Assembly: GCA_029263455.1 (NCBI GenBank)
Contig: JAJCXM010000026.1
Coordinates: 124,001 to 188,000 of the forward strand
Length of the DNA stretch: 64,000 nt
Source: Holophagae bacterium
Lineage (GTDB): Bacteria > Acidobacteriota > Holophagae > Acanthopleuribacterales > Acanthopleuribacteraceae
Direction: 5' to 3'
Shown: one piece after another, positions 1 to 64,000 of the stretch
Layout: each line of letters starts with the position of its first letter
Position numbering within the stretch: the stretch's first letter is position 1
Notes under the pieces: model-generated
Database searches by the model: none
What the model saw: only the letters and a program-made list of their open reading frames with translations
Told to the model about the DNA's origin: nothing
Made by a program: the position numbers and the translations under genes

Positions 1-407
1 TCAAAAGTATCAAAATTGGTAAGTACGATACCGGTGAAGATGATGCGGTCGATTTCTTAACCGACCGTGACTTTGACGACGTTATCACGCAATATCTCAG
101 TACCGAAATGCCCAACGACCAAATACTGCTTGAAGTTGAAGACGCAAGTGACATTAAGCGCGGCGCTTCGAACGCGTTAACCGTAAACGTTAAGACCGCG
201 GCTCGTAAACCGATCAATGGCGCAAGCGTCAAGATCAAGCTTGTTTCAACCGCACACCGTCCCCGTTTATTGAGTCGAGGCGAAACGAACAAAGAGGGCT
301 TTTTCAATGCGGAGTTTGATATTCCACCATTGAAAGGCGACGAATTTGCCATTCTCATTCAAGCGTCTAGCGATTTTGGAACGGCGGAATACCGGCAAAC
401 AGTGTAG
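1..407 (+). CDS. C-terminal part of an exported or surface protein with an Ig-like domain (5' partial)
   Basis: The reading frame is already open at base 3 and closes with TAG at 405-407, so only the last ~135 residues are visible. The final ~80 residues alternate short hydrophobic strands with turns (VNVKTAARKPINGASVKI, then a GETNKEGFFNAEF turn), as in bacterial Ig-like or carboxypeptidase-regulatory-like beta-sandwich domains at the ends of secreted proteins. That fold assignment is from pattern only. An ATG at 108 lies in the same frame, but the coding pattern continues upstream of it without a ribosome-binding site, so it is internal. The product cannot be named without the upstream sequence. 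Confidence 0.7.
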   Translation, partial: KSIKIGKYDTGEDDAVDFLTDRDFDDVITQYLSTEMPNDQILLEVEDASDIKRGASNALTVNVKTAARKPINGASVKIKLVSTAHRPRLLSRGETNKEGFFNAEFDIPPLKGDEFAILIQASSDFGTAEYRQTV

Positions 408-414
408 GTAGCAG

Positions 415-687
415 CTAGTTGATTAATTCTTTGAGCTGCTTGCCAACCTTGAAGTAAGGGACCCGTTTGGCCGGAACTTTTACACTGGTACCTGTTCTCG
501 GGTTACGTCCCACACGGCGACCACGCGCCCTGATTCTGAAACTACCAAACCCACGTAATTCCACACCCTCGCCACGGTTGAGGGCCTCAATGATGCTTTC
601 AAGAAATGTATTAACTACCTCTTCAGCATCTCTTTTGCTTAAAAGCGTTGCCTTCGCTACGGCTTCTATTAGATCAGCTTTGGTCAT
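415..687 (-). CDS. HU/IHF family DNA-binding protein
   Basis: This 90-residue protein has the standard length of the HU/IHF family. The start MTKADLIEAVA, the central GFGSFRIRARGRR strand region and the arm motif GRNPRTGTSVKVPAKRVPYFKVGK are the family signature; the arm inserts into the minor groove and bends DNA, and HU/IHF proteins act as dimers in the nucleoid. The R-x-GRNPRTG form is closer to IHF-type than to classical HU, but the subtype cannot be fixed from one subunit. The ATG at 687 has GAGGGTGA six bases upstream. It is convergent with the exported-protein gene that ends at 407, with only 7 bases between their stops. Confidence 0.95.
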   Translation of the reverse strand: MTKADLIEAVAKATLLSKRDAEEVVNTFLESIIEALNRGEGVELRGFGSFRIRARGRRVGRNPRTGTSVKVPAKRVPYFKVGKQLKELIN

Positions 688-795
688 TGCGTCACCCTCG
701 AATCCACGAACAGTCCGCAGGCGTTAATAGCCCTAAGTGATTGTAAAACTTAGATATACTATCAAAATAATCAGTGAGAGTTAAAAAGTCAACCA

Positions 796-1131
796 CTAAG
801 TCTGGGCGCGATGTCTTGTAGGGGGTCCAACAAGCTTCAGTTGAACCACATTTGGACAAAACACTTGAAACTGTGATGTTAATCGATTCAGGCGCTCATA
901 CAAGGCCTCAACCCAGGCCCGTTCATCCAAATACAGTGTCAATATGCCACTTACAAGTTCCAAACGTTTCACATGGCGAGCGGCGATATCTCCAATGACG
1001 TCAACAAGATGGGCTTGTAAGTGGGCTTCAGCAACAGGTTTACGAGCCATCAAAGTCGCGTTCTTAGCCAATATGTCACCTAACTTAACGGTCTTGGAAA
1101 GTCTTTTTCTCACGTGTCTCCCTACCAGCAA
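796..1131 (-). CDS. DUF721/DciA-like protein
   Basis: A 111-residue basic protein. Residues ~40-100 fit the DUF721/DciA pattern: a short helix, then IAARHVKRLELVSGILTLYLDERAWVEAL, where DciA proteins have 'iarht.p..l.dG.L.v.v.ssaWa..l', followed by a helix. DciA is the widespread replicative-helicase loading factor of bacteria lacking DnaC; other DUF721 proteins are uncharacterised. The start is ambiguous: TTG at 1131 has GGAG five bases upstream, while GTG at 1113 has GGGAG four bases upstream and would remove six residues. It stands alone between HU and the large secreted protein, with its promoter region toward 1132-1266. Confidence 0.6.
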   Translation of the reverse strand: MLVGRHVRKRLSKTVKLGDILAKNATLMARKPVAEAHLQAHLVDVIGDIAARHVKRLELVSGILTLYLDERAWVEALYERLNRLTSQFQVFCPNVVQLKLVGPPTRHRAQT

Positions 1132-1266
1132 ACAGGCTCCGACTAAGCCCGAAACCCTGCGGTATCTTTTTGGTTCATATCACCTAACAACAGCAAATCA
1201 AGACACATGGCTTTGTGGCACAAGGATTGCTCCATTCCCAGCGTCTGACTTGACTGGGAGATTCTA

Positions 1267-3819
1267 ATGCTACAACGTATTTTCGCCTTAACGCTGCTTT
1301 CTACCACCTTGGCGATGGCAAACGTTGACGTTCGAACCAATATCGCCGGAGTTTACCACGAAGGTCAGAACGAACTCATCGGCAGTTTTACGTTGGCAGT
1401 AAACGGAAATGACTTTGAAGCAGCCTCTCCAACCACGCCGATCTACATTCGCTTTCGAATTGTTCGGGCCAATGGCTGGGCAAAGACACGGGTTGATTTA
1501 AGAACTGGCTCACTCAAAAACGTTCCAATCAACTTGGCGCTTTCTGTTGACGGACAGGCCATTATGAATCCGGGACTGCCGACCAACGCCATACAACTAG
1601 TGAGACTGGTACAAGGTGAACGAGACGGTTGGATCCGTGTCAACTATCCGTCTTCGAGTTGGTTACAGGTAGCGGGCTTTCCTGCCCCGCCAGATAACAA
1701 TAACGTCGTGTCCATGTCGTTGGGTTTAGACGCACTGTCTTCGGTGAGACCAGGTGCATCAACCGTCACCCAAGGTAATGAGTTTGATGACGGCAGTGGC
1801 TTAGCAAACACGGAACTATGTACCGATTACTCCAACACACCTACTTTTACACCCGGCGACTTGGATTTCCTCGATTTCATCGCCTTTGACGATGAGACGA
1901 CAGGTGTCGAGGATGGCATACCCAACCCAGGTAATAACGCGGGCGTAACCTTTTCCAACGATAACCAAATTGCACGCGGAGAACTTTACGTCGCCCGTTT
2001 TGAGTACCACGTAACCAAAGATGAATTCGACGGTCCGGGCCACGACCTGCAACTTAACCGCCTGAATTCAGTGGATGTTTGGAATTGGTGCGGGCCCATA
2101 GACCCTGTTTTCTTCACCAATTCTGGTGATTTCGATTGGGAACCAGGTACAACCCTTTACCTTTGCTTACTTCCTTTCAATCCCGCCTACATCAGCGAGG
2201 GTCTTCCCGATGGTTTCGGACTCGATGAGCCGGCTTATTTGGCCGACTCCGATATACAAGTTAGTTCCCCGGAAAGTCAATCTTGGCACGTGGAGAAAAT
2301 ATACCGATCTGGCTTTTTCGTGGGTTATGCCATGAATCTGCAGGCTGGCATCGTGCCACCGGCTGGTCGCGTCGATATTCAAGGGCTTCAGTCATGTATG
2401 AGCAACGACTATCAGAAAGCCGACCTTAAACTTGCCGCTTATGCCTATGTGTTGAACGATTTTGTGACGGACGGATTACAGATCCCATTGGGTCCACGCA
2501 TCCGTATCACGGCCGACATGGAAGAATCTGAAGCGACTTATTATCGTCAAGTCATTCCCTTCACTGCCTATGACCGCAGTAGCTGGAACTTTATGACCAA
2601 GATCGTTAATCAGTCTGACGAAACAGCAATCGCCACCGCCATACTCTTTAATCGGCACGGACTAACCCTACGAGTTCACGGTGTTCAGTTAATAGAACCG
2701 AGGGGCAGCCTTACGATTTCAGTGCCAGAGCTCTTTGGTAACGAAGCTAAAGGTGTTTTAGCTTGGATGGAGATTTTGAGTGACCAACCGCTTTCTACAT
2801 CCGGCATTATCGACGACGCAGTCAACGACTCTTTCGATATATTTGCGGGCGTCAAGGACTTTCGTGATGTGCTCTACTTACCCCACATCCCAAGCCTACC
2901 AGACATCTGGGAAACAAAAACATATGTGCTTTCATCTGAGTTGGAGTCAGACACGCAGTTCTTTTTGCAACGTCCAAACGAGGCACCCACTCAAATCCGC
3001 GCCATCCTTATTCCGGGATCTACCGCCGTATTGAGTGAAAGCGACTATTTAACCGGCACAGGTCGTGCCACGTGGTTACAGCTTAATGCTACAGAGACAG
3101 CTGGCTCAGGTCTCGCCATATTCAATAAGAAGGGCGCGAGTGGGCAGGTGGCTACCATGCCACTTAATCTTAAGCCATCCAATGCGTGGCATTTTGATCA
3201 TGTTGGCCGCCGTGACAACGGTTGGTGGAATGGCTTGATCCTATGTAATCCCAACTTCAGCAGCACCTTGGTTCGCATTTACGGATTAGATGACAACAGT
3301 GTTCCGCTAGCTGAAGCCGAGATTGAGATTGCTAGCCAATCGAGAATCGCCGACTTCGTGCGTAGTTTTGTTGAGTCGACCGCTGACCCCATATCCCGAC
3401 TTCGCATAGAGTCCGACGTCGATATTGTCGCCTTCCTACTGTCGGGTATCGATGACAACGACCAATTAACGGCGATCACGGGTAACTTACCTGAGAGTTC
3501 CGATCTGACTTTGACCCATATTCCGCAGTCACTTGACGGTTGGGTCGGTCTGAGTCTGGTAAATCCACGGAGCCAGAGAGCGGCCATTTCGATGCGAGCC
3601 TACACGGCTTCCGGGCAAGCTAGCCCTGACATTTTTCTCGACGTGCAAGCCCAAGGAAAAAGAGTTTTTCTGCTATCTGATGTATTGGAGAACGCGCATT
3701 TATACACACATCTCAGTGTGACTAGCAATGTGTCTATTCGAGGATTCGCGCTGATCGGCAATACCTCACACACGCAACTTGCTACAGTTAACCTTGAACC
3801 TGTGCAAGTGCGGCAGTAA
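1267..3819 (+). CDS. Large secreted protein with four C-terminal repeat modules
   Basis: This 850-residue protein begins with a clear signal peptide (MLQRIFALTLLSTTLAMA, cleavage probably after AMA). The start is ATG 1267 with GGGAG upstream. Residues 20-410 are acidic and lack a family I recognise. From about residue 415 to the end I count four modules of ~100 residues. Each opens with a P-x-x-x...W or H-I-P segment, then 'hxLxN' strands, a glycine turn, an 'LxVxSDxxIxGFxLxG' segment and a T-L ending; examples are SDVDIVAFLLSGIDD and TSNVSIRGFALIGNTS. The same module style is seen in the DM13 protein at 17396-18418. Its last 32 bases overlap the convergent gene for glutamate-cysteine ligase. 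The function is unknown, probably a surface or released protein. Confidence 0.85.
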   Translation: MLQRIFALTLLSTTLAMANVDVRTNIAGVYHEGQNELIGSFTLAVNGNDFEAASPTTPIYIRFRIVRANGWAKTRVDLRTGSLKNVPINLALSVDGQAIMNPGLPTNAIQLVRLVQGERDGWIRVNYPSSSWLQVAGFPAPPDNNNVVSMSLGLDALSSVRPGASTVTQGNEFDDGSGLANTELCTDYSNTPTFTPGDLDFLDFIAFDDETTGVEDGIPNPGNNAGVTFSNDNQIARGELYVARFEYHVTKDEFDGPGHDLQLNRLNSVDVWNWCGPIDPVFFTNSGDFDWEPGTTLYLCLLPFNPAYISEGLPDGFGLDEPAYLADSDIQVSSPESQSWHVEKIYRSGFFVGYAMNLQAGIVPPAGRVDIQGLQSCMSNDYQKADLKLAAYAYVLNDFVTDGLQIPLGPRIRITADMEESEATYYRQVIPFTAYDRSSWNFMTKIVNQSDETAIATAILFNRHGLTLRVHGVQLIEPRGSLTISVPELFGNEAKGVLAWMEILSDQPLSTSGIIDDAVNDSFDIFAGVKDFRDVLYLPHIPSLPDIWETKTYVLSSELESDTQFFLQRPNEAPTQIRAILIPGSTAVLSESDYLTGTGRATWLQLNATETAGSGLAIFNKKGASGQVATMPLNLKPSNAWHFDHVGRRDNGWWNGLILCNPNFSSTLVRIYGLDDNSVPLAEAEIEIASQSRIADFVRSFVESTADPISRLRIESDVDIVAFLLSGIDDNDQLTAITGNLPESSDLTLTHIPQSLDGWVGLSLVNPRSQRAAISMRAYTASGQASPDIFLDVQAQGKRVFLLSDVLENAHLYTHLSVTSNVSIRGFALIGNTSHTQLATVNLEPVQVRQ

Positions 3820-5185
3820 CTAAATCGGCTTTCTTGGCTTCAAAATCACGGTACTGTCTTGCTGTAAACACCTTGCCATCATTAATTTCTAACAGCTCAT
3901 CGGCCGGACAACGTTGCTGGAGCGTGAATTCACGCATGAATTGATCAAGAATGCGCACAAGCCGTTCGTCTTCGCGCCCACTCGCAGTTGTTAACGCTAA
4001 TTCAAAAACACGTTTCGTTAGACCTGCCAATTCATCGTCATCGAGGCCTCGGGTCGCCGCTTCGCGGAGCATACCGGTCAGTGTCGTTCGGTAGGGCGAC
4101 AACCATTCGATGACCTGTTCTCGAGCGGTTTCGTCGTAAAGAATATGGGTTAAGACAATGCCAGGAATCATCCAGTAAGAAGCACACAGCGCGTCGAGGT
4201 ATCGGATCTCGTAGAATCCTCGCGGTCTTACCTCGGGGAACAGGGTACTCAAATGCATCATCCAATCATCCATGGTTGGGTAATAGCCCCGAAAACCACA
4301 TTCCATCCAATGTCGAAAGGTGCGGAAATGGCCATCAAAGACCATGTTGCCCGATTCGTCAGGCAGAAACATACAATAGGCATCTACGGCAAAGTCGAGA
4401 TACTGCTCAACAGGACAAGGTCGGTAATCGGCAGCCTCTAACCCGCGCTGGAAGCCGGTGCGTGTGGGGTCCAGGTTTTGCCAGATAATTGAGCGAAAAC
4501 TCTTCGCCCCGGCGACTTTACCTTCCACAAAAGGAGAATTGGCAAACGCGGCCGTCATAATAGGTGCCATCAAGTTTGCTGCCAGCCAACGACGAGGCGC
4601 GACCTCTGCCGTGCCGACATCTAAATTCACCTGCAGCGACGTTGAGAGCCGCATCATTTTTTGGCCAAATGGTCCGCGAGCTGCGAAAAAGTTATTCATG
4701 TTCTGGTAGCGTTCTTTTCTCATTTGCAGACCGACATCTTCGATGTTGTACCAAGGATTGAGACCACCATGGAACAACCAAATATTCGACTCAGCCAACA
4801 CCTGATTAAGCTGACAGATAAAGTCATTCATGGTGGTAATCACGCCAATCAAATCAGGGTGAGGGGCGGAACTGTATTCAATCTGCGCGCCTGGCTCAAA
4901 AGTGATTTGTGCTCCATCAACGTGGGCAAATCGAGGTGTGCCGTCCGCGAGGGGTGCAAAACTCCACTTGGGGTCGCTTAAGGGCAACTGATGAACGGCA
5001 TTAACGACGCCGTTCTCGCCATGCAGCGGAATTAAGCTGTTCTCTCGTTCGTTGGTTGCACGAAAAGGCATGATCTCAAGCTCAAGACCAACCACTCTTC
5101 GATCCTCATTCATATCGTGAAAGAACGACTTTAGAATTTGATTTCGTAATTGGCCACAAGTGACTTGTCGATGTGTAGAAGGCAT
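3788..5185 (-). CDS. Glutamate-cysteine ligase, GCS2 (plant/EgtA-like) family
   Basis: A 465-residue protein of the carboxylate-amine ligase GCS2 family. It forms gamma-glutamylcysteine from Glu and Cys with ATP, the first step to glutathione, or to ergothioneine in EgtA. Visible signatures are GLELEIMPF near residue 34, the FEPGAQIEYSSAPHP loop that binds glutamate/ATP in this family, RYQNMNNFF, and the MMRLSTSLQVNLDVG strand near residue 180, a hallmark of plant/proteobacterial type GshA. The start ATG 5185 has AAGGA six bases upstream. No gshB follows in the window. The next gene upstream is the CCA-adding enzyme with a 9-base gap, so the two are likely cotranscribed. Confidence 0.9.
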   Translation of the reverse strand: MPSTHRQVTCGQLRNQILKSFFHDMNEDRRVVGLELEIMPFRATNERENSLIPLHGENGVVNAVHQLPLSDPKWSFAPLADGTPRFAHVDGAQITFEPGAQIEYSSAPHPDLIGVITTMNDFICQLNQVLAESNIWLFHGGLNPWYNIEDVGLQMRKERYQNMNNFFAARGPFGQKMMRLSTSLQVNLDVGTAEVAPRRWLAANLMAPIMTAAFANSPFVEGKVAGAKSFRSIIWQNLDPTRTGFQRGLEAADYRPCPVEQYLDFAVDAYCMFLPDESGNMVFDGHFRTFRHWMECGFRGYYPTMDDWMMHLSTLFPEVRPRGFYEIRYLDALCASYWMIPGIVLTHILYDETAREQVIEWLSPYRTTLTGMLREAATRGLDDDELAGLTKRVFELALTTASGREDERLVRILDQFMREFTLQQRCPADELLEINDGKVFTARQYRDFEAKKADLVTAALAQVQG

Positions 5186-5194
5186 GCTTTATCC

Positions 5195-6481
5195 TTACGT
5201 GCGCAAATCGCGCTTGGTTCGTAACAATATACGTTCAACGTCCTGACCTGCCCAACCCATTTGCAAAAAAAACTGGCTGAGGTGGTCCGCGTCACTAAGG
5301 AAACTCCGAAGTTCGTTCAACTTATTCCAAATCCCCAGGGAAAAGCTAGCCCGACAGATTAACTGTACATGAGAACGCGCCGAAACCTCATATCGATTGA
5401 GAACCAAACCCAAAGACGGCATGCCTTCTCGATATTCAAGTAACTCTGTCCATCGTGTAACGCCAGCATTCACACTAGGCAAAACACGAACAAGTAGACT
5501 TTGCTGTTTTAGACGCAAAAGCGAAGCCAGCTTCAATGCCGATATCACCACCAAACGTGTCGGCGACTGTGGATCCATGAGTTGAGTTAATGAACTTAAG
5601 AGTGACTTGCGCCTACGTGATATCGGTAAATGGGATAAGAGCTCCTTTAGTTCAAGCCAACTCTGACTCCACCCTAGAGACGCCATAAAAAAACACCACC
5701 AACGCAATAGCTCCAAACTCTCACTATCCGGCTCCGCCGACATCGCACTCAACACACTCGTCAGCCGCTGCCCGTCACCGCGAAAGCAGCCCAACGTCGC
5801 TTGCATCAGTCCGGCTGATATAAAGACTGGCCAAATATGGAGCGCACTTTCAGCGGCCAACATTCTACCTATTTCTGACAGTACACGCTCTTTCGATAGA
5901 TGATCAGCGCGATTGGCCTGACGGGTGATCTCGTCAACTTCTGCAGCATGAACTTGCCACCCTAGCTCCGAAAGCAACCGGAAATAGCGTAAACTTCGCA
6001 GCGCATCTTCCTCGATTCGTTGACTGGCCTCACCAACAAACTTCAAGCGCTTTTCCTTCGCGTCTTGAATACCGCCAACGTAATCGACAACCTGTCCTCC
6101 ACAATCCTCAAACAGTGCGTTAACAGTGAAATCGCGGCGTCGCGCATCTTGTTCGAAATCACCACCAAACTCTACTTCGGCCCGGCGGCCATCGCAAATC
6201 ACATCTCGTCGCAACGTGGTGATTTCTATATGTTGAATACTTGTAACCGCCGTTACCGTTCCATGACTCATTCCGGTCGGAACCATTTTATATTCACCAC
6301 TGAGTAGGTTGATTACGGTGTCGGGTAAGGCCGTCGTCGCAATATCGTAATCCTTGGGCTGTCGATTCAAGAGATGGTCGCGAACGCAGCCCCCTGCTAG
6401 CATAGCTTCATACCCAGCCTGAATGAGTTGACGACAAACTTGCCGCGCTTCATGCAATCGCTTTTCCGACGTTTTTGGCAT
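5195..6481 (-). CDS. CCA tRNA nucleotidyltransferase / poly(A) polymerase family
   Basis: A class II nucleotidyltransferase (428 residues from the chosen start) that adds CCA to tRNA 3' ends or polyadenylates RNA. The N-terminal catalytic motif is intact: LAGGCVRDHLL followed by the metal-binding D-Y-D of PKDYDIATTA. Then come RRDFTVNALF, which selects nucleotides in this family, and EDALRSLRYFRL. An upstream ATG at 6523 is in frame, but ATG 6481 has AGAGGTG seven bases before it and begins MPKTSEKRLHEAR, so I prefer 6481. The C-terminal half is weakly conserved. Sequence alone does not separate CCA-adding enzyme from PcnB. It is divergent from the metX-like gene. Confidence 0.88.
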   Translation of the reverse strand: MPKTSEKRLHEARQVCRQLIQAGYEAMLAGGCVRDHLLNRQPKDYDIATTALPDTVINLLSGEYKMVPTGMSHGTVTAVTSIQHIEITTLRRDVICDGRRAEVEFGGDFEQDARRRDFTVNALFEDCGGQVVDYVGGIQDAKEKRLKFVGEASQRIEEDALRSLRYFRLLSELGWQVHAAEVDEITRQANRADHLSKERVLSEIGRMLAAESALHIWPVFISAGLMQATLGCFRGDGQRLTSVLSAMSAEPDSESLELLRWWCFFMASLGWSQSWLELKELLSHLPISRRRKSLLSSLTQLMDPQSPTRLVVISALKLASLLRLKQQSLLVRVLPSVNAGVTRWTELLEYREGMPSLGLVLNRYEVSARSHVQLICRASFSLGIWNKLNELRSFLSDADHLSQFFLQMGWAGQDVERILLRTKRDLRT

Positions 6482-6577
6482 GGACGACACCTCTAGAAAC
6501 ACCCTAGCACGATCTCGATTCACGGTGTCGGACTGGTCTAAAGCGCTCGTCGGCTATTCTCGACATGCCGCAATCGC

Positions 6578-6592
6578 TATAATGGTCCGCCT
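6578..6592 (+). promoter_or_regulatory. -10 box of a near-leaderless promoter for the metX-like gene
   Basis: A consensus TATAAT at 6578-6583 ends only nine bases before the ATG at 6593. The expected transcription start is therefore at about 6590-6593, leaving no room for a ribosome-binding site, and none is visible. No good -35 element is seen 16-18 bases upstream. The gene start itself is well supported by the protein family. Confidence 0.5.
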
Positions 6593-7696
6593 ATGGATGA
6601 TCAATTGCCACCTGCTGATTTACCTTTTCAGCTCTATTCTGATACTGAGCCGTTTCCCCTCGTTATGGGGAGAACACTTGATCACATGCACCTTTCATTC
6701 GAAAGTTGGGGAGAGCTAAACGAGGATCACAGCAACGCGGTCGTTTTGTTTACCGGCCTGTCGGCATCTAGCCATGCACGCTCACATGCCCTGAACACGG
6801 CACCGGGCTGGTGGGAAGCCATGATCGGACCCTCTTGCGGACTAGATACCAACAAATACTTTGTCCTGTGTATCAACCATTTAGGTGGTTGTTTTGGATC
6901 TCTGGGTCCAGCAACGATCGACCCAGCTAGCGATAAACCTTATGGGCCGACATTCCCGCCCTTGACCATCCGCGATCTGGCCAAGGCCGCCCATCGATTA
7001 ATCAGATCCCTAGGCATTACGCATCTATACGCATGCATAGGAGCCTCATTGGGAGGCATGCTGAGCCTTGAATATGCCGCATGTTATCCCGATCAAGTTA
7101 ATCGCTTCATTTCTATTTCAGGGACAGGCCGAACTGGACCGCAATCCATTGCTTATCGTTACGTTCAACGCCAAGTTATTCTCAACGATCCCGCGTATCA
7201 TGACGGTTGGTTTTATGACAAGGACGAACGACCCACGAAATCCATGGCAGTTGCGCGTCAAATAGGCAATATCACCTATCGGTCACGCCAGGAGTGGGAG
7301 GACCGATTTGGACGCAGCCGAACAGGTAACGGCTATAGTTTTGGACCAGATTTCCAAGTCGAATCGTACCTCCATCATATGGGTCATAAATTGGCCCACC
7401 ACTTTGACCCTAACAGCTTTATGATTCTCACTAAGGCCATGGATCTGTTTTCATTGGGTTATGGTTTTAGTTCGTATCGCGAAGGCGTCGCTCGTATTAC
7501 TAGCCCAAACCTCATCATCGGTGTAACAACCGACATGTTATTTCCGATCGATGAACAGGAAGCCATTCACTTGGCCCTCAAAAATGAAGCCGTGGACAGC
7601 CAATTCTTGGCGTTGGATAGTTTGTCAGGTCACGATTCCTTTTTAGTTGAAGTCGAATTTTTCGCCAACGCTATCCAGAATTTTCTAAGGGAATAG
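6593..7696 (+). CDS. MetX-type homoserine/serine O-acyltransferase (alpha/beta hydrolase)
   Basis: This 367-residue protein belongs to the MetX family, which activates the hydroxyl of homoserine (methionine synthesis) or serine (cysteine synthesis) with an acyl-CoA. The catalytic triad is visible: nucleophile Ser in GASLGGM, Asp in TTDMLFP and His in SGHDSF. The N-terminal GLSASSHA, GWWEAMIGP and the NHLGGCFGSLGPATIDP segment, plus EWEDRFGR and FDPNSFMILTKAMDLF, resemble the serine O-succinyltransferase-like branch described from Xanthomonas/Lysobacter more than classical MetX. That is a pattern judgement, so the substrate is left open. The downstream gene starts one base after its stop, implying cotranscription. 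No metY or cysK is adjacent. Confidence 0.85.
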   Translation: MDDQLPPADLPFQLYSDTEPFPLVMGRTLDHMHLSFESWGELNEDHSNAVVLFTGLSASSHARSHALNTAPGWWEAMIGPSCGLDTNKYFVLCINHLGGCFGSLGPATIDPASDKPYGPTFPPLTIRDLAKAAHRLIRSLGITHLYACIGASLGGMLSLEYAACYPDQVNRFISISGTGRTGPQSIAYRYVQRQVILNDPAYHDGWFYDKDERPTKSMAVARQIGNITYRSRQEWEDRFGRSRTGNGYSFGPDFQVESYLHHMGHKLAHHFDPNSFMILTKAMDLFSLGYGFSSYREGVARITSPNLIIGVTTDMLFPIDEQEAIHLALKNEAVDSQFLALDSLSGHDSFLVEVEFFANAIQNFLRE

Positions 7697-7697
7697 G

Positions 7698-8138
7698 ATG
7701 TCTTACCTGAAGAGTATGTTTGATGCGCCTCAAAGGCGCATTCATTTTGAGAGTTGGCCAGAAACCTCCTGGGGCTCCACGCTCTCCTTTGAGATCGAAA
7801 TTAGCGGTCTCCAAGTTCATGGACCAAGAGCCGAGTTCACTGAATTTATCACCATGGCTGAACAGGGCAATGGTCGCTTTCAAGTCCCCGCACTAACTTT
7901 ATGGCAGCGTATCAAGCGCGTTCCCGCTCCAGTAGGCTCTTACGAGGATGTCGAATCTATTCGCATCGTTACGCTATGGACAGACCCCGAGCTAGTATTC
8001 AAATTGAACATGGAGAACGAAGATCACGAATTCAAGTGGCGGCAGTTGTACGGGTTGGTTCGCTCTGCGGGTTTTGCTTTTCGCTGTGAACCATGCGGTC
8101 GTGAGGATCCTTATCGGCCGCCTTATTGGTCTAAATAG
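7698..8138 (+). CDS. Hypothetical protein cotranscribed with the metX-like gene
   Basis: A 146-residue soluble protein I do not recognise. It starts with ATG one base after the metX-like stop, so translation is probably coupled. It has no signal peptide or membrane segment, is rich in Trp and Glu, and ends with RCEPCGREDPYRPPYWSK, where a C-x-x-C pair could bind metal. Coding character continues to the end, with normal codon use for the region. Its position suggests a role linked to amino-acid acylation, but nothing in the sequence shows this. Confidence 0.75.
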   Translation: MSYLKSMFDAPQRRIHFESWPETSWGSTLSFEIEISGLQVHGPRAEFTEFITMAEQGNGRFQVPALTLWQRIKRVPAPVGSYEDVESIRIVTLWTDPELVFKLNMENEDHEFKWRQLYGLVRSAGFAFRCEPCGREDPYRPPYWSK

Positions 8139-8239
8139 ACGCCTGTCGCGAAAATCAACGCATCGCAGATCAACGCTATCCACTAGTAGTGCCAAGCCGG
8201 GAAGATGTACGCAAATACCTAAAGTGAGCTTTTAGCCCT

Positions 8240-8686
8240 CTAGCCTTCTCTTTGATTCGCGATATAAAAACGTTTTTCCGCTAACTTGTCTCTTAAATCG
8301 CTTAGGGTGATCTCGTGGAATTGGACGGCAAGATTGGCCCGAAAACGTTGCCACTCGTGGTGTAACGGACAAGGGTGACTGTCCATACATATTTCAAGCC
8401 CCAAAATACATTGCGTCTGCGTTTTTTGTGGACTATCAAAAACCGAAGAAATATCGATCAACCTTATGTCACCAGGTGATTTTGCCAGTAGATAGCCGCC
8501 GCCTGGCCCTTTCATCGACCTAACGATGCGATGATTCTTGAGTTGCAGGAGTATTTTCGCCAAGAATTGGCTAGGCACGTCGGAATTTTTAGCGATAATA
8601 GCAACCGAGACAGGGCTCTCGCTCGTTTGGCTAGCAAGGTATATCAATGCCCGGATCGCATGTTCACATGGTGGGGAAAAAAGCAT
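8240..8686 (-). CDS. Rrf2-family regulator with an Fe-S type cysteine cluster
   Basis: A 148-residue Rrf2 transcription factor. The N-terminal winged helix runs over residues ~1-75, including YLASQ, VPSQFLAKILLQL and the wing GPGGGYLLA. Three cysteines, C93, C100 and C106, lie in the loop after the dimerisation helix (spacing C-x6-C-x5-C), the position that holds the [Fe-S] cluster in IscR, NsrR and RirA. The CILGL...HPCPLH wording is typical of NsrR-like members, so sensing of redox or nitric oxide is likely but not proven. It is divergent from the CMD-like/MobA pair, its probable targets, and is transcribed from a strong promoter at 8718-8747. Confidence 0.9.
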   Translation of the reverse strand: MLFSPPCEHAIRALIYLASQTSESPVSVAIIAKNSDVPSQFLAKILLQLKNHRIVRSMKGPGGGYLLAKSPGDIRLIDISSVFDSPQKTQTQCILGLEICMDSHPCPLHHEWQRFRANLAVQFHEITLSDLRDKLAEKRFYIANQREG

Positions 8687-8717
8687 TATGGATTACTCGG
8701 TTCTCTAATCATCTTTT

Positions 8718-8747
8718 ATTATGCGTAACAGGCGGGTCAGATGTCAA
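8718..8747 (-). promoter_or_regulatory. Sigma-70 promoter of the Rrf2 gene
   Basis: On the minus strand a perfect TTGACA (8742-8747) is separated by 18 bases from CATAAT (8718-8723). The transcription start would be near 8711, giving a ~25-base leader before the ATG at 8686. Because Rrf2 proteins usually repress their own promoters, the operator is expected to overlap this segment. I see no clear palindrome. Confidence 0.65.
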
Positions 8748-8890
8748 GCTAAGAGCGTGTTGTTCACTAGCGATAGCTTAGGAGCGATGGTGTGGCAAGC
8801 GCTTTATGAGCAATCAGTCAGGCATTTGACGAACAGACCCTTGCTCTGAAGCTGCAAAGTTATGTGTCACTAAGAGGAGTCGCAAAAATC

Positions 8891-9208
8891 ATGAGTGAAT
8901 CTACAAAACCAAGTTCATACCACCTATTCGCACAGCGGTTTCCCGAGATATTAGAAGCTTATGAGAAGCTAAATGCCGATGTCCGCGGACTGGGGTTTTT
9001 GAACGAGCGTGAAGTAGCGCTAGTCAAATTAGCCTTGAGTGTCGGTGCGGGACTTGAGGGTGCCGTTGCCAGCCATACACGTAAAGCGCGCGAAGCGGGC
9101 GTCGAAGAAGCGAGTTTAGAGCAAGTGGCCTTGTTGTCGATCCCCACTTGTGGTTTTCCAAATATGATGAAGTGCTGGAAAGCCATCAGAAACCAGGTTG
9201 AAGACTGA
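8891..9208 (+). CDS. Carboxymuconolactone decarboxylase-like (AhpD fold) protein lacking the redox cysteines
   Basis: This 105-residue all-helical protein fits the CMD/AhpD-like fold: LGFLNEREVALVKLALSVGAGLEGAVASHTRKAREAGVEEASLEQVALLSIPTCGFP, split here over the two core helices. AhpD has a C-x-x-C pair before the conserved His of the SH motif; here the positions read G-A-V-A-S-H, so disulfide-reductase activity is not expected. The ATG at 8891 (MSES) is preferred over ATG 8864 because GAGGAG lies about twelve bases upstream. Its TGA overlaps the mobA ATG by one base, so the two are translationally coupled and probably controlled by the divergent Rrf2 regulator. Its activity is unknown. Confidence 0.8.
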   Translation: MSESTKPSSYHLFAQRFPEILEAYEKLNADVRGLGFLNEREVALVKLALSVGAGLEGAVASHTRKAREAGVEEASLEQVALLSIPTCGFPNMMKCWKAIRNQVED

Positions 9209-9825
9209 TGCAAGGCGTTCTGCTGGTTGGAGGTAAATCAACGAGAATGGGGACGCCCAAACATCAACTGATTCGACCAAACGGCGAAACAATGGGCCTC
9301 TATCTTGAAAAACTCCTATTGCAAGCATGCCAAAGACCGCCTCTGATTGTGGGAACGACAAATGATGATGTCCCTTGGTCTTCGGGTACGCGGTTAGAAG
9401 ACGATCCACGTGCAAAGGGTCCCATGGCCGGTATTCTAGCCGCCATGGCCCAATGTCACGATGTTCCGCTACTCGTCCTTGCGGTTGATTTTCCTAAAAT
9501 CCGCTTAGAGACGCTACGTTGGGTACAGGAACAAGCGCGAGACACACGTGTTGCGTGTTGGCCAAAGCTGCCTCAGCGCCCTTTTGGTGAACCGCTGGTG
9601 GCCGTTTATTTTCCTGCTGCTAAGGCAATCCTAGAAGCCGCTATTGAACACAGCTCCTATTCTCTGGTAGATGCGCTGCCGCCAGAATTAAGATTTGAGC
9701 CCGATGTGCCTCATTCAATGGCGTCGCATTTCATGAACGCAAATACCCCAGAAGAATGGCGCCTCGCAACTCACTTTGGCCATGCCAATCAATCGAACCA
9801 CTTGCCGGCAACTGACGCCGATTGA
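9208..9825 (+). CDS. mobA: Molybdenum cofactor guanylyltransferase (MobA-like)
   Basis: This 205-residue protein has the MobA nucleotidyl-transferase pattern. The N-terminal GTP-binding loop is LLVGGKSTRMGTPK, followed by the DDPRAKGPMAGILAAM motif and VDFP (the D-x-P pair for Mg2+), then the substrate segment GEPLVAVYF. MobA attaches GMP to molybdopterin to make the bis-MGD cofactor of DMSO-reductase-type enzymes. Length matches E. coli MobA (194 aa). The ATG overlaps the preceding TGA by one base. No molybdoenzyme gene is in the window, so its client is unknown. An alternative is another Mo-cofactor nucleotidyltransferase, such as a MocA-like CTP enzyme. Confidence 0.85.
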   Translation: MQGVLLVGGKSTRMGTPKHQLIRPNGETMGLYLEKLLLQACQRPPLIVGTTNDDVPWSSGTRLEDDPRAKGPMAGILAAMAQCHDVPLLVLAVDFPKIRLETLRWVQEQARDTRVACWPKLPQRPFGEPLVAVYFPAAKAILEAAIEHSSYSLVDALPPELRFEPDVPHSMASHFMNANTPEEWRLATHFGHANQSNHLPATDAD

Positions 9826-9901
9826 GATGCCTCAACAGGGTCGCACGCGCAAATCGTCAATGCTAGAATCTAAGCCTTAACTTGATGGCGAAGGGAAACC
9901 T

Positions 9902-11086
9902 ATGTACGCACCTGCAAAGGCCCATTACGAAAAGCTGCTCAACGACATTCAGCAAGCCGGCCTAACCAAGAACGAACGAATTATCACGTCACCACAACGG
10001 CGGGAAATCTCAACAGAGCAAGGGACTTTCATTAATTTTTGCGCCAATAACTATCTCGGATTAGCCGACAGCCCGGAACTCATTCAAGCCGCGAAGGCCG
10101 GGTTAGACAGCCATGGCTTTGGCCTATCGTCGGTGAGGTTCATTTGTGGAACACAAGACATCCACAAACGCTTAGAAGAGAAAATAGCGGGATTTATGGG
10201 TACGGACGACACGATTTTGTACTCATCCTGTTTCGATGCCAATGGCGGCCTATTTGAGACGCTCTTAACGGATGAGGACGCCATCATTTCGGACCAACTC
10301 AATCACGCGTCCATTATCGATGGTGTGCGACTGTGTAAGGCTAAACGTTTCCGTTACATGAATAGTGATATGGCGGATTTGGAAAGGTGCTTACAAGAAG
10401 CAACATCGGCGCGCATCAAATTGATTTCGACGGATGGCGTTTTTTCTATGGACGGCTACATTGCAAACCTACAGCAGATCTGCGATCTGGCCGATCAATA
10501 CGGCGCCATGGTCCATGTCGACGATTCCCACGCGACTGGATTTATCGGCGAACATGGGCGCGGAACGCCAGAACATTGCGCTGTCGAAGGACGAGTTGAC
10601 TTGATTACATCGACGCTTGGAAAAGCACTAGGCGGGGCTTCTGGTGGCTACACGACGGGTAGAAAAGAGCTTATTGACGTGCTTCGGCAACGATCGCGCC
10701 CTTACCTGTTTTCAAATAGTTTGGCACCCGCATTGGTTCACGCCTCCATCCATGTCTTGGACATGCTAAGTAGGAGTTCAGAACTGCGGGACAAACTGCG
10801 AACCAACACCCAATATTTGCGCAAAGCACTTAACGAGGCCGGCCTTGACGTTTTGGAAGGCTCGCATCCCATCGTTCCAGTAATGATTGGGGACGCCCAA
10901 AGAGCTGCCGATATGGCGGAATCCCTGTTGCGTGATGGCATTTATGTGATCGCATTCTCGTATCCGGTGGTGCCGATGGGCAAGGCGCGCATTCGCGTTC
11001 AAGTTTCTGCTGCACATACGCAAGCCGACCTCAACCGGGCAGTAGCTGGTTTTCGTCGCGTGGCCCAAGAATTTGCGCAGGCTTGA
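9902..11086 (+). CDS. kbl: Glycine C-acetyltransferase (2-amino-3-ketobutyrate CoA ligase)
   Basis: This 394-residue PLP enzyme of the alpha-oxoamine synthase family converts 2-amino-3-oxobutyrate and CoA to glycine and acetyl-CoA, the second step of threonine breakdown. Family signatures are [62 protein letters not shown] and the PLP lysine in [14 protein letters not shown]. The length equals E. coli Kbl. An AAGGGA ribosome site precedes ATG 9902, and a TAGAAT -10-like box lies at 9864-9869. Threonine dehydrogenase (tdh), its usual partner, is absent nearby. The HNH gene follows two bases after the stop. Confidence 0.95.
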
Positions 11087-11088
11087 AC

Positions 11089-11406
11089 ATGGCATTTGAG
11101 TCTGTATCAGAACAGGTACTCAAACGTGAGCGAGCCAAGGCAAGGGACATTAGGCTATCAGCCTGGTGGCGAAACCAAATTGGACGAGGCCAATGCCATT
11201 ATTGCCAAAGGACAATTCATCCTGATGAGCTGACCATGGACCATAAGACACCCATTGCACGTGGTGGCATGTCCACCCGTCAGAATCTGGTCGCCTGTTG
11301 TAAAGAATGCAACAACGAGAAAAAGTATTTGACCCTAGCGGAATGGATCGCACAACGCCAAACGGCTGGCCAGCCATTGCCATGTGCCGCGATTGACCTA
11401 TATTAA
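11089..11406 (+). CDS. HNH endonuclease domain protein
   Basis: A 105-residue protein consisting almost only of one HNH module. It shows C-H-Y-C (first zinc knuckle), MDHKTPIARGG (the DH pair of the catalytic His), NLVACCKECNNEKK (second C-x-x-C, the catalytic-type Asn and a closing basic residue). A short helical N-terminus precedes it. HNH proteins are metal-dependent nucleases; stand-alone forms of this size are common and mostly uncharacterised. The start is ATG 11089, two bases after the kbl stop; a TTG at 11083 in the same frame would overlap kbl. It is followed eight bases later by the PRPP synthetase gene, so kbl-HNH-prs looks like one transcript. Confidence 0.82.
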   Translation: MAFESVSEQVLKRERAKARDIRLSAWWRNQIGRGQCHYCQRTIHPDELTMDHKTPIARGGMSTRQNLVACCKECNNEKKYLTLAEWIAQRQTAGQPLPCAAIDLY

Positions 11407-11414
11407 GAGGAACT

Positions 11415-12317
11415 ATGTCACCCGCTTTAATCTTTGACATCGAATCTCCATCGATACTTTTCTCACTGCTGCAAGAGGTTCTCGATTTTGAGGTCGGAGC
11501 ATTGGAAATGCGCGAGTTTCCCGATGCGGAAACCTATGTGCGCTTGGAAACACCTGTCTCTGGTCGCGATGTCTTCCTACTTTGCTCTATGTTCAAACCT
11601 GACCGCAAACTACTACCACTCATCTTTACCGCCCAAGCAGCACGGTCACAAGGTGCCCGCTCAGTTCAATTGATCGCACCCTACCTTGCCTATTTACGAC
11701 AGGATGCGTCGTTTAAGTTAGGAGAAGCGGTAACGGCAAAAAGTTTCGCGCAGGTTCTGTCGGGAAGCTTTGATGCCATGATGGCGATTGACCCACACCT
11801 ACATCGTATCGGTTCACTCGACCAGGTTTACTCGATCCCAACTGCGGTACTACACGCATCTGTTCCCATCGGGCAATGGATCTCTCAAAACATCAAAAGG
11901 CCCCTACTGGTTGGCCCTGACGCCGAGAGCGAGCAGTGGGTTGCAGAAGTGGCAAGACGCATACACTGTCCATTTGTTATTTGCCACAAAACCAGACACG
12001 GCGACCGCAAGGTCACGGTTGAATTACCGCAGCTGCCAGACATGACAGAGCTGACACCGGTCCTATTGGACGACATCATCTCGACCGGACAAACGATGAT
12101 ACAAACCTTGAAACTGGTTCAACCCAAGAGCAAGCAGCCATGTGTTTGTTTAGCAATCCACGCTGTTTTTTCTGGGGACGCCTACCAACAACTACAAACC
12201 GCAGGTGCTGCGCAAATCGTCACTTGCAACACAATCCCGCACCCAACGAATCAAATCAATCTGGCGGCGCTGATTGCAGATTCCGTTCGTCAACGTGCTC
12301 AAGTTTGGCAGGACTAA
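11415..12317 (+). CDS. Ribose-phosphate pyrophosphokinase (PRPP synthetase family)
   Basis: A 300-residue protein with the two-domain PRPP synthetase fold, which makes PRPP from ribose-5-phosphate and ATP. Key segments are FPDAETYVRLE near the start, the YLAYLRQDASFK loop, the IDPHLHRIGSL segment carrying the metal-binding His, GPDAESEQWV, and the PRPP-binding loop VLLDDIISTGQTM. It is 10-15 residues shorter than bacterial class I enzymes, and the regulatory residues are not conserved. It therefore resembles the short paralogous Prs found beside nucleotide-salvage genes rather than the main housekeeping copy. The ribosome site AGAGGA precedes ATG 11415. It is convergent with the pentapeptide-repeat gene. 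Confidence 0.88.
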   Translation: MSPALIFDIESPSILFSLLQEVLDFEVGALEMREFPDAETYVRLETPVSGRDVFLLCSMFKPDRKLLPLIFTAQAARSQGARSVQLIAPYLAYLRQDASFKLGEAVTAKSFAQVLSGSFDAMMAIDPHLHRIGSLDQVYSIPTAVLHASVPIGQWISQNIKRPLLVGPDAESEQWVAEVARRIHCPFVICHKTRHGDRKVTVELPQLPDMTELTPVLLDDIISTGQTMIQTLKLVQPKSKQPCVCLAIHAVFSGDAYQQLQTAGAAQIVTCNTIPHPTNQINLAALIADSVRQRAQVWQD

Positions 12318-12334
12318 CTAAAAAATATTGCGAA

Positions 12335-12970
12335 TTAAGGTTTGGGAACGATTTCAAAGCCCATAACTTGTGCGAGTCGTTCGAATCCTGACTTTGAAAT
12401 CATATAGGCCCACTGCGAATAGTGCTTGTACTGTTGCACCAGTCTCACTTCGTTAAACGTCTCACGGTCACCAAAGACAACGCCACCCAATTTGCGCTTT
12501 ATCTTTTGCCATGATGACCGGTTCTTGTTAAGCGTATCGCCACCCACAATCTTGTACGCTTGACCCCAATGTGCCAACGGCAAGAATCCTTCGTGCTGGG
12601 CCTGCGTAAAAGCTTCGGTCTCTTCCAACATGACCGCATGAGGCATTGATACAGAGTTGCCCGACTGCATCGGCTCATCGCGCATACTCTCTCGTAAATC
12701 CGAACCCAAGAGAATACAGCCCTCTAGATTCGCGCCGCGAAGGTCGCTATAGCGAAGATCCGCACCCGTCAGGTCGGCGGCCCCTAAATTTGCATGCCGA
12801 AGGTTAGCATTACGTAAATCGACGCCTCGCAAATTGGCATTGCCAAGATGGGCATAGGAAAGATCAATGCCGCGCATGTTCTTGCCGGCCAAACTGCAAC
12901 CACCTAGTGAGTAGCCCGAGAGGTTCAAGCCAGCTAGGTTTTGTCTGTCTGTGATTTCGTCGCGTCGCAA
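12335..12970 (-). CDS. Pentapeptide-repeat protein
   Basis: A 211-residue protein. Residues ~8-90 form tandem pentapeptide repeats (A/C-D/N-L-x-x): NANLRGVDLRNANLRHANL, GAADLTGADLRYSDLRGANL and so on, about 16 copies. These fold as a right-handed quadrilateral beta-helix. The last ~110 residues are a separate, non-repeating domain (YKIVGGDTLNKN...QWAYMISKSGFERL) that I do not recognise. The start is TTG 12970, fixed by a strong GGGAGG eight bases upstream on the minus strand. Some pentapeptide proteins protect gyrase or act in membranes, but most have no known role, and nothing here discriminates. Confidence 0.88.
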   Translation of the reverse strand: MRRDEITDRQNLAGLNLSGYSLGGCSLAGKNMRGIDLSYAHLGNANLRGVDLRNANLRHANLGAADLTGADLRYSDLRGANLEGCILLGSDLRESMRDEPMQSGNSVSMPHAVMLEETEAFTQAQHEGFLPLAHWGQAYKIVGGDTLNKNRSSWQKIKRKLGGVVFGDRETFNEVRLVQQYKHYSQWAYMISKSGFERLAQVMGFEIVPKP

Positions 12971-13115
12971 GTGTCTAACCTCCCAATATCAAATATATAT
13001 CAGGAATGACAAATCCACGTGACGAAAATCACAAATGCGTCAACGTTGCACGTTCTTTACTTCAAAGCCAAGATCATCTAAGTTTGTGAGTCTATGCGCG
13101 AAGGAGCACGAAAAC

Positions 13116-16100
13116 ATGGCCAATTTTGATGAGGTCCCAGCAAAAACAGACTTCTCAGCCCTCGAAGAAGAGGTTCTTGCTTTTTGGGAGGAACACAAAA
13201 TATTTGAGAAGTCACTCGAACAACGTGCTGACCAAGAACGGTATGTCTTTTACGATGGACCTCCTTTTGCCACCGGACTCCCCCACTATGGCCATTTGTT
13301 GGCAGGCACCATTAAGGACATCGTGCCCCGTTACTGGACAATGCAAGGTAAATACGTTGAACGGCGTTTCGGCTGGGATTGTCACGGGTTACCGGTCGAG
13401 AATGAAGCGGCTAAAGACCTCAAAGCCTCTGAAAACCTTGATCTATCCGGTAAATATGAGATCGAAGAATACGGTGTCGATAAATTTAATGAATACTGTC
13501 GTTCCATCGTTCAGAAATACACGGCCGAATGGGAGGTCGTTGTTCGGCGCATGGGACGCTGGGTAGATTTCAAAAACGACTACCGCACCATGGACCCTGA
13601 ATTCATGGAATCAATCTGGTGGGTATTCAATCAACTATGGCAAAAGGGACTCATCTACGAAGGCTATCGCGTGATGCCCTTTTCTTGGAAACTATCAACA
13701 CCGCTTTCTAACTTCGAAGCCAATATGAACTATCAGAATGTTCAGGATCCCGCCATTACCGTGCGCTTCAAGTGTAGCGACATAGATAACACCTACATTT
13801 TGGCTTGGACGACAACGCCATGGACTTTGCCAAGCAACTTGGCATTGGCTGTAGGTCCTGATATCGACTACGCTAAAGTCAGCGACGACACAGGTGCTAG
13901 CTACTTCTTGGCCGAAGCTCGATTAGAACACTACCGCGGCCTGATGAAACAAGAACTTCCGGTTAGTGAGGTGGTCAAAGGACACACGCTCTTAGGAACC
14001 CAGTACGAACCTGTGTTTCCCTACTTCGTTGGCCACAAATCTATGGGCGCTTTCCGTGTCGTGTCATCCAGTGAAGTTTCTACGGAAGATGGCACGGGCG
14101 TCGTGCACATGGCTCCGGCTTACGGAGAAGTCGACTTTAACGTATGCCAAGAGGCCGAAATCCCCTTAGTTGACCCTGTTGATATGGAAGGCCGATTCAC
14201 CGAAGACGTCCACGATTTCGTTGGGCAGCATGTCAAAGATGCCGACAGGGAGTTGATCCGACGCTTAAAGAGCCAAGGTTCCCTTTTCCATCAAGGCACC
14301 ATCGAGCACAGCTACCCATTCTGTTGGCGCTCCAACACACCACTTATTTATAAGGCCATCAGCACTTGGTTTATGCGCGTTGAAGACATCAAGGATCGTC
14401 TCATAGCAAACAACAATAAGGTGCATTGGGTTCCCGAAGCCATTGGCAGTAATCGCTTTGGTAATTGGCTGGCGAACGCAAGGGATTGGAACATTTCGAG
14501 AAACCGCTATTGGGGAACGCCCATCCCACTGTGGCGCAGCGAAGATGGCGATTTTTTGGCGATCGGATCGGTTGCGGAACTGGAAGCCCTAACCGGCGAG
14601 AAAGTGAACGATCTGCACGTGCACTTCATTGATCACCTGAAAATCGAGAAGGACGGCAAAACCTATAGCCGTATTCCCGAAGTATTTGATTGCTGGTTTG
14701 AATCGGGCTCAATGCCATACGCACAAAACCACTACCCGTTCGAGAACAAAGAAGTCTTTGAAGCAAATTTCCCCGCCGATTTTATCGCTGAAGGCTTAGA
14801 TCAAACACGTGGCTGGTTTTATACGCTGACCGTCCTATCGACAGCCCTATTTGATAAGCCGGCCTTTAAGAATGTGGTCGTAAACGGCTTGATCTTGGCC
14901 GAAGACGGCCAGAAAATGTCCAAACAAAAAAAGAACTACCCAGATCCAATGGAAGTGATCAACAAATATGGCGCCGATTGTCTGAGGTCCTACTTAATTG
15001 ATTCACCGGTGGTTCGAGCGGAACCTCTACGATTCCAAGAAAAAGGCATTGTTCAAATATTCAGAAAAGTAGTTTCGCCGTTCTGGAACGCCTATAGCTT
15101 TTTTGTAACCTATGCAAACTTAGATGATTATAAGCCGCAAGGCGATATCACTGATTCAACTCATATTCTTGATCGTTGGGTCATATCCAAATTTCAGACG
15201 TTAACCGCCAATGTCACGCGGCACATGGAGGGTTCTTACCTATATAACGTGATCCCCGAACTTGAAGAATTTATCGATCTAATGACGAATTGGTATATTC
15301 GACGTTCGCGACGCCGTTTCTGGCGCACCGACAGCGATCAAGACAAATGGCACGCTTACAATACGCTGTATTACATCCTGACTGAGTTTTCGAAAGTGAT
15401 GGCACCGGTGTTGCCATTTATTTGCGAAGCTATTTATCGGAACCTGGTACGCGACAAGGATGCCCCTGCCAGCGTCCATTTGTGTGATTACCCTGTCCCG
15501 AGGGCCGATCGAACCTTTAGCCAAATCGAGCAAGATATGGATACCGCTCGTGCTTTAGTAAATATTGGTCGCTCCCTCAGAGCCAAACATGACTTAAAAG
15601 TAAGGCAACCGCTTGGTCAAATGTCGGTGGTTGTCAGTGACAGCATGCGCGAGTCCGTCATGCGGCTCAGCGATGTGATCCTCGACGAGTTAAACGTTAA
15701 GGCGATTGAAGTTTTAGAGGATGAAACCCAACTGGTCACCTATTCAGCCAGGCCCAACTTCAAATTACTCGGTCCACGATTGGGTAGCGATCTAAAAACG
15801 GTCGGGGCTGGTGTACGTAGCATGAGCCATCGCGATATTGCCGCTTTCTTACGCACGGGCAAAGCGCTGGTTGCGGGCCACGAATTGAGCGGCGAAGACC
15901 TCTTGATCGACCGTCAACAGAAAGAGGACACGGTGGTCATGAGCGAAGCTGATCTTGTCGTCGCCCTCGATACTCACGTGACCCCAGAACTCTTGCTCGA
16001 AGGGGATGCGCGCGAGCTGGTAAACCGAATTCAGAATGCCCGTAAAGAAGCGGGTTTCAGGGTAGAGGACCGTATTCATCTATCGGTCGAAGGCGACTGG

Positions 16101-16259
16101 CTGCACGAGTTAATCGAAAAACACGGTGCCGAAATCGCCCACGAGACATTGGCGATCGACTTAAACCAGGCCAACTTCGAAGCTGAATTAGAACGGCAAT
16201 GGGACGTCAACGGCAAACCGGTTTCGATTCGGTTAGCCCGCGTTGAACGACCTACTTAA
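13116..16259 (+). CDS. ileS: Isoleucyl-tRNA synthetase, type II (eukaryote-like)
   Basis: A 1047-residue class I aminoacyl-tRNA synthetase that charges tRNA-Ile. The ATP motif is H-Y-G-H in GLPHYGHLLAGTIKDIVPRY, the second is KMSK in GQKMSKQKKNYPDP. GWDCHGLPVENEAAKDL, the editing-domain sequence GTGVVHMAPAYGEVDF and DCWFESGSMPYAQNHYPF place it in the IleRS2 clade shared with eukaryotic cytosolic enzymes. It lacks the C-terminal zinc-finger domain of type I. IleRS2 enzymes are typically mupirocin-insensitive. The start is ATG 13116 with AAGGAG nine bases upstream; an in-frame ATG at 13035 has none. The 3' end overlaps the convergent tspO by four bases. Confidence 0.96.
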   Translation: MANFDEVPAKTDFSALEEEVLAFWEEHKIFEKSLEQRADQERYVFYDGPPFATGLPHYGHLLAGTIKDIVPRYWTMQGKYVERRFGWDCHGLPVENEAAKDLKASENLDLSGKYEIEEYGVDKFNEYCRSIVQKYTAEWEVVVRRMGRWVDFKNDYRTMDPEFMESIWWVFNQLWQKGLIYEGYRVMPFSWKLSTPLSNFEANMNYQNVQDPAITVRFKCSDIDNTYILAWTTTPWTLPSNLALAVGPDIDYAKVSDDTGASYFLAEARLEHYRGLMKQELPVSEVVKGHTLLGTQYEPVFPYFVGHKSMGAFRVVSSSEVSTEDGTGVVHMAPAYGEVDFNVCQEAEIPLVDPVDMEGRFTEDVHDFVGQHVKDADRELIRRLKSQGSLFHQGTIEHSYPFCWRSNTPLIYKAISTWFMRVEDIKDRLIANNNKVHWVPEAIGSNRFGNWLANARDWNISRNRYWGTPIPLWRSEDGDFLAIGSVAELEALTGEKVNDLHVHFIDHLKIEKDGKTYSRIPEVFDCWFESGSMPYAQNHYPFENKEVFEANFPADFIAEGLDQTRGWFYTLTVLSTALFDKPAFKNVVVNGLILAEDGQKMSKQKKNYPDPMEVINKYGADCLRSYLIDSPVVRAEPLRFQEKGIVQIFRKVVSPFWNAYSFFVTYANLDDYKPQGDITDSTHILDRWVISKFQTLTANVTRHMEGSYLYNVIPELEEFIDLMTNWYIRRSRRRFWRTDSDQDKWHAYNTLYYILTEFSKVMAPVLPFICEAIYRNLVRDKDAPASVHLCDYPVPRADRTFSQIEQDMDTARALVNIGRSLRAKHDLKVRQPLGQMSVVVSDSMRESVMRLSDVILDELNVKAIEVLEDETQLVTYSARPNFKLLGPRLGSDLKTVGAGVRSMSHRDIAAFLRTGKALVAGHELSGEDLLIDRQQKEDTVVMSEADLVVALDTHVTPELLLEGDARELVNRIQNARKEAGFRVEDRIHLSVEGDWLHELIEKHGAEIAHETLAIDLNQANFEAELERQWDVNGKPVSIRLARVERPT

Positions 16260-16717
16260 GGGTTGAGTTGCCAGACGGTAAAGTTAAAGCAAGCCGTATA
16301 ACCGACCCACGCAAGGTAGGGCAGCAACATGAACGAAGCCGCGCGCGAAATCCGTTCAAAAGCGACAATCGTTGACAGGACAGCGACGATTAACATAGCC
16401 ACGTCCAAAACGGCCAACGCTGGCTGTCTCAAACCAATAAATAGAAATGACCATATCGCGTTCAGAATGAGCTGGGCCAGATAGGCGAGCCACACTTCGG
16501 AATGACCGTGGAACCCTCGTTTTAACCAAACCATCCAACCACTTAACGCGATCAGGGCGTACAGAATGGTCCAGACAGGGCCAGTCGTCCAAGCTGGCAG
16601 TGTCCAACTTGGCTTCTGAAGCAAGTCATACCACTCATCCGGTGGGAATTGGGCGTTCAACAAACCTGCCCCAAAAACAATTAGCACAAAACCCAATAAG
16701 GTTACGGTCGGCTTCAA
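16256..16717 (-). CDS. tspO: TspO/MBR family membrane protein
   Basis: This 153-residue protein has five predicted membrane segments and the TspO/translocator-protein hallmarks: KPSWTLPAWTTGPVWTILYALIALSGW in the first two helices (split naturally by a loop), a LILNAIWSFLFIG third helix, and the C-terminal LAWVGYTACFNFTVWQLN. Bacterial TspO binds porphyrins and is implicated in tetrapyrrole and stress control. Length is typical (~155-160 aa). The gene overlaps the end of ileS on the opposite strand by four bases. The neighbouring DUF5684 gene lies upstream on the same strand, 122 bases away. Confidence 0.93.
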   Translation of the reverse strand: MKPTVTLLGFVLIVFGAGLLNAQFPPDEWYDLLQKPSWTLPAWTTGPVWTILYALIALSGWMVWLKRGFHGHSEVWLAYLAQLILNAIWSFLFIGLRQPALAVLDVAMLIVAVLSTIVAFERISRAASFMLLPYLAWVGYTACFNFTVWQLNP

Positions 16718-16839
16718 GTAGGTTCACCCATCTTAGGACTTACTCCCAAAGGCGAACCCGTTCAGCGCGCCAATAATGAATACGTGGGAACGACGCACGG
16801 TTTTGCCCGTGCGCCGCATTTTCTATTATACCGAGGGGC

Positions 16840-17205
16840 TTATGAAGCCGAAGGGCCTGTGTACTGCGCGTCTCCAAAACCTAATAGAGGCACAAAGATA
16901 AAGCCCAATAGAAGAATACCAATACCAAAGCCAACGCCTTTCCCAAAGCTCTTGGCCAAGTCAATGGACAGCAAGATAGCCGCAACTAAGTTCACAATAG
17001 GGATCAGAAAGAGGACAATCCACCATAAGGGTCGTCCCACAATTTCCAACATGACGATGATGTTATAGAAGGGTACGAGACATGCCCATCCAGGTTTGCC
17101 TGCCTTCACAAACATTTTCCAACTGCCAGCCACGACGACAATGACAATAGCCAACCAAATAACGAGAAAAATAATACCGAACAGACCACCACCAGATTCT
17201 TGCAT
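16840..17205 (-). CDS. DUF5684 small membrane protein
   Basis: A 121-residue protein with three to four membrane helices. It carries the DUF5684 pattern: KAGKPGWACLVPFYNIIVMLEIVGRPLWWIV (split over a loop and helix), IPIVNLVAAILLSIDLAKSFGKG, and a C-terminal FVPLLGFGDAQYTGP. The family is common in bacteria, often beside signal-peptidase-like genes, and has no established function. The ATG at 17205 is chosen because GGAGG lies five bases upstream; an in-frame GTG at 17217 begins inside that ribosome site. Confidence 0.88.
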   Translation of the reverse strand: MQESGGGLFGIIFLVIWLAIVIVVVAGSWKMFVKAGKPGWACLVPFYNIIVMLEIVGRPLWWIVLFLIPIVNLVAAILLSIDLAKSFGKGVGFGIGILLLGFIFVPLLGFGDAQYTGPSAS

Positions 17206-17235
17206 ATAGACCTCCACAAGTTAGGAAATGAACGT

Positions 17236-17268
17236 ATAGCTTGTTAACTGCAAGCTGCTATTTTTTTT
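17236..17268 (+). terminator. Hairpin with an eight-T tail, oriented on the + strand
   Basis: AGCTTG (17238-17243) and CAAGCT (17251-17256) form a six-base stem with a seven-base loop, and TTTTTTTT follows at 17261-17268, the layout of an intrinsic terminator read on the + strand. No + strand gene ends nearby; the flanking genes are both on the minus strand. On the minus strand the run is A8 before the hairpin, so it would not terminate the DM13 gene. Confidence 0.4.
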
Positions 17269-17395
17269 GAGTAAGCACACTTACATTATCACAAGTCATC
17301 GCTACTAGATGAAATAACGATCGCTAACCCGCTAAGCGCACAGGGATTAGCTAGCGAGACCACATCCTTTTGTACTCAAGCTAGGCCACTTCTGA

Positions 17396-18418
17396 TTACG
17401 GCTGTACAAATTGGCCACTACCAAAGTCGGCGCTGAACTGGACACACCAAATACTGACACTGTTGAAGTCCATTAGAGAAATATGAGACGGCAAGCTAAC
17501 GTCAAAGGTCGCATTCTCATAAGGCATAGACGCTAACTCTTGACCGATCGCTTCTCCATTGATGAAATCATTGTCTTTTGCAACGTACACGAATACCAAC
17601 GGACCTAAGCCGTCATAATTGAATTGGCTAATTCGCAGGGTCTGTTCATCGATAATGGTTACCTGCCCACTCACACCATGAGCTTTGGGCTGCAAAACCG
17701 CAACCGCGCCCACCAAATCGGCTGTCTCCGTCAATTCCGGCATGGGGATGGCGCCAGTTTGCCAGAAATAACGGTCCGATCCTGTTGCAAATCGAAGCGC
17801 AGTGAGCGCTACGGGCATGTCTGATCTAATCTCAAAATAGTGATCGGCCACACGCGCAAAATCATCGTCGAAAAGATAGAGACCCTTGCTTTGGACACCC
17901 AGGTTGGCGCCGAATGGACTAACCTCTTGAGCGATGGTGCCATTGAGTCTGATCTGTAGGATGGAAATAGCTGCCTGCTGCGCGCCCACATTGACCACAG
18001 CAATGCCATCAGCCGCATCGTTGAAAAGCGCGGGGAATATACGCCAACGTTTAGACATTTCGTTCGTTTCGCGCACATGGGCTGCGCTAAAAGCGCCGTT
18101 CTCATCTTGATAAGCTAAAGCCACCGAAATGCCGTCACCTTCTATCACAAAATGCGAGATTAGGTTTGTACCAAAAAGAAATGTTGGACTCGTCACGATG
18201 GTTTCGCCAGCCGCCAAACTCCCTATTGCAGGTATTAGGGTTGTGCCATCTTCTAAATAAGGCGTGAATCGATAGCTCGACGCTTGATTGAGGGTATTGG
18301 CTATAATTATTTCAGTCGTGAAGCCGCCCGTTGATCGCGTTAAGTGAGGAATCATACGCATTTGTCCAAAACACAAGAATCCGGCGAACAGCGCAACCAT
18401 ACAAATGCGTTTCTTCAT
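17396..18418 (-). CDS. Secreted DM13-domain protein
   Basis: A 340-residue exported protein with signal peptide MKKRICMVALFAGFLCFGQ. Residues ~20-225 hold two copies of the ~100-residue module also seen in the 850-residue protein (IPHLTRSTGGFTTEIIIAN and WRIFPALFNDAADGIAVVN openings). Residues ~240-340 match the DM13 domain: HGVSGQVTIIDEQTLRISQF, YDGLGPLVFVYV, then the conserved Cys in SVSIWCVQFSADFGSG. DM13 is found in secreted proteins with DOMON partners and has been proposed to act in redox or electron transfer through that cysteine; that role is a prediction. ATG 18418 is chosen because GGAGG lies seven bases upstream; an in-frame start at 18436 has no ribosome site. Confidence 0.85.
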   Translation of the reverse strand: MKKRICMVALFAGFLCFGQMRMIPHLTRSTGGFTTEIIIANTLNQASSYRFTPYLEDGTTLIPAIGSLAAGETIVTSPTFLFGTNLISHFVIEGDGISVALAYQDENGAFSAAHVRETNEMSKRWRIFPALFNDAADGIAVVNVGAQQAAISILQIRLNGTIAQEVSPFGANLGVQSKGLYLFDDDFARVADHYFEIRSDMPVALTALRFATGSDRYFWQTGAIPMPELTETADLVGAVAVLQPKAHGVSGQVTIIDEQTLRISQFNYDGLGPLVFVYVAKDNDFINGEAIGQELASMPYENATFDVSLPSHISLMDFNSVSIWCVQFSADFGSGQFVQP

Positions 18419-18709
18419 GGTCAGTCCTCCAATCAATAGCTTTATGCTTTAGCATAACCCAAACTCAAGCTTTCGGTTGATTACCATTTGGTTAATTGCC
18501 TTACGAGCCCCAACCCATGCCAAATCTAACGCAGCGCTCAGCACATCACGTCAAAGCTGGCGAATGAAACGCGCCTCCTGTTTTGGGTTTTGTTTGTGAA
18601 ACTCAGAACATTGGTGATCTAGCAGCTTCGCTTGAGCACGGGGCGACAAGCAGACCTACTTGTCATAACGCACAACTATTCAATAACCAGTTCAGCATAC
18701 CAGCCATTA
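18419..18709. other. Intergenic region between divergent genes
   Basis: The space between the DM13 gene (minus) and the propeller kinase (plus) has no convincing gene. A reading frame at 18583-18843 overlaps the kinase start and the operator and shows no ribosome site or family match. The only clear signal is the palindrome listed at 18710. Confidence 0.5.
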
Positions 18710-18766
18710 ATACCCAAATATGGGTATTTAAGTTAGATCTACACACTATTGCCGTATATTCACAAA
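18710..18766 (+). promoter_or_regulatory. Palindromic operator and promoter of the propeller kinase gene
   Basis: ATACCCAAATATGGGTAT (18710-18727) is a palindrome with perfect seven-base arms and a four-base centre. A TATATT -10 box lies at 18755-18760, and the ATG follows at 18767, seven bases after the box, so the transcript is probably leaderless. No -35 match is present, which suits an activator-dependent promoter with the operator centred near -48. The same operator with one central base changed precedes the response regulator gene. Confidence 0.65.
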
Positions 18767-21700
18767 ATGACTTGTATCGGCGCCGTGTCTTTATTTCTCT
18801 TCACTACGGTCAGTTTTCGCGTGCCACCGCAATTAACGTTTGAAAGATTAACAGTTGACGACGGTCTCTCTCACAATTCCGTTCGATGCCTGGTGCAAGA
18901 CGATACGGGTTATTTGTGGCTAGGAACATCCTATGGCCTTAACCGTTTCGATGGACAGCATATCGTTACATACAAGAGCGACTTGGACGAGAACCACGCC
19001 CTTTTAACAAATAGTATCAACGCGTTGGCGATTGGAGAGAATAACGCGCTTTGGGTTGGTACTGACAAGGGGTTGTATGTTTCATCGGATCGGACTCCGC
19101 GAAGGCGCCAGTTTCAAAAAATCGCATTAGGTGATACGCCTGTTGAGATATCCACTTTGTGTGTAGATTCAAGAGGCGATGTATGGGTTGGGTCGAACCG
19201 AGGTTTATGGCTCACGAATGGGTCGGAAACCGAGTTGATTGAAGAGACGTGGTCAGGCGAGGATTTCGTTCGAGCGATTGTGGAATATGAATCTGCAATT
19301 TGGGTAGGAAACAGCCAAGGCCTTTTTCGGCTTGCCCACGGCCAGCGGGATTTTGAGAAGTTGGACCTCCATCTAACCGACAGGTTTGGCGTCACCAGGC
19401 TCCAAGTGATTCAGGGAGAGCTTTGGGTTGGAACGAAGCATAAGCTTTGGCGCACTTCGGATTCCGAGAAGACGTTTCATCTAGAAATTGACCGGCACAA
19501 ATTGAAAGTAACCCACATGAATGGATTCGTCGTGAATGAAGACGCAATTTGGATCGGAACGATAGAGGGACTTTACCGAGTGGATAAGCAGTCTCGAGAA
19601 ATCAGTGTCTATCATTATGATGGCGTAACGGATGGCAGTATCGGGGCCAACTATATTCGGGACCTTGCCATTCTTGATGACGGCTCAATTTACATTGCGA
19701 CAAGTCCAGGAGGCGTTAGCCGAATAATTAGGGAACGACCCGCATTTGAGATGTTGCTTGAATCCCCTACAAAAGATCGATTAATCAACGACAGTTTCGT
19801 CTTGGCCGTCTCCCAAGCCTTTGACCATCTTTGGGTTGGTTCCTTATATGATGGCCTGCGTTTGATTGAGAAGGACCGTTCCATTCGAATTTGGCCATCT
19901 CAGGGACGAAGATCCGTTATCACAATATGTGAATCACAAGACGGGGTGTGGGTTTGGTTTGGAACCACAAGAGGCGCCTTGGGAGCGCACCGACAAACGC
20001 ACGATCTTCGGTTCGTACCAGGGATCGATCTTACTGTTTGGGCGATCGCTGAAGATCAAAACAACCAAATCTGGATAGGGTCCGAAATAGGCTTGTTTCG
20101 ATTCGACCCTAAACTCGAACAAACAACTCAGATCGTGGGTGTTGACGGCAGCGTGTCGGCAATTATCGAAACGCAAGATCGCGAAGTATGGACTGTCGGT
20201 AAGTTTGGTGTTGTCAACGTGCGATCAGAGGATGCAAATAACGTCAATCACACACAATTTGCGGAATTGGAAGGTCTTCGTTTTGTTGATATTGTGGAGA
20301 CAACAGACGGAAATATCTGGGTCGCTGGAGATGAAGGGCTTTGGCTTTTAGACCCTGATTCCGGTGATGTGTTTAATTACTCTGCTCGCTACCCTGATCT
20401 TGTGGATTTGCAATTTGTAAGCTTGGTCGAAGACGGGGTTGGGGCTGTTTGGGCTGGGACTTCAAAAGGATTGCTTCGCATCGATTTCGGCAATGAGTCG
20501 TTTAGGTTTTTCGATGCCGACGACGGGCTTGTAGGCATTGATTTTTCGCCAACGACAGCCTCGATGGCTCACGACGGTCGCCTCTTGTTCGGCGGCGTCA
20601 ATGGAATCTGTCACTTTCCGTCTGGAAACTTCCGTGACAATTCTCAGCCCGTCCAGGCGGCCATCGTTGGCGTCAACGTAGCAGGCCGGTCAATTTTGGA
20701 TGACGATGATTACTGGAAGCTTAGCTCTAAAAATGAATGGACAATCAGGTTGCCATACGACAGACAAGGCCTTTCGATTCAGTTCTCTGCCTTGGATTAT
20801 CAGTTCCACCGCAATTTGTTTCGCTACAAATTAGGGAGCCGCTCGGATTGGCAAGTCTTAGGCGAACACACGTTTGCCCACTTTCCCGAACTCGAACCTG
20901 GGCATTATGATTTTCTTGTGTCCACATCCAACCGTAGCGGCGTTTGGAGCGATGCGCCCGCTAAGTTAAAGATCATCGTCGACCCGCCTTTTTGGAAATC
21001 TGTTTGGTTCAGATCGTCTGTTGCTATCATTGTTTCGTTTGTAATTTTCGGCGTTATTTTCCTGAATCGTCGGGCCAAACTGAGAATCGAAATGGCCGCT
21101 CTCGCAACCAAACGTCAAGCAGCAGCAGACTTTCATGACCATCTGGGACACCAACTCACACGAATGTCCATGTTGAGTTCGATCGCCTTAGATAAATTAG
21201 AGAATCGATCGCAGCTTGAGTTCCTTCTTAATCAGATTCAATCGACATCAAGACGTATTTATTCGGAGTCTCGAGATTTCATATGGAGTTTATTGCCAGG
21301 GATGCATTCTTTACACGATGTGGCGGAGCATTTAGAAGATTTTGCGGTCGACCTTTTTGAAGCAACGGATTTTGAACTTCGAATGGCAATCCCGGAACAT
21401 GCTTTGGACTTCGTTTCAATTTCAAGCGAACAGCGCCGACATCTGTGCTTATTCGTGAAAGAAGCATTGCACAATGCGTTACGGCATAGTCATGGCGAGC
21501 ATGTCACTTTGTTTTTAAGCGTCGAAGAATGCCAAGTGATGGCTGTTATTGAGGATGACGGACAAGGTTTTAACTCGAATAAAGTTGCGGGCATAGGGTT
21601 AACAAATCTCCGACAAAGATCACAAGCACTCACCGGCTCAAGCGATATCGAAACGAGTGATAGGGGCACTCGAGTAAGGCTAAGGTTTCCAATAACCTAA
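18767..21700 (+). CDS. Propeller/Y_Y_Y sensor histidine kinase (HisKA_3, NarL type)
   Basis: A 977-residue sensor kinase. After a signal-anchor-like N-terminus, residues ~30-640 carry repeated two-component-propeller motifs (LVQDDTGYLWLGTSYGLNRFDG, with 'xLWVGTxxGL' recurring about a dozen times), forming one or two periplasmic beta-propellers. Residues ~645-720 match Y_Y_Y (FRYKLGS...LEPGHYDFLVSTSN). A membrane helix lies at ~745-765. The HisKA_3 phospho-acceptor is about H790 in DFHDHLGHQL, and the HATPase has EALHNALRHSHGEHV, EDDGQGF and GIGLTNLRQR. It lacks a receiver domain, so the separate NarL-type regulator at 21966 is the expected partner. Ligands of this class are often polysaccharide fragments; here the ligand is unknown. 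Confidence 0.92.
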   Translation: MTCIGAVSLFLFTTVSFRVPPQLTFERLTVDDGLSHNSVRCLVQDDTGYLWLGTSYGLNRFDGQHIVTYKSDLDENHALLTNSINALAIGENNALWVGTDKGLYVSSDRTPRRRQFQKIALGDTPVEISTLCVDSRGDVWVGSNRGLWLTNGSETELIEETWSGEDFVRAIVEYESAIWVGNSQGLFRLAHGQRDFEKLDLHLTDRFGVTRLQVIQGELWVGTKHKLWRTSDSEKTFHLEIDRHKLKVTHMNGFVVNEDAIWIGTIEGLYRVDKQSREISVYHYDGVTDGSIGANYIRDLAILDDGSIYIATSPGGVSRIIRERPAFEMLLESPTKDRLINDSFVLAVSQAFDHLWVGSLYDGLRLIEKDRSIRIWPSQGRRSVITICESQDGVWVWFGTTRGALGAHRQTHDLRFVPGIDLTVWAIAEDQNNQIWIGSEIGLFRFDPKLEQTTQIVGVDGSVSAIIETQDREVWTVGKFGVVNVRSEDANNVNHTQFAELEGLRFVDIVETTDGNIWVAGDEGLWLLDPDSGDVFNYSARYPDLVDLQFVSLVEDGVGAVWAGTSKGLLRIDFGNESFRFFDADDGLVGIDFSPTTASMAHDGRLLFGGVNGICHFPSGNFRDNSQPVQAAIVGVNVAGRSILDDDDYWKLSSKNEWTIRLPYDRQGLSIQFSALDYQFHRNLFRYKLGSRSDWQVLGEHTFAHFPELEPGHYDFLVSTSNRSGVWSDAPAKLKIIVDPPFWKSVWFRSSVAIIVSFVIFGVIFLNRRAKLRIEMAALATKRQAAADFHDHLGHQLTRMSMLSSIALDKLENRSQLEFLLNQIQSTSRRIYSESRDFIWSLLPGMHSLHDVAEHLEDFAVDLFEATDFELRMAIPEHALDFVSISSEQRRHLCLFVKEALHNALRHSHGEHVTLFLSVEECQVMAVIEDDGQGFNSNKVAGIGLTNLRQRSQALTGSSDIETSDRGTRVRLRFPIT

Positions 21701-21905
21701 AGGTATTTTCCATGAGCTTTAGTTTGGAAAATTTCATGGTCAATTCTTCAATTTTGTCTAAGGATCAAAGCAAAAGAAGAACATTACAAGTAGACCCAAA
21801 ACCATACTCAAGACGATGAACAAGCTAAGTATACGATCGCTATCTCGATGAGCTTGTAAGGGGAAAAAGAGTCCTCGGTGGTTTTCAATTCAAACTCGAG
21901 TGCTG

Positions 21906-21965
21906 ATACCCAAATGTGGGTATTTGTGAGCCAAGGTAATCCGAAGTGACCTATATTATTTGGAA
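21906..21965 (+). promoter_or_regulatory. Palindromic operator and promoter of the response regulator gene
   Basis: ATACCCAAATGTGGGTAT (21906-21923) differs from the kinase operator by one central base. TATATT follows at 21952-21957, and ATG 21966 lies nine bases after it. The distance from palindrome centre to -10 box is 37.5 bases here and 36.5 at the kinase promoter, so the architecture is conserved. Confidence 0.68.
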
Positions 21966-22601
21966 ATGAAGGAGCGTAAGTTGATTCGTATTGTCGTTAT
22001 TGACGATGACACCATCATTCGTGAAGGCTACCGATCAATGATTAATCGGTCGGACGAAATGGTTTGTGTTGAAGTTTATGGCGACTGTGAGTCGTCTTTT
22101 CCGAACATTCTTTCAGACAAACCGGACGTGATCCTGCTGGATATTTCTCTTCCTGGAATGTCTGGTATCGAGGCCATTAGCGAATTCCATGATGTCCTAG
22201 GCAAGGTCGATATCATCATGATAAGCATCCATACGGATGATGATCGCGTTTTTGCTTCGCTTCGAAATGGCGCAAGTGGCTATCTGACAAAGATCGTTAC
22301 ACCAGCGAGACTGATCAATGCAATCAAGGAGGTATTTCTTGGAGGTGCACCGATGAGTACTGAAATAGCGCGCCGTGTTATTGAATCGATGCATTCGCCT
22401 AACCATAAAACAACGCTAACCAAGCGCGAGATGCAAGTGCTAAGAAGGCTATGTGAAGGGAACAGTTACAAGATGATCGCTGACCAATTATGCATTAGTG
22501 TTTTAACGGTGCAAACACACATCAAGCATATTTATAGGAAGCTTCAAGTCCATTCGCAAACAGAAGCTGTCTCGCTGGCCATTCGAAAGGGGATGGTGTA
22601 G
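21966..22601 (+). CDS. NarL/FixJ-type response regulator
   Basis: A 211-residue two-domain regulator. The receiver domain has the acidic pair D13/D14 (VVIDDD), the phospho-acceptor D59 in VILLDISLPGMSG, and the conserved Lys of GYLTKIVTPARL. The C-terminal LuxR-type helix-turn-helix (LTKREMQVLRRLCEGNSYKMIADQLCISVLTVQTHIKHIYRKL, here split by its turn) is complete. The start is ATG 21966; an in-frame TTG at 21960 falls inside the -10 region. It sits 265 bases after the kinase with its own copy of the shared operator, so it is the likely protein that binds the ATACCCA-N4-TGGGTAT palindromes and regulates both genes. Confidence 0.93.
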   Translation: MKERKLIRIVVIDDDTIIREGYRSMINRSDEMVCVEVYGDCESSFPNILSDKPDVILLDISLPGMSGIEAISEFHDVLGKVDIIMISIHTDDDRVFASLRNGASGYLTKIVTPARLINAIKEVFLGGAPMSTEIARRVIESMHSPNHKTTLTKREMQVLRRLCEGNSYKMIADQLCISVLTVQTHIKHIYRKLQVHSQTEAVSLAIRKGMV

Positions 22602-22984
22602 GCGTAGCCCATACAAAGTTAACTAAAGCGACTTTCTGCCAGCGACTGTCATGACGTTCGCGACCCCCGATGTGGTCGCTGCACCTAATCTGGTACGCGA
22701 AACTCGTTAAATGCTAGTTCGAAGATCCGACAACGACGGTCCGTTGTCCCTGGCGTTGTTCTGTTGTTCTGATCGCGTTGTGGGTTCGCGCCGACGTAAA
22801 CGGACGAATCTTGGCTATCACACTGAGCGAAGCAGATGTCCTCTGGAGGAACATCCTTAGGAACGTTCAGGATCGAGGGCAGGATGAAGTCGCTCAAATA
22901 CCTAGATTGAGGTATTTCAATTATTTAGCTGAAGCGCTTCAATTGAGGTAAGCCAGGTATCACAAATTTGTCCGGAGGTAGTTA
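22602..22984. other. 383-base intergenic region with a palindrome
   Basis: No convincing gene is present. A 6-base hairpin GCGACC/GGTCGC lies at 22660-22679 after the regulator and has no T tail. A 70-codon minus-strand frame (22685-22897) starts with TTG inside the palindrome, lacks a ribosome site and matches nothing I know. The segment from 22896 onward is regulatory (next entry), and GAAGCGCTTC at 22931-22940 is a ten-base perfect palindrome. Confidence 0.5.
22896..22917 (+). promoter_or_regulatory. Palindrome upstream of the first paralogous secreted protein gene
   Basis: Perfect eight-base arms AAATACCT and AGGTATTT are separated by six bases (AGATTG). The half-site ATTGAGGTA recurs at 22942-22950, 36 bases downstream. 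The arms share ATACC/GGTAT with the kinase and regulator operators, but spacing differs (6 rather than 4), so binding by the same regulator is only a possibility. The gene start at 22985 has its own CGGAGG ribosome site. Confidence 0.5.
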
Positions 22985-23545
22985 ATGAATAGATTAGTAC
23001 CATTTCTTTTACTTTTTACGTTGCCGACCCTTTCTCAGACAACGATTCAATACGACTCAGGTATTGTGGGAAATCAAATCGCCTACGATGTCCAAGGGCT
23101 CAGTGGGAATTTATTTACTGGGCTTGGGACCTCACGAACCGTCACCAAAGTAACGGTCTTCGTTACTTCCCTACCGGGCGGCATCTATTCTCCTTTACTC
23201 TTGATGGGCCTTAGAGACTCGGGATCTGCTGGTGTAAACCTGGGGTCGACCCTCATAAATCCTGCCGCGCTAGGGTTCAATACCGTTACGCTTGCTACAC
23301 CTGTGAACTTTACAGGAACTGACGTTTGGGTTCAAACTAACGACTACGGTGCGAAAGGGATACCTCTTGATGCTGTAAGTAACGCCGGTCAAGGCTTTCA
23401 CGCGTGGGGTCAAGTACAAGGAAATATCGGTCCTATAGACACGATGGGCGTCGTGAATGGGACCGGAAATCCTGCCAATATGTGGATTCGGATTTCCGGA
23501 CCGGCAGGGTTACCCGTCGAATTACTGTATTTCAATATTGACTGA
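22985..23545 (+). CDS. Secreted protein, paralog A, with LPVELLxF C-terminus
   Basis: A 186-residue exported protein with signal peptide MNRLVPFLLLFTLPTLSQ. The mature part is a cysteine-free beta-rich domain: TIQYDSGIVGNQIAYDVQG, then NLFTGLGTSRTVTKVTVFV, FTGTDVWVQTN, GQGFHAWG and IGPIDTMGVVNG. It ends NMWIRISGPAGLPVELLYF plus three residues. The protein at 27485-28036 is a close paralog across the whole length. The LPVEL-x-x-F ending resembles the linker that precedes the type IX sorting domain in Bacteroidetes proteins, but here the chain simply stops there. I do not recognise the domain. It is followed 23 bases later by the sulfatase-like gene. Start ATG 22985 with CGGAGG upstream. Confidence 0.88.
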   Translation: MNRLVPFLLLFTLPTLSQTTIQYDSGIVGNQIAYDVQGLSGNLFTGLGTSRTVTKVTVFVTSLPGGIYSPLLLMGLRDSGSAGVNLGSTLINPAALGFNTVTLATPVNFTGTDVWVQTNDYGAKGIPLDAVSNAGQGFHAWGQVQGNIGPIDTMGVVNGTGNPANMWIRISGPAGLPVELLYFNID

Positions 23546-23568
23546 TTGCCAGCAATTAGCGTGAAGAA

Positions 23569-25698
23569 ATGAACAGGTTTCGCGGCATATCCCCTTTTGT
23601 TGTGCTTGGTTTATGTTTGTTGGGATTATTTGGATACTACAAATTCCAACCGAAACGTTGGAATGTACTCGTCATTACAATAGATACGACCAGAGCAGAC
23701 CATCTAGGCTGTTATGGGAGAAGCCCAACTGCTTCGCCGACCATCGACTCACTGGCTAGTGGCGGCGTTCTCTTTGAGAATGCGTACGCAACGGTTCCTT
23801 TAACAACGCCTTCACACTCGTCCATCATGACGGGAAAATACCCGTTTAGTCATGGGGTACGAGACAACGGTCTGTTTGTGTTGCCACCAAGCCAAGAGAC
23901 ATTGGCCGAAGTTCTTAAGCAACACGGGTATTCTACAGGCGCAGCTATTGGCGCATTTCCTCTCGTTCGAAAGTTTGGGCTCGATCAAGGGTTTGATTTT
24001 TACGATGATCAACTAACTAAGAAGTCAAACGTTCTTGGAACGCAGGCGCAGCCAATTAATCTCTTTTTTGATGAACGAAATGCTGGCGACGTCAATGGGG
24101 CAATTTATGAATGGTTGGAAGCACAAAAGGGACCCTTTTTTGCCTGGGTACACTACTACGACCCCCATCAACCGTGGCAACCGAAAACGCCCTTCAGAGA
24201 ACAATTCTCAGATCCTTACCTTGGCGAGATTGCGTCCTGTGATCACCAAGTCAGTCGACTACTCGATGCTCTTCAAACCAACGGGACACTTGAGAATACC
24301 CTCATCGTTATAGCTAGCGATCATGGAGAGGGTCTGGAAGAACATAATGAAGCAACGCATGGGCACCTACTCTACAACGCTACGCTCCATATTCCGCTAA
24401 TCGTTCGTGTACCTGGGCTGGAAGAAGGAAAAAGAATTCAGGAATGGGTCTCGACGGTGGACATCATGCCAACGGTTCTTGATTACATGAACATAGAAGT
24501 CCCGAACAACATACATGGTCAATCACTTAAACCCCTTATCGAAGGTCATAGCCCTTTTAAGAGGGCTCTTCCGTTGTACGCAGAAACACTCTCTCCCAGA
24601 CTGAGTTATGGGTGGGGAGAACTTAGAGCCATCATGCAAGCTCCTTACAAGTATATTCACGGGCCGAGGCCCGAGCTTTTCGACTTAGAGACTGACCCAA
24701 ATGAAAGCCATAAAGACTTAGAAGAGCATTTAGCAGGAGAAAGCATCCGTTTTCGAAGCATATTGGAGAATCTTATTGAGTCCCATGCTGCTCCACCCGA
24801 AGATGCGTTGCTGACCCTTGAACAAGATGAAATTGATATGCTTAGATCGCTGGGTTACGTTTCGAGTGGTAATGACGTCAGCCTTGTCGATCAGTTGAGA
24901 GAGGACGGGATTCCTCCGCAAGATCGAGCCCAGGATATTACTCGATGGAGCCAGGCTCGACACGCATTGAGCTTAGAAAAACCACTCACGGCTAAGGTCC
25001 ATTTAAGAGACTTAATTGAACGGGACCCATTGAATCCCGTTTATATCGAGCTAATGGTGCATTGTGAGTCCATGTTGGGTAATCCAATTGCCGCGGAGCA
25101 GCTTCTTGACCAGCTTGGGCATTCGAAACGTTTCGTTCGACTTGATTCGCGGACGCCATTGGCGGTGGCACACGCCTACCTGGAAACCGGTTCTCTTGAT
25201 GACGCCACTCGAATGTATGAGCTGTCGTTGTCCATTCAGCCCGACGCCGAGCGGTGGGTTGATTGTGCTCGCATCTACCATCACCTCAATAATAAGGTTG
25301 GCTACGTCACAGCTCTTAAACAAAGTCTCATATGTAATCCAAATCATGTTCCGTCTCTTGTGGCTCTGGCGGTCGAAGACGCAAAAAGTGGTAACTACCA
25401 GCAGGCGGAATTCAGGTTGACCAAGGCAATAGACCGCCATCCGCAGTATGCGCCGGCTTGGCTAAACTTGGGCGTTATGGCCCATCAGCACCGTCAGTAT
25501 AGAAATGCCGTTGATTGTTTTTCTCGGGCCTTGGAATTTGCACCGGTATATGAGCAGGCTCATTTATACCTCATAGAGAGTCTCGTAAATAATTCCCAAT
25601 TAAATGAAGCTGGGGACGCTCTAAATACGTTCGGTCGTTTATGTCCCGCATCCGATCTCCTTGATGATGCAGCGAAAATCGTAAAGGGTGCACCATGA
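23569..25698 (+). CDS. Sulfatase-superfamily membrane protein with TPR domain
   Basis: A 709-residue protein with one N-terminal membrane anchor (residues ~8-25). Residues ~33-420 form an alkaline-phosphatase/sulfatase fold: metal-binding IDTTRADHLGCYG, SDHGEG with EEHNEATHGHLLY, and HYYDPHQPW. The residue that is Cys or Ser in formylglycine sulfatases (C-x-P-S-R) is Thr79 in LTTPSHSS, so formylglycine maturation is excluded and a Thr nucleophile, as in phosphoglycerol or phosphoethanolamine transferases, is likely. Residues ~450-705 are TPR-like helical repeats (ARHALSLEKPLTAKVHLRDL, YAPAWLNLGVMAHQHRQYRN). The 3' end overlaps the parvulin gene by ATGA. Substrate unknown; a surface polymer or exported protein is plausible. 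Confidence 0.88.
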   Translation: MNRFRGISPFVVLGLCLLGLFGYYKFQPKRWNVLVITIDTTRADHLGCYGRSPTASPTIDSLASGGVLFENAYATVPLTTPSHSSIMTGKYPFSHGVRDNGLFVLPPSQETLAEVLKQHGYSTGAAIGAFPLVRKFGLDQGFDFYDDQLTKKSNVLGTQAQPINLFFDERNAGDVNGAIYEWLEAQKGPFFAWVHYYDPHQPWQPKTPFREQFSDPYLGEIASCDHQVSRLLDALQTNGTLENTLIVIASDHGEGLEEHNEATHGHLLYNATLHIPLIVRVPGLEEGKRIQEWVSTVDIMPTVLDYMNIEVPNNIHGQSLKPLIEGHSPFKRALPLYAETLSPRLSYGWGELRAIMQAPYKYIHGPRPELFDLETDPNESHKDLEEHLAGESIRFRSILENLIESHAAPPEDALLTLEQDEIDMLRSLGYVSSGNDVSLVDQLREDGIPPQDRAQDITRWSQARHALSLEKPLTAKVHLRDLIERDPLNPVYIELMVHCESMLGNPIAAEQLLDQLGHSKRFVRLDSRTPLAVAHAYLETGSLDDATRMYELSLSIQPDAERWVDCARIYHHLNNKVGYVTALKQSLICNPNHVPSLVALAVEDAKSGNYQQAEFRLTKAIDRHPQYAPAWLNLGVMAHQHRQYRNAVDCFSRALEFAPVYEQAHLYLIESLVNNSQLNEAGDALNTFGRLCPASDLLDDAAKIVKGAP

Positions 25699-27338
25699 AA
25701 AACTTCTTAGTGTGCGTAACATTAAGTCTCTGTACTTGCGGTCCATCAAACGAACTTGATCGATCAAAGATAAGCGAATGGGCACAAGGATCAATTAATT
25801 CCCATGAACTTATGTCGCTCCTACGAGAGTCCGAAGCGCAAATCGACTTCAATGATCCTGATTCTGCCTTGCAGGAAATAAAGGAAAGAGTACGGCGTCG
25901 CGTCATCGAGAATGAACTCGAACGGATTGCCCCTTCTCTGGGGTTAAACCTTACGAAAACACGTCTCCAAGTAGAACGTAGTGTAGCAATGGACATCTTT
26001 CATGACGAACTGGCTTCCAATTCCATTTCTGACGATGATCTACGTCGTCAGTATGAAGCTCGTCAAGACGACTTCAAAAATCCTGCTCGTCGCTTGACTT
26101 TGCACTATTTCAAACGAGGATCTAATCGCGACACGTTAAAAGCGGCGGTCAAGAAATTTCGAGGGCGACTCGACTCTGGGGAGACATTTCAATCACTCGC
26201 TTACGAACTTTCCGACTCAACATCGCGCCATCAAAAGGGCCAATTGGGCTGGATTCGCGAATCTGATGTGCCCTCGGCAATCTGGTCGGTTATTTCAAGC
26301 CTCCCTATGGGTGAATTGAGCCAACCGATCTATTCAAATGAAGGCGTTCATCTCTTTCTTGTCAAAGATCATATGGCCGAGTTTCACATAAATTTTGAAG
26401 ACGCGAGAAAACGGTTGATCAAAGAACTTAGGTTCGAGCAACTACGGACGAGCCGTAATAGCCGACTATCTGAAATGACGATCGAACATGATTTCTGGTG
26501 TATTTCGGCTGATGTGCTTTCACAAGATACCCAACTCGATCGGTCCCATGTGATCATGCGGTCAAACGATTACGAGCTAACCAGTGCCGATCTGAATCTT
26601 CTAGTTTCAGAAGCGACAAAATACGGTTGGAGAAATAATTTCAACGACCTCGTTGACTTTCTCAAGGCACGAGAAGTCATCTACTTTAACTTTGTGGATC
26701 GCCTAAATGAACCTGCAATCAAGAATCTTGTAAGAAAAGGAATGACAAGCTGGATACATACGAACACTCGGCAGCGCCTTTTAAAGAAGTGCGTGACCGA
26801 TGACATGCTCCTCGAGTACTTCAGATTGAATCAAGATAAATACGAAACAGAATTAGAACTTAAACTGGATCTGCTTAATTTTCCTTGCCCTTTGCGTATT
26901 GATCCCAATTATTTAATGGGCCATCTTGAAGATGCTGCTTCTCATGAATTGTCCAGCGACGAGTTCAATGCCTTGACACAAATGCTAGAAATTAAACCTC
27001 TCGATATAGGATGGAATACTGTATGGCAAGCTGGTACACATTACCCGGGACCGTTGGCCTATATAACTTCACTGAAGCCAGGATGGATGACGCCACCTCT
27101 CTTTCGCAACAATAGATATATAGCTGTGTATGCGTCTGCGAGGAAGGAACCTGTTTTAAGGTCCCTTGAAGAAGTCAAAAGCGAAGTCTTGATCGACTTC
27201 GTCAACTCGAATTGCGACGCCCTCATAGAGGATTTGGAAAATGAACTAATCAACCAATCGCAAATGCACACTTATGATGAAAATATTCAATCGTTCATTT
27301 CGTCTCTGAAAACACCTTTGCCTCAGCCAAACAATTGA
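25695..27338 (+). CDS. Exported parvulin-type peptidyl-prolyl isomerase / SurA-like foldase
   Basis: A 547-residue protein with a signal sequence ending in CVTLSLCTCG. The cysteines could serve lipid attachment, but the lipobox is not clean. Residues ~110-235 match a parvulin PPIase domain (YEARQDDFKNPARRLTLHYF, then FQSLAYELSDSTSRHQKGQLGWIRESDVPSAIWSVISSLPMGELSQPI over several strands, and EGVHLFLVKDH). The flanking helices resemble SurA/PrsA chaperones. A second, weaker region near residues 370-500 may be a degenerate second domain. ATG 25695 overlaps the sulfatase stop (ATGA), so it is translationally coupled. It could fold or escort the two paralogous secreted proteins that flank the pair; this is inference. 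Confidence 0.85.
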   Translation: MKNFLVCVTLSLCTCGPSNELDRSKISEWAQGSINSHELMSLLRESEAQIDFNDPDSALQEIKERVRRRVIENELERIAPSLGLNLTKTRLQVERSVAMDIFHDELASNSISDDDLRRQYEARQDDFKNPARRLTLHYFKRGSNRDTLKAAVKKFRGRLDSGETFQSLAYELSDSTSRHQKGQLGWIRESDVPSAIWSVISSLPMGELSQPIYSNEGVHLFLVKDHMAEFHINFEDARKRLIKELRFEQLRTSRNSRLSEMTIEHDFWCISADVLSQDTQLDRSHVIMRSNDYELTSADLNLLVSEATKYGWRNNFNDLVDFLKAREVIYFNFVDRLNEPAIKNLVRKGMTSWIHTNTRQRLLKKCVTDDMLLEYFRLNQDKYETELELKLDLLNFPCPLRIDPNYLMGHLEDAASHELSSDEFNALTQMLEIKPLDIGWNTVWQAGTHYPGPLAYITSLKPGWMTPPLFRNNRYIAVYASARKEPVLRSLEEVKSEVLIDFVNSNCDALIEDLENELINQSQMHTYDENIQSFISSLKTPLPQPNN

Positions 27339-27398
27339 TGCCGTTTTCAAGATTGTCCTAAACCTTTAGCGGTGGCGCCACTCGTAATTGACAACTAA

Positions 27399-27416
27399 AT
27401 CCCATATTCATGGGAT
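27399..27416 (+). promoter_or_regulatory. Palindrome upstream of the second paralogous secreted protein gene
   Basis: ATCCCATATTCATGGGAT has perfect seven-base arms and a four-base centre, the same overall 18-base geometry as the kinase and regulator operators, with CCCA/TGGG cores. A further half-site TCCCAT follows at 27422-27427. An AATACT -10-like sequence at 27455-27460 lies 47.5 bases from the centre, about one helical turn farther than at the kinase and regulator promoters. Confidence 0.5.
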
Positions 27417-27484
27417 AGATTTCCCATTTCGATGATGTTTAAAGTAGGGACATTAATACTGCAACCGCGTCGGAGGGCCTTATT

Positions 27485-28036
27485 TTGAAATTAGCTAACA
27501 TTGCCATGTTGTTGGTCGGGTCTCTTTGTTTTGCTCAAACCACGATTCAATACGATTCCGGTATCGCGGGTAATCGTATTCCATACACAATCCAAGGAAG
27601 TAGTGGCAACCTATTTACTGGCTTAGGTAGCTCCAAGACTTTAACTCGGGTTACCTTTTTCATTTCTGTTTTCCCAAGTCCAGGGATATTTGGAATTCAG
27701 ATCCGCGATTCGGGCTTAGCTGCCGCTAATATCGCTGCGACGGCCATCGCGGTGCCGACAACAGGACTTGTGTCGGTCAACTTGGCATCTCCTGTCATAT
27801 TTACGGGTACTGATGTTTGGGTCGCAACCAACGCTTACAATAACAAGGCCGTTCCCCTAGACGGGGTCAGCATGCTGGGTCAGGGATTCCATGCATGGGG
27901 GAGGCAAGCCTCGATCGTAGGCCCCATCGATACGATGGGTGTCATTAATGGCGGCGGAAACCCAGCGAATATGTGGATTCGAATTACAGGCCCAGCTGGG
28001 CTGCCGGTTGAACTTTTACACTTTTCTGCTGAATGA
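27485..28036 (+). CDS. Secreted protein, paralog B, with LPVELLxF C-terminus
   Basis: A 183-residue exported protein with signal peptide (KLANIAMLLVGSLCFAQ). It aligns end to end with the protein at 22985-23545: TTIQYDSGIAGNRIPYTIQG, GNLFTGLGSSKTLTRVTFF, GTDVWVATNAYNNKAVPLDG, GQGFHAWG, and the nearly identical tail NPANMWIRITGPAGLPVELL. By eye well over half the residues are identical, highest at both ends. The start is TTG 27485, supported by CGGAGGG at 27471-27477, eight bases upstream. It has its own upstream palindrome, so expression may be independent of the preceding operon. Function unknown. Confidence 0.87.
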   Translation: MKLANIAMLLVGSLCFAQTTIQYDSGIAGNRIPYTIQGSSGNLFTGLGSSKTLTRVTFFISVFPSPGIFGIQIRDSGLAAANIAATAIAVPTTGLVSVNLASPVIFTGTDVWVATNAYNNKAVPLDGVSMLGQGFHAWGRQASIVGPIDTMGVINGGGNPANMWIRITGPAGLPVELLHFSAE

Positions 28037-28305
28037 ATCTGTACCTTGTACTGACCGGAAGAACTTCAAACCCTTTTCATTTCACGCTCGTCATCACACC
28101 GAAATACCGGTCAGACCAAGCAGCGCCACAAAAAACAACATCTCAATCCGTCCTGACAATCTAGAGGCGGAACACCAGGCCACCGATGACGTCGGCGCTG
28201 ACGAAACCTTGAACATGGTCAGGTGGTGGGTCAGCCACGGGATCTTGATGCCGGAGGTCTGCTGCGAGGCGTTCTTTTTTTAGAAGCCCGCACCAGGCAT
28301 AATAA
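28037..28305. other. Intergenic region with a locally GC-rich stretch
   Basis: Eight-base inverted repeats CTGACCGG (28051-28058) and CCGGTCAG (28107-28114) lie 48 bases apart. From about 28160 to 28272 the sequence is visibly richer in GC than its surroundings and ends in seven Ts (28275-28281). Frames through it give no protein I recognise. It could be a gene remnant or foreign DNA. Confidence 0.35.
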
Positions 28306-30063
28306 TTAGCTTAGGACCTCAACAAATTGGCGTTGCACCAAATCGCGATAGGGGCCCTCATTGGCCATAAGCTGATCGTGGCTGCCTTGCTCGACGACAC
28401 GACCTTTGTCTAAAACCACAACAAGATCCGCATCACGTACCGTGGACAGCCGGTGGGCAATAATTAAGGTCGTTCGCCCCAGCATCAAGCGATCAAGCGC
28501 TTGTTTCACCAGGAACTCACTCTCTGCGTCAAGGGCACTCGTCGCTTCATCTAAGATCAAGATTCTAGGGTTTTTGAGGACAGCACGCGCGATGGCAACT
28601 CGTTGTTTCTGGCCACCACTCAGGCGCACCCCACGTTCGCCAACCTCCGTCTGATAACCATCTGGAAAACTAGAGATAAATTCATCGGCATTGGCCGCCA
28701 TAGCGGCGGCAACGACCGCTTCGTAATCGGACCCCAGTGCGCCATAACGTATGTTTTCCTCGATACTGGTTGAAAACAGGGTGGGTTCTTGTGGAACGAC
28801 ACCTATCTGTTCTCGTAGCCAGGTCGGATCCAAGTCTGTCATAAACTGATCATCCACTAGGATTTGACCACTGCTTGGATCATAGAATCGCGTCAATAAA
28901 CTTGCGATCGTTGACTTCCCGCTTCCCGATCGTCCCACTAAGGCCACTACCTTGCCTATTTCTAAGTGAATACTCACATTTGATAGGGCGGCCATATCGG
29001 GTCGCGTTGGGTAAGCAAAACTAACGTCTTTGAGGGTCACCTGCCCGGCGCAATGTGCAGGTAACAAGCCACCAGACAAGGGGATTTTAGGTTGTCTATC
29101 CAGAATCTGAAACAAACGATCCGCTGCCCCAATGGAACGTACGAAATCTGCAAATAAATTGCCCAAGGCGCCAATGGCTACAGCTACGATCATGGCATAC
29201 AACAAAAAAGACGTCAGCTCGCCTAAGGTCATCAATTGATCAATCACCATATGGCCACCATGCCAAAGAACAAGGGCAATCGAGCCATAACCTAAGAAGG
29301 TTAAGACCCCCTGAAACCAAGCAATACTCGCTGTTCGATAGCGATGGGCCCGAAACGATCGATTGATGGATTTGGCGTAGCGATCACCAGCCGTTGTCTC
29401 GCGCGCAAAGGCGCGTACGACACGAACACCTGCCAAGGTTTCCTCCGCCACTTCATTGGCCCGTGCCAGTTCATCCTGCACCTCGCGTGACAAACGGCGA
29501 ATCACTTTGGAGAACCAGACCGTCCCAAACGCTACGGGTGGAATCACCATCAACATGATCACCGTCAATCGCGGTGATGAATAAAAGAGCAGTGCAATTC
29601 CGCCAATCGCCGACACTAAATTACGCAGGACCATGGAGATATTGACGCTGACCGCGTTTTGCAGCACCGTCGTATCCGACGTCAATCGGCTCAACAATTC
29701 GCCCGTTCGCCTTTGATCGAAGAAGCCGATCTCCTGGCGCATAATATGCCGATAGGTCTGATCTTGTAGTCGAGTGACGATTCGGAAACCGGCTACGGTG
29801 AACAAGTAGTAGCGCAACGCGACGGCCAAGCCCTGAATGGCAAAAATAGCCGCTAACATAATGGCCGTTCGATCTATGGCGGAAAGGCCTTGGTTAAGCG
29901 CACTGTCGATCAAAATGCGGACAGCCTGTGGGTAGGCCAATCCCATCGCACTGCCGACGAGCAAAAACAACGTCGCCAACGTCAACACGCGCCATTCGGG
30001 TTTAGCTAACGAAAAGATGCGCCCGAACTTTGGAAGTAAATCTCGTTTTACTTGGCTCTCCAT
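28306..30063 (-). CDS. ABC exporter, fused permease and ATPase (MsbA-like)
   Basis: A 585-residue half-transporter. Residues ~20-310 contain six membrane helices of the type I exporter fold. The ATPase carries Walker A GRSGSGKST, the Q-loop, signature LSGGQKQRVAIARAVL, Walker B ILILDEATSALD and the switch His in IAHRLSTVRDAD. Such homodimers export lipids, peptides or drugs; the family does not fix the substrate. The frame extends back to 30246, over the divergent stress-protein gene. I take ATG 30063 (MESQVKRDLL) because the upstream residues do not resemble an exporter N-terminus; ATG 30093 is an alternative. It is divergent from the universal stress protein gene. Confidence 0.9.
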   Translation of the reverse strand: MESQVKRDLLPKFGRIFSLAKPEWRVLTLATLFLLVGSAMGLAYPQAVRILIDSALNQGLSAIDRTAIMLAAIFAIQGLAVALRYYLFTVAGFRIVTRLQDQTYRHIMRQEIGFFDQRRTGELLSRLTSDTTVLQNAVSVNISMVLRNLVSAIGGIALLFYSSPRLTVIMLMVIPPVAFGTVWFSKVIRRLSREVQDELARANEVAEETLAGVRVVRAFARETTAGDRYAKSINRSFRAHRYRTASIAWFQGVLTFLGYGSIALVLWHGGHMVIDQLMTLGELTSFLLYAMIVAVAIGALGNLFADFVRSIGAADRLFQILDRQPKIPLSGGLLPAHCAGQVTLKDVSFAYPTRPDMAALSNVSIHLEIGKVVALVGRSGSGKSTIASLLTRFYDPSSGQILVDDQFMTDLDPTWLREQIGVVPQEPTLFSTSIEENIRYGALGSDYEAVVAAAMAANADEFISSFPDGYQTEVGERGVRLSGGQKQRVAIARAVLKNPRILILDEATSALDAESEFLVKQALDRLMLGRTTLIIAHRLSTVRDADLVVVLDKGRVVEQGSHDQLMANEGPYRDLVQRQFVEVLS

Positions 30064-30185
30064 TACAACCGCCCCATTGGATTCAAGCAGCATACATGAT
30101 TTGGACCCATCGATTTCGAACGACCCTGTGAAATTGAACCCAAGCAATGAGAGAATAGGGTATCCGCCAGCAGACAGGAGGACCC

Positions 30186-30605
30186 ATGTTTCAACATCTT
30201 CTGGTACCTGTAGATCTTTCAGATCGCAACCATACAGCCTTAACAACGGCAGTCGATTTGGCCGGGCTAGATGGCGGCAAGATCAGTCTTCTCCACGTCA
30301 TAGAAACCATTCCACATATGGACTTCGATGAAAGTCGCGACTTTTTCGCGGTCATCGAAGAGAAAGCCAAGCAGAAGATACGCGATCTCATAGCTCCATT
30401 CAGCGACACAGACATCAGAATAAGCCCAGAGCTAAGGTACGGTAAAACCGTCAAAGAGATTGTTCTATTTGCCGCTAACTACCAATGCGATTTGATCGTG
30501 CTTACATCTCATCGCATGGATGCCCATGAAATGTCGCGAGGTCTTGGAACCGTAAGCCATCAAGTGGCTTATTTCGCGCAGACTCCAGTGATGCTCGTGA
30601 AATAG
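30186..30605 (+). CDS. Universal stress protein family
   Basis: A 139-residue Usp-domain protein with the Rossmann-like start LLVPVDLSDRNHTALTTAVDLA, LLHVIE, and the C-terminal DLIVLTSHRM...GLGTVSHQVAYFAQTPVMLVK. The ATP-binding form of the family has G-x2-G-x9-G-(S/T); here the first two glycines are replaced (TSHR), so it is probably of the non-ATP-binding UspA type. The start ATG 30186 has AGGAGG upstream. A hairpin follows its stop directly. No partner is indicated, and the divergent ABC exporter shares the promoter region. Confidence 0.9.
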   Translation: MFQHLLVPVDLSDRNHTALTTAVDLAGLDGGKISLLHVIETIPHMDFDESRDFFAVIEEKAKQKIRDLIAPFSDTDIRISPELRYGKTVKEIVLFAANYQCDLIVLTSHRMDAHEMSRGLGTVSHQVAYFAQTPVMLVK

Positions 30606-30606
30606 A

Positions 30607-30628
30607 GAAGGGCGGGAAACCGCCCTTC
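30607..30628. terminator. Bidirectional hairpin terminator between usp and tpx
   Basis: GAAGGGCGG (30607-30615), loop GAAA and CCGCCCTTC (30620-30628) make a perfect nine-base stem with a stable tetraloop. It lies exactly between two convergent genes. The trailing sequence AATTTATC is only modestly T-rich, so efficiency is uncertain. Confidence 0.7.
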
Positions 30629-30634
30629 AATTTA

Positions 30635-31135
30635 TCAAGAGATAGCAGCCATGGCCTTTTCGTAATCTGGCTCTTGCACGATTTCAGGTACAAGTTCCGT
30701 GTGAACAATTTTTCCTTGTCCATCAATGACCACAATCGCTCTCGCCAGCAGGCCCGCCATCGGACCGTCCACAATGCGAACCCCATAAGCATCGCCGAAG
30801 TTCAGGTCACGCAACTCCGAGGCTGTGACAACATTGCTGAGGCCTTCAGCACCACAGAAGCGACCAAAGGCAAATGGCAAATCCCGCGAAACACAAACGA
30901 CAACGGCATCATCGTTTCCACTAATACGCTCGTTAAAGATTCGTGTAGACGTGGCACATACAGGTGTATCAATGCTTGGATAGATATTAAGTACGACTTT
31001 TTTACCTTTGAAATCAGCAAGCGATGTATCCGTAAGGTTCGATTTCGTCAGTTTGAAATCAGGCGCTTGGCTGCCCACATTTGGCAGCACTCCATTTGTG
31101 TTAATTGGGTTTCCTTTAAGCTTGATTTGGGCCAA
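30635..31135 (-). CDS. tpx: Thiol peroxidase (Tpx)
   Basis: A 166-residue atypical two-Cys peroxiredoxin that reduces hydroperoxides using thioredoxin. The peroxidatic cysteine is C60 in PSIDTPVCATS, and the resolving cysteine C94 in FGRFCGAEG, as in E. coli Tpx (C61/C95). The N-terminal KGNPINTNG and the ending GKIVHTELVPEI are also family features. The start codon is TTG 31135, decided by a strong GGGAGGTG four bases upstream on the minus strand and by alignment to the family N-terminus. It follows a small membrane protein gene and hutH on the same strand and is closed by the hairpin at 30607-30628. Confidence 0.96.
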   Translation of the reverse strand: MAQIKLKGNPINTNGVLPNVGSQAPDFKLTKSNLTDTSLADFKGKKVVLNIYPSIDTPVCATSTRIFNERISGNDDAVVVCVSRDLPFAFGRFCGAEGLSNVVTASELRDLNFGDAYGVRIVDGPMAGLLARAIVVIDGQGKIVHTELVPEIVQEPDYEKAMAAIS

Positions 31136-31167
31136 CAGGCACCTCCCTATTCTTTGTAAGATTCATT

Positions 31168-31536
31168 CTAAAACGGTTTCGCTATTGCAAGCCAAGCCGC
31201 GACGGCTAGCAAAGCAAGGGTCGTCCACCATAGCTTTGAGCCAGTATTTTGTAAGCGGTAGCCCATCGGCAGTAGAGCGCCTAAGACGAGCCAAATAGCC
31301 AATTTCCCATACACCCAACCCGGAAACGAGTGGATGCCTAAACGTGCAAGCATGCCAAAACCGCCCACAAGCGCCAACAAGAGCCCAAATCCATGGGTCA
31401 TGGCCAATAGCTTGCGCACTTTGTTTGATTCCTTGTCCCCACCGTTCATAACGTGGACCAAAACTCCACCCACCGAAACAATCGTTGCGAAAATGCCTAC
31501 GAAATGGATCAAGCGATAAATTGTCAATGCCGTCAT
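31168..31536 (-). CDS. Small four-helix membrane protein
   Basis: A 122-residue protein with four hydrophobic helices, roughly residues 5-25, 45-65, 75-95 and 105-120. Histidines sit in helices 1 and 2 (YRLIHFVGIF, MTHGFGLLL), which could hold haem or a metal, but I cannot assign a family with confidence. The start is ATG 31536, with GGAGG six bases upstream; the frame extends to 31569 without a ribosome site. It lies between hutH and tpx on the same strand. An association with peroxide stress would be a guess. Confidence 0.78.
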   Translation of the reverse strand: MTALTIYRLIHFVGIFATIVSVGGVLVHVMNGGDKESNKVRKLLAMTHGFGLLLALVGGFGMLARLGIHSFPGWVYGKLAIWLVLGALLPMGYRLQNTGSKLWWTTLALLAVAAWLAIAKPF

Positions 31537-31627
31537 ATCTTTCCTCCATAGCAATCCACGAAACGGCATCCTAACACGATCAATAGCTCACACAACCGTT
31601 CGCCCACCAAAAGAGCTGCCAAGATTT

Positions 31628-33148
31628 TCAGTTTATGTGGCCACAGACTTCGGCTGCCAATTCCAGCAGGCATCCTGATTCGATCAATTCCTCTGCGGCA
31701 ACTATATCCGACGCCATATAGCGATCCTCGTGCCATGGTTCAACGACTTCCCTCACTTTGGCGACAACGCCCTGTAAAGCTAAGGCAGGTTTACGAGGCT
31801 TTAGGAATTCGAGTCCCTGAACGGCGGCCAACAGTTCGATGGCCAAAACGCGACGGCTATTGATGGTGACATCACGAAACTGGCGGGCAGCGATCGTACC
31901 CATGGAAACATGGTCCTCTTTGGCGGCCGAAGTAGAAATAGAGTCCACCGACGCAGGGTGGCACAAACTTTTGTTCTCACTAACCAAAGAAGCTGCCGTG
32001 CAATGGGCAATCATAAACCCTGAATGAAGACCGCCATCGGCTACCAGGAAGGCAGGCAAATCGGACAAGGTTGGATTGCATAGTCTTTCAATGCGTCGTT
32101 CACTTATGTTGGCCAACTCCGCGACCGCAATTGCGGCAAAATCAAAAGCAAGTGCCAGTGACTGACCGTGGAAATTACCGCCACTTACCAATTCGTTTTC
32201 GGCAGCGAAGACCATGGGGTTGTCGGTGGCACTATTGATTTCGACTTCAAATATTGATTGCACGTGCGTCAACGTATCTCTCGTTGGACCATGCACTTGC
32301 GGCATACAGCGCAGTGAATACGAGTCCTGAACTTTTCCGCAGCCTCGATGAGAATCCATAATTTCGCTTTCATTTAAGAGACGCCAAAGATTGTCTGCAG
32401 ATTCACATTGACCACGGTGAGGCCGAACCTGATGGATTCGTTTGTCAAACGCTCTTCTGGAGCCCATCAGCGATTCGAGCGAAAGAGCGCCTATCAGGTC
32501 AGCATGTTTGGCTAAAGACCATGCATCCCATAAAGACAGTCCGCCAATAGCTGCCATGACCTGAGTTCCATTAATGAGCGCAAGCCCTTCTTTTGCCTCA
32601 AGATCAATCGCTTCAAGCCCCAACGCCCGCAAGACATCGCCAGCGGGTTTAAGTTGCTCGCCTTCAAAGGCCTGGCCTTCGCCAATTAGATTCAGGGCAA
32701 GATGCGCTAAAGGCGCGAGATCACCCGAAGCGCCCACCGAACCCTGCTCTGGGATAAAGGGATGGAAGCCCGCATTTAGCGCATCAACTAATGCTTCCAC
32801 GTTCTTCAAGCGAATGCCCGAATATCCTTTGGCTAGTACATTGGCACGCAGAGCAATCAGTGCTCGGCAGGTTCGCGCATCCAGAGCGCTGCCTACGCCT
32901 GCAGAATGGCTGCGTATCAAGTTATATTGGAGTTGTTGCAGTTTATCGCTGGGAATGACCACCGAGGCGAAATTACCAAAACCCGTGTTAACGCCGTAAA
33001 CGACTTCCTCACGCCTCAGGATATCGTCGACCACCGCTCGTGAAGTATCGATTGCGGAAGCGGCCGTACCTGGTAATTGCGCTCGCGATCCATTGGCAAT
33101 ATCAACGAGATTCTCAAGACTAAGTGTTTCTCCGTCTAGCTGCACCAT
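31628..33148 (-). CDS. hutH: Histidine ammonia-lyase
   Basis: This 506-residue enzyme deaminates L-histidine to urocanate. The self-forming MIO cofactor triad is A140-S141-G142 in GSVGASGDLAPLAHLAL. Other family marks are YGVNTGFGNFA, KVQDSYSLRCMPQVHG, GNFHGQSLALAFD and the AAKEDHVSMG loop. Length matches bacterial HutH (~510). The start ATG 33148 has GGAGG seven bases upstream. Other hut genes (hutU, hutI, hutG) are not in the window, so histidine use must rely on genes elsewhere, or the enzyme serves another purpose. A tyrosine ammonia-lyase is less likely because the active-site His pattern is that of HAL. Confidence 0.95.
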   Translation of the reverse strand: MVQLDGETLSLENLVDIANGSRAQLPGTAASAIDTSRAVVDDILRREEVVYGVNTGFGNFASVVIPSDKLQQLQYNLIRSHSAGVGSALDARTCRALIALRANVLAKGYSGIRLKNVEALVDALNAGFHPFIPEQGSVGASGDLAPLAHLALNLIGEGQAFEGEQLKPAGDVLRALGLEAIDLEAKEGLALINGTQVMAAIGGLSLWDAWSLAKHADLIGALSLESLMGSRRAFDKRIHQVRPHRGQCESADNLWRLLNESEIMDSHRGCGKVQDSYSLRCMPQVHGPTRDTLTHVQSIFEVEINSATDNPMVFAAENELVSGGNFHGQSLALAFDFAAIAVAELANISERRIERLCNPTLSDLPAFLVADGGLHSGFMIAHCTAASLVSENKSLCHPASVDSISTSAAKEDHVSMGTIAARQFRDVTINSRRVLAIELLAAVQGLEFLKPRKPALALQGVVAKVREVVEPWHEDRYMASDIVAAEELIESGCLLELAAEVCGHIN

Positions 33149-33177
33149 TTCTGTACCTCCAACTGGCGGGCAGTTTA

Positions 33178-34812
33178 TCAGTTCTGGCTGCGCGCCGCGA
33201 GTACTGTCGCAGCCATTTTCTGCAGTTGCCGATGATCGTCATACCGATCCCGCTTCAATGCAACCACTTCGCCACTGAGATCGCGCCAAGCGGGCGTTCG
33301 GTTCAACTCAGTAATGCGCTCATTAGTTAAGTCATACCTTGGCACATAATGGGCCAGCCACCACAGCCCATGCACACCTAACATTGCTTCTGCTGAGTCC
33401 GGCCCTTCCGCGACCTGTAACGACAATACTGACAAGCGATAGATGGTTTCTGGACCCCAAGGGTCACGCGCCCAAACAATTTCCATATAAGGCCAAGCCT
33501 GATCCGGCCTCTGCCCGCGCATAACTACATCAAGTTGTTGATCCGCTTGGATATATGCGCCCAACTTCGAGGATGCAGGTAACCACAACAAAGAGGTTGA
33601 GATTACCGCAACCAGTACAAATCCAAGAGACACAGACAACCGCCAAGGTTCTCGTATTATCGAAGATTTGGGCGCAATCAAAAGCAGACAAAAGGGGATG
33701 ACAATATTCAGGTAGCTGCTTGAAAACGAAAACAGGAGCAACATCACAAGAAAGGCTTTGCCAAAAATTGGCGACCTAGTTGATTTGAGCCAAACCCAAA
33801 CCCAAATACTGGCGATAAGTGTCCAGGGCAAGCCAAACAAAAAACAAGCATCCATCAAGAAGTTGTGGGTCGAACGCGGCCGCAAATTCACGTCCAGAGT
33901 TAAATCAAACGTAGGTTCTGCATACTTGGGATAAACAGATCTGAATTGACCTAGTCCAACACCGACACCGCCAACCTGCCCCAACGCCCGCAGCCAGCCT
34001 TCGCTTAAAGAACGTCTCACCATCAAACTATGCGACTTACCTCGAAAAAACGCATCGCGATCTTGAATTAGAGACGGTTGTTCATTGAACTGGGATACGT
34101 AATTAGTCAACTTAAGCGGCTTCGTCAACCAGGGTCCAACATCAGTAAAAACCCAACCGACCAATACCAGGAACAGGCCAGCTATGATCGATTTCTGCCA
34201 CCACGAACGCCATTGACTTTTCAGGACCAGGAATATTAACCAGGCGAGCAAAGCCGCTTTTGCGTGGGTCAAAAGCAAGCCCATCAAAATCACTAATTCG
34301 CCGCAGCGCCTGAGCGTGTTATTAGTAGGGCGGCGAGAGAGGACTGCGGCCAGCACCAGAAACGCAGCATGGTCTTGAGCATTGCCCCAAAATGAAATGG
34401 CTTGACGCCCAGAATCGAGGGGAACAACATCGACGCCAGCCATTTGTAACAACCCATAAATGGCCGACAGAATTGCGGCCCACCATAGCCCTTCTCGGAG
34501 ACGGCGTTTGAAAGACAGACGTGGTCCAACGATAAAAGCCACGCCTATGAGCGCCCAATCCTGTAAGGCACTCAACGAGCCTGGCAGGTCAGTTAGCCAC
34601 ACGACACGAATAACCGGAACAAGCCATAGGCACAAAAAAACCCAAAAGTAAGGGGTCTTCACGAATGAGTTGGTCGCGACTAGGCCAACAACCAATAACA
34701 TTGCAACCAGCCACTTCAAGCTCAAATAGGGAGCTGGACCTAATCCGATTCCACAGCACATGGTCAGCATCACACAAAGGCCAACGTAGCGTTGTAACAA
34801 AACATCAACCAT
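33178..34812 (-). CDS. O-antigen ligase / Wzy-like polysaccharide polymerase membrane protein
   Basis: A ~544-residue integral membrane protein with ten or more hydrophobic helices over the first ~410 residues and a soluble C-terminal ~130 residues. The Wzy_C/O-antigen-ligase motif is visible as RPRSTHNFLMDACFLFGLPWTL near the middle, followed by further helices. Such proteins transfer or polymerise undecaprenyl-linked glycans at the periplasmic face. The C-terminal tail (ADQQLDVVMRGQRPDQAWPYMEIVWARDPW, split across two helices) looks TPR-like, as in many members. Start ambiguous: ATG 34812 with a weak GGCGGG, or GTG 34827. It ends 29 bases before hutH. No other glycan-assembly genes are adjacent. 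Confidence 0.78.
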   Translation of the reverse strand: MVDVLLQRYVGLCVMLTMCCGIGLGPAPYLSLKWLVAMLLVVGLVATNSFVKTPYFWVFLCLWLVPVIRVVWLTDLPGSLSALQDWALIGVAFIVGPRLSFKRRLREGLWWAAILSAIYGLLQMAGVDVVPLDSGRQAISFWGNAQDHAAFLVLAAVLSRRPTNNTLRRCGELVILMGLLLTHAKAALLAWLIFLVLKSQWRSWWQKSIIAGLFLVLVGWVFTDVGPWLTKPLKLTNYVSQFNEQPSLIQDRDAFFRGKSHSLMVRRSLSEGWLRALGQVGGVGVGLGQFRSVYPKYAEPTFDLTLDVNLRPRSTHNFLMDACFLFGLPWTLIASIWVWVWLKSTRSPIFGKAFLVMLLLFSFSSSYLNIVIPFCLLLIAPKSSIIREPWRLSVSLGFVLVAVISTSLLWLPASSKLGAYIQADQQLDVVMRGQRPDQAWPYMEIVWARDPWGPETIYRLSVLSLQVAEGPDSAEAMLGVHGLWWLAHYVPRYDLTNERITELNRTPAWRDLSGEVVALKRDRYDDHRQLQKMAATVLAARSQN

Positions 34813-34865
34813 TCGATTGCCCGCCACGTCCTATAGAATAAGAGCACTGTACCAAGGGGAGTCCT

Positions 34866-35654
34866 ATGCGCAATATATCGATCTCTATCGTCGTCGTCGT
34901 AGCCATTGTAGGCTTTCTTCTCTGGTATTCGTTCCGGCAATCGGGTCCCGTGCCGGAGCCCGAAACGATTCCAAATACCGTATTCGAGCCGCGTCAACCA
35001 ACCGATCAGGCAGATTTTGAACTGCCAAAAGAGGAGCCACAGCCTGAATCTACGCCCGAATGGCCAAACTTCAACCTGCCTTCATTGGACGAAAGTGACA
35101 CCGTTCTCATTAACGAATGGAATGAGTTAACAGAACAACCCATCAAAGGTCGTATTAAGGGCATCAAGCACTTGTTGCGGCGGCTGGTCACGGCAACCGA
35201 CCTCATCAGTCGAAACAAGAACCCATTCAAGCAAATCTACGCCTTTCGGCCAGCTGGCGAATTTCAGGTCGAACAGCGCGGCGACCTCACGTTCCTAGCC
35301 GTCGAGAACTATGAGCGATTTGATGCCTTGGTTGATGCACTAGACAAAATCGACACCCAACGCGTTGTCAAACTCTATCGACATATCGATCCCCTGCTCA
35401 ACGAAGCGTTCGCTGAACTAGGTGACCCAAGTCGGACCTGGAAATCGACACTAATCGATTCAATTGATCAACTGCTCTTGATTGAAGTGCCGGACACACC
35501 GCCAGAATTAGTTGGGCAAAAAGGCATCTATATTTACAAGGATCAAGAGTTAGAGGCAAGTTCACCGCTACAGAAATTGCTTGTGCGCATGGGTAAAGAC
35601 AACGCTCAAAAATGCCAAGCCAAGGCACGCGAGCTACGGTCACTATTGGAATAA
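34866..35654 (+). CDS. DUF3014 membrane-anchored protein
   Basis: A 262-residue protein with one N-terminal membrane helix (SISIVVVVAIVGFLLWYSF), then a ~45-residue proline/glutamate-rich linker. From residue ~75 it carries the DUF3014 domain: LPSLDESDTVLINEW, LLRRLVTATDLISRNKNPF, FQVEQRG, ENYERFDALVDALDKIDTQRVVKLYRHIDPLLNEAFAELG, split here between helices. Function is unknown; the family occurs mostly in proteobacteria and relatives. The start ATG 34866 has AGGGGAG upstream and a TAGAAT -10-like box near 34833. It is divergent from the polysaccharide polymerase gene. Confidence 0.88.
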   Translation: MRNISISIVVVVAIVGFLLWYSFRQSGPVPEPETIPNTVFEPRQPTDQADFELPKEEPQPESTPEWPNFNLPSLDESDTVLINEWNELTEQPIKGRIKGIKHLLRRLVTATDLISRNKNPFKQIYAFRPAGEFQVEQRGDLTFLAVENYERFDALVDALDKIDTQRVVKLYRHIDPLLNEAFAELGDPSRTWKSTLIDSIDQLLLIEVPDTPPELVGQKGIYIYKDQELEASSPLQKLLVRMGKDNAQKCQAKARELRSLLE

Positions 35655-35700
35655 ATTCGATTCTCCTCGTAGAATTGACTCAAACACGTGGAGGAACAAC

Positions 35701-37101
35701 ATGGCCTACGGCCTGATCGCCCATCAACACACTGCCATAGCGCTAATGCCGCTAGACAAAGCGGCAACCGAACACAAAGTAGCGGAGTCATCGCCCTCAG
35801 TAACTAGGCAATGTACTCATGCAAGCTTTAATGGCAGTTGGGGTCAACATGCATTGATCCATGACCAGGAAGGCCAAATCCAAGAAGTGTGGGTTGGCCA
35901 AGAGGGTCAACCAGATGATCCACGAGCCTGGCTTTTTCTTTTCGCCGAATTAAGCGCCAAATTGCCTGCTGGCACTTATGCCATGGACGCTTTCTCGTTA
36001 GACCCAGAATGCTCATTCCAAGCAGCCATCGGCTGGGGACTAGCCCATTACGATTTCAACCGCTACAAATCTGCTGAATCAATCGTCAGGCCCGACCTCT
36101 GTCTGCCGGATTCAATTTCTTTAACTGCCGTTACTGCACAACTCGACAGTATTTTCCTGGCCCGAGACTTAGTCAACGAACCCGCTTCCTCGCTAGGGCC
36201 AAGTGAAATGGCCGACGTAGCCCAACTCTTGGCAAACGAATATCAGGCGAAATTGAGTACGATTCGCGGCACGGATCTATTAAAAGAGGGTTATCCGGCC
36301 GTTCACGCCGTTGGTCGAGGGAGCATTCGTGAACCTGTTCTCATCGATATGGTATGGGGTGACCCACAACATCCTAAACTCACCTTGGTAGGCAAGGGTG
36401 TCGTTTTCGACACGGGCGGGTTGAACATGAAAGGCGCAAGTGGCATGCGCAACATGAAAAAGGACAAGGGTGGCGCTGCACTTGTGCTGGCATTGGCAAA
36501 ATGGATTATGGCAAGTAATCTGCCCGTCCGGCTCCGTGTCCTGGTTCCAGCTGTTGAGAACTCACCAGGCAACGGAGCTTACCGCCCAGGAGATGTAATC
36601 GAGACACGTAAAGGTCTGCATGTAGAAATCCATAATACCGATGCTGAAGGGCGTGTCATTTTGTGTGACGCCCTCTGTGAAGCGGTGAGCGAGAATCCGG
36701 ACCTGATCATTGATATGGCGACACTCACGGGAGCTGCCCGAGTGGCTCTGGGTCCTGATCTACCGGTTTTTTACACGCCAAACAAGAGTTTGGCTACTGC
36801 GCTTAACCAGGCCGCCGACAAAGTTGCTGACCCGATTTGGCAATTACCTTTGTGGTCCAGATACCGATCCTATTTGGACAGTCACATCGCCGACATGTTG
36901 AATTCGAGTACGACGAGTTTTGGCGGATCGATTACGGCAGCCCTCTATTTACACGAGTTTGTGAAGCCGTTTGAGAATTGGATCCATTTCGATATCTATG
37001 CATGGAATCCAAACGCAGCACCAGGCGCACCAGTTGGCGGAGAGGCATCCGCGTTCCGCGCATTGGCAGCCTTTCTTCAAGACCGATTCACGAACTCATA
37101 A
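35701..37101 (+). CDS. Leucyl aminopeptidase family (M17) peptidase
   Basis: A 466-residue di-metal aminopeptidase. The catalytic and metal-binding segments are complete: VGKGVVFDTGGLNMKGASGMRNMKKDKGGA (the two Lys/Asp ligands, split over a turn), then VPAVENSPGNGAYRPGDVI and the hallmark NTDAEGRVIL. It releases N-terminal amino acids from peptides in the cytoplasm and forms hexamers in known members. ATG 35701 (MAYGLIAHQ) with GGAGG six bases upstream is the start; the frame extends back to 35581 inside the DUF3014 gene. A TAGAAT box at about 35671 may be its promoter. The M61 peptidase follows, 72 bases downstream. Confidence 0.93.
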   Translation: MAYGLIAHQHTAIALMPLDKAATEHKVAESSPSVTRQCTHASFNGSWGQHALIHDQEGQIQEVWVGQEGQPDDPRAWLFLFAELSAKLPAGTYAMDAFSLDPECSFQAAIGWGLAHYDFNRYKSAESIVRPDLCLPDSISLTAVTAQLDSIFLARDLVNEPASSLGPSEMADVAQLLANEYQAKLSTIRGTDLLKEGYPAVHAVGRGSIREPVLIDMVWGDPQHPKLTLVGKGVVFDTGGLNMKGASGMRNMKKDKGGAALVLALAKWIMASNLPVRLRVLVPAVENSPGNGAYRPGDVIETRKGLHVEIHNTDAEGRVILCDALCEAVSENPDLIIDMATLTGAARVALGPDLPVFYTPNKSLATALNQAADKVADPIWQLPLWSRYRSYLDSHIADMLNSSTTSFGGSITAALYLHEFVKPFENWIHFDIYAWNPNAAPGAPVGGEASAFRALAAFLQDRFTNS

Positions 37102-37173
37102 AGCGATGAGCATTGGCGCAAAGCAGCTTTTCGAAAGCTGTGTTATCTTTGCACGTTTGTTTGGTGGAGACGT

Positions 37174-39000
37174 ATGACCCTGTTTGTCCTTTCCCTAATG
37201 AATATTCTGGTGCAGAGCAGCGCACCTTTTGTGGGCGTAGAGCTTGATGTACGCGACCCCGTACATCATTATGTGCAGGTTGAAATCTCGTTTCCTGCAA
37301 ACGCCAAAACCACCCGTCTCGTCGCCATGCCCAATTGGATTCCCGGCAGTTATAAGATTCGAGATTTTGCGCGACATATTGAGCAATTCACGGCGCGCGA
37401 TGCAGACGGTAAAGGGCTACCAGTCACGAGAGTTGACAAGAGCAATTGGTCTATAAGCACTCAAAAAGGCCGTGGCTTTGTCGTCTCTTACGCAGTCTAC
37501 GCGGATGAGCAATCGGTGCGCACCAATTATGTCGATTCCGAATTGGCGATCTTGAACCCTGCAGGCTTGGTGATTTATGAAAAGGGTCAGAGAAACGTTG
37601 CCCATCACATCAGGGTTTCTACGCCAGCAAATTGGACCATTGAAACGGCACTTCCACGCAATCAGAATGGTTTCTATTTGGCGCGTGACTACGACCAGCT
37701 TGTAGATAGCCCCTTTCTAGGTGGCAAACTGCACACCTTCGATTTTGAAGTCATGGGTGTTCCGCACCGCTGGGTACTGGCCGGAGATGTTTCAGGTAAC
37801 GTGGCAAATATGGTTCGAGACATGCACCGCGTCTGTCTGGAAACGGCAAGTCTCTTTGCTTCCACGACCTTTGATCACTATGTTTTTTTGAGCTATTTCG
37901 CAGATCAACCTAGACAGGGACTCGAACATGCCAACAGCAGTTTATTGGCCTTACCCCGTGATGTCTTACTTGATAGCGACGGCTGGTTGAGTTTCCTTGC
38001 GCTAGTCGCACATGAGTACGTTCATGCCTGGAACGTCAAAGCGATTAGGGATCAGAAAATGCTCAATTATGACTATCAAACCGAAGTCTATTCTGAGCTG
38101 CTTTGGTTCCATGAAGGACTTACATCCTATTACGACAATCTCTTGCTGGTGCGAGCTAATGTCAGTAGTGAAAAAGACCTATTTAAGAGCTGGAAGAGGC
38201 TGATCGATACTTACCACCACAATCCAGGTCGCGAACAACAAAGTTTGCAGGATGCTTCTTTTAACGCATGGATCCACCAGTACCAAAAAAACGAAGCCTT
38301 TGTTAATGCCCGCAGCTCCTACTACAGAGGCGGCGAATTGGCCGGCTTAGCAATGGACGTCTTGATCAGACAAAAGAGCCAAGACAAGTTGAGTCTTGAT
38401 GACCTAATGCGTCATTTGTATACGCTTTCAAGCAAACGTCGCACAGGCATCACACAAGTCGACATTTCGAACTGGATGAACGAGGCTATCGGCCCAGACG
38501 GCGTCGCATTTATCACGCAACACATCCAAAACGCTAAAGCACTTGATCTCAAAACTATCTTAGAGAACTTGGCTCTTGAATGGGTCAAAGAAGAGCAGAA
38601 ACCATTGGACAATGTGCATTCATTTGAGCGTCCAAGGGAATTTGAAATTGAAGGACTGATGATGCGGAACGAGGGCGATAACGCCTACGTGAAGCAGGTC
38701 CTCGCCAATTCCAAGGCATGGGAAGCGGGTTTCAACGTGGGCGACACGATCTTAGCCATTGAAGATATTCAAGTCGGACCCCGTGACCTAAATACGGTGA
38801 TGACTGCTCGCGGACAGGCGGGCCCAGCATTGATACTCGTGGCCCGAAATCAACGGGTTCTGAAACTGAATGCTCAGATCCAAGAAAAGGCGGCAAATCA
38901 CGTGATTAATCGGAGAACGAAAGCAAGCGAACGTCAACAGAAACGATTGGCGAACCTTCTATCATCGCGTGTTAAAGACACCAAAAAAACGACGGAGTGA
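37174..39000 (+). CDS. M61-family metallopeptidase with PDZ domain
   Basis: This 608-residue exported protein has a short signal sequence (MTLFVLSLMNILVQS). An N-terminal beta-sandwich (PNWIPGSYKIRDFARHIEQF is the family signature) is followed by the thermolysin-like domain with zinc motif H280-E-Y-V-H284 and the third-ligand segment ELLWFHEGLTSYYD. The C-terminal ~90 residues form a PDZ domain (VKQVLANSKAWEAGFNVGDTILAIEDIQV, split). M61 enzymes are glycyl-preferring aminopeptidases. The start ATG 37174 has GGTGGAG upstream. The stop overlaps the GTG alternative start of the MTA phosphorylase gene. It probably degrades peptides in the periplasm together with the cytoplasmic M17 enzyme. Confidence 0.93.
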   Translation: MTLFVLSLMNILVQSSAPFVGVELDVRDPVHHYVQVEISFPANAKTTRLVAMPNWIPGSYKIRDFARHIEQFTARDADGKGLPVTRVDKSNWSISTQKGRGFVVSYAVYADEQSVRTNYVDSELAILNPAGLVIYEKGQRNVAHHIRVSTPANWTIETALPRNQNGFYLARDYDQLVDSPFLGGKLHTFDFEVMGVPHRWVLAGDVSGNVANMVRDMHRVCLETASLFASTTFDHYVFLSYFADQPRQGLEHANSSLLALPRDVLLDSDGWLSFLALVAHEYVHAWNVKAIRDQKMLNYDYQTEVYSELLWFHEGLTSYYDNLLLVRANVSSEKDLFKSWKRLIDTYHHNPGREQQSLQDASFNAWIHQYQKNEAFVNARSSYYRGGELAGLAMDVLIRQKSQDKLSLDDLMRHLYTLSSKRRTGITQVDISNWMNEAIGPDGVAFITQHIQNAKALDLKTILENLALEWVKEEQKPLDNVHSFERPREFEIEGLMMRNEGDNAYVKQVLANSKAWEAGFNVGDTILAIEDIQVGPRDLNTVMTARGQAGPALILVARNQRVLKLNAQIQEKAANHVINRRTKASERQQKRLANLLSSRVKDTKKTTE

Positions 39001-39005
39001 AGCAT

Positions 39006-39884
39006 ATGGAACCCATCGATATCGGCATCATCGGCGGCAGTGGCCTGTACAAAATGAACAGCCTGGAAAACACACTGGAAACTATGCTTGAAACGCCTTA
39101 TGGAGAACCGAGCGACAAATTCGTCATTGGATCTTTGCACGGGAAACGCGTCGCTTTTTTGGCCCGCCACAACCGTAACCATACGATTTTGCCAACAGAA
39201 ATTAACTTTCGGGCCAATATGTATGCCTTTAAAAAGTTGGGGGTTAAATACATCATCTCTGCCAGTGCAGTAGGCTCTTTGAAACAAAGTTATGCGCCAA
39301 CCCATTTTGTCTTCCCCGACCAATTTATCGATCGTACTCGACACCGCGTCGATAGCTTCTTTGGACAAGGAATCGTCGCCCATGTCTCATTGGCAGATCC
39401 GATTTGTGGTTACCTACAGGGAATCCTCTATCAAGCAGCCATCGATGCTGGCGTCACGAGCCACAAAAACGGGACTTATGTCTGCATGGAAGGTCCTCAG
39501 TTCTCGACCCGGGCCGAATCCAACCTTTACCGATCATGGGGTGCAGATGTCATTGGTATGACCAACTTACAAGAAGCGAAACTGGCTCGTGAAGCCGAAA
39601 TTGCTTATGCCACCATCGCCATGATCACCGATTACGATTGTTGGCACCAAGACGAAGAAGCAGTGACCGTTGATCAAGTAATGAAAATCCTCAGCATGAA
39701 TGCCGAAGCTGCCGCTCAAACGGTATCCAACGGCATCAAAGCCTTGGACCTAAGCAAGCCGAACCCACTTCATGATTCACTCAAATATGCGTTACTCACT
39801 CGTGAATCTGCCATGCCCAAGGCAAGGAAACAGGCGCTCAAAGCAATTATCGAAAAATACGTTAGCTACGACGAGGAGAACTAA
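39006..39884 (+). CDS. mtnP: S-methyl-5'-thioadenosine phosphorylase
   Basis: A 292-residue member of the trimeric purine-nucleoside phosphorylase class specific for methylthioadenosine, which yields adenine and methylthioribose-1-phosphate. Evidence is the phosphate loop GIIGGSGLYKM, ARHNRNHTILPTEINFRANMYA (split at the loop), SASAVGSLK, EGPQFSTRAES and the MTA-type specificity motif MITDYDCWH, where Asp contacts the 6-amino group. The start is ATG 39006 with GGAG eight bases upstream; an in-frame GTG at 38997 overlaps the M61 stop. It is translationally coupled to the following kinase gene (TAATG, one-base overlap), pointing to a salvage operon for purines and polyamine by-products. Confidence 0.93.
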   Translation: MEPIDIGIIGGSGLYKMNSLENTLETMLETPYGEPSDKFVIGSLHGKRVAFLARHNRNHTILPTEINFRANMYAFKKLGVKYIISASAVGSLKQSYAPTHFVFPDQFIDRTRHRVDSFFGQGIVAHVSLADPICGYLQGILYQAAIDAGVTSHKNGTYVCMEGPQFSTRAESNLYRSWGADVIGMTNLQEAKLAREAEIAYATIAMITDYDCWHQDEEAVTVDQVMKILSMNAEAAAQTVSNGIKALDLSKPNPLHDSLKYALLTRESAMPKARKQALKAIIEKYVSYDEEN

Positions 39885-40789
39885 TGTCGATTTTGGTTGT
39901 TGGATCCGTTGCATACGATGACATCATCACGCCATACGCAAGCCGCAACAACGCGTTGGGCGGTTCAGCTGTCTTCTTTTCCCTGGCAGCACATCACTTT
40001 AACTCAACCAAAATTGTTGCGGTTGTAGGGGATGACTTTAAACCCTCCGATCGACGGATGTTGGACGCCCACAACGTAGACACCAAAGGGCTAACCGTCG
40101 AACCAGGTAAGTGCTTTTATTGGAAAGGTGAATATTTAAGTAACTGGAACGACCGAGTGACGCACGCCACTCATCTGAATGTATTTGAAAACTTTGATCC
40201 CGTCATTCCTGAGAGCTACACGGATATCCAATATGTGTTCTTGGGTAACATCGCACCTTCGTTGCAGAGCCGTGTCCTAGACCAGATTAGGCAGCCGAAA
40301 TGGGTCGCACTAGATACCATGAATTATTGGATTAGCCACGCTAAGTCCGAGCTGATCGAAACCTTAAGTCGGGTAGATATATTGATCATCAACGACTCCG
40401 AGGCCCGCTTACTCAGTGGTGAAACCTCGCTGGTGGAAGCCGCGCGCACCATTCGTGGCATGGGCCCACGGATTCTGTGCATTAAACAAGGCGAGCACGG
40501 AGCGTTCTTGGTCGTTGACGATCAGATCTTTGTCGCACCCGCCTACCCGCTTTGCGAGGTTGTCGACCCTACTGGCGCGGGTGACGCATTCGCTGGCGGT
40601 TTTTTTGGCTACTTGGCAGCCGGAGGACTCGACGACTTCGAAAGCCTCAAAAAGGCCGTAATTTATGGCAGTGTGATGGGATCATTTACAGTGGAGTCAT
40701 TCTCCATCGATCGGCTCTCTACGTTAACTCAAGCCGACATTGATGACCGTTATCAAAAGTTTGTCGACATCACCCATTTCGACCGCTAA
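39884..40789 (+). CDS. PfkB-family carbohydrate/nucleoside kinase
   Basis: A 301-residue ribokinase-fold kinase. N-terminal VGSVAYDDIITPYA with GGSAVFFSLAAHHF and the C-terminal PfkB signature DPTGAGDAFAGGFFGYLA, with the catalytic Asp, are present. Its one-base overlap with mtnP and the GAGGAG ribosome site inside the mtnP end suggest it phosphorylates a nucleoside or sugar from the same salvage pathway, such as adenosine or methylthioribose. Substrate assignment is inference; PfkB members next to MTA phosphorylase are often labelled only as sugar kinases. It is followed by envC two bases after its stop. Confidence 0.88.
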   Translation: MSILVVGSVAYDDIITPYASRNNALGGSAVFFSLAAHHFNSTKIVAVVGDDFKPSDRRMLDAHNVDTKGLTVEPGKCFYWKGEYLSNWNDRVTHATHLNVFENFDPVIPESYTDIQYVFLGNIAPSLQSRVLDQIRQPKWVALDTMNYWISHAKSELIETLSRVDILIINDSEARLLSGETSLVEAARTIRGMGPRILCIKQGEHGAFLVVDDQIFVAPAYPLCEVVDPTGAGDAFAGGFFGYLAAGGLDDFESLKKAVIYGSVMGSFTVESFSIDRLSTLTQADIDDRYQKFVDITHFDR

Positions 40790-40791
40790 CC

Positions 40792-41937
40792 ATGGGTTTT
40801 GCCTTGTTAATGCTCTTTCTGGTGCCGCAGGAAAGTGTGTCTGCAGAATTAGATGTCGAACAAATCGGAACGCGCATATCGGGCATTGACTCGGATTTGA
40901 AGCGGCTACGTGAAGCCATCACAGGTTTTACCAAAACCACCAATCAAATCAGCGTAGAAGTTGGCAGACTCGAACTAGAACGGGCCATCCTAAGTTCAGA
41001 GGTCAAGCGGGCAGAACTACAAATTCAACTCACCAACCGTGAGCAAACCAGGATAGAACAAGAGCGGCAGACGCTCACAGAAAAAGCGGCCAGCCAGGAA
41101 CAAGCCATAGGAAGTCGCTTGAGGCAGCTATATAAGCGCGGCAAGCTTGGATACGCACATGTCTTCCTAACCCAGTCCAAACTTGATGACTTGCTAAGCG
41201 CTTTCCACTATGCGCGCCACATGACCGAGCGCGATCACCAAGCCATTCTTTCCTATCGAGATACTTTCAAACAGCTTGGTCTATTGGAGGTAGCTCTTGA
41301 GACAACTAAACTAGTCGCCGAAGAGGCTTACAACGAGCATTCAAATAAACGAGGCGAATTAGACGAATTACTCAACAAACGAAACCGTAGGCTCCAGCAA
41401 CTTCGACGCGAACAGAATAAAAAACGTTCTTTAGCTAGAGAATTAGAACTTGAACGCTCAGAGCTAGATATGATGATCAAACGCCTGCTGTCCGACGAGC
41501 CCGAAAACACAGAGTTCAGAGTTCCCATTTCAAAATACAAAGGTAAGTTGGATTGGCCCGCCAAAGGGGCGATCCTGCGTCATTTCGGTGTTATTAGGGA
41601 CCCCGAATTCAGAACCGAACGACGTCAAAAAGGAATTGACATCCAAGCCGAACGCGGCTCCCAGGTCACCGCCGTCTATAGTGGCCGCGTAATCTACGCT
41701 GATTGGTTCAAGAGTTACGGGAACTTAATCATCCTGGATCATGGCGACGACACAACCACCTTTTACGCGCATAACGACCATATCAATGTCAAGAAGGGTG
41801 ACTTTGTAGAACGAAACAGCGCTATTGCCAGCTCGGGTGACACAGGCTCTCTTGAAGGACCATTCCTGCACTTTGAGATCCGACACCAAGGAAGTCCCGA
41901 GAACCCTACCAGATGGTTAAGACCATCTCAAAAATGA
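40792..41937 (+). CDS. envC: EnvC-like murein hydrolase activator with degenerate LytM domain
   Basis: A 381-residue exported protein with a short signal peptide, long coiled coils (residues ~20-240, rich in E, R, Q and L) and a C-terminal LytM/M23 domain (residues ~255-375). Canonical LytM has H-x-G-x-D; here the motif reads Q279-K-G-I-D283, so one zinc ligand is lost, while the H of YAHNDH and of FLHFEIR remain. Loss of a ligand and the coiled-coil layout fit EnvC, which does not cut murein itself but activates amidases at the division septum. The start ATG 40792 is two bases after the kinase stop. The next gene overlaps by ATGA. Confidence 0.88.
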   Translation: MGFALLMLFLVPQESVSAELDVEQIGTRISGIDSDLKRLREAITGFTKTTNQISVEVGRLELERAILSSEVKRAELQIQLTNREQTRIEQERQTLTEKAASQEQAIGSRLRQLYKRGKLGYAHVFLTQSKLDDLLSAFHYARHMTERDHQAILSYRDTFKQLGLLEVALETTKLVAEEAYNEHSNKRGELDELLNKRNRRLQQLRREQNKKRSLARELELERSELDMMIKRLLSDEPENTEFRVPISKYKGKLDWPAKGAILRHFGVIRDPEFRTERRQKGIDIQAERGSQVTAVYSGRVIYADWFKSYGNLIILDHGDDTTTFYAHNDHINVKKGDFVERNSAIASSGDTGSLEGPFLHFEIRHQGSPENPTRWLRPSQK

Positions 41938-43430
41938 AAGCCATTTTTTCATTCGCGTTTACGCCACTGCTCTGTGCGCTGTTCTTGAACTTGGCCTACC
42001 CGCCCTTCAACATCTCGATTTTGGCCATGTTTATTTTGGTCCCTTTATTGTCTAGTTTACGGCTTTCTCATCGACACCGATTTCTCAAGGGTTGGCTGGC
42101 CGGGTTTTTGCTCCAGGCTACGGCCTTTTATTGGGTTTTTGGTACCCTGCAAGACTTTGGCGGTCAATCATGGTTTATTTCAGGCGTTGGCGCCTTTTTG
42201 TTCTGGGCATATCACGGTTTGGATATCGCCATTTGGCTTTGGCTCGCACCGCTAGCCTTGAATTGGAAAAGACCCGTTTGGCAAGCGATTAGTCTGGCTT
42301 CTCTGTGGTCCGTCATTCAGCTTGATCTGTTTTCTTACGTATTTCCGTGGAACATGGGGGCTGCCTTTATCGGCACGCCCATTCTCGGTCAATCGGCCAC
42401 ACTTTGGGGCGATGACGGCACCAGCTTCCTGGTGACCGCCATAGGGATGACGCTGGCTCTCGTAAGACAACAAGCCGAACATCGACGTTGGGGCTGGCAA
42501 CCGCTGCTGGGAATCCTACTAATGTGTGTTGGTAGCCTAATCCCATTGCCAGCTCCTGATCGCGAATTGAGAGTCGCTGTCGTGCAACCCAATTTGATTC
42601 CCTGGGCCAAGCGAGACATGCAATCGAGTTTCGAAATATTCGAAGCACACGCACAGCCCACGCGCACCCTTTTTGATCGAGTAGATCTGGTGGTCTGGCC
42701 AGAAACCGCACTTCCCCTGCCATTAGATCAATCACCTCAATATCAAGATGCACTTCAAACCCTAGTCAATCAGCTCAACGTGCCACTCGTCATGGGAACA
42801 ATGGGGTCGGGTCCTGATGTGGATAGCTATACAAATGAGATATGGCTGTTTGCGCCGGATTCGAACCCACAACGCTATATAAAACGCAAATTGGTGCTTT
42901 TTAGTGAAAAGCTGCCGTGGATCTTGAGCTGGGCCCAATGGTTTGATCCTAATCTTGGTGCCTTTCGCCCAGGCAATGAATCCAATAGCCTATCATTTGG
43001 CGAGTTGGAGTTGATCCCGTTGGTCTGCTACGAAGCCACACTTCCACGATTCGTGTGGCAATTTCAGGGGAACATGATCGTAAACGTCACCAACGATGCT
43101 TGGTTTGGAAAGACAAAAGCCAGCAGCCAACATTTGCAACTTATTCGCGGTCGTGCCGTGGAATGTGGCATTCCCTTAATACGTGCAACTAATTCAGGTA
43201 TATCATGTTGGATTGACCCCGAAGGCAAGATTCATGAACCGACAGCTCTTTATGAATCGGCAACCCCCATTTATCAGGTCCCTTATCGAGCAGCCTTGCA
43301 CCCATCCTTGCAAAAATATGGCGGATTCGCCCTTAGACTTTTTTATTGGTTGATTGCGAGTGCCTCTATTTTCTTAGGTTGGCGCAATCGGCGGCCGCAA
43401 CGCGTGTCAGTCGAAGGGCCTGAGTCATAA
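41934..43430 (+). CDS. lnt: Apolipoprotein N-acyltransferase
   Basis: A 498-residue inner-membrane enzyme that adds the third acyl chain to lipoproteins. The N-terminal ~190 residues have about six helices (NLAYPPFNISILAMFILVPL start). The periplasmic nitrilase domain follows with the triad E in VVWPETALPLP (about E257), K in RKLVLFSEKLPW and C in LVCYEATLPR, and VTNDAWFG nearby. The hydrophobic C-terminal helix is present. ATG 41934 overlaps the envC stop (ATGA); an earlier in-frame ATG at 41913 is possible. Its presence supports a Gram-negative envelope. Confidence 0.95.
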   Translation: MKAIFSFAFTPLLCALFLNLAYPPFNISILAMFILVPLLSSLRLSHRHRFLKGWLAGFLLQATAFYWVFGTLQDFGGQSWFISGVGAFLFWAYHGLDIAIWLWLAPLALNWKRPVWQAISLASLWSVIQLDLFSYVFPWNMGAAFIGTPILGQSATLWGDDGTSFLVTAIGMTLALVRQQAEHRRWGWQPLLGILLMCVGSLIPLPAPDRELRVAVVQPNLIPWAKRDMQSSFEIFEAHAQPTRTLFDRVDLVVWPETALPLPLDQSPQYQDALQTLVNQLNVPLVMGTMGSGPDVDSYTNEIWLFAPDSNPQRYIKRKLVLFSEKLPWILSWAQWFDPNLGAFRPGNESNSLSFGELELIPLVCYEATLPRFVWQFQGNMIVNVTNDAWFGKTKASSQHLQLIRGRAVECGIPLIRATNSGISCWIDPEGKIHEPTALYESATPIYQVPYRAALHPSLQKYGGFALRLFYWLIASASIFLGWRNRRPQRVSVEGPES

Positions 43431-43557
43431 GATCAACTTGGAGTCTGTGCTATTGCTTGATATCCTTGGACTGTTGTAGACACATACGTTCGACAGTACA
43501 CACTTTTATTTATTTAGCCCAGCGCACACAAACACCATCAGGAGGAATCTCAATCAG

Positions 43558-44580
43558 ATGAATGCCCAAACTTTGCAAAGCATCGCCAAGGCCTTAGTCG
43601 CCAAAGACAAAGGAATCCTAGCGGCGGATGAAAGCTTCCCGACCATCGCAAAACGTTTCAAGTCGATTGCAGTTGAATCCAGCGAAACGATGCGGCGAGA
43701 TTACCGATCGATGCTTTTCACGACACCCAATATGAGTGATTACATAAGCGGTGTCATTCTGTTTGATGAAACCCTGCGCCAAAGTACAGCAGGTGGCAAA
43801 GCATTCACCCAAGTCATGCATGAAAATGGTGTTATCCCAGGCATTAAGGTTGATGGCGGTGCCAAGCCGATGGCGGGCTGCAAAGCAGAAACCGTGACTG
43901 AAGGCTTGGATGGCTTGCGTGAGCGTTTGGCAGAATATCATTCTCTAGGTGCGCGATTCGCTAAATGGCGCGCAGTCATTAGCATTGGCGACGGCATCCC
44001 ATCTGACGCCTGCATTGACGCCAATGCGCATGCATTAGCCCGATATGCCGCGCTCTGCCAGGAGGCAAACATCGTCCCTATCGTTGAGCCTGAAGTTTTG
44101 ATGGATGGCGACCACACACTTGCCCGTTGTGATGAGGTCACTACGCGGACGTTAGATTGTGTCTTCGCGACTTTAAAAAGGCATCATGTGCTGTTAGAAG
44201 GCATGCTGTTGAAGCCAAACATGGTCATTTCTGGCAAGAGCTGTCCAAATCGCGCAGACATTCAAGCGGTCGCCGAGGCCACGGTCAATTGCCTAAAACG
44301 CACCGTACCAGCCGCCGTGCCGGGAATCGTCTTCCTTTCGGGCGGACAATCGGCCGAGGAAGCCACGGCTCACCTCAGTGCCATGAATGAAATGGGCCCA
44401 TTACCGTGGGAAGTCAGCTTTTCGTATGGGCGTGCGTTGCAAGATCCAGCTCTTAGGGCTTGGTCTGGTCAGGGCGCCAATGTCGAGCATGCACAAAAGA
44501 TCTTTTACCACCGTGCGCGTTGTAATGGGGCTGCTCGCAGCGGAACCCACACCGCCGCCATGGAGCAAGTGATCAGCTAG
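43558..44580 (+). CDS. Fructose-bisphosphate aldolase, class I
   Basis: A 340-residue Schiff-base aldolase splitting fructose-1,6-bisphosphate. The family signatures are KGILAADES, TTPNMSDYISGVILFDETL, the Schiff-base lysine in GMLLKPNMV (about K219) and VPGIVFLSGGQSAEEAT, which binds phosphate. The length is near the classical metazoan/plant type (~360) rather than the short bacterial DhnA type. The start ATG 43558 has GGAGG at 43541-43545. It is flanked by a 127-base gap from lnt and a hairpin after its end, and is therefore probably monocistronic. Confidence 0.95.
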   Translation: MNAQTLQSIAKALVAKDKGILAADESFPTIAKRFKSIAVESSETMRRDYRSMLFTTPNMSDYISGVILFDETLRQSTAGGKAFTQVMHENGVIPGIKVDGGAKPMAGCKAETVTEGLDGLRERLAEYHSLGARFAKWRAVISIGDGIPSDACIDANAHALARYAALCQEANIVPIVEPEVLMDGDHTLARCDEVTTRTLDCVFATLKRHHVLLEGMLLKPNMVISGKSCPNRADIQAVAEATVNCLKRTVPAAVPGIVFLSGGQSAEEATAHLSAMNEMGPLPWEVSFSYGRALQDPALRAWSGQGANVEHAQKIFYHRARCNGAARSGTHTAAMEQVIS

Positions 44581-44587
44581 TCAAACT

Positions 44588-44623
44588 GCGGGTGTTATCC
44601 AACATCCGCAATCACGTCTTTTT
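44588..44623 (+). terminator. Probable intrinsic terminator after the aldolase gene
   Basis: GCGGGTGTT (44588-44596) pairs with AACATCCGC (44601-44609) through a four-base loop, with one G-T pair. A run of five Ts follows at 44619-44623, nine bases after the stem, so it is a suboptimal terminator. Confidence 0.5.
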
Positions 44624-44654
44624 GCAATAATTTTGGTTTGGAAATTAGAGGTTT

Positions 44655-45941
44655 ATGGAACCCGTTTTACTGATAGGAGTCAAACGACCCGACGAGAAGT
44701 CCTGGCAAGTTGAAGACTATCTGGACGAACTCATGATGTTGACCGAAAACGTCGGCTTAGCTGGTAAATTTCGGTTGGTCCAAAACAGGAGTAAGCCCAA
44801 CCCGGCCACTTTTGTCGGTTCCGGTATGGTTGAAAAAATCCATCAGCTGGTCGTCAATGAATCGCTGCATGCCGTGGTCTTTGATGACGAATTAACGCCA
44901 GCCCAACAGAGAAATCTAGAACGCATCCTACCGGTTCCCGTTTACGACCGCACGTTCATCATCCTCACCATCTTTTCTGAGCGCGCTAAGACCAAAGAAG
45001 CTCGCACACAAGTCCAACTGGCACAGCTCAAGTATGAATATCCGCGACTTAAGAAAATGTGGTCTCACTTGCATCGGCAGATGGGTGGCATTGGCGGACG
45101 CGGCGGTGAAGGTGAAAAGCAACTTGAAGTCGATCGTCGTATTGCGCGTCGTCAAATGGGCCGCCTAGAAAAGAAACTCGACCGTTTTGAGGCTGGCAGA
45201 AACCAACGTAAAAAACAGCGTCGCAGTGTTCACAACGTCTCACTAATCGGCTACACCAATGCCGGAAAATCGACCTTGATGAACCAATTGACAAAGGCTA
45301 ATGTCGAAGCTGATGACCGCGTTTTTGTCACCCTTGACGCCACTTCTAGAATTTGGTCAGTGGACCCAGTACTCAAAATCGTTTTATCGGATACGGTGGG
45401 TTTTATCCGTAAATTGCCCCACGATTTAGTCGCCTCATTTAGATCCACTTTGTCTGAAGTCCGAGATTCAGATCTCTTGTGCCACATTGTCGATGCCAGT
45501 CACCCCCATCTAGATGAACTCATGCAAACAGTTGACGACGTTATCGCCAGCATCATTGAGGGAGAAGTCCCCGTTGTGCTTGTGTTCAACAAAATTGACA
45601 TGATGGCTGAGTTAGAGCTAAAGAGCCTTCAACGCGCATATCCCGACGCCATATTCATATCAGCACGGGATAGTCATGGCCTTGAGGCTTTAAAAGAACA
45701 TATTATTCAATTCTTTGCCTATCGCGTCTTAACTCAAGATTTCTTGTTACCAAACAAGGACCTGGCAAGCTTCTATCGGATCGGTGAGTTTGGACAAATA
45801 ACCCATAGCCATCACCAACCTGAGGGCATCCATTTCAGTATCCGCGCGTTAAGTGAACGTATGTCAGCATTGATACGCGACTTGCCCCAGCTACAACCGG
45901 TCGACAGCGATTCCCTTTCGCCAGCTGCCCATGACGTCTAG
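44655..45941 (+). CDS. hflX: GTPase HflX
   Basis: This 428-residue protein is an HflX ribosome-associated GTPase that splits stalled or hibernating 70S ribosomes. Features are the N-terminal FVGSGMVEKI nucleotide-binding subdomain, the Gly-rich MGGIGGRGGEGEKQLEVDRR linker, and the GTPase domain with G1 GYTNAGKST, G3 DTVGF and G4 NKID. The C-terminal short extension is present. The start ATG 44655 has AGAGGT upstream. Its 3' end overlaps the NFACT-R gene by 11 bases, so the two are coupled, which is of interest because both domains act on ribosomes. Confidence 0.94.
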   Translation: MEPVLLIGVKRPDEKSWQVEDYLDELMMLTENVGLAGKFRLVQNRSKPNPATFVGSGMVEKIHQLVVNESLHAVVFDDELTPAQQRNLERILPVPVYDRTFIILTIFSERAKTKEARTQVQLAQLKYEYPRLKKMWSHLHRQMGGIGGRGGEGEKQLEVDRRIARRQMGRLEKKLDRFEAGRNQRKKQRRSVHNVSLIGYTNAGKSTLMNQLTKANVEADDRVFVTLDATSRIWSVDPVLKIVLSDTVGFIRKLPHDLVASFRSTLSEVRDSDLLCHIVDASHPHLDELMQTVDDVIASIIEGEVPVVLVFNKIDMMAELELKSLQRAYPDAIFISARDSHGLEALKEHIIQFFAYRVLTQDFLLPNKDLASFYRIGEFGQITHSHHQPEGIHFSIRALSERMSALIRDLPQLQPVDSDSLSPAAHDV

Positions 45942-46323
45942 TCCCGATATCCATCAGTTCAACATGGACGACGGCTGGGAAATTCTCGTTGGGCGAAGTG
46001 CGCGAGCTAACGACCATCTCAGTCTAAAACTTGCGCATCCTAACGACTTCTGGTTTCATGTTGCAGGTATGCCGGGCAGCCATGTTGTTGCGCGTCATCC
46101 CGATCGCCCCGTACAATGCTCCCGCGAGGTCAAACGAACGGCAGCAGGATACGCTGTCTTTTTCTCAAAAGCACGGAGCGCAGGTAAAGTTGCCGTCCAC
46201 TGGACACAATGTCGCCATGTCAGCAAAAGGCGAGGCGCGCCTGCAGGTCAAGTCACCCTGCAACGTTTTGAAGTTATTCGAGTTGAACCGCTGGATCCGA
46301 AATCATCAGGAGAAACACCATGA
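45931..46323 (+). CDS. Stand-alone NFACT-R (DUF814) RNA-binding domain protein
   Basis: A 130-residue protein consisting of one NFACT-R domain. GWEILVGRSARANDHLSLKLAHPNDFWFHVAGMPGSHVVARHPDRP is the domain's core (split here by its strand-turn), followed by the KRTAAGYAVFFSKAR helix and a VHWTQCRHVSK strand, as in RqcH/NEMF, where the domain binds tRNA on the 60S/50S subunit. Only the NFACT-R part is present; the N-terminal domains of RqcH are absent. ATG 45931 lies inside the hflX 3' end, and its stop overlaps the ilvE start (ATGA). It could act with HflX on stalled ribosomes; this is inference from gene coupling. Confidence 0.87.
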   Translation: MTSSPDIHQFNMDDGWEILVGRSARANDHLSLKLAHPNDFWFHVAGMPGSHVVARHPDRPVQCSREVKRTAAGYAVFFSKARSAGKVAVHWTQCRHVSKRRGAPAGQVTLQRFEVIRVEPLDPKSSGETP

Positions 46324-47342
46324 ATGTGAAAGAACAATTAACGCAAGCGATGACCATGCCTTTCGGTAAGGTTCTAGCCGATACCATGGCCTCTGCAAGC
46401 TTTGTTGATGGCGTTTGGTCTGAACATAAGATCACGCCTTTGGCTCCTTTGCAATTGAGCCCAGGCGCACATGTCTTTCACTACGCTTCTTCGTGTTTTG
46501 AAGGGATGAAAGCTCATCGTGGCCAAGACGGCCGCATTCGCGCATTTAGAATGGATCGTCACATGGCACGTTTTCGCAATAGCGCAGAGATGTTGTGTCT
46601 TCCATTTCCTGCAGATGACCTCTGCAACCGCATGATCAGAGAACTGGTCTCCGTTTGCGATCACTGGGTACCAGAACATCCGGGCACGCTATACATTCGG
46701 CCCACCCTCATTGGCACGGAAGCCAGTATTGGATCCGCTGCATCGCCATCAAAAGAAGCGTTACTGTATGTGGTGATTTCACCCGTGGGCGACTATTTCC
46801 AGGGGGGCCAGCGACCGCTGAAGTTGATGGTAGAAGCAAAAAAGTGGCGCACGAGTCCCGAGTTTGGCCAAGCAAAAGCCGGAAGCAACTATGCCGCGGC
46901 ATTAAAGATTATTCAGGACGCTAAAAAGAAACTTGGTGTCGATCAAGTACTCTTTGCGCCCGGTGGCGATGTTCAAGAAACGGGTGCCGCTAATTTCATC
47001 ATGCTAAATGATCGGCAACTAATCACTAAACCGCTAGACAACTCCTTCCTACCAGGAATCACGCGCGACTCGATCCTCAAGTTAGCCCAAGACTTAGGCT
47101 ACGAAGTCGTCGAACGTAAGATTACACTGCAAGATCTCTGGGAGTGGATCAAGAACGGAGAAGCCGCGTTAACAGGAACGGCAGCTGTGTTGGCTGGCGT
47201 CGGGACTCTTGTTTATGAAGGCAAAGAGATTCTTATTGGGGATGGTGGAATTGGTCCCAATACACAGCGATTGAGAACGGCACTTTTGGACATCCAAAAA
47301 GGCCTGGCTCCAGACACCCATAGCTGGATGAACAACATATAA
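46320..47342 (+). CDS. ilvE: Branched-chain amino acid aminotransferase
   Basis: A 340-residue fold-type IV PLP enzyme that converts branched-chain 2-oxo acids to valine, leucine and isoleucine. FHYASSCFEGMKAHRG, YIRPTLIGTEASIG and the PLP lysine K186 in GQAKAGSNYAAALKI identify the group of longer BCATs close to the eukaryotic/mycobacterial type. QETGAANFIML and LPGITRDSIL bind cofactor phosphate and substrate. ATG 46320 overlaps the NFACT-R stop. The length of 340 is ~30 longer than E. coli IlvE. A D-amino acid transaminase is excluded by the long N-terminus and motif order. Confidence 0.94.
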   Translation: MNVKEQLTQAMTMPFGKVLADTMASASFVDGVWSEHKITPLAPLQLSPGAHVFHYASSCFEGMKAHRGQDGRIRAFRMDRHMARFRNSAEMLCLPFPADDLCNRMIRELVSVCDHWVPEHPGTLYIRPTLIGTEASIGSAASPSKEALLYVVISPVGDYFQGGQRPLKLMVEAKKWRTSPEFGQAKAGSNYAAALKIIQDAKKKLGVDQVLFAPGGDVQETGAANFIMLNDRQLITKPLDNSFLPGITRDSILKLAQDLGYEVVERKITLQDLWEWIKNGEAALTGTAAVLAGVGTLVYEGKEILIGDGGIGPNTQRLRTALLDIQKGLAPDTHSWMNNI

Positions 47343-47345
47343 ACA

Positions 47346-47918
47346 GTGGATTTCTCTTTAAACGCCTCGACATCAGATGAATGGCTACAAGCCGTTCTAA
47401 AGGATTTTGACCAGTTCTTACTGGATCACGCATCGGCGGAGCGCAAGGCGTCCGCGATGGCCGTATCCTTTGTGGTTCAATATCCCGATCGATTTGCACT
47501 TCATGTACCCATGATTCGTATTGCGCGCGAGGAGTTACTCCACTACCAAAAAGTGCTCAAACTCATACATAAACGTAAGCTCATATGGGAACGCGACAGC
47601 AAAGACCCCTATATCGCAGGGCTTCAGAAACACATGTCAACGGATCGAGAGCGCCGATTATTGGATCGCTTAGTGCTGGGATCAGTCGTGGAAGCCCGCG
47701 GAGTCGAGCGCTTCGCATTAATCGCAGGTGCCTTAAAAGGATCGCTAGCGGATTTTTATCAACGACTATCTGATTCTGAGTCCAGGCACGCGCGTGTGTT
47801 TCTTGAATTGGCAAAACCATATTTTTCCAACGACGAAATTGCATCATGCCTTAGCCATTGGCTAGACTTGGAAGCGACTGTAATGATTAGTGTGCCACCC
47901 AGGGCTGCGCTTCATTAA
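47346..47918 (+). CDS. miaE: tRNA-(ms2io6A)37 hydroxylase MiaE
   Basis: This 190-residue di-iron monooxygenase hydroxylates the isopentenyl chain of ms2i6A37 in tRNA. The di-iron ligands appear in order: DHASAERKASAMA, AREELLHYQKV, VVEARGVERFAL and ESRHARVFLEL, matching the MiaE four-helix core. The start is GTG 47346, three bases after the ilvE stop; no nearby ATG gives a family-like N-terminus, and the ribosome site is weak, so coupling to ilvE translation is likely. miaA and miaB are not in the window. TAATG overlap joins it to the glycosyltransferase gene. Confidence 0.9.
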   Translation: MDFSLNASTSDEWLQAVLKDFDQFLLDHASAERKASAMAVSFVVQYPDRFALHVPMIRIAREELLHYQKVLKLIHKRKLIWERDSKDPYIAGLQKHMSTDRERRLLDRLVLGSVVEARGVERFALIAGALKGSLADFYQRLSDSESRHARVFLELAKPYFSNDEIASCLSHWLDLEATVMISVPPRAALH

Positions 47919-49126
47919 TGATTAATCTGCATATCTGCATTCCGGCCTACGCAGAAAAAAACTGGTTACCCGACACCTTAACAAGCTTACAAGAGCAGGA
48001 CGATCAGGACTTCAGCGTTTGGGTGTGCGTCAATCACGCCCAGGAAGATATAACCAACGCCGCGAAGTCCGATGTAGTCGCCAACAACTCAGAAACGCTC
48101 GACTGGATAAAGCGACAGAGTTTCCCATTTCCGCTGCAGGTTATTGACGCTACCCATCACGATTCCGCGCCGCCAGCCAAAAAGGCGGGCGTCGGCTGGG
48201 CACGTGGTCAACTTTTTGATCACGCATTCGCGGCAGGCGCGAGTCATGGTCTCTCGCTAGACGCAGACAGCCTAGTGCCTCGTAACTACGTCAGCGAAAT
48301 AAAAGCGGCATTTCGCAAACACCAAAACGCGCTAGGCATCGTTTCACCCTATATCCATCCAGTCGATTTACAGGCTCCGAATGCACGCCAGGCGTTGCGG
48401 TATGAAATATATATGCGTTATTACCAGATTTGTTTATGGCTGATCCGATCACCATACGCCTTTCTACCATTGGGCTCAGCGATGGCATTTACACATGAAG
48501 GATATCGACTGGCACGCGGTTTTGCATCTCGTCAGGCGGGTGAGGATTTTTATTTCCTACAGAACTTGCGTAAAGCAGGGCCGTTGGTTCGTTGGCTGCC
48601 TACCCAAGTTAGACCCGCCTCTCGAGCATCACTGCGGGTTCCGTTTGGTACCGGAAAAGCGATTTCCATGGAGATGCCTGAATTATGCAAACAGTTCCCT
48701 CTTTACTCGTGGACCTATTTCCAGACCTTGAGTGACTGTTTCGAGGCATTCTCGCAACTATATAAACAAGATTGTACGCTGCCATGGGGGTCGTTTGTTG
48801 AGCGTTTGGGTGGCTATAGTGCCTTTTCACGAATGCGGCGTAACTCGAAAGACGAATCCCATTTTCGGCGGTTATGTCATCAAAAATTCGACGCACTCAA
48901 AACGTTGCAATACCTGCGCTGGCGCCGTGCAAATGACACTCAGATCGAATCTGACGAAGTCAATCTGCGCCAATTATCTGGACGTCTTGGCAGCGATTTA
49001 CCGCACTGCCAGCTGGCAGACGGATGTTTAGAGGACCTCGATAAAATGCGCCAAGCCCTGGTCACACACGAGTCCATCATGCAGCAGTCGTTCATGAATA
49101 AGTGGTCTTACACCACCAACTGGTAA
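47918..49126 (+). CDS. Glycosyltransferase family 2-type protein
   Basis: A 402-residue protein with a GT-A fold in the first ~230 residues: HICIPAYAEKNWLPDTLTSLQEQ, the donor-binding region ending in LSLDADSLVP (a D-x-D metal motif), and GEDFYFLQNL later. No membrane helices are obvious. The C-terminal ~170 residues are mostly helical and unfamiliar. The donor and acceptor cannot be predicted. It overlaps the miaE stop by one base (TAATG) and is the last gene of the run that begins with hflX, followed by a 186-base gap. Confidence 0.85.
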   Translation: MINLHICIPAYAEKNWLPDTLTSLQEQDDQDFSVWVCVNHAQEDITNAAKSDVVANNSETLDWIKRQSFPFPLQVIDATHHDSAPPAKKAGVGWARGQLFDHAFAAGASHGLSLDADSLVPRNYVSEIKAAFRKHQNALGIVSPYIHPVDLQAPNARQALRYEIYMRYYQICLWLIRSPYAFLPLGSAMAFTHEGYRLARGFASRQAGEDFYFLQNLRKAGPLVRWLPTQVRPASRASLRVPFGTGKAISMEMPELCKQFPLYSWTYFQTLSDCFEAFSQLYKQDCTLPWGSFVERLGGYSAFSRMRRNSKDESHFRRLCHQKFDALKTLQYLRWRRANDTQIESDEVNLRQLSGRLGSDLPHCQLADGCLEDLDKMRQALVTHESIMQQSFMNKWSYTTNW

Positions 49127-49312
49127 CTTTTTGTTTGGAGCATTGCCCACTTGAGATATACTGTTGAAGATTGTGGTGCCCTTTCTTTTTTATGGTTAGA
49201 CCTAAAGCGCGACCACCATGATCTAGGCGGCTTGACCCTTTGCAGCGTTACCGCCCCCCGATAAACGCGTGAGGATTGCATTAATTCTTGTCTCTAAGAT
49301 GCCTGGAGTAGC

Positions 49313-52300
49313 ATGCTGATCACACATGGAGTGTGGACCACGGCCCGCACAGATCAACCCGGACTCATGCTTTGGGTCGAAGACGAACGCTTATGTAATC
49401 GCGCTCGTCAGTTCGAGCCCATTTCTGATTTCGCCACGCATACAAGGCGAAGTCGGAACGGACAAGAAATGGATTCCCATCCCTTTGCCGTCGAGGGTCG
49501 TCGATTAATGGATATCCTGTTGCCTGAGAGCGCTGCAGATCCATCGCGGTTCCGGCAATTGACCACCATCGAGCTGTTATTACCCACCCAGGACACGGGT
49601 CCCATGCCCTCACCCTGGGTCAAGGATTCTGGACAAGCGAATGCGCACACACGACTTGACCCTTGGCGTATACCTGCCGTCTGTTTGTCACCACCCAAAG
49701 CCTTACAGTGGTTACTCGACCCGCGCCGTAAGTCAAGCACCGTATCGTTTCAATACGCCGATTCTGTTTTGTTCTGGCGCGAAGCAGCCAACTTGGTTTT
49801 GTACTGTCTTATTCATGGAACTTATTGGCCGGCACTCAACGAAGTTGACCACCAAATAAAGACACACTGGGTCTTAAACGAACGGATCCTTGCCAATCAG
49901 CTTGAACACCTAAAAAAGAAATTGCCCGAATCATGTCAGGCTGAATGGTCGGCAGACGGGACTCGACGCACCAAAGATGCAGTCATCAAAGAGTTCTTCA
50001 ACACCACGATTGATTACATGATTCGCAATGTCACAGGAAGCCGGCTCATGGCAAACTTCCCGCAATCGAAGGGTAGCCGTCGCCGAAAAAAACAAAACCC
50101 GCTGGATATGTTGACATTACCTTTCTTGAAGTCAGGCTTCTCAAAACAGAACACATTCAGTGCAGCCCGCGATGTTCAAGCTGCCTTTGTGGCGCTGACA
50201 CTCAATTGGCTTAAACATCGCAGTGAAGATCATCCGTCCCAGTGGCGTACCTGTTTCACGCTATTACCGCCGAATATTGACGGCGCGACCATTGAGGACA
50301 TGGATCCTAAACTTCGAATTTGGCGGGTTGCCTTTTCGCTGCAGAACGCCCGTCAAGAAGCCAATCAAATATATGCTCAAGATATCTGGGAAAATACGGT
50401 GCCCACCCAGACCAGCACGGGCGAAACATTAGCAGAACTGCTCCTAAAGGGCCTTGGCCGAGCCTTGAAGCATTTCAAACCGCTTCGGCGAGCGTTGGAA
50501 TACGCATATCCAACTCATGTCGACTTGAATACCGAAGAAGCGCACGCCTTCTTAAGCGAACAAACACCCCATTTGCAACAGGCAGGATTAGGCGTTGTTA
50601 CTCCAGCCTGGTGGACTAAATCTGTCAAACCGCTTAAAACAAAACTCAAAATAGATGGTTCCGTTTTCCAAGGCAACTCGATGATGGGTTTCGATTCTGT
50701 CGTCAATTTCGAGTGGCGCGCCTCAGTAGGCGAAAAAACGCTAAGTAATGATGCCTTTTCCAAACTGGTTAAAAACAAACTGGCATTGCTGCCAATTGAG
50801 GGGCAGTGGGTTGAAATTAAGCAGGACGATCTAGTCAATACCTTAACCTTTTTCGACGATCACGATTCCAAAGGCGAAATGCGTTTAGTCGACGCCATGA
50901 ACATGGGCTTAAAGTCAGATGATCTTCGCACCGCCATGGACGACGCCCGCTTTGATTACCGCGGGGCTTTGGCCCAACTATTCAACGGCGACCAAGAAAA
51001 GGTATCGATTGTTGCCCAACCGCAAAAATTTAAAGGCACATTGCGCCCTTACCAGGAACTGGGCCTATCCTGGTTAGCCTTCCATCACCACTTAGGGTTT
51101 GGCGCTTGTTTGGCCGATGACATGGGATTAGGGAAAACCATCCAACTACTTGCCTTACTACTTTGGGAACGCGAGAAGTTGAAGGCCGAGACAAAGGGGA
51201 AACCCACACTCTTGGTATGCCCTATGTCCGTTGTGGGTAACTGGCACCGCGAAGCCGCTCGTTTTGGACCTAGTCTCAAGGTGATGATCCATCACGGCAC
51301 AGACCGGCACGAAGAAGAATCGTTTTTGCGCGCCTACAAAAAGTTTGATCTCATTATCACCACCTATCATTTGGTGAATCGCGACCAAGAAACCCTCAGC
51401 AAGGTCAACTGGCACCGCATCGTGCTCGACGAAGCGCAAAACATCAAAAATCCTGCCGCTCAACAAACTCAAGCAATCCATCAATTGGATTCCAACCATC
51501 GTATCGCGTTAACGGGAACACCCGTTGAAAACAAGTTATCTGAACTTTGGTCAATCATGGAGTTTCTCAATCCGAGCTATCTGGGCAAGCTAAGGGACTT
51601 CCAATCACGCTTTGCGACGCCGATCGAGAAACAAAAGAACAAAGAACGGGCTGAGCTTTTGAGGCAATTGACTCGACCCTTCATTCTGCGAAGACTCAAG
51701 TCAGATCAACGCATCATCAAAGACCTACCTGAAAAAATTGAGATGAAGGTTTATTGTGACCTTATCGAAGAGCAAGCAGCCATATATAAAGCCTATGTTC
51801 AGAAACAACTCGACGAAATTGAAAGGGCGGACGGCATCCACCGCAACCAACTCGTCCTGACCACCCTCATGAAACTCAAGCAGATTTGTAATCACCCCGT
51901 TCATTTCCTCAAAGATGGCACCGAAATACATGAGCGTTCCGGCAAGTTGATGCGATTGACGGAAATGCTTGAGGAAGCTCTTGACGAAGGTGACAAATCG
52001 TTGATTTTCACTCAGTTCACTGAAATGGGGAAAATCCTTGTCGAATACCTGAGCAAACAATTTGGCGAAGAGGTGCTCTTCTTACATGGCGGTGTTGACC
52101 AACCTAAACGACAAGCCATGGTTGATCGATTCCAGAGTCCAACAGGCCCACGTCTTTTCATCCTCACCGTCAAAACAGGCGGAACCGGCCTAAACCTTAC
52201 GGCAGCAAATCACGTATTCCACTACGATCGTTGGTGGAATCCAGCGGTTGAGAATCAAGCCACAGACCGAGCTTTTCGTATCGGTCAAACGCGCAATGTT

Positions 52301-52480
52301 CAAGTACACAAACTCATTGCCATTGGCACGTTAGAAGATCGCATAGACATGATGATTGAACGCAAACGCGAGTTAGCCGAGAACATTATTGAGACAGACG
52401 AGAATTGGGTGGCTCAACTTTCGACCCAAGCGTTGCGCGATGTGTTGAGTCTGTCCGTAGACCAAGGAGATGCTATATGA
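49313..52480 (+). CDS. SNF2-family DNA-dependent ATPase/helicase
   Basis: This 1055-residue protein has a long N-terminal region (residues ~1-560) resembling the SNF2-associated bacterial domain (DUF3670-like), then a full SNF2 core: ADDMGLGKTIQLLALLL (motif I), VCPMSVVGNWHREAARF (Ia), DEAQNIKNP (II), ALTGTPVENKLSELWSIM (III), IFTQFTEMG and FRIGQTRNVQVHKLIA (V-VI). It is an ATP-driven translocase on double-stranded DNA. ATG 49313 has GGAG upstream, four bases away. The SWIM-domain gene overlaps its end by ATGA. Pairs of SNF2 ATPase and SWIM protein are widespread in bacteria, usually linked to DNA or RNA-polymerase remodelling, with no defined role. Confidence 0.93.
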   Translation: MLITHGVWTTARTDQPGLMLWVEDERLCNRARQFEPISDFATHTRRSRNGQEMDSHPFAVEGRRLMDILLPESAADPSRFRQLTTIELLLPTQDTGPMPSPWVKDSGQANAHTRLDPWRIPAVCLSPPKALQWLLDPRRKSSTVSFQYADSVLFWREAANLVLYCLIHGTYWPALNEVDHQIKTHWVLNERILANQLEHLKKKLPESCQAEWSADGTRRTKDAVIKEFFNTTIDYMIRNVTGSRLMANFPQSKGSRRRKKQNPLDMLTLPFLKSGFSKQNTFSAARDVQAAFVALTLNWLKHRSEDHPSQWRTCFTLLPPNIDGATIEDMDPKLRIWRVAFSLQNARQEANQIYAQDIWENTVPTQTSTGETLAELLLKGLGRALKHFKPLRRALEYAYPTHVDLNTEEAHAFLSEQTPHLQQAGLGVVTPAWWTKSVKPLKTKLKIDGSVFQGNSMMGFDSVVNFEWRASVGEKTLSNDAFSKLVKNKLALLPIEGQWVEIKQDDLVNTLTFFDDHDSKGEMRLVDAMNMGLKSDDLRTAMDDARFDYRGALAQLFNGDQEKVSIVAQPQKFKGTLRPYQELGLSWLAFHHHLGFGACLADDMGLGKTIQLLALLLWEREKLKAETKGKPTLLVCPMSVVGNWHREAARFGPSLKVMIHHGTDRHEEESFLRAYKKFDLIITTYHLVNRDQETLSKVNWHRIVLDEAQNIKNPAAQQTQAIHQLDSNHRIALTGTPVENKLSELWSIMEFLNPSYLGKLRDFQSRFATPIEKQKNKERAELLRQLTRPFILRRLKSDQRIIKDLPEKIEMKVYCDLIEEQAAIYKAYVQKQLDEIERADGIHRNQLVLTTLMKLKQICNHPVHFLKDGTEIHERSGKLMRLTEMLEEALDEGDKSLIFTQFTEMGKILVEYLSKQFGEEVLFLHGGVDQPKRQAMVDRFQSPTGPRLFILTVKTGGTGLNLTAANHVFHYDRWWNPAVENQATDRAFRIGQTRNVQVHKLIAIGTLEDRIDMMIERKRELAENIIETDENWVAQLSTQALRDVLSLSVDQGDAI

Positions 52481-53382
52481 GATATGCCTCAGGAAAAAGA
52501 GGGAATGGCAAAAGCAGCAAAAAAGCCAATCCCACCATCAACCTGACAGGCATGCCTCCTCAAGCGCAACAAACCTGGTGGTCGCAAAGGTTCATCACCG
52601 TTCTTGAATCATTCAAGTTGGGCGGACGACTCGCACGCGGAAAGGCATACGCTCAAGAAGCAAAAGTGCTTAAGATAAATATTTCTAGTGGTTTAGTGAC
52701 AGCGTCTGTACAAGGGAGTCGGAAATCATCCTATCGCATATCCATACGTTTTGAACCGTTGCCGGATCAAGCATGGAAACATGTACTCCATAACATGACG
52801 CGCAAGGCCATTTATGCGGCTGAAATGTTACTTGACCGCATGCCGACCGACATCGAGTCTGTTTTTGCCTACGCAGGCGTCAGCCTTTTTCCCGAGCGAC
52901 TGGAAGATTTGAAATCCGAATGTGATTGTCCCGACTGGTCCAATCCCTGTAAACACATCGCCGCCACCTATTATGTGTTGGCACAACATTTTGACCTTGA
53001 CCCTTTCCTCATCTTCGTTTGGCGTGGTCGGCTCAAAACGCAGATCTTGGAAGCTTTGAGGCAGACCTGGAAACAGGGCCGGCCCCGTTCGACACCTCTG
53101 ACATCGGTACGCGATTCGCTTGCTCCAGATGTTATGCAGCTCTTCTGGCACGGCATAGACCCAAATGATCACGCTGCGCCCTTAGATCCCTACTCCAAAG
53201 CGGTGCCAGACACCAGTATCAAGGGTCTTGGAGCCGCGCCCCTCGAGCTGAACGGCCAAGAATTGGGCAGTATTCTGGCAGAGTGTTATCTGGAAGTCTC
53301 TGAAGGTATTCGTGATTGGTCCAAACAGACTTATCGTGGCCAGGATCTGGTGGCAGCTGGAGAGGCGGTTAGACATGAATGA
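52477..53382 (+). CDS. SWIM zinc-finger protein
   Basis: A 301-residue protein with a SWIM zinc-binding motif C-x-C-x6-C-x-H (SECDCPDWSNPCKHIAATYY, near residue 148). The N-terminal region is basic (GKRGNGKSSKKA). The ~150 residues before the finger bear NISSGLVTASVQGSRKSSYRISIRF, a beta-hairpin typical of the family. SWIM domains bind DNA or proteins. ATG 52477 overlaps the SNF2 stop (ATGA) with AAGGAG seven bases upstream. The stop overlaps the next gene by eight bases. It most likely acts with the SNF2 ATPase. Confidence 0.9.
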   Translation: MRYASGKRGNGKSSKKANPTINLTGMPPQAQQTWWSQRFITVLESFKLGGRLARGKAYAQEAKVLKINISSGLVTASVQGSRKSSYRISIRFEPLPDQAWKHVLHNMTRKAIYAAEMLLDRMPTDIESVFAYAGVSLFPERLEDLKSECDCPDWSNPCKHIAATYYVLAQHFDLDPFLIFVWRGRLKTQILEALRQTWKQGRPRSTPLTSVRDSLAPDVMQLFWHGIDPNDHAAPLDPYSKAVPDTSIKGLGAAPLELNGQELGSILAECYLEVSEGIRDWSKQTYRGQDLVAAGEAVRHE

Positions 53383-53650
53383 ATTACCGGCACTCACCCA
53401 ACTTCGATTGATGGCTATTGCGCTCATTCAAGAAGGAACAGGCGATCTAGCACCTGAATTTGAGGAAGAATTTGCCCATTTTGAGCGCAACGGTTTGCCA
53501 TGGCGCGAGTACACGATCAACCAAATCAACGGACAAACGTTACCGGCTGAATTCATCCTTGCCGCTATCCACAAAAAATGGAAGGACAGCCGACATAAAA
53601 ACAAAGAACTCTTTACCCGACAGATCTTGTCCGAATGGGGATTTCTTTAG
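53375..53650 (+). CDS. Small unknown protein of the SNF2-SWIM operon
   Basis: A 91-residue, mainly helical protein (MNELPALTQLRLMAIALIQEG...). I do not recognise a family. Charged and amphipathic segments such as EFILAAIHKKWKDSRHKNKEL suggest a soluble partner protein. ATG 53375 overlaps the SWIM stop by eight bases, which, with the bolA start ten bases after its own stop, argues for a single coupled transcript. The function can only be guessed from the neighbours. Confidence 0.72.
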   Translation: MNELPALTQLRLMAIALIQEGTGDLAPEFEEEFAHFERNGLPWREYTINQINGQTLPAEFILAAIHKKWKDSRHKNKELFTRQILSEWGFL

Positions 53651-53659
53651 GAGTCAACA

Positions 53660-53974
53660 ATGCGCATACAAGGTCAGATCGAATCAAAACTAAATCACGC
53701 CTTTTCACCTCAGCACTTGGACGTGATCAACGAAAGTCACAACCACAGCGTACCGACCGGATCGGAATCTCATTTTAAAGTAGTGGTTGTCAGCGAGTCT
53801 TTTGCCGACTTAAACCGAATACAGCGTCACCGCGCCGTCCATCACGCATTAGCCCATGAGTTGAGTCATGATATCCATGCTTTGACCATGCATCTGTATA
53901 CAACAAAAGAGTGGGAAGTACGCCGTGGAGCCGTGGCCGATTCACCAAACTGTCGCGGTGGATCCAAGTCATAA
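53660..53974 (+). CDS. bolA: BolA family protein
   Basis: This 104-residue protein has the BolA/YrbA fold signature: FSPQHLDVINESHNH, then FKVVVVSESFADLNRIQRHRAVHHALAHEL with the conserved R-H and the invariant His region, ending in a SHDIHALTMHLYT strand. BolA proteins bind monothiol glutaredoxins and [2Fe-2S] clusters and some bind DNA. ATG 53660 has TAGGAG six bases upstream. The C-terminal ~15 residues (GAVADSPNCRGGSKS) are an extra tail. It lies ten bases after the small unknown gene. Confidence 0.93.
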   Translation: MRIQGQIESKLNHAFSPQHLDVINESHNHSVPTGSESHFKVVVVSESFADLNRIQRHRAVHHALAHELSHDIHALTMHLYTTKEWEVRRGAVADSPNCRGGSKS

Positions 53975-54236
53975 CGGTCCTTTAGTCAGGCTCGTGCGCC
54001 CTTATCCACACATGCCACCGGTGCGCTGAAGAGCAAACCTGGCTTTTGGGTTCATTTATTGGTCCATAGTACGGGTAAACAGATTGTTCAGTCACGGGTT
54101 TAGGTTGATACTCAAACTGGGTTCAAAATTTTATTAGGTGTGCCACCGATTTCTAACGTATTCCATATATCAGCTGACATCGATTTATGACTTGCCTCAT
54201 GACTAGCCGCTCCACTCCCGAAACGGACAAGCCAAC

Positions 54237-54779
54237 TTGAATCCTGAAAAAGATCTATTGCAACGCATGAAGAACGGCGATGAGTGCGCATTTAAGTCTA
54301 GTTATGAACACTTTTTCCCTATCCTATTACGCCAAATATTCTTTAAGTGCCAAGACCACTCACTTGCAGAAGACATCACACAGGAGGCGTTTCTAAAAGT
54401 TTGGACCCACAGAACATCTATCAGCACTTCAAAACCACTATTTCCTTTCGTAGCGAGAATCGCGCATAACCTGATGCTCGACCGATTCCGAAAAAACAAA
54501 ACCGGCGAAAAGTATAGAGACCAAGTTATCGAAATGAGTCATCGCCACAATCCTGAACCTGATGATTGTTACCAACACAAAGTCCTTGAAGAGGCCATAA
54601 GACGAGCTGTGGCTGATCACCTTCCAGAAAAGTGCCGTCGTGTCTTCTTATTGAGCCGCATTGAACGTATGAGTAACGCGGAGATCGCCTCGCTACTCAA
54701 CGTTTCCAAAAAGACCGTTGAGAACCAGCTCTATCACGCCCTGAAAGTAATCCGCAAGAAATGTTCACAATACCTGTAA
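54237..54779 (+). CDS. ECF sigma factor (FecI/RpoE type)
   Basis: A 180-residue group IV sigma factor. Region 2 covers LLQRMKNGDECAFKSSYEHFFPILLRQIF and DHSLAEDITQEAFLKVWTHR (split), and region 4 covers LPEKCRRVFLLSRIERMSNAEIASLLNVSKKTVENQLYHALKVIRK, with its helix-turn-helix. TTG 54237 is the start because it gives the usual N-terminus 'LLxxxKxGDxxAF'; the next in-frame ATG (54267) would cut into region 2. A TTGATA-17-ATTTTA sequence upstream, at about 54103-54131, is a possible weak promoter. The FecR-like gene follows 39 bases later. Confidence 0.9.
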   Translation: MNPEKDLLQRMKNGDECAFKSSYEHFFPILLRQIFFKCQDHSLAEDITQEAFLKVWTHRTSISTSKPLFPFVARIAHNLMLDRFRKNKTGEKYRDQVIEMSHRHNPEPDDCYQHKVLEEAIRRAVADHLPEKCRRVFLLSRIERMSNAEIASLLNVSKKTVENQLYHALKVIRKKCSQYL

Positions 54780-54818
54780 TCATGAAGCGAACAGACGAAG
54801 TTAAGAGAAGAGGCTCCG

Positions 54819-55724
54819 ATGAGCGATATTAGAGAATGGCTGAAGAGAAAAGACCAAAATCCAGATAAACATGATCCACAAGATCATGACCACGCCGATC
54901 TCGAACGAATTTGGCAAGCTACGGCCGACATGCCCCGCCCGCCTGAGCCCGATATTGAGCGGCACTGGCGTGAATTAAGCGTCGCGATGGCTGAGACACA
55001 CGCTAAACCTTCCTGGAGTCCCGGCCGTTTCCTAACTTTGACAACAACCGCCCTGTGTATCTTGATGGCACTCTGGATATTTGTGGCTAAGGATAATGAT
55101 CGCATTATCCGAACGAAACGCGGGGAGCATCAACAACTTGAGCTGGCTGACGGCAGCAAAATCAGGTTAAACGCCGACTCGGCTCTACGCATCTACCGTG
55201 ACTTTGATGAAGCCCACCGAAAGGTCGCACTCGAAGGTGAAGCCTATTTCGAGGTAAAACCCTCACAGCAAGCATTTGTGGTTGAAGTCGCCGACCTGGA
55301 GGTCACTGTTTTAGGTACCCAATTCAACATACGGTCAAGAGAGTATGGCGTTGAAATAGGTGTCTATTCTGGCGTAATTGAAGTCCAAACAGACCAGAAC
55401 AATTTTTTGACCCTGAAAGCGGGTCAACACATGTTCTGCCCCACCAACGGGCCACCAGAAGCTATCGCCATGCTAGCCGATGAGCACGGACCACCCTGGC
55501 TACAAGGCGGACTACGGCTGCAAGACACCGCGCTGGTTGATGTATGTTTGGAACTGGAACGCCGCTACGACGTTCGCATCCTAATTCAAGACGCTTCGAT
55601 CCAAAATAAACGTGTTTCAGGATGGCTAGACGGTCAGGATGCGCGCACCGTAATGCAGTCGTTGTGTTATCTGACCGAAACCCAGCTCGTTGAATCCGAA
55701 AACCAATTCGTGATTACACTTTAG
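54819..55724 (+). CDS. FecR-type anti-sigma/sigma-regulator protein
   Basis: A 301-residue inner-membrane protein. The N-terminal ~65 residues are cytoplasmic and would contact the sigma factor. One membrane helix lies at ~70-90 (TLTTTALCILMALWIFVA). The periplasmic FecR domain follows: LELADGSKIRLNADSALRIYRDF, EGEAYFEVKP and VLGTQFNIRS. The C-terminal ~80 residues resemble the DUF4974/STN-like ending (LVDVCLELERRYDVRILIQDASI). FecR proteins transmit a signal from a TonB receptor. None is adjacent here. ATG 54819 has a GAGG-type site. Confidence 0.9.
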   Translation: MSDIREWLKRKDQNPDKHDPQDHDHADLERIWQATADMPRPPEPDIERHWRELSVAMAETHAKPSWSPGRFLTLTTTALCILMALWIFVAKDNDRIIRTKRGEHQQLELADGSKIRLNADSALRIYRDFDEAHRKVALEGEAYFEVKPSQQAFVVEVADLEVTVLGTQFNIRSREYGVEIGVYSGVIEVQTDQNNFLTLKAGQHMFCPTNGPPEAIAMLADEHGPPWLQGGLRLQDTALVDVCLELERRYDVRILIQDASIQNKRVSGWLDGQDARTVMQSLCYLTETQLVESENQFVITL

Positions 55725-55928
55725 CTGGACTGTTCGACGTTTTTGTAGCTCATTTGCTTCTTAGCACTAGATCACTTTCCATTTTGATCAGTTGAACGCA
55801 GACCGATGGGGTTTGGTATTGCCTCCTGTTCAGCATCAAATATGTTAACCAAATTTAGGCAAGATTATTGATCCATTTAAGTTAACGCTTGATTTGTTCG
55901 GAAAAAGCATGGCCTTTTTGTGTATGCT

Positions 55929-58124
55929 ATGGCCATCGTGATTTCCACTTCCAACCTCAAAATTAGTCTGAGATTAGCGTTACAGGACCAGCATCGAGCC
56001 TGGATTGAACGCCATCTGTTGCCGTACCAGAGTGAACTCAGGTTCGTCGATAAAGACGCTGATTTGGAGTTTGTAGACGACCCTGACGCAGCTTCTGGAG
56101 AACGCAGCATACTCATCCATACAACGACTGAAATCGACTCCGTTTGTTTGGAATCTTTTGTCGACTTCTGCACGGCTTTCGACAACTTTAGGTTGCCAAT
56201 GATCTTGCGACGCGAGATCGGGACACTTAAGGCCAGTCACCTCCGGGAAACGCAGCGGTCCAATATCGCAGACCGCCAAATATTCCGACAAACATTTGAA
56301 ACGAATCAAGCCATTAAGTTACTAATCGATCCTATTTCGGGTCAGTTAATCGATGCTAACCAATCGGCATGCCGTTTTTATGGCTACGAAAAGGCGGAGC
56401 TACTCAAGCTACGTATTTCAGACATTAATGTGCTCACCGAACCTGAAGTTAAAGCTGAAATGAGACGTGCTCAATCTAAGAGCCAACTTTTCTTCCGTTT
56501 CAAACATAGACTCAAAAACGGCGAGATTCGTGAAGTTGAAGTCTATAGCGGTCCCGTACAAATGGACGACCGCACCGTCCTTTTCTCCATCATCGTTGAT
56601 GTATCCGCTCGCGAGTACGCATTGGCCGCGCTGGAAACCAGCATGAAAAATTTTAAGGCCTTATTTGAGCATAATCCTGACGGCATGATACTAGCCGACG
56701 CCCAAGCTGCCATCCAAGATATCAATCATGTAGGACTCACACTAATAGGATACGAACGAAAAGAGGCTTTATCTCTGACCCTGCGGGAGCTTTGGGCGGA
56801 CCAAGACAAAGAGCACGGGTCCCAAGCATTCAAACGCGTCGCAAGTGGCGAAGTGGTTCGAACCGAGCAGCGTATTCGACGCTTCGATGGTGAAATTATT
56901 GACGTCGAAATTCACGCCAAGCAATTACCTGACGGTCGATTGCTCGGGTTGGTCCGCGACTTGACGCAGCAGAAAATAGCCGATGCCGAACGACTGGTTT
57001 GGGAAGAACACCTTCGCCAATCCCAAAAACTCGAATCAATCGGACGTCTCGCTGGCGGCATCGCGCATGACATGAATAATTTACTCTCGCCTATCATGGG
57101 TTACGCAGAATTAGGGTCCATGCGGCAGACACCGCAAGAGAAGGATCATGCCTTTAAGCGGATCATGGAAGCGGCTGATCGAGCCAAGGAGCTAACCACT
57201 CGACTGCTGGCTTTCAGCCGAAAACAGGTACTAGACCGTAAGAATCTGCAGTTAAATACGGTCATTGAACGATTTGTTTCGCTGATGCATCGCATTATCG
57301 GGGAAGACATTGCGATGCAACTGGATTTGGCAAAGGACCTGCCATTGATTTTTGCGGATCCGGGTCAATTGGAGCAGGTTGTACTTAACTTGGTCATCAA
57401 TGCCCGAGACGCCTTGGCTGAAGGGGGCGAAATCAGAATCGCAACGAGCAGTAACCGACTAGGTGACCTCCATTACGTAACCTTAGCCGTGACCGACGAC
57501 GGTATCGGCATGCAGCCTGACGTTCTAAAACGGGCATTAGAGCCTTTTTTCACCACTAAGAATGAGACCAAAGGCACTGGCCTCGGATTGGCCGTCGTTC
57601 ACGGTATCGTCTCCCAACATGAAGGCCGTGTCGAAATTGAAAGCACGCCCGGTTACGGTTCCTCCATCAAAATTACTTTTCCCGCGTCCACAGGTGAAGA
57701 ACACATCGAACCGCAGATGGCACCCCAAGAAATAGATATCAGAGGAAACGAACATTTGGTCATCGTGGAAGACGACCCAACCGTTCAAAGCTTCCTAGAA
57801 GAAGGCCTTAGACAACAGGGCTACCGCATCGACGCCTTCGGTGACCCTAGAGCCATGTTGCATTGGTTGTCGCGCACGCCAAAGCCCGAAATCGATCTCA
57901 TCATTACCGACGTAGTGATGCCTTCCATGCGCGGACCCGCGTTAATACAAGCCATTCGCGAACGTATAGGGCCTATCCGTGCTTTATTAATCTCTGGCTA
58001 TCCAGAAGCCGCAAACTTTGAGCACGTCTTGAAATCCAAATACCTTTCTTTCTTGCGTAAGCCATTCACGATAACCAAGCTCCTCCGCGAAGTGCGTAAA
58101 TTGTTGGGTGACGAGATTGAGTAG
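55929..58124 (+). CDS. PAS-domain hybrid histidine kinase
   Basis: A ~731-residue cytoplasmic sensor kinase without membrane helices. After an unfamiliar ~120-residue N-terminus come two PAS domains (~125-245, ~245-370: ACRFYGYEKAELL and GLTLIGYERKEAL), then HisKA with phospho-acceptor H in LAGGIAHDMNNLLSPIMGYA, HATPase_c (NLVINARDAL, DDGIGM, GTGLGLAVVHGI) and a C-terminal receiver with LIITDVVMPSMRG, LISGYPE and RKPF. The HDMNNLL motif is typical of hybrid kinases lacking a dedicated DNA-binding regulator. GTG 55920 is an alternative start; no ribosome site distinguishes them. No output gene is adjacent. Confidence 0.9.
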   Translation: MAIVISTSNLKISLRLALQDQHRAWIERHLLPYQSELRFVDKDADLEFVDDPDAASGERSILIHTTTEIDSVCLESFVDFCTAFDNFRLPMILRREIGTLKASHLRETQRSNIADRQIFRQTFETNQAIKLLIDPISGQLIDANQSACRFYGYEKAELLKLRISDINVLTEPEVKAEMRRAQSKSQLFFRFKHRLKNGEIREVEVYSGPVQMDDRTVLFSIIVDVSAREYALAALETSMKNFKALFEHNPDGMILADAQAAIQDINHVGLTLIGYERKEALSLTLRELWADQDKEHGSQAFKRVASGEVVRTEQRIRRFDGEIIDVEIHAKQLPDGRLLGLVRDLTQQKIADAERLVWEEHLRQSQKLESIGRLAGGIAHDMNNLLSPIMGYAELGSMRQTPQEKDHAFKRIMEAADRAKELTTRLLAFSRKQVLDRKNLQLNTVIERFVSLMHRIIGEDIAMQLDLAKDLPLIFADPGQLEQVVLNLVINARDALAEGGEIRIATSSNRLGDLHYVTLAVTDDGIGMQPDVLKRALEPFFTTKNETKGTGLGLAVVHGIVSQHEGRVEIESTPGYGSSIKITFPASTGEEHIEPQMAPQEIDIRGNEHLVIVEDDPTVQSFLEEGLRQQGYRIDAFGDPRAMLHWLSRTPKPEIDLIITDVVMPSMRGPALIQAIRERIGPIRALLISGYPEAANFEHVLKSKYLSFLRKPFTITKLLREVRKLLGDEIE

Positions 58125-58544
58125 ATCCCCCATCAGCATGGAAGAGATTTATGTCACCACTAGCTAGCATCCAATTCAGCGGGTAATGCGAGCTGCAAAT
58201 CTCGCCACAAAGTAGCCTGGCCTACAGAATCAAGTTTGGTATACCCTTTATTTCAAGCATTTTATAATCACGCTGAGCCACGCATTAAGATCCGATAACA
58301 CTCAAGCGAACCAGGACTGCGGGAAAAACGCGGCGCAGGATTATGTATTAATCTCGTTACCCTGGGCGGCTTGGATAGCGATTTGTTGGTCCCATAACAA
58401 TTGTCGAGACCCTAAAAACGAACACCTGACTTTAGGCCCTCCCAATGCCATCTGCATCCTTTAAACCTCGCCAATACTGTTTAGGATCAGCAAGCATTAG
58501 CGTGAAGGTCACTGATTCTGGGAATTATGTGCTGTAGGACGACA
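58125..58544. other. 420-base intergenic region
   Basis: Both flanking genes end here, convergently. I find no gene with a ribosome site. A 30-codon frame at ~58446-58536 has no recognisable product. No strong hairpin with a T tail was found near either stop, so termination is not explained by the visible sequence. Confidence 0.5.
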
Positions 58545-59402
58545 TCAGCGCGGCGAGCCCTCGTAAATAACCATGAGTCCGCGTGCCAACGCAGCCGGAA
58601 AAACACTATTGTGAATTTCGCCCTCAAAGACTTGTGTCGTCAACTTCAAATTCGGATAGGCTCTCTTTTTCAAGCGTTTAGCGAATTCATTCAAGTCACT
58701 TACCATGGTCAGTCGAATTAGGGGCGGCTCTTCTCGTCCCCCAATGGCCAGGTACACGTGGGCGTTCAGATCTTTTGCTACTTCGGCATAGGCTGCCTCA
58801 AGGCGGAAGATGACCTTTTCGTCATACCAATACGACGGACTCACAATCAAATAGCGCTGAAAGGATTGTGGAGAAGTCAGCAATACCCAAGAGGCGAACA
58901 GACCACCAAATGAATGTCCAACCAGAGCTTTGTCGTTCTCATCTATCCGATAATGCTTGAGTAAAAATGGCAGGAACTCTGTGTTTATGATCTCTAGAAA
59001 CTTAGCCGCGCCCCCGGAATGTTTCTGAAACTCGGGTCCATACCCACCTTCTAATGTATGTGTCGGCGTATAGTCACGGGTACGATTGATACGATAGTCC
59101 CGTGGGTTTTCTATGCCACCTGGATAAGCAATGCTAACCAGGATCACTGGTCCGATATTACCTCGGTCAGCAAAATGCTCGACAACCCCATGCGCCAGCG
59201 GAAATGCATAGTCAGCATCAAGCGTAACCAAGACCGGGTAGGTCTTATCGTTTTTTTGGTAATCTATCGGTAAGCTTATATACAACACATAATCGCGCTG
59301 ACCCAATTCGGAAGAGAAGGTTCTTACTTCAGATCGTGGCAAGGAAAAGGCAGGCAACTGTTGGGCCAAAGGCGCACAAACAATCAGGGTTAGACAAAAC
59401 AT
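58545..59402 (-). CDS. Exported esterase, alpha/beta hydrolase (Fes/IroE-like family)
   Basis: A ~285-residue protein with a signal peptide (MFCLTLIVCAPLAQQ). It belongs to the putative-esterase/siderophore-esterase group: YVLYISLPIDYQKNDKTYPVLVTLDADYAFPL (split), then FGGLFASWVLL with nucleophile Ser in VGHSFGG, and the His in VFEGEIHNSVFPAAL. The Asp/Glu partner is likely in IGGREE. Such periplasmic enzymes hydrolyse ester-linked siderophores or sugar esters; the substrate is not known. ATG 59402 is chosen because GAGG is five bases upstream; the frame's first codon is GTG 59408. It is divergent from the ankyrin-repeat gene. Confidence 0.85.
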   Translation of the reverse strand: MFCLTLIVCAPLAQQLPAFSLPRSEVRTFSSELGQRDYVLYISLPIDYQKNDKTYPVLVTLDADYAFPLAHGVVEHFADRGNIGPVILVSIAYPGGIENPRDYRINRTRDYTPTHTLEGGYGPEFQKHSGGAAKFLEIINTEFLPFLLKHYRIDENDKALVGHSFGGLFASWVLLTSPQSFQRYLIVSPSYWYDEKVIFRLEAAYAEVAKDLNAHVYLAIGGREEPPLIRLTMVSDLNEFAKRLKKRAYPNLKLTTQVFEGEIHNSVFPAALARGLMVIYEGSPR

Positions 59403-59599
59403 ATCCACCTCAGTTGATCAATTAGCATAACGCCTTTTACGCAGGTTTGAATCCTGAGTTCCATATCGTCCAAGCTAGTTGTTTTCATAGCGGTTTTGGC
59501 AATTACAAAGTGGAACGTCTCTTGCTCCACCGCTTAGGAATACAAGAGAATGCCATAGAAGAATATGAAAGCGCCTTTTGCGATCACGGAGCACTTATT

Positions 59600-61549
59600 A
59601 TGTTCCTTGCCCTGCTTACCTACGCCATCGCCAACAACCATGCAAATTCAGTCTCTTATTCGGCGGGTGCCCCTTCTGCGTTAGTTAGGTCCGCGTTACA
59701 AGAAAAAGGGCCACCTATAAAGGTACTCGGAATGACCTTTTCGAGGACAGCCACCGTAGTAACAAGCGTACAAGAATCCGTTTTACAACGCAGAGACCGC
59801 TACGAAAGATCCGCCGTGCAATGGTATCTCAATGCTCAAGTCTTTCAGGCCTCGCCAGGGGTGTTCATCGTGACGGCCCAGATCGTATTGCCCCAAGGCT
59901 ATGAAGACGGGCGCATTGCCATTGAAACCCATTTGCTGAATGATCGGCGGCAAGCTGTCGACAAACAACAAACCATCATCCAAATGAACCCGGACGTGCG
60001 CGAACAGGTACTGCACGACGCTATTCTGGCAAGTCAAAGGCCCGCTTACATTCAAGTCACCCTCAAACCAGCTCGAGGCGTGGCCAAGGTCAGAGAAAAG
60101 CCGCTTATCTACGATGCATCTCTTAATCCTGCCATTGGCGAATGTTATATGTTGCGCGCTGATCCGGTTACCGTCATCAGATTGAATGACGCACGTTGCC
60201 GCGACGACAAGCAGCGTAAAAGAGCCAGGGCGATAGACCCCCTCTTTGTTGACAATTCGACATTGGTTCCTGCCTATATCCCCTATGCGTCACACGACGG
60301 CACCGCCACCTTTCTCTTTCAAGCAAAACAAGTTGATCTAGATCCTCAGCTCATGTCTTTCAGTTTCAGTGATGGTGAGAACAGTCATCCACTTCGAAGA
60401 TCTGCTCTAGCGCAAAGAGAGTTCTTCAAAGGCCACGCCCTATTCGAAGTGATCCTGGACGTATCGCAAGTCTTAAGACCGGGCCTTTTGACCATTTCCT
60501 ATGCGTTACCAGAAGACAACGGAACGATGATTAGCCGGACGCCAATTGCGCTAAGGCCCCCGGTTCCAGCAGCAAAGGAGCAGCTCAATGATCTATTCTT
60601 GCAAGCTTGTCGCGCGTCATCTGGGTACTTCGAAATCAAGCATCTTGTCGATTGCGGTGCAGACCCCACTGCAAGTGACCCAGATGGCAATGGCGCCTTG
60701 GCATACGCCGTATTTAATGATCGCCACAAGATGATTGCGCCTTTGGTTGAACTGGGCGTTCCTTTAGACGCGCAAAACAAGAACGGTCACAGTCCGATCA
60801 TGGTAGGTGCTGCCAATGGCCAGTTAGCATCAGTCCGTGAGCTACTCAAGCTAAAACCTGATTTGACACGCAGCGATTTTTTTGGACAAACGGCCATGCA
60901 CCACGCCTGTCGTTCTAGCCAAGAACGCATTGGATATGTGCTAATCCAAGCAGGCTCAGACTTGAGCCTGCGCAACGAGTTAGGCCATACGCCGCTCATG
61001 GAAGCAATCGCCCACGCGAAGTTAGAATTCATTAAATTGTTTGAGCTCGGGTCGGTTGACCAAACGATGCAAAACCGGCAAGGATACGGACTCGCACACT
61101 TGGCCATACTGAACCGCTACTTCGATAAGAAATTCATTCGCTACCTGTCAGACGCAGGTATTTCCTTCGAACAAGAGAATCAAGGTGGGCGCACCCCACT
61201 GATGCTGGCATGCTCCCTAGGTCTTCAAGATGCCGTATCCCCCTTGTTGACGCTGGAGCATGATCTCGAGCGTAAGGACCATTCTGGCGAGACGGCGTTG
61301 ATGATGGCAAGTATCAACGGCAGCGAACCTGTAATTCGAAAATTGTTAAAGGCTGGGGCAGACCCAAATACCAGCAATCGTGGTATCAACGCCTTAATGT
61401 TAGCCGCGAATAATGGTCACCTTGAGTCAACCAAATTGCTTCTGACCGTGACCAATCTCGATAGCAGAGACGAACGAGGCTGGGGCGCGGCTGAATACGC
61501 AAAACAGAACGGTCAGGACAAGTTGATTCAACTCTTCAAAAACAAATAG
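59600..61549 (+). CDS. Exported ankyrin-repeat protein
   Basis: A 649-residue protein with a short hydrophobic start (MFLALLTYAIANNHA) that looks like a signal peptide. Residues ~20-330 are a beta-rich unknown region. The C-terminal ~320 residues are about eight ankyrin repeats: DGNGALAYAVFNDRHKMIAPLVELGVPLDAQNKNGHSPIMVGAANGQ, AGSDLSLRNELGHTPLMEAIAHAKLEF, GRTPLMLACSLGLQDAV, SGETALMMASINGSEPVIRKLLKAGADPN and GINALMLAANNGHLESTKLLL, each split at its turn. Ankyrins bind other proteins. ATG 59600 has GGAG eight bases upstream; the frame extends back to 59447 as TTG. Confidence 0.87.
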   Translation: MFLALLTYAIANNHANSVSYSAGAPSALVRSALQEKGPPIKVLGMTFSRTATVVTSVQESVLQRRDRYERSAVQWYLNAQVFQASPGVFIVTAQIVLPQGYEDGRIAIETHLLNDRRQAVDKQQTIIQMNPDVREQVLHDAILASQRPAYIQVTLKPARGVAKVREKPLIYDASLNPAIGECYMLRADPVTVIRLNDARCRDDKQRKRARAIDPLFVDNSTLVPAYIPYASHDGTATFLFQAKQVDLDPQLMSFSFSDGENSHPLRRSALAQREFFKGHALFEVILDVSQVLRPGLLTISYALPEDNGTMISRTPIALRPPVPAAKEQLNDLFLQACRASSGYFEIKHLVDCGADPTASDPDGNGALAYAVFNDRHKMIAPLVELGVPLDAQNKNGHSPIMVGAANGQLASVRELLKLKPDLTRSDFFGQTAMHHACRSSQERIGYVLIQAGSDLSLRNELGHTPLMEAIAHAKLEFIKLFELGSVDQTMQNRQGYGLAHLAILNRYFDKKFIRYLSDAGISFEQENQGGRTPLMLACSLGLQDAVSPLLTLEHDLERKDHSGETALMMASINGSEPVIRKLLKAGADPNTSNRGINALMLAANNGHLESTKLLLTVTNLDSRDERGWGAAEYAKQNGQDKLIQLFKNK

Positions 61550-61588
61550 ACAGCCCAAGTGCAAAGAGTTGTTAAAAGTCGGGCTGTC
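61549..61588 (+). terminator. Possible hairpin after the ankyrin gene
   Basis: GACAGCCC (61549-61556) is the inverse complement of GGGCTGTC (61581-61588), with a 24-base loop. There is no T tail immediately after it. It may terminate transcription of the ankyrin gene before the next start at 61660. Confidence 0.35.
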
Positions 61589-61659
61589 CTGTCGATTTGG
61601 CAGCCCTCTTGCTCCTTGGAAGGGACCTAACTAGACGAAAACCACGTGGAGGCAATTCA

Positions 61660-64000
61660 ATGGGCGACAGCCCGATCCAAAACCGGTATTTCCATTTTCT
61701 TGTATTCTGCCTGTGTGCTTGTTTATCGGCTCAGGAACCCCAGCGTTTGGCCGAATTGCAATTAGCAGGGTTTCAAGATGAGAGCAGTTATCCACACCTA
61801 TTTACTCAGCTAAAGGACCAAGTTGTCTTTGCAACAGGATCACCAGTCGCTTTGTGGCTTAGCGATGGCGATGACGCGATTAACCTATCTGAGCAGCAAT
61901 CCCTCGGTGAGCTAAGGACCGCCAATGTGTTGGGCGACACCGTATTTTTTTTGACAAGGAGTAACTATCCGGGCTGGGGGATGGTACGGACCGACGGAAC
62001 GTCTGCGGGCACGAATCTGTCAACCGATTTTCCGTTGGTGGGATTCCAATCAAACCTGAGTCGCCTTAACCCTTTCGCAAAATTAGGGCCTTGGTTCTAT
62101 TTCTTAGGTGAAGATGGTCGTCGTCTGTGGCGCTCGACTATCGAATCTGAGGTGGCAGAGCCCGTAACTGACATTGACGTCGGCCAGGCGGAAAATAACG
62201 AATACTACACCGTCCCAGTCGCGTCCCATGATCAAGTTTTCTTTGCAACCGGAGTGGCCGAAGTAGGCATCAAGTTTTGGCGCTACGACCCAGAAACAGA
62301 CATCCTCCATGAATTTTACTTCATCGAAAGCGGCGAAGACCTAAGTGTCGCCGCCATGGGTGACATCAGTAATCCCGTTGCGGCAGGCGGTTTTGTATAT
62401 TTCTTCGTTCATCGTTTTGAGACAAATGAAGGTAATGAGGTGATCTCCTCTCAATCGCTGTGGTCATACAATATTGCGCTGGACAGCATGCAGGAGGTTG
62501 GTAACTTTCGAATTGCCGACTTCAGTAAGCCCGCGCTTGGGCTAATGGCATACGGTGATCGCGTGCTCTTTACCGCTTACGAAGTGACGACCGGCTATGA
62601 ACTTTGGTCATCATCCGGCACACAAGAGACCACAGAACTATTGATTGACCTAACATCTGGTCCAGGGAATTCTTATCCCCAAGGTTTTGGCATCGTCAAT
62701 CAAGTACTCATCTTTTTTGCTGAAGTTGACGGCGATGTTGGCCTATGGAAAATCGATAGCTCCTTTAATTCACCGTCGCCGTTAGCGAGTATTTGGCCAT
62801 ATGCATTCAATCGGACAGGTGTCCCGAGCGAGTGGTTCATTAACGAGTCCAACCAAGATCTAGTCGTCTTCTTCGCCGAAAAGACGAACGAAGGCCCAAG
62901 TACACGAGGTTTGTGGCATAGCGACGGAAGTGCGTTAGGTACCCAGCTCTTAGATAATCAGGCATGGGGTCAAGAAGCCACAAATACAGACATGGGTATC
63001 TTCTACGCGGGTATTTCCGTGTTTGGATCAGAGCCCACCGTTAGCTCAGATGGCAGCAGCCAAATATTAGGGAACCTCAATCAAACGCCCACAAGTACCC
63101 TTAATCCCCTTACCGACTTTCATAGCGCGGCAATTGGGGACTACGTATTTTTTACGGATCGAAACGCCAATGGTCAGTTCACGGTGAATCGCAGTGCTGG
63201 GTCCCCAGAAACCACTGAAAAACTAGTGAGCTTAGGTGCGCACCAATTCCCGGCCTTTTCATTTCGCACGCCGCCTGCACAATTCACTCAATTCCGAGAT
63301 GACACAGTGTTTGTTAGTCGCGATGAATTGTTTGGATTGAGGTTAATCAAAGTAAGCAATGGCGCTATGGAAACGCTGTTTCGTAGCCCAGGACGCTTTA
63401 ATGAAATGAATATCCTAGTCAATAACGATCATATTCTCTATTTTTCTGTACTGGACGAAAGTAATAGAATAACCGTCTATCGATCAGACGGATCGCCAGG
63501 CAATACTATGTCTGTTTTCGAGGGCGACGCCAGTTTCGACCATGAATTACTGCTGCCGGTTTTGCGCGACGATCAACTCTTTTTTGTTTATGGGCGCTAC
63601 GGAATTTACGACCTGTTCATAGCGGATAACCAAGGTTCTGTCCTACTACAACGTGTCATGGATCAAAGTTCAGATCTTTCTCGTCCGCAATACGCAGCAA
63701 TCGTCAACAACCGCTACCTGCTTGACACGCTGCATATCCTTAACATCAACGCCAACGAGATTTTGTCCTCAAAATTGTGGAGCTCTGATGGCACGGTCGC
63801 TGGCACCCTACTACTTGTCGAACTAGACACAGACCTTAGAGTGCTCGGTCAGCAGAATTCCTGGGTCTATTTCGCGGTCGCCGACCGAAATCAACAACTG
63901 AGAACCGACGGGACACCAGACAACACCCAATTCGTGGAGATTGACGCCCTCCTCAGACAGGCAGAAGTTTGGGTTAGCGACAGCGACGGCATCGTCTTTT
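61660..64000 (+). CDS. Large exported ELWxxDGT-repeat protein (3' partial)
   Basis: This frame opens with ATG 61660 (GGAGG seven bases upstream) and stays open to the end of the window, at least 780 codons. A signal peptide is visible (YFHFLVFCLCACLSAQE). The rest is a beta-propeller made of ELWxxDGT-type repeats; copies such as GYELWSSSGTQETTELLIDL, GLWHSDGSALGTQLL, KLWSSDGTVAGTLLLVEL and RTDGTPDNTQFVEI recur about every 50 residues. Such proteins are secreted and long, and the family has no proven function. The full size and C-terminus lie beyond the window. Confidence 0.88.
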   Translation, partial: MGDSPIQNRYFHFLVFCLCACLSAQEPQRLAELQLAGFQDESSYPHLFTQLKDQVVFATGSPVALWLSDGDDAINLSEQQSLGELRTANVLGDTVFFLTRSNYPGWGMVRTDGTSAGTNLSTDFPLVGFQSNLSRLNPFAKLGPWFYFLGEDGRRLWRSTIESEVAEPVTDIDVGQAENNEYYTVPVASHDQVFFATGVAEVGIKFWRYDPETDILHEFYFIESGEDLSVAAMGDISNPVAAGGFVYFFVHRFETNEGNEVISSQSLWSYNIALDSMQEVGNFRIADFSKPALGLMAYGDRVLFTAYEVTTGYELWSSSGTQETTELLIDLTSGPGNSYPQGFGIVNQVLIFFAEVDGDVGLWKIDSSFNSPSPLASIWPYAFNRTGVPSEWFINESNQDLVVFFAEKTNEGPSTRGLWHSDGSALGTQLLDNQAWGQEATNTDMGIFYAGISVFGSEPTVSSDGSSQILGNLNQTPTSTLNPLTDFHSAAIGDYVFFTDRNANGQFTVNRSAGSPETTEKLVSLGAHQFPAFSFRTPPAQFTQFRDDTVFVSRDELFGLRLIKVSNGAMETLFRSPGRFNEMNILVNNDHILYFSVLDESNRITVYRSDGSPGNTMSVFEGDASFDHELLLPVLRDDQLFFVYGRYGIYDLFIADNQGSVLLQRVMDQSSDLSRPQYAAIVNNRYLLDTLHILNINANEILSSKLWSSDGTVAGTLLLVELDTDLRVLGQQNSWVYFAVADRNQQLRTDGTPDNTQFVEIDALLRQAEVWVSDSDGIVF

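Follow-up and report, generated by a model that had tools for sequence, protein, structure and literature searches.

The stretch of DNA analysed here (the window, 64,000 nucleotides) carries a gene for a sensor histidine kinase, followed by a gene for a NarL-family response regulator and a gene for a predicted exported protein. Similar palindromes were found 5' of the three genes. The features are as follows.

18710-18727: candidate operator 1, ATACCCAAATATGGGTAT, 5' of the sensor kinase gene; a NarL-type 7-2-7 arrangement, TACCCAA-AT-ATGGGTA
18755-18760, + strand: candidate -10 box TATATT of the kinase promoter
18767-21700, + strand: sensor histidine kinase with an export signal-like N-terminus, Reg_prop propeller, Y_Y_Y, HisKA_3 and HATPase_c (Pfam)
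21701-21965, + strand: gap of 265 bp between the kinase and regulator genes
21906-21923: candidate operator 2, ATACCCAAATGTGGGTAT, 5' of the regulator gene
21952-21957, + strand: candidate -10 box TATATT of the regulator promoter; the alternative is an overlapping TATTAT at 21954-21959
21981-22601, + strand: NarL-family response regulator (Response_reg and GerE); preferred start TTG 21981, alternative ATG 21966
22898-22915: candidate operator 3, ATACCTAGATTGAGGTAT, degenerate; full dyad AATACCT-N6-AGGTATT
22985-23545, + strand: predicted exported protein of 186 aa, a probable target

The kinase-regulator pair and its promoters

The sensor kinase is 977 residues long, and its start at 18767 agrees with the N-terminus of its paralog. 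It has the make-up of a Reg_prop/HisKA_3 sensor kinase, with propeller repeats, Y_Y_Y, HisKA_3 containing the histidine motif DFHDHLGHQLTR, and HATPase_c. The regulator has the domains of a NarL/FixJ-type protein (Pfam: Response_reg, 5.1e-22; GerE, 1.6e-19). Its best matches among known structures were VraR, ChrA and NarL (VraR 5hev, E 7.7e-29; NarL 1a04, E 6.6e-26). Against PRK10651.1, used for the E. coli NarL equivalog, it scored 131 bits, which is below the cut-off of 250. No close ortholog of the pair was found in the GTDB genomes; there were distant relatives only, and the best outside match to the kinase had about 29% identity. The preliminary description placed the regulator start at ATG 21966. 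However, the first methionine of regulator homologs aligns with Leu6, which is TTG 21981, and a Shine-Dalgarno sequence, AAGGAG, is located at 21969-21974, six bases 5' of this codon. These results suggest that translation probably starts at TTG 21981, in which case ATG 21966 would fall within the leader or at its border.

The two copies of ATACCCA-N4-TGGGTAT, at 18710-18727 and 21906-21923, are identical at 17 of 18 bases and differ in one central base. Both 18-mers were recovered where the preliminary description had located them, and its estimate of about 37 bases from palindrome centre to TATATT was borne out, as the distance to the start of the box was 36.5 bp for the kinase and 37.5 bp for the regulator. 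Six bases lie between TATATT and the kinase ATG at 18767, and eight between the regulator TATATT and ATG 21966; the "seven or nine" bases given earlier are right if counted to the A of the ATG. A start 7 bp past TATATT would coincide with ATG 18767, and the kinase mRNA may be leaderless. No -35 hexamer was recognisable in the promoters of the kinase and the regulator. In dinucleotide-preserving shuffles, a hexamer common to both promoters at the same offset (+/-1) occurred in 1.9%, and such a hexamer with at least 5 of 6 bases like TATAAT in 0.06%. Outside the operator, the promoter flanks were identical at 9/60 positions upstream and 10/46 downstream, which is the level of unrelated DNA. A recent duplication of a promoter therefore does not account for the shared operator. 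On the other side of operator 1, a perfect inverted repeat, TTATGCTAAAGCATAA, is present at 18426-18470 of the window, centred 31 bp 5' of the ATG of a divergent gene for a DM13-domain protein.

The 265-bp gap was the largest among the pairs compared. On its contig C4, the source genome has a paralogous Reg_prop pair with the same domains (kinase 37% identical, regulator 56%). Unlike those of the window pair, the C4 genes overlap by ATGA without an operator between them, and a 7-2-7 palindrome of the window type was not found 5' of the C4 kinase gene. Kinase and regulator genes abut or overlap in genomes G001 and G004, and the gap of a further pair in the source genome is at most 91 bp. It had been remarked earlier that separate promoters for neighbouring kinase and regulator genes are unusual, and this agrees with the related pairs, which overlap or nearly so. 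Our literature search on two-promoter autoregulated pairs gave no direct precedent. A scan of the 265-bp gap found no strong terminator, so the regulator may be transcribed by read-through from the kinase as well as from its own promoter. In this respect, the earlier proposal of two separate transcripts is overstated.

Genome-wide distribution of the candidate operator

The source genome (6,246,672 bases, 6.25 Mb, in 40 contigs) was searched with patterns and profiles. The full ATACCCA-N4-TGGGTAT was found twice, both times in the window, where a first-order Markov model of the window predicts 0.009 copies for the genome. The core TACCCA-N4-TGGGTA was found four times versus 0.12 expected. All four exact cores are intergenic and 5' of genes, namely those of the kinase, the regulator and two exported proteins (on contigs C20 and C21), whereas 14/14 one-mismatch versions of the core lie inside ORFs (4/4 versus 0/14 intergenic; Fisher p = 1/3060). 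The tight core shows the genome-wide preference for positions 5' of genes that marks a regulon operator. Random occurrence without promoter enrichment had been named in the preliminary description as evidence against its reading, and the opposite was seen. It could be argued that the motif is short and comes from a single genome, and that the two palindromes resemble each other by chance. The excess of the full motif over expectation and the segregation of exact from one-mismatch cores make this extremely improbable. These results indicate that the palindromes are very probably real operators, and the NarL-type regulator encoded next to them is the obvious candidate to bind them.

When a profile was built with just the kinase and regulator sites, it recovered one further site in the genome, the C20 site before an exported-protein gene. 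With a profile from five sites (those of the kinase, the regulator and the exported-protein genes at 22985, on C20 and on C21), only those five scored above 13 bits and the next site, at 12.9 bits, lay in coding sequence, a partly circular result as the same five sites trained the profile. The pattern ATACC-N8-GGTAT also has five sites in the genome, three of them inside 4.2 kb of the window locus. The relaxed TACYYM-N4-KRRGTA showed no overall enrichment (19 versus 40 for the reversed control), and our claim is therefore restricted to the tight form. TACCYA-N4-TRGGTA occurred seven times in the source genome versus once for the control. In six other genomes of the order it was no commoner than the control, except in G001 (one versus none), and the site set is therefore particular to the source genome.

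Several other candidates were rejected. A looser third match to the full pattern (C1:5012, ATACCAAGCATTGGGTAT) is within an nqrE-like coding sequence, C8:712345 is within a Phage_holin_4_2 gene, and C39:15778 is within an ORF. At C4:183411, a Ser/Thr kinase gene is preceded by a site (TACCCAAAGTGAGGTA) that is intergenic but asymmetric; the profile does not recover it, and it was kept as no more than a possible site. The site at C3:57142 (TACCTATTAATAGGTA) is directly 3' of a TetR-family gene, has a second similar palindrome beside it, and was taken as a TetR operator. At this place (L107:4143-4182), TACCTATTAATAGGTA and TTACCTTCTGGTAGGT follow each other between the TetR-family gene and the next gene, and they are likely a TetR operator pair that mimics the searched pattern.

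Proposed regulation of the pair and alternative explanations

The three window sites have the form TACYYMN-NN-NKRRGTA, with 6/6 heptamers fitting TACYYM, as in 7-2-7 operators. The consensus of the five aligned sites is AAATACCCAnATnTGGGTATTT. The NarL output domain binds sites of the 7-2-7 kind as a dimer, and a standard engineered site is TACCCCTAAAGGGGTA (PMC4549865). The E. coli NarL 7-2-7 sites of napF (-40 to -49) and yeaR (-38 to -47) are activating (PMC4549865). With TATATT as the -10 box, the centre of the window sites is near -48, a few bp farther upstream than in napF and yeaR. The window pair resembles E. coli NarL/NarP (napF, yeaR) in regulator family, in inverted TACYYMT-like heptamers 2 bp apart, and in having the site just 5' of the core promoter. 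Unlike in E. coli, the sensor has a Reg_prop propeller instead of nitrate-sensor domains, and just a few genes, the pair itself among them, make up the predicted regulon.

We propose that the palindromes are operators of the regulator encoded at 21981-22601, which, phosphorylated by the kinase, activates both genes and a few exported-protein genes (probability about 0.7). The kinase (18767-21700) would sense a signal through its exported Reg_prop domain and phosphorylate the NarL-type regulator. Dimers of the regulator would occupy TACCCAN-NN-NTGGGTA, some 48 bp before each likely transcription start, and turn on the kinase and regulator genes separately, which would be positive autoregulation. 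A very few exported-protein genes may be under the same control, namely 22985, perhaps together with operon partners, and two genes in other parts of the genome. We infer the phosphorylation, the identity of the binding protein, and activation over repression. The conserved promoter design described earlier applies to the operator-to--10 spacing common to the kinase and regulator promoters, but it is absent from the other targets. Operator 3 and that of C21 differ in being weaker or in their placement, about 78 bp before the start codon. The earlier interpretation of the kinase and regulator palindromes as a whole is partly supported.

Activation is favoured because the operators are 5' of the likely -35 position and the promoters lack a -35 hexamer. 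The same features, with neither the -10 box nor the start covered, argue against negative autoregulation, in which the adjacent regulator binds the sites but represses its own expression and that of the kinase. As NarL-family proteins are also capable of repression, with frdA as a precedent (PMC4549865), we consider this unlikely but worth keeping in view. The sites may instead be bound or shared by a different regulator, above all the 56%-identical C4 paralog, whose helix-turn-helix is very similar; no such palindrome was found before the C4 kinase gene. However, 3/5 good sites belong to the window pair and the promoter that follows it, there is none near the C4 pair, and the recognition helix differs (VLTVQTHIKH in the window regulator versus ELTVHTHIKN). 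Binding by a different regulator, or cross-regulation, seems unlikely. Each repeat could also form an RNA hairpin with a 7-bp stem and a 4-base loop and act as an attenuator or terminator rather than a protein operator. The stems have three G-C pairs each and are followed by two or three T, the repeats are 5' of the -10 boxes and hence outside those mRNAs, and the terminator scan makes no call at them. Hairpin function is thus very unlikely.

The layout of our proposed activating pair, in which the gene for a NarL/FixJ-type regulator comes after that for the kinase, is also that of Bacillus subtilis DegS-DegU. DegS-DegU targets include exported proteins; DegU sites are not known to be of the 7-2-7 kind, and DegS is cytosolic and has no propeller. 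Unlike in DegS-DegU, both window genes carry a near-identical operator. Autoregulation of degU was reported by Ogura and Tsukahara, as cited in PMC4793158.

Autoregulated NarL-family pairs and 7-2-7 operators are already known; the particular operator, the sharp small regulon and the link to a Reg_prop sensor are new. For Reg_prop-type sensor systems, predictions of operators and targets are, to our knowledge, rare, and the signals and regulons are mostly not known. The sharp operator and the five listed promoters open regulator binding, autoregulation and the role of the exported targets to direct tests. The same operator at split kinase and regulator promoters also offers a clean case for studying changes of the kinase-to-regulator ratio during feedback. 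A broader and rather doubtful reading is that the locus is a self-contained module, in which kinase and regulator are split into two autoregulated transcripts (that of the kinase possibly leaderless) and drive little other than a few exported proteins. If so, the kinase-to-regulator ratio could shift with activation, and the minimal regulon of a Reg_prop sensor would be fully defined.

Predicted targets and neighbouring palindromes

Operator 3, a third, weaker copy in the next intergenic region (22898-22915), was missed in the preliminary description. Its dyad is kept, as a C-to-T change on one arm is matched by G-to-A on the other, and its centre is 78.5 bp from the ATG of the gene at 22985. 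A sulfatase-TPR gene (23569-25698) begins 23 bp past gene 22985-23545 and is overlapped by a PPIC-type isomerase gene (25695-27338). The exported-protein gene is possibly the first of an operon with these two. Elsewhere in the genome, the exact core at C20:291428 precedes an exported-protein gene that is cut by the contig end. At C21:94104, the exact core precedes the start of its gene by 77.5 bp, and the exported protein encoded there has propeller-like repeats. Shortly 5' of this C21 gene there is a gene that by sequence encodes a group II intron-type reverse transcriptase (L110:5964-7379).

A different perfect palindrome, ATCCCAT-N4-ATGGGAT, is present at 27399-27416 of the window. It is unique in the genome and is 77.5 bp 5' of gene 27485, nearly the distance of operator 3 from its gene, and gene 27485 is a 61%-identical paralog of gene 22985. 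This palindrome is possibly a diverged operator or the operator of another regulator. Neither exported protein (22985-23545, 27485-28036) had a significant Pfam or NCBIfam match, and their relatives were found solely in the same genus. The two paralogous genes flank the sulfatase-TPR and PPIC-type isomerase genes, and both proteins carry a C-terminal GLPVELLxF stretch.
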